Made by a program: the position numbers and the translations under genes. Shown one piece after another: positions 1 to 33,667 of a stretch of 33,667 nt of DNA. Each line of letters begins with the position of its first letter. Within the stretch, counting starts at the first letter, position 1. This DNA comes from Gemmatimonadaceae bacterium (GTDB lineage Bacteria > Latescibacterota > UBA2968 > UBA8231): positions 1 through 33,667 of the forward strand of contig PBSR01000106.1 of the NCBI GenBank assembly GCA_002726335.1. Reading direction: 5' to 3'. The notes beneath the pieces are model-generated. The model was not told where the DNA came from. It did no database searches and saw only the letters and a program-made list of their open reading frames with translations.

Positions 1-740
1 CCCCGCCGTGGGTCTACCTGCGTCTGGCCCTGGCAGATGGGGCCACCGGGCTCATGCGGGACGAGTCGGTGGTGCGTGTGTCAGAGCGCGATCTGACACG
101 ACTGACAGAAGCGAGGCAGGCGCGCCTGTCAGGATCTGCCGTTGCCGCTCTGGTCGACCTCGATCTGGAATTTCACCTCCTCGTTCGTCGAAACGAAGGT
201 GGTTTCCCGCGCCTGGTGGAATGGGAGGAGGGAGGACAGCTGGAGGAGGGGGATCGTCTGCAACTGCGCTTCCGTTCCGGGCAGGACTGCGAGGTCTTCG
301 CCTTTCTCTTCCGCTCCGAAGGGGAAACCACGGTGCTGCATGACGGTACTGTGTTCGCCAACCGTTGGGTGTATGCACCCGGAGAAAATGCCTGGGAAGG
401 ACTGTCCCAGGGAGATGAGGTGTACACCCTCTACTTGCTGGCGGCCAGACGCCTCGAAGAGGACAAGAGCTCGATGTGGGAGGAACTGGCGAGGCTGCAG
501 ACCCAGGGCCAGGTCGAGAAGTTTCGTGGCCTCGAACTGATCGACGCCGAGGTGATGGCGCTGCTCCAGCGCACTGTCGAGGTCGACTCGGTGTCGCTGC
601 AGCGCGGCCGGGACGACATCGAGACCGGAGAGACAGAGCGCTTTGTGTACTCCGACGGGACTGCTTTCGACAACGACGGCGATCTGCTCTCCGGGAGGTT
701 CATCGCCCGCGCCTACAGCATGGAAGTTCAGTTCCGTTGA
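1..740 (+). CDS. DUF4384-like protein, C-terminal part (5' end outside window)
   Basis: The frame is open from base 3, so the ATG at 54 need not be the true start and the gene probably begins upstream. The visible part of about 245 residues has a central beta-rich segment (EEGDRLQLRFRSGQDCEVFA, then a stretch ending in YTLYLLAARRLEE) resembling DUF4384. That domain is often found at the C-terminus of bacterial kinases, caspase-like proteins or exported proteins, where it handles a graded surface or partner. No catalytic motif or membrane segment is visible. The last bases overlap the TTG start of the cysteine desulfurase (stop 738-740, TTG at 737), implying translational coupling. Family assignment is by pattern and moderate; the function is unknown. 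Confidence 0.6.
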   Translation, partial: PPWVYLRLALADGATGLMRDESVVRVSERDLTRLTEARQARLSGSAVAALVDLDLEFHLLVRRNEGGFPRLVEWEEGGQLEEGDRLQLRFRSGQDCEVFAFLFRSEGETTVLHDGTVFANRWVYAPGENAWEGLSQGDEVYTLYLLAARRLEEDKSSMWEELARLQTQGQVEKFRGLELIDAEVMALLQRTVEVDSVSLQRGRDDIETGETERFVYSDGTAFDNDGDLLSGRFIARAYSMEVQFR

Positions 741-1864
741 TCTATCTCGACCACAACGCCAGCACGCCGATACGCCCGGAGGTCCGTGCCGCCATGGAGC
801 CCTTTCTCGCGGGGGGCTACGGCAATCCTTCGAGTATCCATGGTCCGGGCCGACAGGCCCGCGAGGCCGTGGAGGCAGCCAGGGAGCAGATCGCCGCTCT
901 GCTCGGGGCAACGTCCAAAGAGATCTGCTTCACCAGCGGCGGCACCGAGGCCGACAACTGGGCCCTGAGGGACCGCAACGGTGTGGTCACGTCCACGGTG
1001 GAGCATCCTGCCGTGTTGCGATCCGCCGAGGCCCGGCGTGACGCCGGGGCACGTGTGCTCCTTGTCGGTGTCGACGGGGAGGGCCGTGTCGACCCGGAGG
1101 CAGTGCTGGCTGCTGTGGCCTCCTCAGAAACGACAGACCTCGTGTCCCTGATCCTGGCCAACAATGAGACCGGAACGTTGCAGCCACTGGAACAGATCGG
1201 TCCGCTGCTGCAGGAGCGCGGCATCCTCTTTCATTCGGATGCCGTACAGGCTTTCGGCAAGGTGCCGGTTGACGTCGACACTCTGGGGGTCGATCTGATG
1301 TCGCTGTCAGCGCACAAGCTCAATGGTCCGAAGGGCGTCGGCGCCCTCTACGTCCGCCAGGGGACTGATCTGGCGCCGTGGACCCGAGGCGGAGGCCACG
1401 AGCACGGGCTGCGTGCGGGCACCGAGAACGTGGCCAGCATCGTCGGTTTCGGTGCCGCCGCGGCGTTGCGAGTATCGGAGATGGTGGACGACGCCGTCAG
1501 GCTGTCCGCCTGGCGCGACCGCCTCGAAGACCGACTGTCGACAGCCATCGGTGATGTCGTCGTCAACGGCAGCCGCGTGCAGCGGCTACCCGGCACGCTG
1601 AATGTTTCCTTTCAGCGGATCGAGGCGGAGTCGGTCCTGCTCGGGCTGGACCTGGAAGACGTGGCCGTCGCCAGTGGTTCAGCCTGCACGGAGGGGGCCA
1701 CGGAGCCCTCCCACGTGCTGCTGGCCATGGGACTGGAGCCGCGTCTGGCGTCCGGCGCCGTGCGTTTCAGCCTGGGATACGGTAACGACGCCGACCAGAT
1801 GGATCGTGTCGTCGATCTGCTGCAGCCGATCGTCGCTCGTCTGCGGGAGCTGTCTACCTTCTGA
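737..1864 (+). CDS. Cysteine desulfurase (class V aminotransferase, IscS/NifS type)
   Basis: PLP enzyme that takes sulfur from L-cysteine as an enzyme persulfide and passes it to Fe-S cluster, thiouridine or other sulfur-carrier pathways in the cytoplasm. About 375 residues, normal for the family. It starts with the typical IYLDHNAST motif. The PLP lysine is in SAHKLNGPKG (about Lys194) and the catalytic cysteine is in ASGSACTEG (about Cys317), which is the group I loop of IscS/NifS rather than the SufS type. I chose TTG at 737 because it opens the domain exactly, overlaps the preceding stop and has GGAAG about 10 bases upstream. No iscU, iscR or mnmA lies next to it in the window, so its specific sulfur acceptor cannot be read from context; tRNA thiolation or general Fe-S supply are both possible. 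Confidence 0.93.
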   Translation: MIYLDHNASTPIRPEVRAAMEPFLAGGYGNPSSIHGPGRQAREAVEAAREQIAALLGATSKEICFTSGGTEADNWALRDRNGVVTSTVEHPAVLRSAEARRDAGARVLLVGVDGEGRVDPEAVLAAVASSETTDLVSLILANNETGTLQPLEQIGPLLQERGILFHSDAVQAFGKVPVDVDTLGVDLMSLSAHKLNGPKGVGALYVRQGTDLAPWTRGGGHEHGLRAGTENVASIVGFGAAAALRVSEMVDDAVRLSAWRDRLEDRLSTAIGDVVVNGSRVQRLPGTLNVSFQRIEAESVLLGLDLEDVAVASGSACTEGATEPSHVLLAMGLEPRLASGAVRFSLGYGNDADQMDRVVDLLQPIVARLRELSTF

Positions 1865-1898
1865 ACTGAGGCGCAGCGGCCCATCTGGTGATCGATCA

Positions 1899-1937
1899 CG
1901 GGTTGCGGGCGGTGCGGGGTATGGGGCCCGCAACCCG
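1899..1937. terminator. 12-bp inverted repeat between convergent genes
   Basis: CGGGTTGCGGGC at 1899-1910 is perfectly complementary to GCCCGCAACCCG at 1926-1937, with a 15-base loop. It sits between the stop of the cysteine desulfurase (1864) and the stop of the convergent aminotransferase (1967), where a bidirectional terminator is expected. There is no T-run on either side, so Rho-independent termination is not assured; it may instead be a 3'-end stabilising hairpin. Confidence 0.55.
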
Positions 1938-1966
1938 CAGAAACTGAAGGCGCGCAGCGCCGAAGT

Positions 1967-3163
1967 TTAGAAGACTGCGGCGATGGCGCGACACAACCCG
2001 TCGACGTTGTCGGCGGTGATCCCGGCGACGTTGATGCGCCCGGAACCCACGATGTAGACGGCATGGTCGCGGCGCAGCCTGTCGACCTGGTCCGGTGTCA
2101 GCCCGGAAAACGAGAACATGCCGCGTTGACGGTTGATGAAGGAGAAATCCGCGGCATCACCGCCAACGCCATACTCCTTCAGCTTGTCCACCAGCAGGGC
2201 GCGCATGCCGTTGATCCTGTCGCGCATGTCCGCCACTTCCTTCTCCCACCGGCTCCGAAGATCCGGGTCAGCCAGGATTTCGCTGACGATGGCCGATCCG
2301 TGGGCTGGCGGCGTCGAGAAACTCGTACGCACCCGGACCTTCAACTGACTCAGGACGTTGGCCGCCGATTCTTCCGAGGCTGCCACGGCTGTCAGGGCAC
2401 CGACACGTTCACGGTAGAGGCCGAAGTTCTTAGAAAAGGAGCTGGCGATCAGCATCTCCGGAACCCGGTCGAGGAGGGCGCGCAAGCCCATGGCATCCTC
2501 TTGCAGGCCATCGCCGAATCCCTGGTAGGCGAAATCGACGAGTGGCAGCAGCCCCCGGGTCGCCAGCAGGTCACCGACGCGCTGCCACTGTTCGATGCTC
2601 AGATCCGCTCCGGTGGGGTTGTGGCAGCAGCCATGGAGCAGGACCACATCACCCGCGACCGCCCCTTCGAGGCCGGTGACCATGGCCTCGATGTCGACGG
2701 TGCGGCTGTCGGCGTCGTAGTAGGGGTAGCCCTTCGAGGCCAGTCCGGCGGCGGCGAAGACCTTGGGGTGATTGGCCCAGGTGGGCTCGCTGAGCCAGAT
2801 CCTGGCTCCGGGGAACTCGGTGTGCACGAAATCACCGGCGATGCGCAGGGCTCCGGTTCCCCCGGGGGCCTGAACCGTGGCGCAGCGATGGCACCAACTC
2901 TGCTCGCCATCGCCGAAAAGCAGACCGCGGACGGAGTGACCGTATTCAGCGGTTCCGTCGATGGGCAGGTACCGCTTCGTCGTCGTCGACTCGATAACAC
3001 GAGCTTCGGCGACCCGCACCGTATCCAGCACCGGAGTGGAGCCGTCGTCGGCACGATACTCACCGACGCCGAGGTTGATCTTGGCAGGAGTTGGATCAGC
3101 AGCAAAGGCCGCGGACAAGCCGAGAATGGGGTCGGGTGGGGCGGCTTCGATTGTGTCGAGCAT
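1967..3163 (-). CDS. Aspartate/aromatic amino acid aminotransferase (class I, AspC/TyrB family)
   Basis: PLP-dependent transaminase of the Iγ AspC/TyrB type, moving amino groups between aspartate or aromatic amino acids and 2-oxoglutarate. It has 398 residues, matching the family (about 396). Visible landmarks are KINLGVGEYRADDG near the N-terminus, the HNPTGAD motif (about 181-187), the Schiff-base lysine in SSFSKNFGLYRERVG (about Lys245), and the C-terminal GRINVAGI, whose Arg (about 376) binds the substrate alpha-carboxylate. A GGAGG lies upstream of the ATG. It is the last gene of the minus-strand run and starts 5 bases after the folA stop, so it is probably cotranscribed with folA and the Mla-like genes. 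Aspartate versus aromatic preference cannot be decided from sequence alone. Confidence 0.93.
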   Translation of the reverse strand: MLDTIEAAPPDPILGLSAAFAADPTPAKINLGVGEYRADDGSTPVLDTVRVAEARVIESTTTKRYLPIDGTAEYGHSVRGLLFGDGEQSWCHRCATVQAPGGTGALRIAGDFVHTEFPGARIWLSEPTWANHPKVFAAAGLASKGYPYYDADSRTVDIEAMVTGLEGAVAGDVVLLHGCCHNPTGADLSIEQWQRVGDLLATRGLLPLVDFAYQGFGDGLQEDAMGLRALLDRVPEMLIASSFSKNFGLYRERVGALTAVAASEESAANVLSQLKVRVRTSFSTPPAHGSAIVSEILADPDLRSRWEKEVADMRDRINGMRALLVDKLKEYGVGGDAADFSFINRQRGMFSFSGLTPDQVDRLRRDHAVYIVGSGRINVAGITADNVDGLCRAIAAVF

Positions 3164-3168
3164 AGGAC

Positions 3169-3648
3169 TTACGGCCTCCTCTGGTAGAACGAAAAACGTA
3201 GTTCCCCTTCTGACTTTTCGTCAACGATGTGCCACTCCTGCTGACTCCACTCCGGGAACCGCGTATCCCCTTCGACCCTGTCCGGGACGTGGGTGAGGAT
3301 CATTTCGTCGGCCAGAGGCAGGGCCTCGCAGTAGACACTGCTGCCGCCGCAGACATAGGCCACGGGACGTTCCTCAGCACGACAGTGAGCCAGAGCCGCA
3401 CCCAGGTCGGCGAAACGCAGAGCTCCCGATGCCAGCACGTAGTCCGCATTGCGTGTGAGCACGAGATTCGGCCGCTTCGGCAAGGGCCGCCTAGGAAATG
3501 ACTCGTACGTCAGACGTCCCATGATACACGGATGGCCGATCGTGGTGCGCATGAAATGGTTCATGTCGGCAGAGTAGTGCCATGGGATCTGGCCCTCCCG
3601 GCCGATGACGAGGTCTGGGGAGACGGCAGCGATGAGGGAAACTTTCAT
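3169..3648 (-). CDS. folA: Dihydrofolate reductase
   Basis: Reduces dihydrofolate to tetrahydrofolate with NADPH in the cytoplasm. It has 159 residues, the standard bacterial length. The sequence follows the family throughout: LIAAVSPDLVIGREGQIPWH at the N-terminus with the conserved Trp, the substrate-protonation acid Asp28 in SADMNHF, the NADPH-binding stretch GRLTYESF, the glycine pair in VCGGSSVY, and LTHVPDRVEGDTRFP near the end. It lies 9 bases after the MlaF-like ATPase stop and 5 bases before the aminotransferase start. No thyA is adjacent, which is the more common partner. The position inside a lipid-transport operon probably reflects cotranscription, not a shared pathway. Confidence 0.95.
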   Translation of the reverse strand: MKVSLIAAVSPDLVIGREGQIPWHYSADMNHFMRTTIGHPCIMGRLTYESFPRRPLPKRPNLVLTRNADYVLASGALRFADLGAALAHCRAEERPVAYVCGGSSVYCEALPLADEMILTHVPDRVEGDTRFPEWSQQEWHIVDEKSEGELRFSFYQRRP

Positions 3649-3657
3649 CAGGCGTGT

Positions 3658-4413
3658 CTACCTGGGGTGGAAGAAGAGATCGAGATCCTGGCGGGAGGCG
3701 TCCCGGGCCTCGCGGGCCGTGCCGTCGTAGACCACCCTGCCCCCATCCAGCATGACGAGCCGTCCGTCGAGCCGTTCGATGCTGAGCAGCTCGTGGGTGA
3801 CGACGATGATCGTCGTCCCCTGGCGCTCGTTGAGGGACTGCAACAGACGGTCGATGCCGGCCGCCGTGATCGGGTCGAGGCCGGCGCCCGGCTCGTCGCA
3901 GAACAGGACCTCCGGTTCCATGACCATGGCTCGGGCCAGTGCCGCACGTTTGCGCATGCCGCCGGACAACTCGCTCGGCAGCTTGTCCGCTGTTCCCGCC
4001 AGACCGACGCGTTCAAGCCAGGTCTCGACAACATCCCGTACCAGTCCGGCCTCGACAGTCGTGTGCATCTCCAGCGGCAGAGAGATGTTTTCGCCCACCG
4101 TCAGCGAGCCGAGCATGGCGCCATACTGGAACATGACGCCCACCCGACGCAGCAGGGCGTCGCGCTCGACTTCGGCGAGGTCGTGTATGGGGGCATCCAA
4201 CAGCGTCACGTCGCCGCTGCGAGGCGCCACCAGACCGATGATCGTCTTCAGGAGTGTGCTTTTGCCACAGCCTGAACCGCCGACAATACAGGACACGTCA
4301 CCACGATCGAAGCGCAGGCTGACACCGTCGAGCACGGGTGGCAGATCCTCGGCGTAGGCCACGCGCACGTCGTGCACCTCAACCACCGTGTTGTTGCCTG
4401 ACGTCTCGTTCAT
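3658..4413 (-). CDS. ABC transporter ATP-binding protein, MlaF/Ttg2A type
   Basis: Cytoplasmic ATPase driving an MCE-type phospholipid transporter together with the STAS-MlaE permease encoded just before it. About 251 residues. Walker A is GGSGCGKST (about 45-53), the Q-loop Gln is about 96, the signature LSGGMRKRAALARA begins about 149, Walker B is VLFCDEPGAGLDP (about 169-181) and the switch His is in VVTHE (about 207). LSGGM followed by basic residues and RAALARA is characteristic of the MlaF branch. The start ATG (4413-4411) overlaps the permease stop in an ATGA, so an upstream extension of this frame is not coding. folA follows after 9 bases. Lipid direction (import to or export from the inner membrane) cannot be told from sequence. 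Confidence 0.93.
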   Translation of the reverse strand: MNETSGNNTVVEVHDVRVAYAEDLPPVLDGVSLRFDRGDVSCIVGGSGCGKSTLLKTIIGLVAPRSGDVTLLDAPIHDLAEVERDALLRRVGVMFQYGAMLGSLTVGENISLPLEMHTTVEAGLVRDVVETWLERVGLAGTADKLPSELSGGMRKRAALARAMVMEPEVLFCDEPGAGLDPITAAGIDRLLQSLNERQGTTIIVVTHELLSIERLDGRLVMLDGGRVVYDGTAREARDASRQDLDLFFHPR

Positions 4414-5576
4414 CGCAGATAGAACAACAGGTTCCACACCAGATCGAGGACGATGATGGCGAAGATGGAGGAGACCACCGAGGAAGTCGTCGCCTCGCCG
4501 ACGCCGGCGGCACCGCCACGGAATCTCAGGCCATGGAATACGGAGACGACGGTGATGACCCAGGCAAAGGAGACGGATTTTACCAGTCCGGTAAGGATAT
4601 CCTTCAGCAGCAGAGCATTCTGCACGCGGCTGATGAAGGTGGCCGGTGAGATATCGAGAGACAGCACGCCCGTACCGGTACCGCCCGCCAAGCCGATGAA
4701 GTTGGCCATGATCGTCAGCAGCGGCACGGTGAGCAGCATGGCCCACATCTTCGGTACGGCGACGAGACGCAGCGGATTCAGTCCCATCGTGCGTAAGGCG
4801 TCGATCTCTTCGGTGAATTTCATCGTGGCGATCTCGGCCGCAAACGCCGATCCGGAGCGACCGGCCACCATGATGGCTGTCATCAGCGGTCCCAACTCGC
4901 GGGTGATGCCGATGGCGAGCAGGTCGGCCACCAGGACATTGGCACCGAACTGGCGCAGCTGAGCTGCCGCCTGCAGGGTCGACACACCACCGATGAGGAA
5001 GAGGATGACGGCAACGATCGACAACCCGTCGGCGCCGACTCGAGTCGCCTGTTCGACGAAGGTGCCGCGGCGTATACCCCGACGATCGGCAAGGGCCGAG
5101 ACGGCGGCCCACGTCAGATCAGAAGCCAGGTAGAGGAAGGACAGAGAGGCGCTGACGTGGGCGTAGGCCTTCTCACCGAGACGGTCGAGGAGGCCGGCGT
5201 TGATCACGGGATCCGGGTCGGAGGGTGCGGGCTCTTCCGGATCTGCGCTCAGCGTTTCAGTGAAGTTGCCGAAGGCCGCCGGCGCCTCTCCCAGTTCAAG
5301 GTCTTTGCCGGCTTCCGCCGCGATTGCAGGCAGGCGGCGAAGCCATACTGCTCCCACCGTGTCCAGGTGGGTGAGTCGCGACAGATCGACGGTGATGTGG
5401 CGGCGATCCGATTCCTGCAACAGGCGACGTGCCACGCCCGTGCCATCGGGCACCGTGGCTACGGTACAAGCGCCGGAAATCCGCAGGCGACCATCCGTGT
5501 CTACTGAGAGGGTCAGTTCCACGGTGGTTGAAGTCCGATCAGAAGAAGCGGGAGAAGCGCAGCAGCAACTGCTCAC
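4410..5576 (-). CDS. STAS-MlaE fusion, MCE-type lipid ABC transporter permease
   Basis: Inner-membrane permease of an Mla-like phospholipid transporter. Residues 1-about 105 form a STAS domain (RISGACTVA, then HITVDLSRLTHLDTVGAVWL), which in E. coli is the separate protein MlaB; the rest is an MlaE domain with its usual motifs TRELGPLMTAIMVAGRSGSA and TMGLNPLRLVAVPKMWA, and four to six hydrophobic segments. Fusing MlaB to MlaE fixes their stoichiometry. The outermost start is GTG at 5576, which overlaps the preceding gene by 38 bases; another GTG at 5522 would start directly at the STAS fold (ELTLSVDTDGRL) without overlap, and I cannot decide between them. It overlaps the ATPase gene by 4 bases. 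Confidence 0.9.
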   Translation of the reverse strand: MSSCCCASPASSDRTSTTVELTLSVDTDGRLRISGACTVATVPDGTGVARRLLQESDRRHITVDLSRLTHLDTVGAVWLRRLPAIAAEAGKDLELGEAPAAFGNFTETLSADPEEPAPSDPDPVINAGLLDRLGEKAYAHVSASLSFLYLASDLTWAAVSALADRRGIRRGTFVEQATRVGADGLSIVAVILFLIGGVSTLQAAAQLRQFGANVLVADLLAIGITRELGPLMTAIMVAGRSGSAFAAEIATMKFTEEIDALRTMGLNPLRLVAVPKMWAMLLTVPLLTIMANFIGLAGGTGTGVLSLDISPATFISRVQNALLLKDILTGLVKSVSFAWVITVVSVFHGLRFRGGAAGVGEATTSSVVSSIFAIIVLDLVWNLLFYLR

Positions 5577-7077
5577 GCCCCTGCAGTCGACGCAGGGCCT
5601 GCTCGCGCTCGAGGTCGGCGACGATGTCGAGGTTGATGAAGCTGGTCAGGGCGATGCGCATGCGGTTCTCCCAGGTGAAGAACCAGTCGTCGGCCTGCCG
5701 TGACGTCACCAGAATGTCGAACTCGGAGTCGAGGTTGATGTAGCGACCGAGGCGGGCATCCATGATCAGCAGGGCCTCCAATCCGGTGCTCGAGGTGCTG
5801 CCAAACTCCCTGGCTTCGATGTTGCCCGTCGCCGGGTTCGTGGATATCTCAAAGAAGTCCGAGCGTACATCCTGCCGGGCGCCGATGCCGAGGCGCAGAT
5901 CCATGTTGAGACCGAAGCTGCGGATCACCTGCGAGTTGATGCCCACACCTTCACGCAACGTGATCGGTGAGAGTGAGGGAGTCGTGGTGAACTCGGTTGT
6001 GCCTCTCAGAGTGTCGATGATGCCACTCTTCCTGATGCGAATCAGGTCACGGGGAGGGGAGAAGCGACGGTCGGTTGGAAATACGTTGGACTGGAGGACG
6101 CCACGCAGGTACGGCCCGATGCGCGGTGACACGCGATAGATATAGGTCGCTCGGACCTCGGCACGGTCCACCCCCTTGCTCAGGTCTTCACCTTCGACCT
6201 TGGAGGCACCCTCTTCGAGGATGATCCGGATGCTGGCGAAGTCGCGATCCGTGTTGTAGCGCGTGCGGTTGAATATCTGCACCGCCAGGTTGACGCTCGT
6301 CTGGTCTCCCGAAGCTGTCTGCTGGGAGGTGTTGGCCTGCACCGAGCCCGACAGCTCCGTCTGCGAGGTGATGGGGGAGGCCGTGCGCTCCGCGCGAGAA
6401 GTCTGCATCCTGGGTTGCGGATAGAAGCCGATGAAGTCACCGGTCGAATTCGGATTGGAGTCGACGACAAGATTGCGCTGGGTCAGCGTGCCTGGCGAGA
6501 GCTGGACGCTGAACTTGCGGATCGTCGTCACCGACTCACCTACGCGGACGATGTGGTACGTGCCCGGCTTCAACAGCCAGGTGCGTACCCGTTCACCGCG
6601 CTCTTCCTCGATGCCGAAGCCCAGTCCATAGGTCTCGCCTCCGTCTGCATCGAGCAGTTCGTAGCTCTCGTTGACCGATGTACGCGAGGCGTCGATCACA
6701 TCGATGACAAGCGCGGCCCAGTCGGGCTTCATCATCGTGGTGTGACCTTCGATCACATGGGCCGTCTTGCGGATGAGCTGGGAGATGATGCCGGAGCCGA
6801 TGAGAACGTCATATGAGCCCGGGTCCAAAAGCACGCCCCTGCCCGGCGTAGCCGAGGTGATGCGGGCCCCGTTCTGCTGCACGTAGAAACTGGGTTCGTT
6901 GCCGAGGGGCACGCTCATGGCCGGTACGAAGAGCATGCCCTTGCCCTTGGGAATCAGGGAGGGGTCATGGGACAGTTGAGCGTTGGCGGGATCCGCCGTC
7001 CAGGTGCTCTCGTCGGCGGAGCTGCTGCCGCAGACCAGCAGTACCGCCACCAGTATCGGGACGCCTGAGTACTTCAC
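5539..7077 (-). CDS. Exported beta-rich protein, probable outer-membrane barrel of the Mla-like operon
   Basis: No named family recognised. It has 512 residues with an N-terminal signal peptide (hydrophobic about 5-17, probable cleavage after SSA). The first part has two PEGA-like beta modules marked by LLDPGSYDVLIG and LLKPGTYHIVRVG. A polar, Thr/Ser/Gln-rich linker (about 220-260) follows, then a region of alternating hydrophobic residues typical of beta strands (VNLAVQIFNRTRYN, EVRATYIYRVSPRIGPYLRG, FGLNMDLRLGIGARQD, YINLDSEFDILVTSR) and a terminal Phe in LLLRFSRFF, the usual BAM recognition end. The gene overlaps the lipoprotein gene before it by 4 bases and lies inside the mlaD-to-mlaF run. 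It is therefore a candidate outer-membrane endpoint for the transporter, in place of MlaA/OmpC; that role is inference. Confidence 0.75.
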   Translation of the reverse strand: MKYSGVPILVAVLLVCGSSSADESTWTADPANAQLSHDPSLIPKGKGMLFVPAMSVPLGNEPSFYVQQNGARITSATPGRGVLLDPGSYDVLIGSGIISQLIRKTAHVIEGHTTMMKPDWAALVIDVIDASRTSVNESYELLDADGGETYGLGFGIEEERGERVRTWLLKPGTYHIVRVGESVTTIRKFSVQLSPGTLTQRNLVVDSNPNSTGDFIGFYPQPRMQTSRAERTASPITSQTELSGSVQANTSQQTASGDQTSVNLAVQIFNRTRYNTDRDFASIRIILEEGASKVEGEDLSKGVDRAEVRATYIYRVSPRIGPYLRGVLQSNVFPTDRRFSPPRDLIRIRKSGIIDTLRGTTEFTTTPSLSPITLREGVGINSQVIRSFGLNMDLRLGIGARQDVRSDFFEISTNPATGNIEAREFGSTSSTGLEALLIMDARLGRYINLDSEFDILVTSRQADDWFFTWENRMRIALTSFINLDIVADLEREQALRRLQGREQLLLRFSRFF

Positions 7078-7874
7078 GGCCGCTCCTCCGGTACCAGTTT
7101 GCCCGGGAGAATCTTGTAGTCCTCCGTTTCCAATTGTACTTGAGTCGTGTCCTGTTGAGCGTCGTGGACGCCATTGCCGTTGTCGTTGCCCTGAAGCAGG
7201 TCGGTAAGGTCCCGGCCTTCCAGACTGGCCTTACGGATCAACAGGGCCCGGTCGAGGTCCTTCATCGCTGTTTCCATGTTCTCCCGGAGCAGACCCCGGA
7301 GAGCCTGGACGGTGAACACCATGTCCGGATCGTGGACCTCGATCTCGTTGGGGTCGAAGCGATGCTGCCAGAAGATCTGGTTCTGGTTGTCCACCAGCTG
7401 CATGGTGACGGCCAGGCGGGCAAACCAACGATCACCGCTGTCATACCTCTCGATGGCGTCGATGGTACCGGTGAGGGTGAGGTCTGGGTTGGCGTTGACG
7501 AAATCTTCGCGCACATCGGTAAAAAGCCCGGCACGTCGCAGATGATCGGCGACGGCGTTGGTGATCATGTCACCGGGGCGCACCGCCCACTGGTTGTAGC
7601 TGTCGTCCTCGATCTCTTCCGATGTAAGGCGGAAGATCATCTGGTTTCGATCGTACAACGGCGACACGGAGAAGTCCTCGATCTGGACCCGCAACTGGTA
7701 CGGACGCTCTGAAGCCGGCAGGTTCAGGCGCATCTGTTCGGCCTCGATGATGAACTTGCGGCGACTGCGGATCTTGGCGCCGCCGCCGAGAAGCTGGGCG
7801 CAACTCCAGTTCGCGGCCATGGCCAACAACACCAGAAGCAGCCACAGACGACGGTTTCGAGCCCTTGAACTCAT
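7074..7874 (-). CDS. ABC-transport auxiliary (PqiC/LptE-like) lipoprotein
   Basis: Exported protein of 266 residues. The N-terminus has Arg-rich residues, a hydrophobic stretch (LWLLLVLLAMAA) and a cysteine in NWSC (about Cys25), an imperfect but plausible lipobox. The middle resembles auxiliary lipoproteins of MCE systems (ABC_trans_aux/PqiC): a strand pattern starting YQLRVQIEDFSVSPLYDRNQMIFR, and NAVADHLRRAGLFTDV, then DLTLTGTIDAIERYDSG. The tail (after about 225) is polar and probably flexible. It overlaps mlaD by 4 bases upstream and the barrel-like gene by 4 bases downstream. Its likely job is to link the MCE protein to the outer membrane or to the barrel; the family call is by pattern and context. 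Confidence 0.75.
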   Translation of the reverse strand: MSSRARNRRLWLLLVLLAMAANWSCAQLLGGGAKIRSRRKFIIEAEQMRLNLPASERPYQLRVQIEDFSVSPLYDRNQMIFRLTSEEIEDDSYNQWAVRPGDMITNAVADHLRRAGLFTDVREDFVNANPDLTLTGTIDAIERYDSGDRWFARLAVTMQLVDNQNQIFWQHRFDPNEIEVHDPDMVFTVQALRGLLRENMETAMKDLDRALLIRKASLEGRDLTDLLQGNDNGNGVHDAQQDTTQVQLETEDYKILPGKLVPEERP

Positions 7875-8851
7875 TGATCAGCCCTGCCGCGGATCAGAAT
7901 CTGTGGATTCTCTCGGATGAGCTCCGTCGTCTCACGCACATTCAGCAGGGTTTCTTCCAGATTGGCCATGGCATCGAGGATATCCTTGCGGGCCAGCAGA
8001 ACCGTACGGTCGATATGCAGAGCGGTCGTGTCGATACGCCCCGCCATCCGGTCGAGATTGGCGACCAGATCCGGAATGGGTCCGTCCAGTTGGACGCGTA
8101 CGGCGGCGGTCGTCAGCCGCAGGTCGTGCAGCGCTCCGCGGGTATTCTCCGAAGCTGCCAGGGAGTGGATGGAGTCCATCGTCGCCTGCATGGCTTTCGT
8201 CGTGGCTGCGAGGTTTTCGGTCACCAGCGCCAGATTGGCGACGATGGCGTCGAGGTCGGTCCTGTTGTCGGCCACGAGAGTGCTCGTATTCTCCATCAGG
8301 TCGGTGCCCGCTTCGATCATACGCCCCATCTTGCGCTGGTTCGTCGGTCCCGTCATCTCCGTCAGGTTGATGAGCAGCGCTTCAACACGGGCGGTGAGCA
8401 CGTCGGCGCGTTCCTCGAAATCAGACAGGAATGTCGCGGTTGCCGGCAAGGTGTCCCCGTGGGCCAGGACGGGGGATTGCTGGGAGACCGACCGCAGTTC
8501 GATGTATTTGAAGCCGGTGACACCCTGACTGAAGAGTCGAGCCTCCGTATCCTGCCGGATCACGTTGGGTACCTTGCGCGCCTCCAGCGAGATCTCGACG
8601 ACGATATTGCCGATCTCGGTGGCAGACACTCGGGCATCGTCGACACGGCCCACGGTGATCCCCTGGTATTTCACGGGGTTACCGGGCGTCAGACCGCCGA
8701 TGGACTCTTCGAACTTGATGTAATACGTGACCCTCTGGCGCAGCAGTTGGGCACCGGCGACGATCAACAGGAAGCCACCGAGCACGCTGGTCGAGAATAC
8801 CAGGAAGATGGCAAGGCGGACTTTCTGGGCCCGTGTGGCCATACGATCCAA
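7871..8851 (-). CDS. mlaD: MCE-domain protein, MlaD-like substrate-binding subunit
   Basis: Periplasmic lipid-binding subunit anchored in the inner membrane, partner of the MlaE and MlaF homologues further along the same run. It has 326 residues: one N-terminal membrane helix (about 13-37), one MCE domain (about 40-115) recognised from YYIKFEESIGGLTPGNPVKY, GITVGRVDDARV and LFSQGVTGFKYIEL, then a long helical C-terminus (about 140-315) rich in heptad-like repeats. E. coli MlaD ends soon after the MCE domain, so the long helix is more like the tubes of PqiB/LetB or Mce proteins of other phyla and may span part of the periplasm. ATG at 8851 is used; a second ATG lies three codons in. It overlaps the next gene by 4 bases. 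Confidence 0.92.
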   Translation of the reverse strand: MDRMATRAQKVRLAIFLVFSTSVLGGFLLIVAGAQLLRQRVTYYIKFEESIGGLTPGNPVKYQGITVGRVDDARVSATEIGNIVVEISLEARKVPNVIRQDTEARLFSQGVTGFKYIELRSVSQQSPVLAHGDTLPATATFLSDFEERADVLTARVEALLINLTEMTGPTNQRKMGRMIEAGTDLMENTSTLVADNRTDLDAIVANLALVTENLAATTKAMQATMDSIHSLAASENTRGALHDLRLTTAAVRVQLDGPIPDLVANLDRMAGRIDTTALHIDRTVLLARKDILDAMANLEETLLNVRETTELIRENPQILIRGRADQ

Positions 8852-8992
8852 TCAGGTTTTGATGTCGATGGGTCCGGCGTCCGAAGGGCCGCCAATATGG
8901 ACCATGAGGGGTCATTGCGCCAGCAGTCTCGGGTTTTTGAGCGCCATGGATGGCGCCCGCATGTACAGACGCGCTACAGGCTCAATCGGCGG
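8852..8992. other. Gap between lipid kinase and mlaD, with a short palindrome
   Basis: This 141-base gap separates two minus-strand genes. It contains a perfect palindrome at 8941-8956 (GCGCCAT, GG, ATGGCGC). Reading in the transcription direction it is followed by TCAAAAA, not a T-run, so it is not a standard intrinsic terminator. The Mla-like operon promoter should lie here or upstream of the kinase; I see no convincing -35/-10 pair. Confidence 0.4.
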
Positions 8993-9934
8993 TCAGGTCG
9001 CCACGTCAGGGGCTACACGATAGGTGATCGCAGGTGCCGGGGCTGTGGGCCGGATCACACGCAGGGCTTGCGGTTCGACACGGAGGGTGACCGGCGCGGT
9101 GGCAAGGGGCTCACCATCAGCATGAAGCAGATGCTGAGCGCCACCGTCGTGCGGCTCTATGCGGATCCAGCGGGTTCGGAGGATCTGTACCGAGCGATGG
9201 CGAACGTGGCCTCCACCGAACACCCGTGGCAGCAGCCCCAGAAGCGTCGACCTGGACAGCTTGCCGTCGATGATGCACACGTCAAAACGGCCGTCGTCGG
9301 GGCAGGCGTCGGGGGCGATGCGCAGGCCGCCACCGTACGAGCGGGTGTTGGCCACGGCCGTGAGGAAGACCTCCTCGTCGAGTTCGCCGAATTCACCGGT
9401 GAGACGCACACGGGGCGGCCGGAAGTCTCGCAGGTGGCGCAGGCTCGCCAACAGATAACCGGCGGTACCGGGCAGGGGGGCGCGCCCCGCCTCCATGATC
9501 TGGCTGACCTCGGCATCGAAGCCGAAGGCCGCCACCGTTGCGAACCAGCGATCGCCGCAGCGTCCCAGGTCGGTGGCGCGGGGCTGTCCACCGTGCAGCA
9601 GCCGAACCGCCCCTCTGGGGGATCGCGGGATCCCCAGAGCCCGCGCCAGGTCGTTTCCCGTTCCCAGTGGTATCAGGCCGAGAGCGGTTCGGGTCCCGGC
9701 AAGGGCTGACAGGACCTCGGTCACCGTACCATCCCCACCGCAGATGAGGACCGCGCCATGCCCGGACGCCACAGCCGCAGTCGCCAGCTGTGTGCCATGC
9801 CCCCGGCGCTCCGTGAAACGAAGGTCCACCTCGTGGCCGAGTTGACGCAGCCGTGCGGCAGAGGCCTGTGCGGCACTCACGCCGCGGCGGCCACCGGCGG
9901 TCGGGTTGGCTATCAGGGTCCAGGGTGACGTCAC
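8993..9934 (-). CDS. Diacylglycerol/lipid kinase family protein (DAGK_cat, YegS/DgkB type)
   Basis: Soluble lipid kinase expected to phosphorylate diacylglycerol or a related lipid (or sphingoid base) at the membrane face using ATP. The catalytic domain begins with TLIANPTAGG, carries the nucleotide-binding GGDGTVTEV (about 66-74 from the start chosen) and GLIPLGTGNDLARALG, and ends with a beta-sandwich half containing HADGEPL. About 313 residues from GTG at 9934. An earlier GTG at 10027 would add 31 residues with no domain match and would run into the divergent short ORF at 9999, so I prefer 9934. It points the same way as the Mla-like operon, 141 bases downstream, and is divergent from the ElbD-like gene: all are lipid genes. 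Substrate unknown. Confidence 0.9.
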   Translation of the reverse strand: MTSPWTLIANPTAGGRRGVSAAQASAARLRQLGHEVDLRFTERRGHGTQLATAAVASGHGAVLICGGDGTVTEVLSALAGTRTALGLIPLGTGNDLARALGIPRSPRGAVRLLHGGQPRATDLGRCGDRWFATVAAFGFDAEVSQIMEAGRAPLPGTAGYLLASLRHLRDFRPPRVRLTGEFGELDEEVFLTAVANTRSYGGGLRIAPDACPDDGRFDVCIIDGKLSRSTLLGLLPRVFGGGHVRHRSVQILRTRWIRIEPHDGGAQHLLHADGEPLATAPVTLRVEPQALRVIRPTAPAPAITYRVAPDVAT

Positions 9935-9998
9935 AGGGACAAGATAGACAGCCGATGCCTGCCTGACACAGGGCCGCACGGGACCTACTTTCGCCTGT
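9935..9998. promoter_or_regulatory. Divergent intergenic region between lipid genes
   Basis: These 64 bases separate the chosen kinase start (minus) from the start of the short ORF and ElbD-like operon (plus), so promoters for both directions should lie here or overlap the 5' coding ends. On the minus strand TATCTT at about 9941-9946 could be a -10. No convincing -35 or operator was found, so the call rests on position only. Confidence 0.35.
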
Positions 9999-10175
9999 AT
10001 GAACAGGACCGAGGACACGGACGCCACGCCGCGGCCCGTCGATCGCGAGGCGCTCAGGCGGTCGATCAGACACCCCTACATCACGCGCCAGAATCCCGCC
10101 CCGGATGCAGCCGGTGATGGCCAGGGAGAAACCCCGGATTCCAGGGAGTCCGGCCTGTCGCCCAACCGTCGATGA
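9999..10175 (+). CDS. Small hypothetical protein (58 aa) translationally coupled to the ElbD-like gene
   Basis: ATG at 9999 opens a 58-residue frame beginning MNRTEDTDATPRPVDREALR and ending SGLSPNRR, whose TGA (10173-10175) overlaps the ATG of the 1394-aa gene in an ATGA. The same overlap style is used later in this operon, which supports it as a real gene. It has no membrane segment or signal peptide. It is highly polar with a basic-acidic core (DREALRRSIRHPYITRQNP) and a Pro/Gly/Ser-rich tail, so probably disordered or a small partner protein. No family recognised. The Shine-Dalgarno is weak. It could instead be a leader whose translation sets expression of the large enzyme. Confidence 0.5.
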   Translation: MNRTEDTDATPRPVDREALRRSIRHPYITRQNPAPDAAGDGQGETPDSRESGLSPNRR

Positions 10176-13100
10176 TACGCACCTACTACACCGATCGTGT
10201 CCTGTTGATTCACGGTGGTACCGGCTTCGTCGGCTCGGCGCTGATCGCCAAGACCTTGCGCTCTCTCGGCCAACAAGTGAGGCGGATCTACGTCCTGATA
10301 AGACCGCGGCGGCGCAGTGACGGTGGTCAGGTAGCACCGGCAGAGCGGCTCGAACAGCTCTACGGAACCAGCCTTTTCGCACCCCTGCGAGTCGATGCCG
10401 AGCGTTGGGAGCAGTTGCGAGCCAAGGTCGTTCCTGTCACCATCGATGAGCGCCGTGCCGATCTGGGTCTGACAGAGGAGGACCGTCACCGCCTGATGGC
10501 GGAGGTGGACACGATCTTCAACATCGCCGCCACCGTCGTGTTTGATGAACCCCTCGATGTTTCGGTGCAGGCCAATGTGGCTGGCCCCCAGACGCTGCTG
10601 GAGCTGGCGCAGTCCTCCGGGCGGCGGATCGACTTCGTGCACGTGTCGACAGCCTATGTCAACGGCCAGCGCAGCGGCCGCATCCCAGACGAAGTGTTAC
10701 CCACCAACCTCGACATGCGGCAGATCATGGAGGGCGATGACGCCGGGGGCGGGTTTGATCCCGAGGCGGAGGTGGCTGACTGCCTGGCTTTCTGTGCAGC
10801 GGTACGTGAAGAGGCCGAATCCGAGATGTTCACCCGGGATCTGAAGCGTGACATTCTGCGGCAGTATCCGCGCAGCGGTGGGCGCAAGATGACCCGTACA
10901 CGTCTCGAAGGGCTGGTCAACGGCCGGCGTGGCAAGTGGATCGAGCGCCGGCTGGTGGACGAAGGCATGCGTCGGGGCAAAGTCCGAGGCTGGACCGACG
11001 TCTACACCTACACGAAGGCGATGGGTGAGCAACTTCTGGATCTGCGGCGGGGCGACATGCCTCTCGTCATCGTCCGGCCGAGCATCATCGAAAGCAGCCT
11101 GTCGGACCCGGAGCCGGGCTGGATCACCGGCCTCAAGGTGATGGATCCGTTGCTGGCGGCTTACGGTCGCGGTCTGATCCCGGATTTTCCCGCGCGCCCC
11201 GATGTCGTCATCGATGTGATCCCGGTGGACATGGTTGTCAATGGCTGCCTGGCGGCGGCCACCCGGGCGAATCCGGCGGGTGTGGAAGTCTTCCACATCG
11301 CCTCCGGGAGTGAGAACCCCGTGAAGATCGGCGAGATGTTCGACAGCGTGCGGGCCCACTATCAGCGGCTGCCGATGACGGACATGGGCGATGATCCACC
11401 GGCGCTGCCGGCGTGGACCTATCCCAGTCTGCGCACCTTCCGCCTCGTGTTCCACCTGAAGCATCTCTACCCCATCAGAGTGCGCGAGTGGCTGCTCAAC
11501 AACCTGCCCGGTCGCAAGCCATCGCCGACGCGGAAACGCCTGTTGCGGTCGATGCGTGTGCGCCTGCAGCGGGTGCTCTACTACATCGACATCTACAACC
11601 CCTACACGCATCTGGACTGCCAGTTTCAGACCGGCCGTACGCGCGCTCTCTTCGAGTCCCTTCCCGATGACGAACGCGAGACTTTCAGCCTGGACGTGAC
11701 GCGGATCGACTGGAAGAAATACGTCGAAGAGATCCACATGCCGGGTATGCGGCGCCACGTGCTGCGCGATGAATTCGCCATGGAAGCGGTGTTGCCGGAA
11801 GCGCCGCAGGAACCAGGAATCGAAGAGGCGCGGCTGCAGGTCGAAGAGGAGCTCGATACGCTTCCCGATCTGGTACGTGCCGCCTGTGCCCGATATCCGG
11901 AAGCGGTGGCCTGCGAGATGCAGACTGGCGGCGCCTGGTCGACGCTGACGTATGCGCAGTTGCTGGAGCGTGTGGAGCGACGTGCCGGATACTGGCAGGC
12001 GCTGGGCCTGGCGCCGACGGAGCGGGTCGTGCTGGCGGGGGACAGTGGGTCCGACTGGGTCATCAACTACCTGTCGGTGTCCTTTCTCGGCGGCGTCGTA
12101 GTGCCCGTCGATCCACTGACAGCACCCGACGAGGTCGCTCGTATCGCCGACTTTGTGCAGGCCACTGCTCTCATCGCCACCGTCGACCTGCTGGACTCGG
12201 TGCAGGCACTCGATGAGTGGTCCGGACATGCTATCGATTGGCACAGTGGCGAGCCGCAGGCGTCGGATCGGCAAGGTCCCGCTCCGGACAGCCCTGCTCC
12301 CGTCTGTTTTGTGGAGCCGGAACTCGACGCCTGGATGGAGGCGTCGATCATCTTCACCTCGGGTACGCGAGTCGATCCGCGGGGTGTCGTGCTGAGTCAC
12401 GCCAACCTGATCGCCGATCTGCTCGGGCTCAGCGAGGTGCAGCCCCTCTTCGAGTCAGACAGGCGGCTGTCGCTGCTGCCCCTGCATCACGGCCTCGAGT
12501 TCACCGGGGGACTGTTGCTGTCGCTCTGGTCAGGCGCGACCATGACCTATCTCGACGCCCCGTTGAACAGTCGTCGGATTTTGCAGACCATCCGTGATCG
12601 CAAGATCACCGCCCTGCTGGCGGTGCCACGCATCCTGAAGATCCTGATCGATCGGGTTTCGCGACTGGACCCGGATGGAGTGGACGGACCGAATGCAGCC
12701 ATCCTGAAGGGCCTGCGGCTCATCGTCAGCGGCGGGGCCCCCCTCGACGGCCAGTTGTTCGACGCCTATGCCCGACTCGGGCTCACGATCCACGAAGGGT
12801 ATGGGCTGACCGAAGCGTCACCCGTGGTTACGGTGAATCCCTTTCAGGACTGTCGCCGTGGCTCGGTCGGTATCGCGTTGCCCGGTGTTGAAATCCGCAT
12901 AGACGCCGAACCTGACGGGGAGGAAGGCGAGATCCTGGTTCGCGGGCACACGTTGATGCAGCGATACCTGGATCGGCCCGACCTGACGGCCCAGATCCTG
13001 CGTGACGGCTGGCTCTACACCGGAGACATCGGACGCCTCGACGCCGACGGATACCTTACGATCACGGGCCGGCAGCGCGAGTTGATCGTCACCGGTGCTG

Positions 13101-14356
13101 GCAAGAACGTCTATCCAGCCGAACTGGAGGATCTCTACGCCGACCTGCCACACACCGAGGAACTCGTCGTCGTCGGCCTGCCTTCCTCGCGCACTCTGGG
13201 AGAGCAGGTACACGGCGTCGCCGTGCTGGCCGTCGGGGCGCGCGAGCTCGTCGCCGAGGACGTGGCCGACGCCGTTCGTCAGCGGGTGTATGCCATATCC
13301 CGTGATCTGCCGACGTACCAGCGCATCGCGCAGGTGCACGTGTGGCGCCGCCCGCTGCCACGCCTCGATGATGGCCGCGTTGATCGCGCCGCTCTGCGGG
13401 CGGAGCTGGAACGGGCAGGGAGCGCTGCCGCCGAAGTCGATATCGGCCACAGTCTGGCTCCCTGGGAACGCGACATCTATCAGCGCGTCAGTGACCTGTC
13501 CGGACTGGCCGTGAGCGAGGTCGTCGCCCACGCGGATGCGCCGCTGGACACCATGATCAACTCACTGATGGCGGCCGAACTGGCAGCCGGCCTCGACCAG
13601 GGGGAAGGCGATCGGGTCAGCGGTCTGTTCGACAGCGGCACCACGACACTACGCCAGCTGCTTGACCGGGTCGGGGCAGATGCCGTGGCCAAGCCCGTGT
13701 CGGCCACGTACTGGTCAGCCATTCTGCAACACGTGACGACCCGCCGACGACCCGGCAGGATGGGGGCCCTCGCCGGGCGTATTCTCGGGCGGCTCCAGGG
13801 CGTAAGAATCGCTGGCAGCGAGAACCTCCCGGCCGATCAGCCTTATCTGCTGGTGGCCGCCGGCAACCAGAGCCGATCGACGGCGTCTGTGCTGACCTGC
13901 CTTCGCGGGTACGTCGATGGTGTGTGCCTGATGGTGGAACAGGAGGAGGATCTGCCTTGCGGGTGGCCGGCTGTCCTCGGAGGATGGCTGGTGGATCGAG
14001 TCGTACTCGCCAGGTATGACAGTCTGGAGTCCGGGCTGCGGGCAGCGGTCGCCCAACTTGGCTCGCGACGCCCTCTGCTGCTCTTCCCGGAAGGCCAGCG
14101 GGGGGCCGCCGGCCGCGGCTCCGGCGCCTTCAAGTCCGGCATCGGCTTGCTGGCACTCGAGCTCGGCGTGCCCGTCGTGCCGCTGCATATCGATGTTGCG
14201 GACGGTGTGGCTCGCATCCGTGCAGGTGTCCCGGTAACACCGGACTGCCCTGCCGCGCGACGAGAGCAACTGACATCCTATGAAGTCTATCGGGAGATCG
14301 CCGCCGAGGTTCGGACGCGACTCCGCGACCTGGCAGCTGAAGAGCAAGGCAACTGA
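10172..14356 (+). CDS. ElbD-like multidomain protein: fatty acyl-CoA reductase, acyl-AMP ligase, carrier, PlsC-like acyltransferase
   Basis: 1394 residues with four domains. (1) Fatty acyl-CoA reductase: Rossmann motif HGGTGFVG (about 14-21), active-site Y278-xxx-K282 in VYTYTKAMGEQ, C-terminal reductase tail to about 540. (2) AMP-forming acyl ligase (about 555-1070): P-loop TSGTRVDPRGV (about 730), GYGLTEAS (876-883), YTGDIGRLDADGYL. (3) Carrier-like segment with Ser1131 in INSLMAAEL, the usual phosphopantetheine site, though the preceding Asp is Asn. (4) PlsC-like domain (about 1190-1394) with FPEGQRG (1305-1311), but the catalytic HX4D box is NQSRST (1232-1237), so His and Asp are both missing. 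From memory, this architecture matches Myxococcus ElbD, involved in ether lipid formation. The neighbours are a lipid kinase (divergent), lgt (one base downstream) and an Mla-like operon. The ether-lipid role is inference. Confidence 0.88.
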   Translation: MIRTYYTDRVLLIHGGTGFVGSALIAKTLRSLGQQVRRIYVLIRPRRRSDGGQVAPAERLEQLYGTSLFAPLRVDAERWEQLRAKVVPVTIDERRADLGLTEEDRHRLMAEVDTIFNIAATVVFDEPLDVSVQANVAGPQTLLELAQSSGRRIDFVHVSTAYVNGQRSGRIPDEVLPTNLDMRQIMEGDDAGGGFDPEAEVADCLAFCAAVREEAESEMFTRDLKRDILRQYPRSGGRKMTRTRLEGLVNGRRGKWIERRLVDEGMRRGKVRGWTDVYTYTKAMGEQLLDLRRGDMPLVIVRPSIIESSLSDPEPGWITGLKVMDPLLAAYGRGLIPDFPARPDVVIDVIPVDMVVNGCLAAATRANPAGVEVFHIASGSENPVKIGEMFDSVRAHYQRLPMTDMGDDPPALPAWTYPSLRTFRLVFHLKHLYPIRVREWLLNNLPGRKPSPTRKRLLRSMRVRLQRVLYYIDIYNPYTHLDCQFQTGRTRALFESLPDDERETFSLDVTRIDWKKYVEEIHMPGMRRHVLRDEFAMEAVLPEAPQEPGIEEARLQVEEELDTLPDLVRAACARYPEAVACEMQTGGAWSTLTYAQLLERVERRAGYWQALGLAPTERVVLAGDSGSDWVINYLSVSFLGGVVVPVDPLTAPDEVARIADFVQATALIATVDLLDSVQALDEWSGHAIDWHSGEPQASDRQGPAPDSPAPVCFVEPELDAWMEASIIFTSGTRVDPRGVVLSHANLIADLLGLSEVQPLFESDRRLSLLPLHHGLEFTGGLLLSLWSGATMTYLDAPLNSRRILQTIRDRKITALLAVPRILKILIDRVSRLDPDGVDGPNAAILKGLRLIVSGGAPLDGQLFDAYARLGLTIHEGYGLTEASPVVTVNPFQDCRRGSVGIALPGVEIRIDAEPDGEEGEILVRGHTLMQRYLDRPDLTAQILRDGWLYTGDIGRLDADGYLTITGRQRELIVTGAGKNVYPAELEDLYADLPHTEELVVVGLPSSRTLGEQVHGVAVLAVGARELVAEDVADAVRQRVYAISRDLPTYQRIAQVHVWRRPLPRLDDGRVDRAALRAELERAGSAAAEVDIGHSLAPWERDIYQRVSDLSGLAVSEVVAHADAPLDTMINSLMAAELAAGLDQGEGDRVSGLFDSGTTTLRQLLDRVGADAVAKPVSATYWSAILQHVTTRRRPGRMGALAGRILGRLQGVRIAGSENLPADQPYLLVAAGNQSRSTASVLTCLRGYVDGVCLMVEQEEDLPCGWPAVLGGWLVDRVVLARYDSLESGLRAAVAQLGSRRPLLLFPEGQRGAAGRGSGAFKSGIGLLALELGVPVVPLHIDVADGVARIRAGVPVTPDCPAARREQLTSYEVYREIAAEVRTRLRDLAAEEQGN

Positions 14357-14357
14357 C

Positions 14358-15137
14358 TTGTATCCGTACTGGCTCGAGATCGGCACGTTCCGTCTGCCCA
14401 CCTTCGGCCCCATGGTGGTGTTGGGGTTTCTGGCAGGGCACTACCTCATAAAGAGGGAACTCGACCGCCGCGGCATCGACCCCGAGTTGGCCACGTCACT
14501 GGTGACGACGGGTATTCTCGGTGGGCTGGCCGGGGCCAAGCTCTATTTCGTGTTGTTCGAGCTGCCCGACCACGTGACGTGGGGAGAGACGCTGGGCAGC
14601 CTGTTTTCCGGCAGTGGCCTGACCTTCCATGGTGGTTTTATTGTGGCGGCGCTGGCACTTCTGTGGACCATCGCCCGCCATGGTGCGCCTCTGGCATCGA
14701 CGGCCGATGCCAGCGGTCTGGGTCTGACCATCGGGTATGCCATCGGTCGCATCGGCTGTCAACTTGCCGGCGACGGCGACTACGGCGTGCCCACCGACCT
14801 GCCGTGGGGGATGGCCTACCCGGATGGTGTTGTACCGACGACACAGATCGTCCATCCCGCGCCCGTCTACGAGACGCTGATGGGGCTGGCCATCCTCGCC
14901 GTGCTGTGGAGTTCGCGCAAGGCGCTATCGGCGTACCGGCCGGGACTGCTGTTCTGCCTGTATCTGATCCTGGCCGGCGCTGCCCGATTTGGCGTGGAGA
15001 CGATCCGCCTCAATCCGGAGGTCCTCTTCGGCCTCACCGGGGCGCAGCTGTTCAGTACCGGGATCATGATCACGGGCGTTGGCCTCGGCCTTCGCCTGCT
15101 CTCCAAGCCATTGGGAACGGGTCAGCCAAGTGCCTGA
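14358..15137 (+). CDS. lgt: Prolipoprotein diacylglyceryl transferase
   Basis: Inner-membrane enzyme that moves diacylglyceryl from phosphatidylglycerol to the lipobox cysteine of prolipoproteins. About 259 residues with roughly seven hydrophobic segments. Recognised from the early FGPMVVLGFLAGHYL, SGLTFHGGFIVA and the Lgt signature GRIGCQLAGDGDYG, with the catalytic-loop Arg at about 131, then VHPAPVYETL. I chose TTG at 14358: it is one base after the stop of the large lipid gene, has AAGG about nine bases upstream and begins YPYWLEIGTFRLPTFG exactly at the usual N-terminus; starting further upstream would overlap the preceding gene by 77 bases. Its end overlaps the next GTG (15130). Several candidate lipoproteins occur in this window. 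Confidence 0.94.
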   Translation: MYPYWLEIGTFRLPTFGPMVVLGFLAGHYLIKRELDRRGIDPELATSLVTTGILGGLAGAKLYFVLFELPDHVTWGETLGSLFSGSGLTFHGGFIVAALALLWTIARHGAPLASTADASGLGLTIGYAIGRIGCQLAGDGDYGVPTDLPWGMAYPDGVVPTTQIVHPAPVYETLMGLAILAVLWSSRKALSAYRPGLLFCLYLILAGAARFGVETIRLNPEVLFGLTGAQLFSTGIMITGVGLGLRLLSKPLGTGQPSA

Positions 15138-16617
15138 GAAGAACCGCTATCCGCGGGTGTCCACTTTCAAAGCCGCCGCCAGTCTGCGCACCCGCTGCGC
15201 CGAGCTCGACATCGACATACCGTGTGACGACGACATCCTGACAGCACCCGAGTCACCCCTGGCGCAATCGATCGATGCCGGGAATGGACTCACCATCGGC
15301 AACCGCTACGCCATCCATCCGATGGAGGGCTGGGACGGTACCACCGACGGCCTGCCGACTGACGCGGTGCGTCGAAGGTGGCGCAATTTCGGCATCTCCG
15401 GGGCCAAACTGATCTGGGGCGGAGAAGCCTGCGCCGTGGCGCCAGAGGGGCGGGCCAACCCCAATCAGTTGATGTGTCGCCGCGAGACCGAAGCGGGGAT
15501 CGTCGAGCTGCACGATCTGCTGGTGGCGGCCCACGAAGAGCGTTTCGGTTCGCAGGACGGGCTCGTCGTCGGACTGCAGTTGACACATTCGGGCCGGTTC
15601 TGCCGCCCCTTCCGCAAGGATCGGCTCGAACCGGCCATCGTCTACCGGCATCCGATCCTCGATCGCAAGTTCGGCATCGGCCCTGACGACGACGTCGTCA
15701 TCAGCGATGCTGCTCTCGAAGAGCTGATCACACTCTACATCGACGGTGCCCGCATCGCCCGCGACGCAGGATTCCACTTCGTCGATGTCAAGCACTGTCA
15801 CGGGTACCTGGCGCACGAACTGCTGTCCGGTTTCACCCGCGACGGGGAGTTCGGCGGCTCCTTCGAGGGACGGACGAACTTTCTGCGGCGTATCGTGGCC
15901 GGCATCCGTGACGATCAGGGCGCCGACGCCATCGCCATCGGCGTGCGCCTGTCAGCTTTCGACTGGGTGCCCTTCCGGCCTGATCCGGAGGGCGGCGAGG
16001 GCGGCAAGCTGGGTCCGGGGATTCCGGAACCGGTGGACGACTGTCTGCCGTATCGATATGGCTTCGGCACGGATGCCGGAGACCCCCTGTCATGGGATCT
16101 GTCCGAGACCTTCCAGTTCCTGGCGCTGTTGCGCGATCTCGACATCCGCCTCGTCAATCTGTCCTGTGGCAGTCCCTACTACAATCCGCACATCCAGCGA
16201 CCGGCGCTGTTCCCACCCTCCGATGGTTATCAGCCCCCGGAAGACCCGCTTGTCGGCGTAGCCCGGCAGTTACAGATGGTGGCCGAGATCAAGGCCCGTT
16301 TCGGTGACGATCTGGTGATCCTGGGATCGGGGTACTCCTACCTGCAGGAATACCTGCCCCACGTGGCCCAGGCGCTGGTGCGACAGGGGAAGGTCGATCT
16401 GGCGGGCCTGGGCCGGATGGTCCTGTCCTACCCCGACCTGCCCGCCGACGCACTGGAAACGGGCAAGCTGACACGTAAGCGGATCTGCCGCACCTTCTCC
16501 GACTGCACGACGGCGCCACGCAACGGCATGATCTCGGGCTGTTTCCCGCTGGATCCGTATTACCGGGATCTGCCGGAGGCAGCCAGACTCAAGGACATCA
16601 AAGGGGCAAACAGATGA
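15130..16617 (+). CDS. NADH:flavin oxidoreductase, Old Yellow Enzyme family
   Basis: FMN-dependent TIM-barrel oxidoreductase, 495 residues from GTG at 15130, which overlaps the lgt stop. Family marks: NRYAIHPMEGWDGT (start of the barrel), GLQLTHSGRF, VDVKHCHGYLAHELLSGFTR (the His pair that binds the substrate oxygen), EGRTNFLRRIVAGIR, and the FMN phosphate loop VDLAGLGRMVLSYPDLP. The C-terminus has RICRTFSDCTTAPRNGMISGCFPLDPYY: three cysteines in Cx5Cx11C spacing where 2,4-dienoyl-CoA-reductase-type members have a CxxC-based Fe-S site, so a 4Fe-4S cluster looks unlikely. No C-terminal NAD-binding domain is present. It overlaps the VOC gene by 4 bases, so reductase, VOC and PIG-L products probably act on one substrate. 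The substrate is unknown; an enone or dienoyl sugar derivative is speculation. Confidence 0.9.
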   Translation: MPEKNRYPRVSTFKAAASLRTRCAELDIDIPCDDDILTAPESPLAQSIDAGNGLTIGNRYAIHPMEGWDGTTDGLPTDAVRRRWRNFGISGAKLIWGGEACAVAPEGRANPNQLMCRRETEAGIVELHDLLVAAHEERFGSQDGLVVGLQLTHSGRFCRPFRKDRLEPAIVYRHPILDRKFGIGPDDDVVISDAALEELITLYIDGARIARDAGFHFVDVKHCHGYLAHELLSGFTRDGEFGGSFEGRTNFLRRIVAGIRDDQGADAIAIGVRLSAFDWVPFRPDPEGGEGGKLGPGIPEPVDDCLPYRYGFGTDAGDPLSWDLSETFQFLALLRDLDIRLVNLSCGSPYYNPHIQRPALFPPSDGYQPPEDPLVGVARQLQMVAEIKARFGDDLVILGSGYSYLQEYLPHVAQALVRQGKVDLAGLGRMVLSYPDLPADALETGKLTRKRICRTFSDCTTAPRNGMISGCFPLDPYYRDLPEAARLKDIKGANR

Positions 16618-17033
16618 CAGGAAAGAATGAGACGATCGGCGGAGGTGGCTTCCACCATGTCGCCATCCGCGTTCAGGACTTCGATGCCAGCGTCCGGTTC
16701 TACGGTGAGACGCTGGGTTTCCGCGAGAAGATCGCCTGGGGCGAGGGGGACAAGCGGGCGATGATGATGGATAGTGGTGATGGCAACTATATCGAGATCT
16801 TCGCCGGTGGCACACCCGGTCCCAAGCCCGAGGGAGCCATCATCCACTTCGCCATCCGCACCGACGACTGCGACGCCGCCCTGGAACGGGCGCGGGCGGC
16901 CGGCGTGGAGGTGACCCTGGAGCCGAAGAGCGTTGACATCCCCAGCCGTCCGGGGCCGACACCGGTGCGCATCGCTTTCTTCAAAGGGCCGGATGGAGAG
17001 GTGGTGGAACTCTTTCAGAACGAGACAACCTGA
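16614..17033 (+). CDS. VOC-family protein (glyoxalase/dioxygenase-like)
   Basis: 139 residues, one VOC domain of two beta-alpha-beta-beta-beta modules. Module 1: FHHVAIRVQDFDASVRFYGE (metal-ligand position His15), ending NYIEIFAGG with its Glu. Module 2: IIHFAIRTDDCDAALERARA, ending in IAFFKGPDGEVVELFQ with another Glu. Such proteins bind a divalent metal and act as glyoxalases, epimerases, dioxygenases or binding proteins. It starts in an ATGA overlap with the OYE homologue and its TGA shares one base with the ATG of the PIG-L gene, so it is firmly part of this operon. Which of the VOC reactions it carries out cannot be read off. Confidence 0.9.
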   Translation: MTGKNETIGGGGFHHVAIRVQDFDASVRFYGETLGFREKIAWGEGDKRAMMMDSGDGNYIEIFAGGTPGPKPEGAIIHFAIRTDDCDAALERARAAGVEVTLEPKSVDIPSRPGPTPVRIAFFKGPDGEVVELFQNETT

Positions 17034-17950
17034 TGCACGACGGCTGGTACGCACAGGACACGACCCACGGTCCCGTCAAGGTCGACACCTTCGACGACAA
17101 GAGACCTCATGAGGGCAAGGTGCTCGGGATCGTGCAGGCCCACGCCGACGACATGCCCCTGTGCTCGGGCGGGCTGGTGGCCAAGCTCGTGGCCGAGGGC
17201 TACAAGGCGTACATCATTCAGACGACGAATGACGAGAAGTGCGGTCCCGGCACGATCGCCGACGCCATCAAGAGCAACGAAGTCGACGTCGATGCTCTGG
17301 CTGACTGCCTTGGCATCGAAGACGTTTTCAATCTCGGGTACCGCAATCACCGGCAGGACGAGAACGCGATCATCGAACAGCGTTGCCGGCTGATCTTCCT
17401 GTTCCGTCACCTGCGGGTGGATACGGTGATGAGTTTTCACCCGTGGGCGAAATGGGAGGAGAACCCCGACCACTACATCACGGGGTACGCCGTGGAGTCG
17501 GCCTGCTGGATCGCCGGGGCGGCCAAGAGTTTTCCCGAGCAGGTCCAGGCCGGCCTGGCGCCTCATGGCGTAAAGGACAAGTACTACTGGGTGATGCGCC
17601 CCGGCTCGCCGTACAACCACGTGACCGACATCTCACCCTTTCTCGACAAGAAGATCGAGTCCATGGCGACGAACAAGTCGCAGGGGCCGGCCGGTGCCCA
17701 TGGTCGAAGACTGAAGGAGCGTCTGGCCAAGGAAGGGCTGCGGTTGCCCGAACTGGGGGAGAATGACGAGACGGCGGATCGGCAGTATATCCGGCTGTTC
17801 GGACTGGAAGAGAACAAGCGGATGGGGGAGCCGTACGGCCTGGAGTACGCGGAGTACCACTACTACTTCCCCCCGGGTGGGACCTTTCCCTGGATGGCCA
17901 CCGGCGAGCGGGTGGAGGCCTATGTGAAGGCGAATGCGGTGAAGATCTGA
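17033..17950 (+). CDS. PIG-L (LmbE-like) deacetylase
   Basis: Zn-dependent amidase fold that typically removes acetyl groups from GlcNAc-like sugars. 305 residues. The metal-binding motif is AHADDMPLCSGG (37-40), a variant of the usual AHPDDE; His37 and Asp40 are retained, but Pro is Ala and Glu is Met. The third Zn ligand is probably His147 in NPDHYITGYAV, and TTNDEKCGPG fits the loop after strand 2. The long C-terminal part includes DKYYWVMRP and YHYYFPPGGTFPW. It overlaps the VOC gene by one base and ends the operon. Homologues next to OYE-like enzymes and UxuA are consistent with degradation of acetylated or amino sugar acids; that pathway is inference. Confidence 0.88.
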   Translation: MHDGWYAQDTTHGPVKVDTFDDKRPHEGKVLGIVQAHADDMPLCSGGLVAKLVAEGYKAYIIQTTNDEKCGPGTIADAIKSNEVDVDALADCLGIEDVFNLGYRNHRQDENAIIEQRCRLIFLFRHLRVDTVMSFHPWAKWEENPDHYITGYAVESACWIAGAAKSFPEQVQAGLAPHGVKDKYYWVMRPGSPYNHVTDISPFLDKKIESMATNKSQGPAGAHGRRLKERLAKEGLRLPELGENDETADRQYIRLFGLEENKRMGEPYGLEYAEYHYYFPPGGTFPWMATGERVEAYVKANAVKI

Positions 17951-17991
17951 TCCCTGCGTGAATCAATCACGGAGGGGACCGCGGCCACAGA

Positions 17992-18022
17992 GTAAGCTCT
18001 GATGGACACCATCGGAGCTTAC
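17992..18022 (+). promoter_or_regulatory. Hairpin holding the ribosome binding site of the DUF3179 gene
   Basis: GTAAGCTCTGATG (17992-18004) pairs with CATCGGAGCTTAC (18010-18022) through 13 positions, with one G-T pair in the RNA and a 5-base loop. The only plausible Shine-Dalgarno, GGAG at 18014-18017, is inside the 3' arm and the ATG is at 18024. The folded RNA would hide the ribosome site, so translation may depend on a trigger such as temperature, a protein or a small RNA. The hairpin may also serve as the 3' end of the preceding transcript. No T-run follows. Confidence 0.6.
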
Positions 18023-18023
18023 C

Positions 18024-18677
18024 ATGTGTGCTAACGATTCGGGCCCTCTGTTCCTCATCCTGCTGGCCATCGGTGTCGGCGGTACGGCGGCAGCTCAGCC
18101 CTATTCGAGCCCTGCCGAGGATCCCGAACTGATCGCGGTGATGAGCCATGTACGGCAACGGTCATTCGATCGGATTCCGGCGATCGATGAACCGACCTTC
18201 GTCGACTCGGCAGAGGCGAGGATCTTTCTCACCGGTGCCGACCAGGTGGTGGGCATCGAACATCAGGGCGTGACCAAGGCCTACCCCATCAAGTTCCTCA
18301 ACGGCCACGAGTTGGTGAATGATCGGCTGGGCAAGGACCCCGTCGCCGTCGCCTGGTGTCCGATCGTGGAACGCAGCATCATCTACCAGGCAACGATCCG
18401 GCCCGACATCCTTCGTGAGAGAGCGAACAGGATCGACTCGGTGCTCACCTTCGGCATCACGGGAATCTTGCGCAACAGCGCGCTCGTCATGTACGATCGG
18501 TCGACGATCAGCCTGTGGACTCTTGAGGGAGTGGCCATCTCGGGGCCCCTGCGAGGCCTGCGTCTGCGATCCTACCCGTCGGAACGGACCAGCTGGCGCT
18601 CGTGGCTCGACCGCCATCCGGAGACGGTGGTCATGGGGCCGCCGGCACCCGCCGTCCGCCGCCAAGCAGACCACTGA
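18024..18677 (+). CDS. DUF3179 domain-containing exported protein
   Basis: 217 residues with a probable signal peptide (GPLFLILLAIGVGGTAAA, cleavage after AAA). The DUF3179 domain covers nearly all the mature protein and is clear from KAYPIKFLNGHELVND, VAVAWCPIVERSIIY, SVLTFGITGILRNSALVMYDRSTISLW and GPLRGLRLRSYP. DUF3179 has no established function; members are exported and often lie near carbohydrate or oxidoreductase genes. Here the usual CPLC motif keeps only the first Cys (CPIV). Its translation start lies 1 base after a hairpin that contains the Shine-Dalgarno, and uxuA follows 42 bases later. Confidence 0.9.
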   Translation: MCANDSGPLFLILLAIGVGGTAAAQPYSSPAEDPELIAVMSHVRQRSFDRIPAIDEPTFVDSAEARIFLTGADQVVGIEHQGVTKAYPIKFLNGHELVNDRLGKDPVAVAWCPIVERSIIYQATIRPDILRERANRIDSVLTFGITGILRNSALVMYDRSTISLWTLEGVAISGPLRGLRLRSYPSERTSWRSWLDRHPETVVMGPPAPAVRRQADH

Positions 18678-18719
18678 AACAGGCGCTACCGGTAGACACG
18701 CTGAACACGAAGGACACGG

Positions 18720-19796
18720 ATGAAACTCGGCTTCGGCCTATACCGCCACGACCTGAAGGTGCAAAACTACCGCTTCGCCCGGCAGTGCGGAGCCACCCAC
18801 ATGGTCGTGCACCTGGCCGACTACTTCAGAAAGCCGGGAAGCATCGAAGCCGGGCAGCCGGTAGACGACCTGAACGGCTGGGGCGTGGCTGATGACAGGA
18901 CGTTGTGGAGTTATGACATGCTCTGCGGCATCAAGAAGGACATCGAGGCCGCTGGACTGACCTGGGAGGCCATCGAGAACTTCGATCCCGCCCACTGGCA
19001 TGATGTGCTGCTGGATGGTCCGCGCCGGGAACAGCAGATGGAGGATCTCAAGCGGACGATCCAGAACATCGGCAGGGCAGGCATCCCCATCATGGGGTAC
19101 AACTTCTCCATCGCCGGCGTCGCCGGTCGCCTGTCCCGCCCCCTTGCCCGCGGCGACACGGAGACCCCGGGAATGGCCGGTGCCGACCACCCCCTCGTCA
19201 CGACACCGATGAAGCGAGGCATGGCCTGGAACATGGTGTATGACGAGGAGGCCCCGGACGAAGACGAACCCACGATCACGCACGACGAGCTGTGGGAGCG
19301 GTTGGCCTGGTTCCTGGAGCGAATCATTCCCGTCGCCGAGGAGTGCGGCGTCCAGATGGCCCTGCATCCGGACGATCCGCCGCTGCCCGTGGTCCGCAAC
19401 CAGCCCCGCCTCGTCTACCAGCACGAGATGTATCAGCGACTACTCGAAATCCATCCCAGCTCTCACAACGGGCTGGAATTCTGCATCGGAACACTGGCCG
19501 AGATGAGTGCAGGTGACATCTACGAGTGCATCGACAACTACACTCGCAAGGGTGTGGTCAAGTACATCCACCTGCGCAATGTCCGCGGCAGGGTACCCCA
19601 CTATCACGAGACCTTCATCGACGAGGGCGACCTGGACGTGGAGCGCATCTTCAGGATCCTGCACCGGAATCAGTACGACGGCCTCGTGATCCCGGATCAT
19701 GCCCCACAGATGGACTGTGCGGCCCCGTGGAACGCGGGTATGGCTTTCGCGATGGGCTATCTCAAGGCGATGCTCACCTCGACGACACCCGCATGA
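18720..19796 (+). CDS. uxuA: D-mannonate dehydratase
   Basis: Dehydrates D-mannonate to 2-keto-3-deoxy-D-gluconate in hexuronate catabolism. 358 residues, somewhat shorter than the E. coli enzyme (about 394). TIM-barrel motifs of the family are present: WEAIENFD, MALHPDDPPLPV (metal ligand region), LEFCIGTLAEM (Cys/metal site), KYIHLRNVRGRVPHYHETFIDEGD (metal His and catalytic residues) and GLVIPDHAP with Asp/His near the C-terminus. AGGA lies about 11 bases upstream of the ATG. It follows a DUF3179 gene and converges on an amidohydrolase. No uxaC or uxuB is visible in the window. Promiscuous relatives act on other aldonates, so D-mannonate is the best but not proven substrate. Confidence 0.93.
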   Translation: MKLGFGLYRHDLKVQNYRFARQCGATHMVVHLADYFRKPGSIEAGQPVDDLNGWGVADDRTLWSYDMLCGIKKDIEAAGLTWEAIENFDPAHWHDVLLDGPRREQQMEDLKRTIQNIGRAGIPIMGYNFSIAGVAGRLSRPLARGDTETPGMAGADHPLVTTPMKRGMAWNMVYDEEAPDEDEPTITHDELWERLAWFLERIIPVAEECGVQMALHPDDPPLPVVRNQPRLVYQHEMYQRLLEIHPSSHNGLEFCIGTLAEMSAGDIYECIDNYTRKGVVKYIHLRNVRGRVPHYHETFIDEGDLDVERIFRILHRNQYDGLVIPDHAPQMDCAAPWNAGMAFAMGYLKAMLTSTTPA

Positions 19797-19800
19797 ACTG

Positions 19801-19820
19801 CTGGAGCCGCGAGGCTCCAG
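19801..19820. terminator. Perfect 8-bp hairpin between convergent uxuA and amidohydrolase
   Basis: CTGGAGCC, loop GCGA, GGCTCCAG. It starts 4 bases after the uxuA stop and ends 1 base before the amidohydrolase stop (minus strand). A GNRA-type tetraloop with eight perfect pairs is very stable on either RNA. No T-run follows in either direction, so Rho-independent termination is not certain; it probably defines both 3' ends. Confidence 0.6.
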
Positions 19821-21104
19821 TCACCGGGCCTGGCTCTTCTTCTCCTCGACGCGGAAACAGCAGTACTGGTTGTCCCGCATCAGGCTGGAGGCGACGCTGA
19901 TGGCCTGGCTTTCCGAGAGCAGGCCGTCGTCGACTTCCCCCTGCAACGCGCGGGTCAGCCAGCGTCGCGCCTGGATGGCGTAGGCTGCGGCGCTGGTGGG
20001 CCAGCTGGTGTCACCGCCGAAAGCGAAGAGTTTGTTTGACGGCGCTGCGTGCAGGAAGCGACGCACGAAGTCCAGGCTCGAATACGGGTCGATGGACCAG
20101 GCCCAGCAGAGGTCGGCGTAGACGTTGCGGTAGTGCTTGGTCAGGGCCACCAGCTCCTGGGAATACGGATAGGCGATGTGCATCAGGACGAAGCGGCAGT
20201 CGAGGTATTTCCCCAGCAGTGAACAGAGATTGCCCGCGGCGATGCGACTCACCGGCATGCGATCGGTGCCGGCGTAGTATCCCGTATGCAGCTTGAAGGG
20301 CAGGTCGTGCTCGATGGCCAGTTCGATGCCGCGGGCCCAGCACCAGTCACCCAGGGCCAGACGGGAGTCCTCGGCGACGTCGTCACCGCGCAGCGTCTGC
20401 TGCAGGACCGCCTCCGCTTCGGCGTCCGTCCGCTCGTGCCATTGCAGTGTCCGGTTGTAGGCGTGTTGGGCTTTGACAGCGATGGCGTGGCTCGCGTGAC
20501 GGGTGAAGATGGCCGCCATGGCCTGACGCAGGCTTGCCAGGTCGGTGACGGTAACGCCGGTCTCAGTTGCCAGTTCTTCAGCGTTGATCTGACCGTTGCA
20601 GAATCCGGCCCAGCTGATGTCATAGAAGAAGAAATCCGGCCCGGATGCATCCGACAGGCAGGGCCAGCAGAAATCATCCGTCTGGCAGTGATCGATCCCG
20701 CCCACCTGCTGCAGCAACCGGAGACGACCGCCGGGTTGCCGCCACTCGGCCAACTGAGACCCGGCGCCCTCGACCTCTGAGACACCCCAATCGGATCCCA
20801 TGCCGTAGACCTCGCTGGCGAGAATGTGGACGGCCTCGCCGTACCCCGTGTGGCGGATGGCCTGCCAGGCCGGTTCGATGGCGGCGAAGCGCTCGGCGAC
20901 GCTGCCGGCGGCGGGATCCGTGAGCTGCCTGACGGCTTCTTCGGAGGCGCCGGCACTGAAGAGATCGGCAGGTACATAGTTCGTGAACAGGTCACACAAC
21001 ACGTCTGCCGGCCCTTCCTGGACCCACTCGTCCTCCTTGCGCAGGTGTTCATGGGTGTCGGCCAGCGGCAGGTTCTGAATGTGGTGGTAGACATCGGATG
21101 CCAT
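19821..21104 (-). CDS. Amidohydrolase-superfamily protein, possibly acting on a sugar-derived substrate
   Basis: 427 residues of the metal-dependent amidohydrolase fold. Metal-site features in order: HxH in LPLADTHEHL (about 18-20), FKLHTGYY (the beta-5 or beta-6 His), MHIAYPYSQEL, and GGDTSWP near the C-terminus (the beta-8 Asp). It resembles the amidohydrolase_2/uronate isomerase branch, in which members may isomerise or decarboxylate rather than hydrolyse. A uronate-isomerase role would fit the convergent uxuA gene, but the canonical UxaC motifs are not evident to me, so no specific reaction is claimed. Divergent from a DUF2231 gene; the 123-base gap between them (21105-21227) carries no clear promoter. 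Confidence 0.85.
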   Translation of the reverse strand: MASDVYHHIQNLPLADTHEHLRKEDEWVQEGPADVLCDLFTNYVPADLFSAGASEEAVRQLTDPAAGSVAERFAAIEPAWQAIRHTGYGEAVHILASEVYGMGSDWGVSEVEGAGSQLAEWRQPGGRLRLLQQVGGIDHCQTDDFCWPCLSDASGPDFFFYDISWAGFCNGQINAEELATETGVTVTDLASLRQAMAAIFTRHASHAIAVKAQHAYNRTLQWHERTDAEAEAVLQQTLRGDDVAEDSRLALGDWCWARGIELAIEHDLPFKLHTGYYAGTDRMPVSRIAAGNLCSLLGKYLDCRFVLMHIAYPYSQELVALTKHYRNVYADLCWAWSIDPYSSLDFVRRFLHAAPSNKLFAFGGDTSWPTSAAAYAIQARRWLTRALQGEVDDGLLSESQAISVASSLMRDNQYCCFRVEEKKSQAR

Positions 21105-21227
21105 GGTGGGGGCCTCGGCGAGAGGAAGAGGGAGCCAGTGCAGTCGTCACAGGTCAGCCACAGTAGCCGCCCCGGCGGCAGCGGTCAACTTGCCGGCGCC
21201 TGGGTTCGCGGCTACTCTCAGAACTCG

Positions 21228-21671
21228 ATGCCCTGGCACCCGATCTTCATCCATTTCCCCATCGCTCTGCTCAGCGCGGCGGTCGTCACCGATGCCGCCG
21301 CCCTGCTCCTGCATCGGCAGGCATGGCACCGCATCGCCTATGCCCTGCTCGCGGCCGGCACGGCAGGTGCCGCCGCATCGGTGGTCAGCGGCAACGCCGA
21401 CGCCGCCGGCTACCGTGAGTCTGGTGTGGCTGCCGCCATCCAGGAGCACGAGGATCTGGGCACAGCGACGTTTCTGCTGTTCCTCATCGCCCTGCTGGGA
21501 CGGCTGCCACGTCTGTTGCGACCCCGGGTGGCGACGGGATCCATGTGGATCTGGGTGACTGTGGGGGGGGTGGGACTGGTACTGTTGGCCCTGACCAGCT
21601 TCCATGGCGGCGAGCTGGTCTACGACGAGGCAGTCGGCGTTCAGCTGGCTCCTAGCGAGGCCGTTCCATAA
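21228..21671 (+). CDS. DUF2231 family membrane protein
   Basis: 147 residues from ATG at 21228, chosen because it begins MPWHPIFIHFPIALLSAAVV, the standard DUF2231 opening (HPIFIHFPIAL), whereas the frame upstream has no matching domain. Four hydrophobic segments follow: the first at 8-30, then about 38-58, 80-96 and 108-126. The end HGGELVYDEAVGV is also diagnostic. This family of small integral membrane proteins has no proven function; some members lie near redox or heme proteins. The last 20 bases overlap the 3' end of rpiA on the other strand. Confidence 0.85.
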   Translation: MPWHPIFIHFPIALLSAAVVTDAAALLLHRQAWHRIAYALLAAGTAGAAASVVSGNADAAGYRESGVAAAIQEHEDLGTATFLLFLIALLGRLPRLLRPRVATGSMWIWVTVGGVGLVLLALTSFHGGELVYDEAVGVQLAPSEAVP

Positions 21672-22344
21672 CGCGGCACTGGCCATCGTCGAGGCCGACG
21701 ACGACGATGTCGGTCAGATTCACGAACAGGCCGTTCTCAACGACACCGGGGATCTCATCGATGGCTCGATCGAGGCTCGCAGCGTCGTCGATGCCGTCCG
21801 GAAAGTGGCAATCGAGGATGAAATTGCCGTTGTCAGTGGTATATTCCTCGCCATCATCACCGCGGCGTAGCTCGGCGCGCCGGGCAACGTCCATCAGCCG
21901 CATCTTTGCCAGGCCCCAGGCGAAGGGGATCACTTCCACCGGAAGAGGCGAGCGCGTACCGAGCCGCTCGACGAGTTTTCCTGGATCGACGATGATGATC
22001 TCCCGGGTGCTGGCAGCGGCGACGATCTTCTCCCGCAGCAAGGCGCCACCCAGACCCTTGATGAGATTGAGCTCCGGGTCGACCTCGTCGGCCCCATCGA
22101 TGGTCAGGTCGACGACGGGATTGTCCTCAAAGTTCTGGACGTCGAGCCCCAACTGCTCACCGAGAGCGGCCGAGGCCTCAGAGGTGGGGACACACTGGAT
22201 CTCGAGACCTTCTTCCTGGACCCGCTCACCCAGGGCCCGGATGGCGAACTCGGCCGTGGAGCCGGTGCCCAGACCGACCACCATGCCGTCCTGGATGTAC
22301 TCGACAGCCTTGCGGGCTGCCAGTTCCTTGTGTCGATCCGACAT
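21652..22344 (-). CDS. rpiA: Ribose-5-phosphate isomerase A
   Basis: Interconverts ribose 5-phosphate and ribulose 5-phosphate in the pentose phosphate pathway, cytoplasmic. 230 residues, usual size. Motifs: VGLGTGSTAEFAI (phosphate-binding), LTIDGADEVDPELNLIKGLGGALLREK with the catalytic Asp/Glu/Lys set, and the C-terminal half DNGNFILDCHF and GVVENGLFVNLTDIVVVG. An AGGAAGG about 9 bases upstream is a good ribosome site. It lies 18 bases after the GNAT gene on the same strand, so likely cotranscribed, and overlaps the convergent DUF2231 gene by 20 bases. Confidence 0.96.
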   Translation of the reverse strand: MSDRHKELAARKAVEYIQDGMVVGLGTGSTAEFAIRALGERVQEEGLEIQCVPTSEASAALGEQLGLDVQNFEDNPVVDLTIDGADEVDPELNLIKGLGGALLREKIVAAASTREIIIVDPGKLVERLGTRSPLPVEVIPFAWGLAKMRLMDVARRAELRRGDDGEEYTTDNGNFILDCHFPDGIDDAASLDRAIDEIPGVVENGLFVNLTDIVVVGLDDGQCRVMERPR

Positions 22345-22362
22345 TCGGTGCTTTTCCTTCCT

Positions 22363-22830
22363 CTACAGGCGCATCAGGTAATGGATCTGTCGACCCACAT
22401 CTTCGAAGCCGACATCCGGATAGAACCGGGAGCCCACCGCATTCTGCTCGAGCGTCTCGATCTTGGCCGCTTCCATGCCTTCGGTGCGCATGAACTCGAG
22501 AGCGTATTCCATCAGTTGTCGGCCGAGGCCCCGTCCCTGGCAGTCCGGATCGACGGCCATGTTCGGAATCCAGCCGATGCGGCTGTCCGCGTCGAGCCGC
22601 GTCGTGATATACCCGAGGATCGTGCCATCTTCCTCGAAAACGAAGACACCCCGGGCGTGGTCACCCGCCACATCGGCGTCGATATGGCGCAGCTTGCGGA
22701 AGCGCCAGTCATGGTCGCCGATGGGGCCGAATTTCTCCTCGATGTTGCGGTCGATGGAGACCCCGTCAAAGCAGATCGAGGTGATTTCCTTCAGGCGGTC
22801 GATGTCTGCTGGACGGAAGGGGCGGATCAT
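22363..22830 (-). CDS. GNAT-family N-acetyltransferase
   Basis: About 155 residues from ATG at 22830 (MIRPFRPADIDRLKEI, the usual GNAT opening). A TTG at 22866 would add 12 residues but reach over the divergent glycosyltransferase 5' region, so I do not use it. The acetyl-CoA motif A is IPNMAVDPDCQGRGLGRQLMEYA, and the C-terminal half ends FYPDVGFEDVGRQIHYLM. Acceptor unknown; small-molecule or protein N-terminus are both possible. It precedes rpiA by 18 bases. Confidence 0.9.
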   Translation of the reverse strand: MIRPFRPADIDRLKEITSICFDGVSIDRNIEEKFGPIGDHDWRFRKLRHIDADVAGDHARGVFVFEEDGTILGYITTRLDADSRIGWIPNMAVDPDCQGRGLGRQLMEYALEFMRTEGMEAAKIETLEQNAVGSRFYPDVGFEDVGRQIHYLMRL

Positions 22831-22889
22831 AGGGCCGAGAATAGCCGGGGGCCTGATTCGTGTCAAAGGCAGGGGTCTGGAGGCTGGTG

Positions 22890-24041
22890 ATGGCAGCCGA
22901 CGCAGAGAAGCCTGTCGTAGCCCATTGTGCCACGCCCTTCCTGTGGGATGGCGGCGGTTCCTGGATCTACAACCAGATCGCCTGGCTCGAGCGCTGGCGT
23001 CCCGTGGTTCTGACCCAGGAAGCCCGCAATCTCGACCAGTATCCCGTGGCCGACCTGTGGTCGTCTGAAGGGCTGGATGTGCCTCGACGACTGATCAACC
23101 GGATCGTACGCCGCTGGACGGGACAATATCCGTTCTATGGTGGGATTCTCCGCCGTGCCGGCGCCCGGGTCGTTCACGCCCACTTCGGCTACCAGGGCTG
23201 CCGGTGTCTGCGGGCGATCAGGAGTACCGGTCTGCCCCTGCTGACGACGTTCTACGGCGCCGATGCGACCAGCTTCGCCCGCCTGCCGCAATGGCGCCGG
23301 CGGTATGTCGAGCTCTTCGAGCGGGGCCGGCTGTTCCTGGCCGAAGGCGCGACGATGGCAGGGCATGTGGCGGCAGCTGGCGCCCCTCCCGAGAAGATCC
23401 GCGTCCACCACCTCGGTGTCGACACCCGGCAGATCCCGTTCCGTGAACGGGGTGCCGGAGACAGACCGGTGCACATTCTGATGTGCGGTCACTTCCGACA
23501 GAAGAAGGGATTCCCGGACGGACTGCGAGCCCTGGGGCAGGCCTTGCAGGGGGTTGCCAACATCGAAGTCAGAGTCACCATGATCGGTGACGGACCCGAA
23601 CGTGACCTGATTGGGCAGGCCATCGTCGATTCCGGGCTCGGGGACCGGGTAGAACTGTCTGGAGTCATGACGTATAAGCAAGTCCTACAAGCACTTGACT
23701 CTTGTGATATGATACTGGCGCCGAGCCGAACCGCCGACGACGGGGACTCCGAAGGGGGGGCACCGGTGATTCTACTCGACGCCCAGGCTGCCGGTGTCCC
23801 CGTGGTGGCGACAGCCCACGCCGACATCCCTGAGTACGTCGTCGATGGCGGGTCAGGGTTGCTGGCGCCAGAGGGAGACATCGACGCCCTTGTGGATGTC
23901 CTGCGGCAGATGCTGAGAGCACCGGAGAACTGGGCTGAAATGGGGCGAAGAGGCAGAGCCCACGTGGAGGCCGAATACGACGCTCTACGGCAGGCGCAAC
24001 GTCTAGAGGATATCTACGACGAACTGGCCGCTGACTCCTGA
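22890..24041 (+). CDS. Glycosyltransferase family 4 (GT-B)
   Basis: Cytoplasmic or membrane-associated sugar transferase of about 383 residues. The second Rossmann half carries VHILMCGHFRQKKGFPDGLRAL, MIGDGPERDLI, and the nucleotide-sugar signature GGAPVILLDAQAAGVPVVAT with IPEYVVDGGSGLLAPEGD. The N-terminal half has GGGSWIYNQI and VVHAHFGYQG, typical of exopolysaccharide or LPS glycosyltransferases. ATG at 22890 is preferred because GGAGG lies six bases upstream; a GTG 30 bases earlier would overlap the GNAT gene. It converges on a sulfotransferase gene with 20 bases between the stops. Both may modify the same surface glycan, which is inference. Confidence 0.9.
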   Translation: MAADAEKPVVAHCATPFLWDGGGSWIYNQIAWLERWRPVVLTQEARNLDQYPVADLWSSEGLDVPRRLINRIVRRWTGQYPFYGGILRRAGARVVHAHFGYQGCRCLRAIRSTGLPLLTTFYGADATSFARLPQWRRRYVELFERGRLFLAEGATMAGHVAAAGAPPEKIRVHHLGVDTRQIPFRERGAGDRPVHILMCGHFRQKKGFPDGLRALGQALQGVANIEVRVTMIGDGPERDLIGQAIVDSGLGDRVELSGVMTYKQVLQALDSCDMILAPSRTADDGDSEGGAPVILLDAQAAGVPVVATAHADIPEYVVDGGSGLLAPEGDIDALVDVLRQMLRAPENWAEMGRRGRAHVEAEYDALRQAQRLEDIYDELAADS

Positions 24042-24061
24042 TGGGGCTGCCGCAGAAGCTG

Positions 24062-24943
24062 TTACGCGGCGAACCGTAACCGCCAGCCAGCCCGCTGAGC
24101 CCGGGCACGGCCGGCGAGATCCTCGTGCAGCAGCAGGGCCTCGTCCGCCCCGGCCAGTCCTTCCAGGGGACCTGGTTCGCGGTGATGGACGGCCCCGGGA
24201 TCCAGCCAGTCGAGAGCGGCTCTCATGGCGCCTTCATCGCCCGGAAGACCGAGATAGTCCCGGCATCGGGCCAACTCATCCCGGGCCGAACCGGCGTCCA
24301 GATACCACTCGTGCAGGCTGACGAAGCAGCCGGTCTCGTCCACGATATCCAGCAGGATATGGCTGTACGCCGTCCACATGTGCAGAGCCAGGTCTTCTAC
24401 CGAACATCCCAGGGCGGGGGCCAGGGCCCCGAGGTCGGTGCGACGCGCGAGGGAACTGACGACGCTGGCCGGATGCCGAGTGATCACCGTGGGCCGAACT
24501 CTGCGGAAGCCCAACTCGACGAGGCTACTGAGCCAGAAAGGGAACAGCAGGACGCTGCGCGGATCCTTCCATCCCCAGAACGGGCGGCCCTCGAACTGGT
24601 CCGCCAGGTAGTTCTCGACGACGGTCAGATTCTCATCCGAGCGCTCCACCAGACCGCAGAGCCCAGGTACCTTCAACAGCTGGTCCCGGGTTCCATAGCC
24701 GCTCACGTGGCACCCCATAGCCTGTAGGAGACGCAGATCTACTTCATAGAAGAACTCGTTCTCCCAGAACCCTTTAGGATTATCTGCTTGAGGTTTCATG
24801 AGAGGTTCACCCAGGCTGACTCCCAGAAGATCGAGGGCCCGTGTGAACATCGAGGTGCCGCTTCGGTGCATGCCGAGGACGGGCACGACCACGGCGCCAC
24901 TTCTGGGCACGGGGTGGGTCAGGTCCGGGGATAGGGAGCTCAT
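24062..24943 (-). CDS. Sulfotransferase family protein
   Basis: Transfers sulfate from PAPS to a hydroxyl group of a carbohydrate, lipid or protein. 293 residues. The 5'-phosphosulfate loop is VLGMHRSGTSMFTRAL (about 22-37), 3'-phosphate-binding residues are in TVITRHPASVVSSLARR, and FWGWKDPRSVLLFPFW supplies the family WKDPR motif. Typical bacterial sulfotransferases are 250-350 residues, so this looks complete. It starts 21 bases after the MotE-like gene and ends convergent to a GT4 gene. The acceptor is unknown; a surface polysaccharide made with the GT4 enzyme is possible. Confidence 0.88.
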   Translation of the reverse strand: MSSLSPDLTHPVPRSGAVVVPVLGMHRSGTSMFTRALDLLGVSLGEPLMKPQADNPKGFWENEFFYEVDLRLLQAMGCHVSGYGTRDQLLKVPGLCGLVERSDENLTVVENYLADQFEGRPFWGWKDPRSVLLFPFWLSSLVELGFRRVRPTVITRHPASVVSSLARRTDLGALAPALGCSVEDLALHMWTAYSHILLDIVDETGCFVSLHEWYLDAGSARDELARCRDYLGLPGDEGAMRAALDWLDPGAVHHREPGPLEGLAGADEALLLHEDLAGRARAQRAGWRLRFAA

Positions 24944-24964
24944 AGCAGAAAGTCCTTCTTGTTT

Positions 24965-25600
24965 CTAACGAGCGGGGAGTCGGCGGATGATCTTCTCGAT
25001 GGCAGTTCGGCGCTGCGGCTTCAGCGTGCGCAGGATCGCGCCGCGCCGCGCCGCCCCCAGGTAGCCAAGGGTCAGGGCGGCGGTCTCGTCGTCCAGGGCT
25101 GAGAGCTCCGCCGACGCTTCCGCCACAGACATGGCGGCGAGTTGGCCGGCGAACTCTACGAGCATCTCGTCTCGGCTTTGATTCAGTGCCTTGACCTGCC
25201 GAGTCAGAGCTCGTTCGACGCCCTGCAGGCGCCGCTCGGTGACACGGGCGAGGGCATCGATCTCGGCCTTCCTGGCAGCCGGCGGCGGCAGGGGGCCAGG
25301 TATGTCGGAGAGCGGCGAGGGGGTATCGGGAACATCAGGAATACCCCGCAGACGACGATCCGCCTCCTCGTCGTAGAGCTCTTCTGCTTCAGGTGGACGT
25401 CGCAGCTGCGGTCCCGGGGGAGCCACCGCCACGCGGTCACTTGTCCTGGCCTGGCGGGTCCGTGCCCCTGACAGCACATCCGGTCCCAGGGCATAGCCCA
25501 GGACGGCGAGAATTGTCGTAAAAGACCCGGACATGGCCAACAGGACGATGAGGATCGACTTGGATGTCATGGCATGTGGCAACACGCCAGACGGGCACAT
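24965..25600 (-). CDS. MotE-like protein: membrane anchor, coiled coil, MgtE-N-like domain
   Basis: 211 residues. One N-terminal membrane helix (about 14-38), a Pro-rich stretch with PPGP and PLPPPAARK, a helical region (about 120-155) likely to form a coiled coil, and a C-terminal part (MSVAEASAELSALDDETAALTLGYLGAARRGAILRTL) like the MgtE intracellular/FliG-related repeat. This is the layout of the MotE/YlxF stator chaperone family. ATG at 25600 has GAGG seven bases upstream; a second ATG at 25570 would remove 10 residues. It precedes a sulfotransferase and is separated from the flagellar genes by the SUMF1-like and CBM9-like genes. No MotA or MotB gene is in the window, so the role is inference. 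Confidence 0.65.
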   Translation of the reverse strand: MCPSGVLPHAMTSKSILIVLLAMSGSFTTILAVLGYALGPDVLSGARTRQARTSDRVAVAPPGPQLRRPPEAEELYDEEADRRLRGIPDVPDTPSPLSDIPGPLPPPAARKAEIDALARVTERRLQGVERALTRQVKALNQSRDEMLVEFAGQLAAMSVAEASAELSALDDETAALTLGYLGAARRGAILRTLKPQRRTAIEKIIRRLPAR

Positions 25601-25769
25601 GGCGTCCTCGAAGAGGCAGAATCAGCCGTCCTGTCGCCTGGTCTATACGTAAGGAATGTACTCATGAAAAACTCATAATAAGCTGCGGAACAGGCAATTA
25701 GGGCGAGGCAGTCTCTACGTGGTGGAGCACGCACGAAACGTGCAGGTTCTGTTTCAGCAAAAGACGATC
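25601..25769. other. Gap upstream of the MotE-like gene
   Basis: 169 bases between the SUMF1-like stop and the MotE-like start, both minus strand. It is more AT-rich than its surroundings around 25650-25700. On the minus strand TTTTTC and TATAGA are 18 bases apart, at about 25645-25675, and may be a sigma-70-type promoter, but the match is weak. No sigma-28 or sigma-54 motif and no gene is visible. Confidence 0.3.
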
Positions 25770-26387
25770 CTAGTCCGCCCTGGCCCCCGACTCGCCGGAA
25801 CGGCAACAGCGAAAGCCGATGAGGTCGAGGCTGTAGTCGTGTGTCAGGTGGCGTCCGTAGCGGCCATCGGCGCGCGAGTAGTTGACGCTGTGGAACCAGG
25901 ATCCTCCGCGGACGACCCGCCAGCCCGAGGCGCGGTCGTACCAGCCATCCGTCCACTCCCAGACGTTGCCGATCATGTCATGGACACCGTCCGGCGTGCT
26001 GCAGCCTTCATAGTCGCCACTGGCAGCCGGCCCCCCGGAACGGACCCAGCGGTCGCCGTCCTGCCAGGGAGTGTTGCAGCGGCGTGGTTCGAATTCGCCG
26101 CCGTACCCAAACTCCAGATTGCCTTGTCCACGGCAGGCCTGTTCCCATTCGGCCTCCGAGCACAGGCGGTGGCCGCGGTCCGCACAGAGCTGACGGGCCT
26201 CCTCCCAGGTGACGTCGACCCTCGGCGTCTGACCGGCGATGTTCGGATACTCGTAGCGGTCGATCCAGAACTGCCCGACACGGACCTGACCGGCATCCTC
26301 CTCGAGCCGCTCCTGGCCACCCCCGGTTGCCGGCAACAGGGAGATGAGGACCAGGAGCAACAGCTGGTGGTGACCGGCTCGGCTCAC
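25770..26387 (-). CDS. SUMF1/formylglycine-generating-enzyme-like exported protein without catalytic cysteines
   Basis: 205 residues with a signal peptide (HHQLLLLVLISLLPATGG). The rest is an FGE-sulfatase (SUMF1) fold: VRVGQFWIDRYEYPN, VTWEEARQLCADRGHRLCSEAEWEQACRG, MIGNVWEWTDGWYD and VVRGGSWFHS, ending GFRCCRSG. In true formylglycine-generating enzymes two cysteines lie in the segment between RGGS and GFR; here that segment reads FHSVNYSRADGRYGRHLTHD and contains none. It is therefore probably a non-sulfatase-activating member, a binding or scaffold protein. GTG at 26387 overlaps the stop of the CBM9-like lipoprotein by 4 bases, so the two act together. No sulfatase gene is in the window. 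Confidence 0.88.
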   Translation of the reverse strand: MSRAGHHQLLLLVLISLLPATGGGQERLEEDAGQVRVGQFWIDRYEYPNIAGQTPRVDVTWEEARQLCADRGHRLCSEAEWEQACRGQGNLEFGYGGEFEPRRCNTPWQDGDRWVRSGGPAASGDYEGCSTPDGVHDMIGNVWEWTDGWYDRASGWRVVRGGSWFHSVNYSRADGRYGRHLTHDYSLDLIGFRCCRSGESGARAD

Positions 26388-27355
26388 GGGGTAAACTCGA
26401 TGACGCCGAAGCGACCGGGGTGGTGGAAACCGCGCTGGAAGGTGGGACTCCAGGCCGTGTACTCGGTCTGGTCTTCGTAGGCCTCGTCCTGGGGAGCCCT
26501 CTCAGCTTGTATCTGCTCGAGTTGCTGCTCCAGGCGGGTCCGCTCAAGAGACTCTTTCTCGCCGAGTTCCTCGAGACGACGGCGCAGGGGGCGGCTGCGG
26601 GCTTCGAGTTCTCGCAGGGCGGCACGGACGCCGGCACCGGCGCCACGTTCGATCCGGTAGAGATTGAGCCGCCAGCGGTCACCGACGGACGGTCGACCGC
26701 CGCCGACAATCGTCGGCGAGTACGCCGACCAGGGAATCGCCATCTCCACCGTCCAGCCGACATCCAGGTCGGTGCTGTCATTTACGGTCCCGTGGACCTC
26801 GACGGCGGTTCTGAGTCCGGCGATGTCCCAGTCGATGGCCGAAACCCAGGCCGGTTGCACCGAGCTGATATGCAGATCGACGATGGCATTGAGGGGATTA
26901 ACCTCGACCTCGAGGTAGTCGAGGCCGTCGCCGTCGGGATCGATGAAGGCCTCCACGACTTCCTCCGACCACATGGGATCGTCTTCCTCTGTATATAGGG
27001 CCCACATGTCCGGGTCACGGCAGGCGAAGGCGATGTAGAGGGCATCGTCGTCCCATACCATGCGAGCCCGCGTCGCATGCAGGACATGGCCGTAGTCGTT
27101 GAGGATTCGCTCCAGACCATTGATCTGCGGCGCCGCCGCCCAGTCGAATTCGTCGAGTCGACCGTCGACCACGATCGGCTCTGTGGCATGGCGGACAAGG
27201 TAGTGAGGAAGGGGCGCCTCGGAGAACGATGAGGAGGGTGGATCTGGCGTCGGCCCTCCGATGACGGGCGCAGTGGTCGCACAGGCTGTGATCGCTGCCG
27301 TCAGGGCGAGACACCGGCCCAGGCTGGTAGGTGACTGGCTCTTGGTCCTCGCCAC
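26384..27355 (-). CDS. CBM9-like carbohydrate-binding lipoprotein with C-terminal coiled coil
   Basis: About 323 residues from GTG at 27355, chosen because AGGAG is eight bases upstream and the N-terminus then gives a lipoprotein signal (RCLALTAAITAC, Cys about 24). Starting further upstream would run across the flagellar promoter. The main part is a CBM9-like or DOMON-like beta sandwich: PIVVDGRLDEFDWAAAP, MVWDDDALYIAFACRDPD, EVVEAFIDPDGDGLDYLEVEVNP, VGWTVEMAIPW and GDRWRLNLYRIER. Such domains bind sugars and often lie in exported enzymes of polysaccharide use. After about 245 comes a Glu/Arg-rich coiled coil, ending HHPGRFGVIEFTP. It overlaps the SUMF1-like gene by 4 bases and is divergent from the flagellar chimera. 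Confidence 0.8.
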   Translation of the reverse strand: MARTKSQSPTSLGRCLALTAAITACATTAPVIGGPTPDPPSSSFSEAPLPHYLVRHATEPIVVDGRLDEFDWAAAPQINGLERILNDYGHVLHATRARMVWDDDALYIAFACRDPDMWALYTEEDDPMWSEEVVEAFIDPDGDGLDYLEVEVNPLNAIVDLHISSVQPAWVSAIDWDIAGLRTAVEVHGTVNDSTDLDVGWTVEMAIPWSAYSPTIVGGGRPSVGDRWRLNLYRIERGAGAGVRAALRELEARSRPLRRRLEELGEKESLERTRLEQQLEQIQAERAPQDEAYEDQTEYTAWSPTFQRGFHHPGRFGVIEFTP

Positions 27356-27483
27356 GAGTTTTTCTCCTGTCCGATGGAGGGGGTAGGCGGGAAAGCTCGC
27401 AACCCACCCCGTCGGTGGCAACCGTGATGCCGGATTGGCATCGGCCCGGTCTGTCCGGGTCGGAATCGGTTCGTGCCGGGTCT

Positions 27484-27561
27484 GGAAAGTCTTTCCTGAG
27501 ACAGCCCTTCCCGGCACGGCTCTCGAAAGGCCGTAACTGAAGTGTATGTAGAGAGTTACGG
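27484..27561. promoter_or_regulatory. Two palindromes upstream of the sigma-54 promoter (candidate enhancer sites)
   Basis: GGAAAG-T-CTTTCC at 27484-27496 and the inverted repeat CCGTAACT (27531-27538) with AGTTACGG (27554-27561). They lie about 50-130 bases upstream of the expected transcription start near 27612, the usual position for an activator of sigma-54 promoters such as a FlrC/FleQ-like protein. The two do not resemble each other, so at most one need be the activator site; the other may serve the divergent lipoprotein gene. Confidence 0.4.
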
Positions 27562-27585
27562 GAATCAGTCGAAACCCTGTAGAAG

Positions 27586-27601
27586 TGGCACATCCCTTGC
27601 T
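27586..27601 (+). promoter_or_regulatory. Sigma-54 (RpoN) promoter of the flagellar chimera
   Basis: TGGCACATCCCTTGCT: GG at 27587-27588 and GC at 27599-27600, with exactly ten bases between, matching the -24/-12 consensus TGGCAC-N5-TTGC fully. The start of transcription should be near 27612, giving a leader of about 39 bases to the ATG at 27651. RpoN promoters commonly drive middle flagellar genes, such as flgF-type rod genes. The sequence also shows that an earlier in-frame GTG at 27585 cannot be the translation start, since it lies in the promoter. Confidence 0.85.
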
Positions 27602-27650
27602 TAAAGAGCACAGGGGACAGATTTCACCGGACCAGACCACGGGATCGAGA

Positions 27651-29816
27651 ATGATCGAAGGCATATACATCTCCGCGTCGGGCATGCTGCCCAAGTCCAG
27701 TCGCCATGAGGCGATCGCCAACAACCTGGCCAATGCCGAGGTTCCCGGCTTCAAACGCGACGCCATGTTTCTGCGCGAAATGCAGGAGTCCAAGAAGCGT
27801 CTCTCCGGCGACTATCCGGATTGGCGCATCAACCGTGTCGAGGGTGTTTGGACCGACTTCGATCAGGGACCTCTGCGACGCACCGGCGGCATGTTCGATG
27901 TGGCCATCAAGGGCAAAGGGTTCTTCGCTGTAGAGACGCCGGACGGCGTCCAGTACACCCGCAACGGCACGTTCGCCCGTAACAACGAGGGGGTTCTCGT
28001 CAACATGATGGGACATACCGTCCTCGACGTGAATGGCGAGCAGATCGCCGTCCCCAACGCCTTCTCGCAGCCCTTGATCGACGCCGATGGCATGATCAAA
28101 GGTCGCGATCCCATCCTCGGCATCGATACGGTTCTGGGCCAGTTGCAGGCGGGACAGGATGCCGAGGTCACCATCAACGGGATCACCCTGCGGCGCTCGA
28201 CGAACACGATCACCGATGCTGTACAAGGCGTGACGATGACGTTACGGGAGCCAACCGAAGAAGGCACGCCGATCGAAATCAGCGTCAGCAAGGATGATAC
28301 GTCACAGCTGCGTGCTCAACTCGAGGATTTCGTCGGTGAATACAACAATGCGATGAACCTGATCTCCGAACAGTTCCGTTTCGACGATGCCACCGAGACG
28401 GCGGGCCCGCTGGCCGGCGATTCTACCCTGCTTGGTGTGCAGTCGCGCCTGCGTTCGGCGGTCAACGGCAGTATCGCCGTCGAAGGAGAATTCAATGCCC
28501 TGGTCTTCATGGGCATCACCTTCGATCGCGAGGGGCAGTTGACGATCGACGACGAACGTCTCACAGACGCCCTCGACAACAACCTGGCAAGCGTCAAGAA
28601 GCTGTTCGTCGCTGAGGGCTCGACGACGGACAACAAGATCGAGTTCGTGCGCAGCAACGAGCGCACCACCGCCGGTGACTATGATGTCGACATCTCCACA
28701 GCTGCGGCGCGCGCCGAAGTGCTGGGCAGCCTCGACCTGAGTGCTGGTATCGCCGCTGATCAGACGGTGACGATCACCGAGGCGGGGGGGGACAGCAAAC
28801 TCGCCGAAGTGCAGTTGCAGGCCGGGGATGACACCGACGACATCGTCGCCAAGATCAACGCCGCCTTCAACAGTCAGGTGGCTGAGGTCCGGCGGGCGAC
28901 ACTGGCCAACACGACGGATGGCACGACGGCGATCACCGAACCCACCACCTTCGGACAGATCAACGGCGCCGGTGCCGTCAATGGCGACACGATCCGCATC
29001 CAGGGCACTACCCATGACGGCACGGCAGTGCAGCGCGAGTTCACCATCGCCGATGTCGATACCGCTACGGTGGGTGACCTGCTGGCCGACGTGCGTGCTG
29101 CTTTTGGCAACAATGTCAGTGCCAATATCGACTCCGAGGGACGTCTGCTCATCACCGACAATCAGGTGGGTCCGAGCAATCTGACCCTCGCTCTGGTCGA
29201 GAAGAACGAAGGTGATGGCACACTGGATTTCGGCTCCGTGGAGGTCGAAGACGAAGGCCGCTTCCAGATGGAGATCACGGCCGAGAACAAGGACGGCTTC
29301 CTGATGTTGCGGCACGATTCGTTCGGCGAACGGGCGGGTTTCACTGTGACTCAGTCCGTCGAGCAGCTCGGAATCGACACCGACGAACACATCGGTGTCG
29401 ACGTGCAGGGCACGATCAACGGCGAGACAGCCGACGGCTTCGGCCGCATTCTGACCGGTGTCAGAGACAATGACAAGACCGATGGTCTGGCGCTGCGCGT
29501 AACTGCCACCGCGGAGGAGGTCACAGGCACCAGTGACTTCGGCACGATCAACCTGGTGTACGGCGTCGGCCGCATCCTGGATGATACGCTGTCCTTCATC
29601 ACAGACAGCTTCGACGGCACTCTCAAGACCCGCGAAGACGCCATCGACGACACCATCGACAATATGCAGGACCAGATTGCGGCCATGGAACGGCGAGTCG
29701 AGCAGAAGCGGCTGAACCTCGTCGGCAAGTTCGCTTCTCTCGAGGGAACGCTGGCGACCTTGCAGTCCCAGGGCGATTTCCTTACCTCACAGCTGGCCGG
29801 CCTGTCCAGAGGCTGA
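27651..29816 (+). CDS. Chimera: FlgF/FlgG rod-protein N-terminus fused to FliD filament cap C-terminus
   Basis: 721 residues from ATG at 27651. Residues 1-about 150 are the N-terminal part of a flagellar rod protein: MIEGIYISASGMLPKSSRHE, IANNLANAEVPGFKRD, GPLRRTGGMFDVAIKGKGFF, YTRNGTFARNNEGVLV, with the DADGMIKG stretch that normally precedes the FlgF/FlgG middle. From about 155 the sequence becomes FliD: GQDAEVTINGITLRRSTNTI (168-187), GVTMTLREPTEEGTPIEISV, FVGEYNNAMNLI, GPLAGDSTLLGVQSRLRSAV, and a helical C-terminus that ends GDFLTSQLAGLSRG. The usual FliD start and FlgF end are both absent. The rod part suits the sigma-54 promoter just upstream; the cap part suits fliS 45 bases downstream. 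No stop or frameshift interrupts the join. This may be a real deletion fusion or an assembly join. Confidence 0.85.
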   Translation: MIEGIYISASGMLPKSSRHEAIANNLANAEVPGFKRDAMFLREMQESKKRLSGDYPDWRINRVEGVWTDFDQGPLRRTGGMFDVAIKGKGFFAVETPDGVQYTRNGTFARNNEGVLVNMMGHTVLDVNGEQIAVPNAFSQPLIDADGMIKGRDPILGIDTVLGQLQAGQDAEVTINGITLRRSTNTITDAVQGVTMTLREPTEEGTPIEISVSKDDTSQLRAQLEDFVGEYNNAMNLISEQFRFDDATETAGPLAGDSTLLGVQSRLRSAVNGSIAVEGEFNALVFMGITFDREGQLTIDDERLTDALDNNLASVKKLFVAEGSTTDNKIEFVRSNERTTAGDYDVDISTAAARAEVLGSLDLSAGIAADQTVTITEAGGDSKLAEVQLQAGDDTDDIVAKINAAFNSQVAEVRRATLANTTDGTTAITEPTTFGQINGAGAVNGDTIRIQGTTHDGTAVQREFTIADVDTATVGDLLADVRAAFGNNVSANIDSEGRLLITDNQVGPSNLTLALVEKNEGDGTLDFGSVEVEDEGRFQMEITAENKDGFLMLRHDSFGERAGFTVTQSVEQLGIDTDEHIGVDVQGTINGETADGFGRILTGVRDNDKTDGLALRVTATAEEVTGTSDFGTINLVYGVGRILDDTLSFITDSFDGTLKTREDAIDDTIDNMQDQIAAMERRVEQKRLNLVGKFASLEGTLATLQSQGDFLTSQLAGLSRG

Positions 29817-29861
29817 TAAAGAAGGCGTGGGCGAATTCCTCAGGGAGCCGATAGATACCAT

Positions 29862-30290
29862 ATGAACCGACCCGCACACAGGCAGTACAGCGAAGTCCAG
29901 ATCAAGACCGCCAACAAGGGCAAGCTCATCGTCCTGCTCTACCAGGGTGCGGTGCGTTTCATGCGCCGGTCCCTGATGCAGCTCGACGAGAAGGATATGG
30001 AGGGCAAAGGCAACAGCCTGATCCGTTCCCAGGATACCATCCTGGAGCTCATGTATGCCCTCGACCAGCAGCTGCTCGATGACGGCAATGAACTGGCTCA
30101 GAACCTGCAGCGGCTGTACCTGTACTGCTATCGTCGACTGGTGCACGCCAACACCCACCTCGATCGTGCCGCCATCGAGGAAGTGATCGAATTGTTCAAC
30201 AATTTGCTCGAAGCCTGGGAAAAAGTCTCGGCGCAGGGCCCTGAGGGCCCACCGGTGAGCCATCGCCCAACGGTGGCACTGACCGGATGA
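29862..30290 (+). CDS. fliS: Flagellar export chaperone FliS
   Basis: Binds the C-terminus of flagellin in the cytoplasm and stops it from polymerising before export. 142 residues, mostly alpha-helical. Family features: the opening YSEVQIKTANKGKLIVLLYQGAVRFM, then IRSQDTILELMYALDQ, ELAQNLQRLYLYCYRRLVHAN and IELFNNLLEAWEKV. It follows a FliD-derived gene, as is usual (fliD-fliS), and its stop overlaps the next start by 4 bases. The Shine-Dalgarno (GGGAG) is rather distant, about 15 bases from ATG. Confidence 0.94.
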   Translation: MNRPAHRQYSEVQIKTANKGKLIVLLYQGAVRFMRRSLMQLDEKDMEGKGNSLIRSQDTILELMYALDQQLLDDGNELAQNLQRLYLYCYRRLVHANTHLDRAAIEEVIELFNNLLEAWEKVSAQGPEGPPVSHRPTVALTG

Positions 30291-30724
30291 CACCGATGGC
30301 GCCTGACAAGCTGCAGCAGCTGCTGGAGATCCTCGACGAGCAGTGTGAGGACTACCAGTCCATGTACCGCGAAGGCGTCGCCCAACGCGACTGCTTGCGT
30401 GATGACGATCTGCGGGGTCTCAACGCCTCCACGGGCCGCATGAGGGCCCTGATGGACTCCGTCCGCGCGCGTCACACTCGCCTGCCGGTAGAGTTGATAC
30501 GGCTCGAACGTGAGCAGCCGGAGGTGGCAGAGCGCACCGAGTGTCTCCGGCACACGATCCAGTCGGTCCTCGACCTGCGGGATCAGAGTGAGCGGGCCGC
30601 CCGCGGCTTGCTGGGCGAGACGCGGCGCCAACTCAGGCAGGTCCGCACCGGTCGACGTGCATCTCGTGGCTACGGACGCCCGCCCGCCGCGCAGGAATCC
30701 CGGTTTGTGGACAATCTGCGCTGA
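30287..30724 (+). CDS. flgN: FlgN-like flagellar chaperone
   Basis: 145 residues, predicted to be nearly all helical in the first 115 (KLQQLLEILDEQCEDYQSMYREGVAQRD, DLRGLNASTGRMRALMDSV), ending in a loosely conserved tail with RASRGYGR and FVDNLR, as seen at the C-terminus of many FlgN proteins. FlgN escorts the hook-filament junction proteins FlgK and FlgL to the export gate. The start lies in an ATGA overlap with fliS. The fold and location support FlgN or FliT; I favour FlgN on the tail and on the following flgM, with moderate certainty. Confidence 0.7.
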   Translation: MTPMAPDKLQQLLEILDEQCEDYQSMYREGVAQRDCLRDDDLRGLNASTGRMRALMDSVRARHTRLPVELIRLEREQPEVAERTECLRHTIQSVLDLRDQSERAARGLLGETRRQLRQVRTGRRASRGYGRPPAAQESRFVDNLR

Positions 30725-30816
30725 CCGAGCCCTTCTCCCCGATCCTACAGCAGAACTCTCCCCGGGACGACTCCATATCCTGGTTGTCCGTTTCTGAGGC
30801 CCTGGGTATATTGGGC

Positions 30817-30843
30817 TAAAGTTTCCCGGCGAACCGCCGATAA
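30817..30843 (+). promoter_or_regulatory. Sigma-28 (FliA) promoter of flgM
   Basis: TAAAGTTT at 30817-30824 and GCCGATAA at 30836-30843, separated by exactly 11 bases, match the full FliA consensus. Transcription should start near 30850, about 70 bases before the flgM ATG. It sits in the 198-base gap after the flgN-like gene. It shows that the organism uses a FliA-type sigma factor and that flgM is under the sigma it inhibits. Confidence 0.9.
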
Positions 30844-30922
30844 GTAGAGATAGAGGCGGTAGGGCGACAGCATCCTGCACCAGCGGGTTTGCTCTCGCAA
30901 CTCAGAGCGAAGGAACAGAATC

Positions 30923-31378
30923 ATGCGCATCGACGGGTTACCGAACCTGCAGAAGGTTTCCCAGCCCAATCAGCGCACCGATGCCGCTCGACCCCGCAAC
31001 AAGGTGGGGCAGGGCGACGACTCCGTCGAGATTTCGCGTCCGGCACAGGACGCGGCGGAACTGACGGAAACGCTGAAGGCGACACCAGAGACAGTCAACC
31101 CGCGGATCGGTGAGATCCGGGAGCGGGTGCAGTCAGGCTTCTACAACTCAGAGGATGTTCGCCGTGAAATCGCCGGCGCCATGCTCGACACGGATGGCAT
31201 ACGCCCCGTCGTCAATGAGGTAGCGGAAGTGCGTACCGCACAGCGGCAGATGGCGGACGTTCCCGACGTCCGGGAGGATCGCGTCGCCGAGTCGCGTGAG
31301 CGGGCGGCGAACGGTTTCTACGATCAGGCTGACGTGCGCACGCAGACGGCGCAGTCCATCATCGACGAATCCGCCTGA
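30923..31378 (+). CDS. flgM: FlgM-like anti-sigma-28 factor with duplicated C-terminal motif
   Basis: 151 residues, longer than usual (about 95-110). FlgM binds FliA sigma-28 until it is exported through the finished hook. The N-terminal half is disordered and has DDSVEISRPAQDAAEL, typical of FlgM. The sigma-binding helix region appears twice: RIGEIRERVQSGFYNSEDVR (61-80) and RVAESRERAANGFYDQADVR (120-139), about 13 identities in 29 aligned positions, sharing RER, GFY and DVR. A consensus sigma-28 promoter upstream gives autogenous control. The ATG is 4 bases after GGAACAG, and a strong terminator follows 70 bases after the stop. Confidence 0.88.
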   Translation: MRIDGLPNLQKVSQPNQRTDAARPRNKVGQGDDSVEISRPAQDAAELTETLKATPETVNPRIGEIRERVQSGFYNSEDVRREIAGAMLDTDGIRPVVNEVAEVRTAQRQMADVPDVREDRVAESRERAANGFYDQADVRTQTAQSIIDESA

Positions 31379-31448
31379 ACCTGACCCACCAACCCACGGT
31401 GGCGTGATCGGCAGGCACGATCCTGCAGCATGCCGTCGCATATCTTCG

Positions 31449-31486
31449 GGGGGATCGACCATACGGTCGATCCCCCTCTTTCTGTT
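31449..31486 (+). terminator. Rho-independent terminator after flgM
   Basis: GGGGGATCGACC (31449-31460), loop ATAC, GGTCGATCCCCC (31465-31476), a perfect 12-bp stem, followed by TCTTTCTGTT. It lies 70 bases after the flgM stop and only 13 bases before the next gene remnant, cleanly ending the flagellar transcript. Confidence 0.93.
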
Positions 31487-31498
31487 GAGGAAACCGCC

Positions 31499-32291
31499 TT
31501 GACCCTATACGTCGGTGTCGACGCATCCGGCGGTGCTGTGTGCCGGTGTTGCGGGAGCCGGGCGGCTGGCGGAGCAGGTCGCTCTGAAGGGGGAGCTGGA
31601 GAGCAGGGTCCTGGCTGAGAGTATTCTCGTGGTGACAGACGCGCGAACGGCTCTGGAGGGCGCTCATTGCGGCTCTCCGGGGATCGTCTGCATTGCCGGC
31701 ACCGGATCCATGGTACTGGGCCGCAACGCATCCGGGGAAGAGGCACGCGCTGGAGGGTGGGATCCCGTGCTGGGGGATGAGGGGAGCGCCTACTGGCTCG
31801 TGCTCGAGAGTGTCCGCCGGGCCTGCGAGCCCTGGACGGCAGCGGTCCGACCACACAGCTGCGGAAAGATCTGCTCGAAGTACTCGATTTGAGTGAGTGG
31901 GACGAGATCATCGCCGGTGTGTACGGCGGCGGCTTGAGCCGTGAACGAATCGCCGAAGCGTGTCCCGCCGTGTTCGCCGCCGCACGATCGGGAGATCAGG
32001 TCGCAGTCGAGGTCATCGATTCCGGTGCGCGCCCTGGGTGCCCAGGTGGCTGCCGTCGCGGGGCGTCTCTGTATGCCGGCGCCCGTCGCAGTCGCCTGCA
32101 CGGGCGGAGTGTTCGCCGAACTCGACGCTCTCCGTCGTCCACTGATGGCAGGAGCGGGGCATACTGCCCTGGACCTGAGGGTGCCACAGGTCTCGGCTCT
32201 CCTCGGGGCGCTGCTGCTGGCAATGCACGTGGTCGGGACCCGCGTCCCCGATGCAGCAGTCGCCGCCTGGTCTCTGTCTGACAAGCCTTGA
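31499..32291 (+). pseudogene. Decayed BadF/BcrA-type ATPase (N-acetylglucosamine-kinase family)
   Basis: Fragments of one ROK/BadF-like sugar kinase lie in three frames. TTG at 31499, with GAGG upstream, opens LTLYVGVDASGG, the phosphate-1 loop. It then jumps to VAGAGRLAEQ in another frame, so about 50 residues are missing. The next segment is well preserved: VTDARTALEGAH, PGIVCIAGTGSMVLGRN and GWDPVLGDEGSAYW. Near 31830 the frame changes in a CCC run, and DGSGPTTQLRKDLLEVL continues through GDQVAVEVID. Near 32020 it changes again to RALGAQVAAVAGRL and CTGGVFAELD to the end. A deletion plus at least two frameshifts means no full product. Sequencing error could explain the shifts but not the missing part. 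Confidence 0.82.
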
Positions 32292-32315
32292 CATGCTCGT
32301 CCGTCGCGTTACTTT
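32288..32315 (+). promoter_or_regulatory. Candidate sigma-70-type promoter upstream of hrcA
   Basis: TTGACA at 32288-32293 (perfect -35) and TACTTT at 32310-32315 with 16 bases between. It lies at the end of the pseudogene and 120 bases before the hrcA ATG. A CIRCE element (TTAGCACTC, nine bases, GAGTGCTAA), the usual HrcA operator, is not visible between this point and the hrcA start nor before grpE. Confidence 0.5.
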
Positions 32316-32438
32316 CGGCAGTCTGGCCTCGAGGTGCAGCACCCGATGGCCAACCCCCTTATTTTGAACTGGTTAGGCACGATTCCCCGACGAGGCAGGG
32401 CCCCACAGGTCAGGTCTCCAGGATGCAGACCCTTCAGG

Positions 32439-33476
32439 ATGCGACCCGTGGTTCGTGAGGTCCTGAGCGATCGAGAAGAGCAGGTACTGGCCGCTCTCGT
32501 ACGCGCTCATGTCGATCTCGGTGCGCCCGTGGGCTCCGCCAGTCTGTTGGAACGGGAGCGTCTGGATGTCAGTCCGGCGACGGTTCGCAAGACGCTTGTC
32601 AGTCTCGAGGACAAGGGCTTCGTGCACCAGCCGCACACCTCGGCAGGGCGCATGCCGACCAACAAGGCGTACAGATTCTACGCCACTCACGCTCTCGGCA
32701 ACGAGCCCGTGGGGGGCAGTAGAGAGCTCGGCAGCCTGCGGTATCAGATCGAAGCCAGACTGCAGCAGGTCTCCGCCGACGAGATCCACGGGCAGCTGGC
32801 GGAGATCATCGGCGGCGTGTCGATGCAACTCGGACTGGTGCTGGCGCCCCGCTTCGAGCAGGTGCGTATCGACCATCTCGAACTGGTACGGCTGGCCGAG
32901 AGCCGCATGCTCCTGGTTGTCTCGCTCGAGACGGGGCCGGTTCGCAGCCTCGTAATAGAAGTGGGGACCACGGCCGACCCCCGCGAGGTCGCCGGGGTTT
33001 CGGTCCGCCTCAACGAGCGACTGGCGGGGCTGACCGTTTGGGAGGTGCGGGCCACGGTCCGCGAGCGCATCCGTGAACTGGGCACTGGCTTCGAACCGGC
33101 GCTGCTGCGGGCTGTCGTCGAAGAGATCGAGACGATGGCAGCACCCTCGAAGGATCTGCTGCACGTGGCCGGAGCGCGGAATATCTGCGTCCAACCCGAA
33201 TTCCGTGATGCCTCGGACGTGGCCGACCTGTTCGATCTGGTGGAGCATCGTGAGGCGCTCGCCGGTCTGCTCTTGGATCGCCAGGGCGTCGTCGTCACGA
33301 TCGGTGACGAAAATGAGTTGCACGAGTTGCACCTGTGCAGTCTGGTGACGGCCAGTTACCAGGTCCATGGGGCCATTGGAGTCATCGGTGTCATGGGCCC
33401 CACCCGGATGCCATATGACCGCGTCGTCGCTCTGGTGAATTACGCTGCCTCCCGTGCCCCCGATCTGGTCGCCTGA
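32439..33476 (+). CDS. hrcA: Heat-inducible transcription repressor HrcA
   Basis: Represses heat-shock operons such as dnaK and groESL by binding CIRCE, with GroEL as cofactor. About 345 residues from ATG at 32439 (MRPVVREVLSDREEQVL), the usual length; earlier GTG or ATG starts would add an unrelated leader. The winged-helix N-terminus includes GAPVGSASLLERERLDVSPATVRKTLVSLE and QPHTSAGRMPTNKAYRFY, both diagnostic. The C-terminal half includes VLAPRFEQVRIDHLELVRL, and ends with GAIGVIGVMGPTRMPYDRVVALV, the HrcA end motif. It is followed 85 bases later by a probable grpE. Confidence 0.96.
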   Translation: MRPVVREVLSDREEQVLAALVRAHVDLGAPVGSASLLERERLDVSPATVRKTLVSLEDKGFVHQPHTSAGRMPTNKAYRFYATHALGNEPVGGSRELGSLRYQIEARLQQVSADEIHGQLAEIIGGVSMQLGLVLAPRFEQVRIDHLELVRLAESRMLLVVSLETGPVRSLVIEVGTTADPREVAGVSVRLNERLAGLTVWEVRATVRERIRELGTGFEPALLRAVVEEIETMAAPSKDLLHVAGARNICVQPEFRDASDVADLFDLVEHREALAGLLLDRQGVVVTIGDENELHELHLCSLVTASYQVHGAIGVIGVMGPTRMPYDRVVALVNYAASRAPDLVA

Positions 33477-33561
33477 CCAGCCAGCAATCGGCTGTACGCG
33501 TCCCACACCGCATGCGTCCACACACATTGCATCAACAATTCTGCTAGAAGACTGACAAGAG

Positions 33562-33667
33562 ATGAGTGAAGAGGACATCGACAAGGGCACCGAGGTCGAA
33601 GCCGACACACCGGATGTCGAAGAGGCGGGCGGAGCAGAAGAGGAATCCCCGGCAGCAGCCGAGGAAC
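33562..33667 (+). CDS. grpE: Probable GrpE, N-terminal fragment (3' end outside window)
   Basis: ATG at 33562 follows AAGAG and opens a very acidic frame, MSEEDIDKGTEVEADTPDVEEAGG and more Glu/Ala, with 35 residues to the window end. Disordered acidic N-termini of this kind are typical of GrpE, and hrcA-grpE-dnaK is a common order. The recognisable GrpE coiled coil would lie beyond the window, so the name rests on position and composition. Confidence 0.65.
   Translation, partial: MSEEDIDKGTEVEADTPDVEEAGGAEEESPAAAEE

What the first reader, a model, noticed from the sequence alone, without database searches (positions are those of the whole stretch)
27651..29816. In-frame fusion of FlgF/FlgG N-terminus to FliD C-terminus
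The first about 150 residues are a rod protein (IANNLAN, GFKRD, YTRNGTF), and from about 155 the protein is FliD (GQDAEVTINGITLRRS). The join is near 28101-28130. The usual FlgF end and FliD start are both absent. If real, one protein would combine rod assembly with filament capping, or one function was lost in a deletion of intervening genes (flgG and others). A consensus sigma-54 promoter before it and fliS after it show each flank is otherwise normal.
Basis: partly seen in the sequence, partly recalled or inferred. Interest (0 to 1): 0.9.

Follow-up and report, generated by a model that had tools for sequence, protein, structure and literature searches.

The report
Flagellar deletion scar fusing two genes
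In an uncultured bacterium, a recent loss of about 24 kilobases of flagellar genes joined the start of a rod gene to the end of a filament-cap gene in frame, most likely leaving a useless hybrid and a cell that no longer swims, while relatives keep the two genes separate or have lost them in other ways.

Summary
The fusion is real in the sequence: 27651-29816 is one open frame of 721 codons, FlgF residues 1-166 joined to the last 555 residues of FliD at 28140-28148. It is most likely the scar of one deletion. In a relative (G003) flgF and fliD lie on one strand with flgG, flgA, flgH, flgI, a flgJ-like gene, flgN, flgK, flgL, fliW, two glycosyltransferase genes, three flagellins and flaG between them; the window has the same outer genes in the same order, with about 24.3 kb (G003 measure) missing. 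The join lies on a Leu-Gln that both proteins share (5 to 9 bases alike), which explains the kept frame. A second public protein (P0001) has the same join with two residue differences, and no intact FlgF or FliD closer than 87% or 83% was found, so an assembly error or a rare allele is unlikely. Relatives lost the cluster in other ways (G004 empty site, G005 fragments). The hybrid lacks the FlgF C-terminal and FliD N-terminal parts, and the locus lacks hook-associated, rod, ring and flagellin genes, so a dual-function protein is improbable. The FliD half shows no decay: the event is recent, or, less likely, the product is still used.

The parts
27586..27600 (+). sigma-54-type promoter site (TGGCAC-N5-TTGC) of the former flgF operon
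   Evidence: exact match, 1 in window, 0.05 expected; similar site before flgF in L032, L052, L053, L055, L056
27651..29816 (+). hybrid open frame flgF'-'fliD, 721 aa
   Evidence: same hybrid in P0001 with 2 differences
27651..28148 (+). FlgF residues 1-166 (of 263 in most relatives)
   Evidence: 87% identity to P0121 and P0122 over 166 residues
28140..28148 (+). join: CAGTTGCAG, bases shared by flgF (Gln-Leu-Gln) and fliD (Glu/Gln-Leu-Gln), 5 to 9 alike judging from relatives
28149..29816 (+). FliD C-terminal part (555 aa; FliD of relatives is about 1220 aa)
   Evidence: 83% to P0002, 80% to L001; Pfam FliD_C
29862..30290 (+). fliS, intact frame
   Evidence: Pfam FliS E 6.9e-31; 80% to G001
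30287..30724 (+). flgN-like chaperone gene, intact frame
   Evidence: Pfam FlgN E 2e-6, 28.7 bits, just under its 30.5-bit cut-off; same place in G001 and G003
30923..31378 (+). flgM (anti-sigma-28), intact frame
   Evidence: Pfam FlgM E 1.1e-14
31420..32290 (+). BadF/BcrA-type ATPase gene in pieces: internal deletion near its start and at least two further frame changes; limits approximate
   Evidence: three-frame reading against single-frame copies in G001, G005, G007; Pfam BcrAD_BadFG fragment
32334..33476 (+). hrcA, right-hand syntenic anchor
   Evidence: Pfam HrcA E 7.1e-50; follows flgM directly in G003, and flgM plus the ATPase gene in G001
26384..27226 (-). CBM9-domain gene, left-hand syntenic anchor (start approximate, by homology)
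   Evidence: next to flgF in G003, G010, G016
25770..26387 (-). FGE-sulfatase-type gene, left-hand syntenic anchor

Best explanation
An ancestor had the ordinary flagellar cluster flgF ... fliD. One deletion of about 24 kb (G003 measure), joined at a short stretch that flgF and fliD happen to share (both spell Leu-Gln in the same frame), removed flgG to the first half of fliD. The hybrid kept its frame because of where the shared bases lie. It is probably transcribed from the old flgF sigma-54 promoter, with fliS, flgN and flgM now behind it, but builds neither rod nor cap; the lineage has probably lost its flagellum. Shown: frame, join, synteny, intact relatives, a second sequence of the same join, different losses in kin. 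Inferred: that it was one deletion and how it was joined, loss of motility, uselessness of the product.
For: Same outer genes in the same order on both sides in G003, with flgF at C96:177345-177845 and fliD at C96:151391-153088 (matched parts) on one strand, about 24.3 kb between the matching break positions; the genes between them confirmed by profile. Break on the shared Leu-Gln: relatives' DNA GGGCAGCTGCAGATC (flgF, G003) and TCGGAGTTGCAGGCG (fliD, L001), window GGGCCAGTTGCAGGCG. Of the 217 listed proteins only P0001 carries both halves; with FlgF words and lengths of 396-1261 aa it was the only hit among 194 candidates. G004 has CBM9 about 0.4 kb from hrcA and no match to FlhA, FliF, FlgF or FliD; G005 has a frame-broken flgF and pieces of flgG, flgI, fliS, flgN and flgM. 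Window and G005 each keep pieces that the other lacks. The HrcA tree groups window, G001 and G005 (96/97), then G004 (99/96).
Against: The window's own genome is not held, so flagellar genes elsewhere cannot be excluded. The FliD part shows no relaxation: 17 window-only changes against 45 G001-only (554 sites, outgroup P0010); six control genes pooled gave 130 against 116. That fits a recent event but is also what a used protein would show.
Confidence: 0.86

Rival explanations
1. The deletion exists only in part of the population; other cells of the species keep the intact cluster (polymorphism or a reversible rearrangement).
For: A metagenome consensus cannot show fixation; fliS, flgN, flgM and the FliD part look freshly intact.
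Against: No full-length FlgF above 87% or FliD above 83% was found, while the hybrid's cluster has 10 member sequences (one search scored only the 7997 candidates sharing most words). None of the 29 window proteins given to Pfam matched a recombinase or transposase (other frames were not scanned). One search shows only weak repeats; one weak inverted pair (25 bases, 72%) has an arm ending at 28139, but both its arms lie within the flgF part.
Confidence: 0.08
2. Assembly chimera of two places in the genome.
For: No reads or closed genome were available; the join lies on shared bases.
Against: Same join in P0001, which differs at residues 431 and 546; no 15-base word in 28111-28160 recurs in the window (the rest of the genome could not be checked); flanks are syntenic on both sides, as a deletion predicts.
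Confidence: 0.03
3. A working hybrid axial protein: FlgF N-terminal export and rod part with the FliD C-terminal part, kept by selection in a reduced apparatus.
For: Open 721-codon frame, conserved sigma-54 site, no excess of changes in the FliD part.
Against: No homologue of the hybrid beyond P0001; FlgF C-terminal and FliD N-terminal parts absent; flgG, flgH, flgI, flgK, flgL and flagellins absent from the locus. The predicted model is too poor (residues 1-106 under 50) to test a mixed terminal domain.
Confidence: 0.03

Closest known systems
FlgF, proximal rod protein
   Same: Residues 1-166, with the rod-protein N-terminal motif (PF00460) and the FlgE/F/G D1 domain (PF22692)
   Different: Residues 167-263 of relatives, with the rod-protein C-terminal domain (PF06429), are missing
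FliD (HAP2), filament cap
   Same: C-terminal 555 residues, Pfam FliD_C, long C-terminal helix in the model
   Different: First about 660 residues including Pfam FliD_N are missing
Deletion scars in decaying flagellar clusters
   Same: Cluster partly removed, outer genes kept; relatives show fragments or an empty site at the same place
   Different: Here a single join left a long in-frame hybrid of two axial-protein genes

Membership tests
FlgF (TIGR02490) | match over the curated cut-off | tested here: not met
   136.3 bits against 178.5; profile 1-143 of 218
FlgF (TIGR02490) | C-terminal domain of rod proteins (PF06429) | tested here: not met
   absent; present in G003 FlgF and listed for most 263-aa relatives
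FliD | FliD_N (PF02465) | tested here: not met
   absent; present in G003 FliD and listed for most full-length relatives
FliD | FliD_C (PF07195) | tested here: met
   E 2.9e-47, two stretches
Deletion scar | relatives with both genes whole, the missing segment between them, and the same outer genes | tested here: met
   G003
Deletion scar | short shared sequence at the break | tested here: met
   5 to 9 bases, judged from relatives because the parent sequence is unknown
Deletion scar | no intact copy elsewhere in the genome | not testable with these tools
   no genome held for the window

The most novel reading that the evidence does not exclude
The hybrid is a made and selected protein: a rod-type N-terminus that directs export, carrying the FliD C-terminal part as a secreted or envelope-bound product of a reduced flagellar secretion apparatus, with FliS, FlgN and FlgM kept as its chaperones and regulator.
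Probability: 0.03. Interest if true: 0.75.

Novelty: new member of a known kind. Interest (0 to 1): 0.3.

Why it matters
It is a snapshot of flagellar loss: an intact cluster (G003), a first large deletion (window), fragments (G005) and an empty site (G004) can be lined up at one locus in related uncultured bacteria, so the order and mechanism of decay can be studied. It also warns annotators: the hybrid could be labelled FliD or FlgF and counted as evidence of motility.

Tried and rejected
Own-genome search and files: not held. Phage records, near mode only: no match. Rfam and tRNA scans of the window: nothing, so no known RNA gene at the break. Repeats within 27500-28700: two direct pairs (23 and 19 bases, 83% and 79%) have a copy on either side of the join but neither lies at it, and two weak inverted pairs were listed; I take them as chance. 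Structure prediction on a mixed alignment of 36 FlgF and FliD sequences gave mean pLDDT 66.5 with residues 1-106 and 167-200 below 50, so it tests nothing about a mixed terminal domain; no fold search was made on it. A sequence search of solved structures matched FliD entries from about residue 157 or 164 on and FlgF and FlgG entries before about residue 160. P0213 (FlgF 1-47 before a histidine-kinase part) is from a 1022-bp contig; its best-scoring kinase matches in G001-G007 are 30-37% identical and lie away from flgF (list cut by the tool), so it was left aside as possibly a contig error. Relaxed selection on the FliD part was looked for and not found. For the FlgF part 15 comparisons gave 5 to 9 window-only against 3 to 12 sister-only changes, too few to judge. 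Equal longest-contig lengths (52263 for P0002 and P0122; 35052, 91050, 103630 for other pairs) suggest shared contigs, but this is inference from lengths. Literature: six searches, seen as listings with abstract starts; one search found none. One paper (PMC4454575) was seen in passages only, one of them from its abstract: it reports flagellar genes in Latescibacteria single-cell genomes. No report of this hybrid was seen in those listings; that is no proof of absence.

Full report
What is there. The window holds an open frame from ATG 27651 to 29816, 721 aa. Its first part is FlgF: NCBIfam flgF, E 1.1e-39 over profile positions 1-143 of 218, below the curated cut-off, and 87% identity over 166 residues to two 263-aa FlgF proteins. 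Its second part is the C-terminal part of FliD: Pfam FliD_C, E 2.9e-47, 83% identity over 553 residues to the 1219-aa P0002 and 80% over 558 residues to L001. No FliD_N and no rod-protein C-terminal domain is matched, while G003's FliD and FlgF have them.

The join. FlgF relatives read ...LGIDTVLGQLQVTDFPDL..., FliD relatives ...ARSSELQAGQDAEV..., and the window ...LGIDTVLGQLQAGQDAEV.... Both proteins have Leu-Gln there, in the same frame. At DNA level G003 flgF has GGGCAGCTGCAGATC, L001 fliD TCGGAGTTGCAGGCG, the window GGGCCAGTTGCAGGCG. The parents' own letters are unknown, so the shared stretch is put at 5 to 9 bases. No N lies in the window and no 15-base word in 28111-28160 recurs in it.

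Neighbourhood. Downstream of the hybrid are fliS, a flgN-like gene and flgM, then a broken ATPase gene and hrcA. Upstream, on the other strand, are a CBM9-domain gene and an FGE-sulfatase-type gene. In G003 contig C96 the same outer genes frame a complete cluster: FGE and CBM9 genes, flgF, flgG, flgA, flgH, flgI, a rod-binding (flgJ-like) gene, flgN, flgK, flgL, fliW, two glycosyltransferase/TPR genes of 1334 and 1406 aa, three flagellins, flaG, fliD, then fliS, a second flgN-like gene, flgM and hrcA. Pfam supports these names for flgF to flaG and fliD; flgF and flgG share domains and are told apart by order and by closeness to the FlgF hits, and flgL by its place and size, since Pfam gives it only the flagellin domains. 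The ATPase gene is not between flgM and hrcA in G003 (233 bases there) but is in G001. From flgF codon 161 to the break position in fliD is 24,298 bases in G003; with the break at codon 166 it is about 15 bases less. One deletion of that segment gives the window's arrangement.

Is it an assembly error? A protein search of about 5.8 billion sequences found the same hybrid as P0001 (10 member sequences, 1 contig listed, 2950 bp), with differences at residues 431 and 546 only. One search scored only the 7997 candidates that share most words and listed 120 of 153 hits. A search with words from residues 1-160 among proteins of 396-1261 aa gave 1 hit of 194 candidates, P0001. Of the 217 listed proteins only P0001 carries both halves. 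No intact FlgF above 87% or FliD above 83% was found, so the sequences of this species that I could find carry the deletion. An error is therefore unlikely; partial polymorphism is not excluded.

Kin. The loci come from MAGs titled Gemmatimonadetes or Gemmatimonadaceae; some protein names say Candidatus Latescibacterota. I take the group to be Latescibacterota, from those names. Of 60 genomes searched round G001, 26 had a match to the hybrid. Of 20 of them searched for FlhA and FliF, 11 and 12 had one; completeness is not told, and absence from a draft is weak evidence. The HrcA tree has 15 rows (window and 14 genomes; of the 20 genomes G002, G010 and G016 had no match and G006, G011 and G020 only fragments, and these six were left out). 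It puts window, G001 and G005 together (96/97) with their order open, then G004 (99/96), then G003 (100/99). G001 keeps a whole fliD and a FliF, but no FlhA or FlgF was found in it. G005 holds a flgF broken at codon 47 and pieces of flgG, flgI, fliS, flgN and flgM; its FlgG-FlgI and FlgI-FliS joins are in frame, its fliS-flgN join is not. That contig has two N runs (132-460 and 1679-2020), neither at those joins. G004 has the CBM9 gene about 0.4 kb from hrcA and no match to FlgF, FliD, FlhA or FliF. Window and G005 each keep pieces that the other lacks, so their deletions differ; with G004 the cluster was probably lost at least three times near the window, though a shared earlier inactivation cannot be excluded.

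Function. The sigma-54 site before flgF is exact in the window and similar in five relatives, so the hybrid may be transcribed. In the known axial proteins the N- and C-terminal helices of one chain pair in the inner domain (recalled); here they come from different proteins. The locus has lost rod, ring, hook-associated and flagellin genes. I infer that the product builds nothing and that the lineage does not swim, unless a second set exists elsewhere, which could not be tested.

Against my reading. The FliD part has not decayed: 17 window-only against 45 G001-only changes over 554 sites with outgroup P0010, and 15 to 31 against 27 to 42 in the ten other comparisons with four sisters and three outgroups, the sister always higher; the pooled controls FliS, FlgN, FlgM, HrcA and two upstream genes against G001, with G003 as outgroup, gave 130 against 116; Fisher p 3.5e-4 for the first comparison. 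Outgroups differ between the two sets, and a fast G001 FliD may add to the contrast. The dN/dS of the FliD part against G001 is 0.108, beside 0.094 for FliS, 0.148 for FlgN, 0.073 for HrcA, 0.169 and 0.119 for the upstream genes, with dS over 1 and so rough. A very recent deletion explains this; continued use would too. The neighbouring ATPase gene, in contrast, is in pieces in the window and in one frame in G001, G005 and G007.

Verdict. Real feature, ordinary mechanism: an in-frame deletion scar in a flagellar cluster that is being lost repeatedly in this group. New member of a known kind; modest interest for the staged decay series.

Noticed in passing
window 31420-32290: BadF/BcrA-type ATPase gene is in pieces here (internal deletion and further frame changes; the single-base ones could be sequence errors), in one frame in G001, G005 and G007.
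   Followed up: partly
L052 (G005 contig C336), 1082-1654 and 2023-2469: Two more in-frame joins of flagellar genes in a relative, FlgG 1-105 into FlgI and FlgI into FliS, beside a frame-broken flgF and an out-of-frame fliS-flgN join. Whether in-frame joins are commoner than chance in such decay was not tested.
   Followed up: partly
P0213: 269-aa protein with FlgF residues 1-47 before a histidine-kinase part, from a 1022-bp contig.
   Followed up: partly
P0086 and P0138: A 455-aa FliD lacking its N-terminal part and a whole FlgF share the same longest-contig length (3,088,930), which hints at another decayed fliD in a long contig.
   Followed up: no
L053 (G016 contig C191, 151-545): flgF broken by a frame change at a contig end, next to the same CBM9 gene.
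   Followed up: no
window 10172-14356: 1394-aa protein with NAD-binding male-sterility, AMP-binding and acyltransferase domains, on the same contig as this locus in G003 and G004.
   Followed up: no
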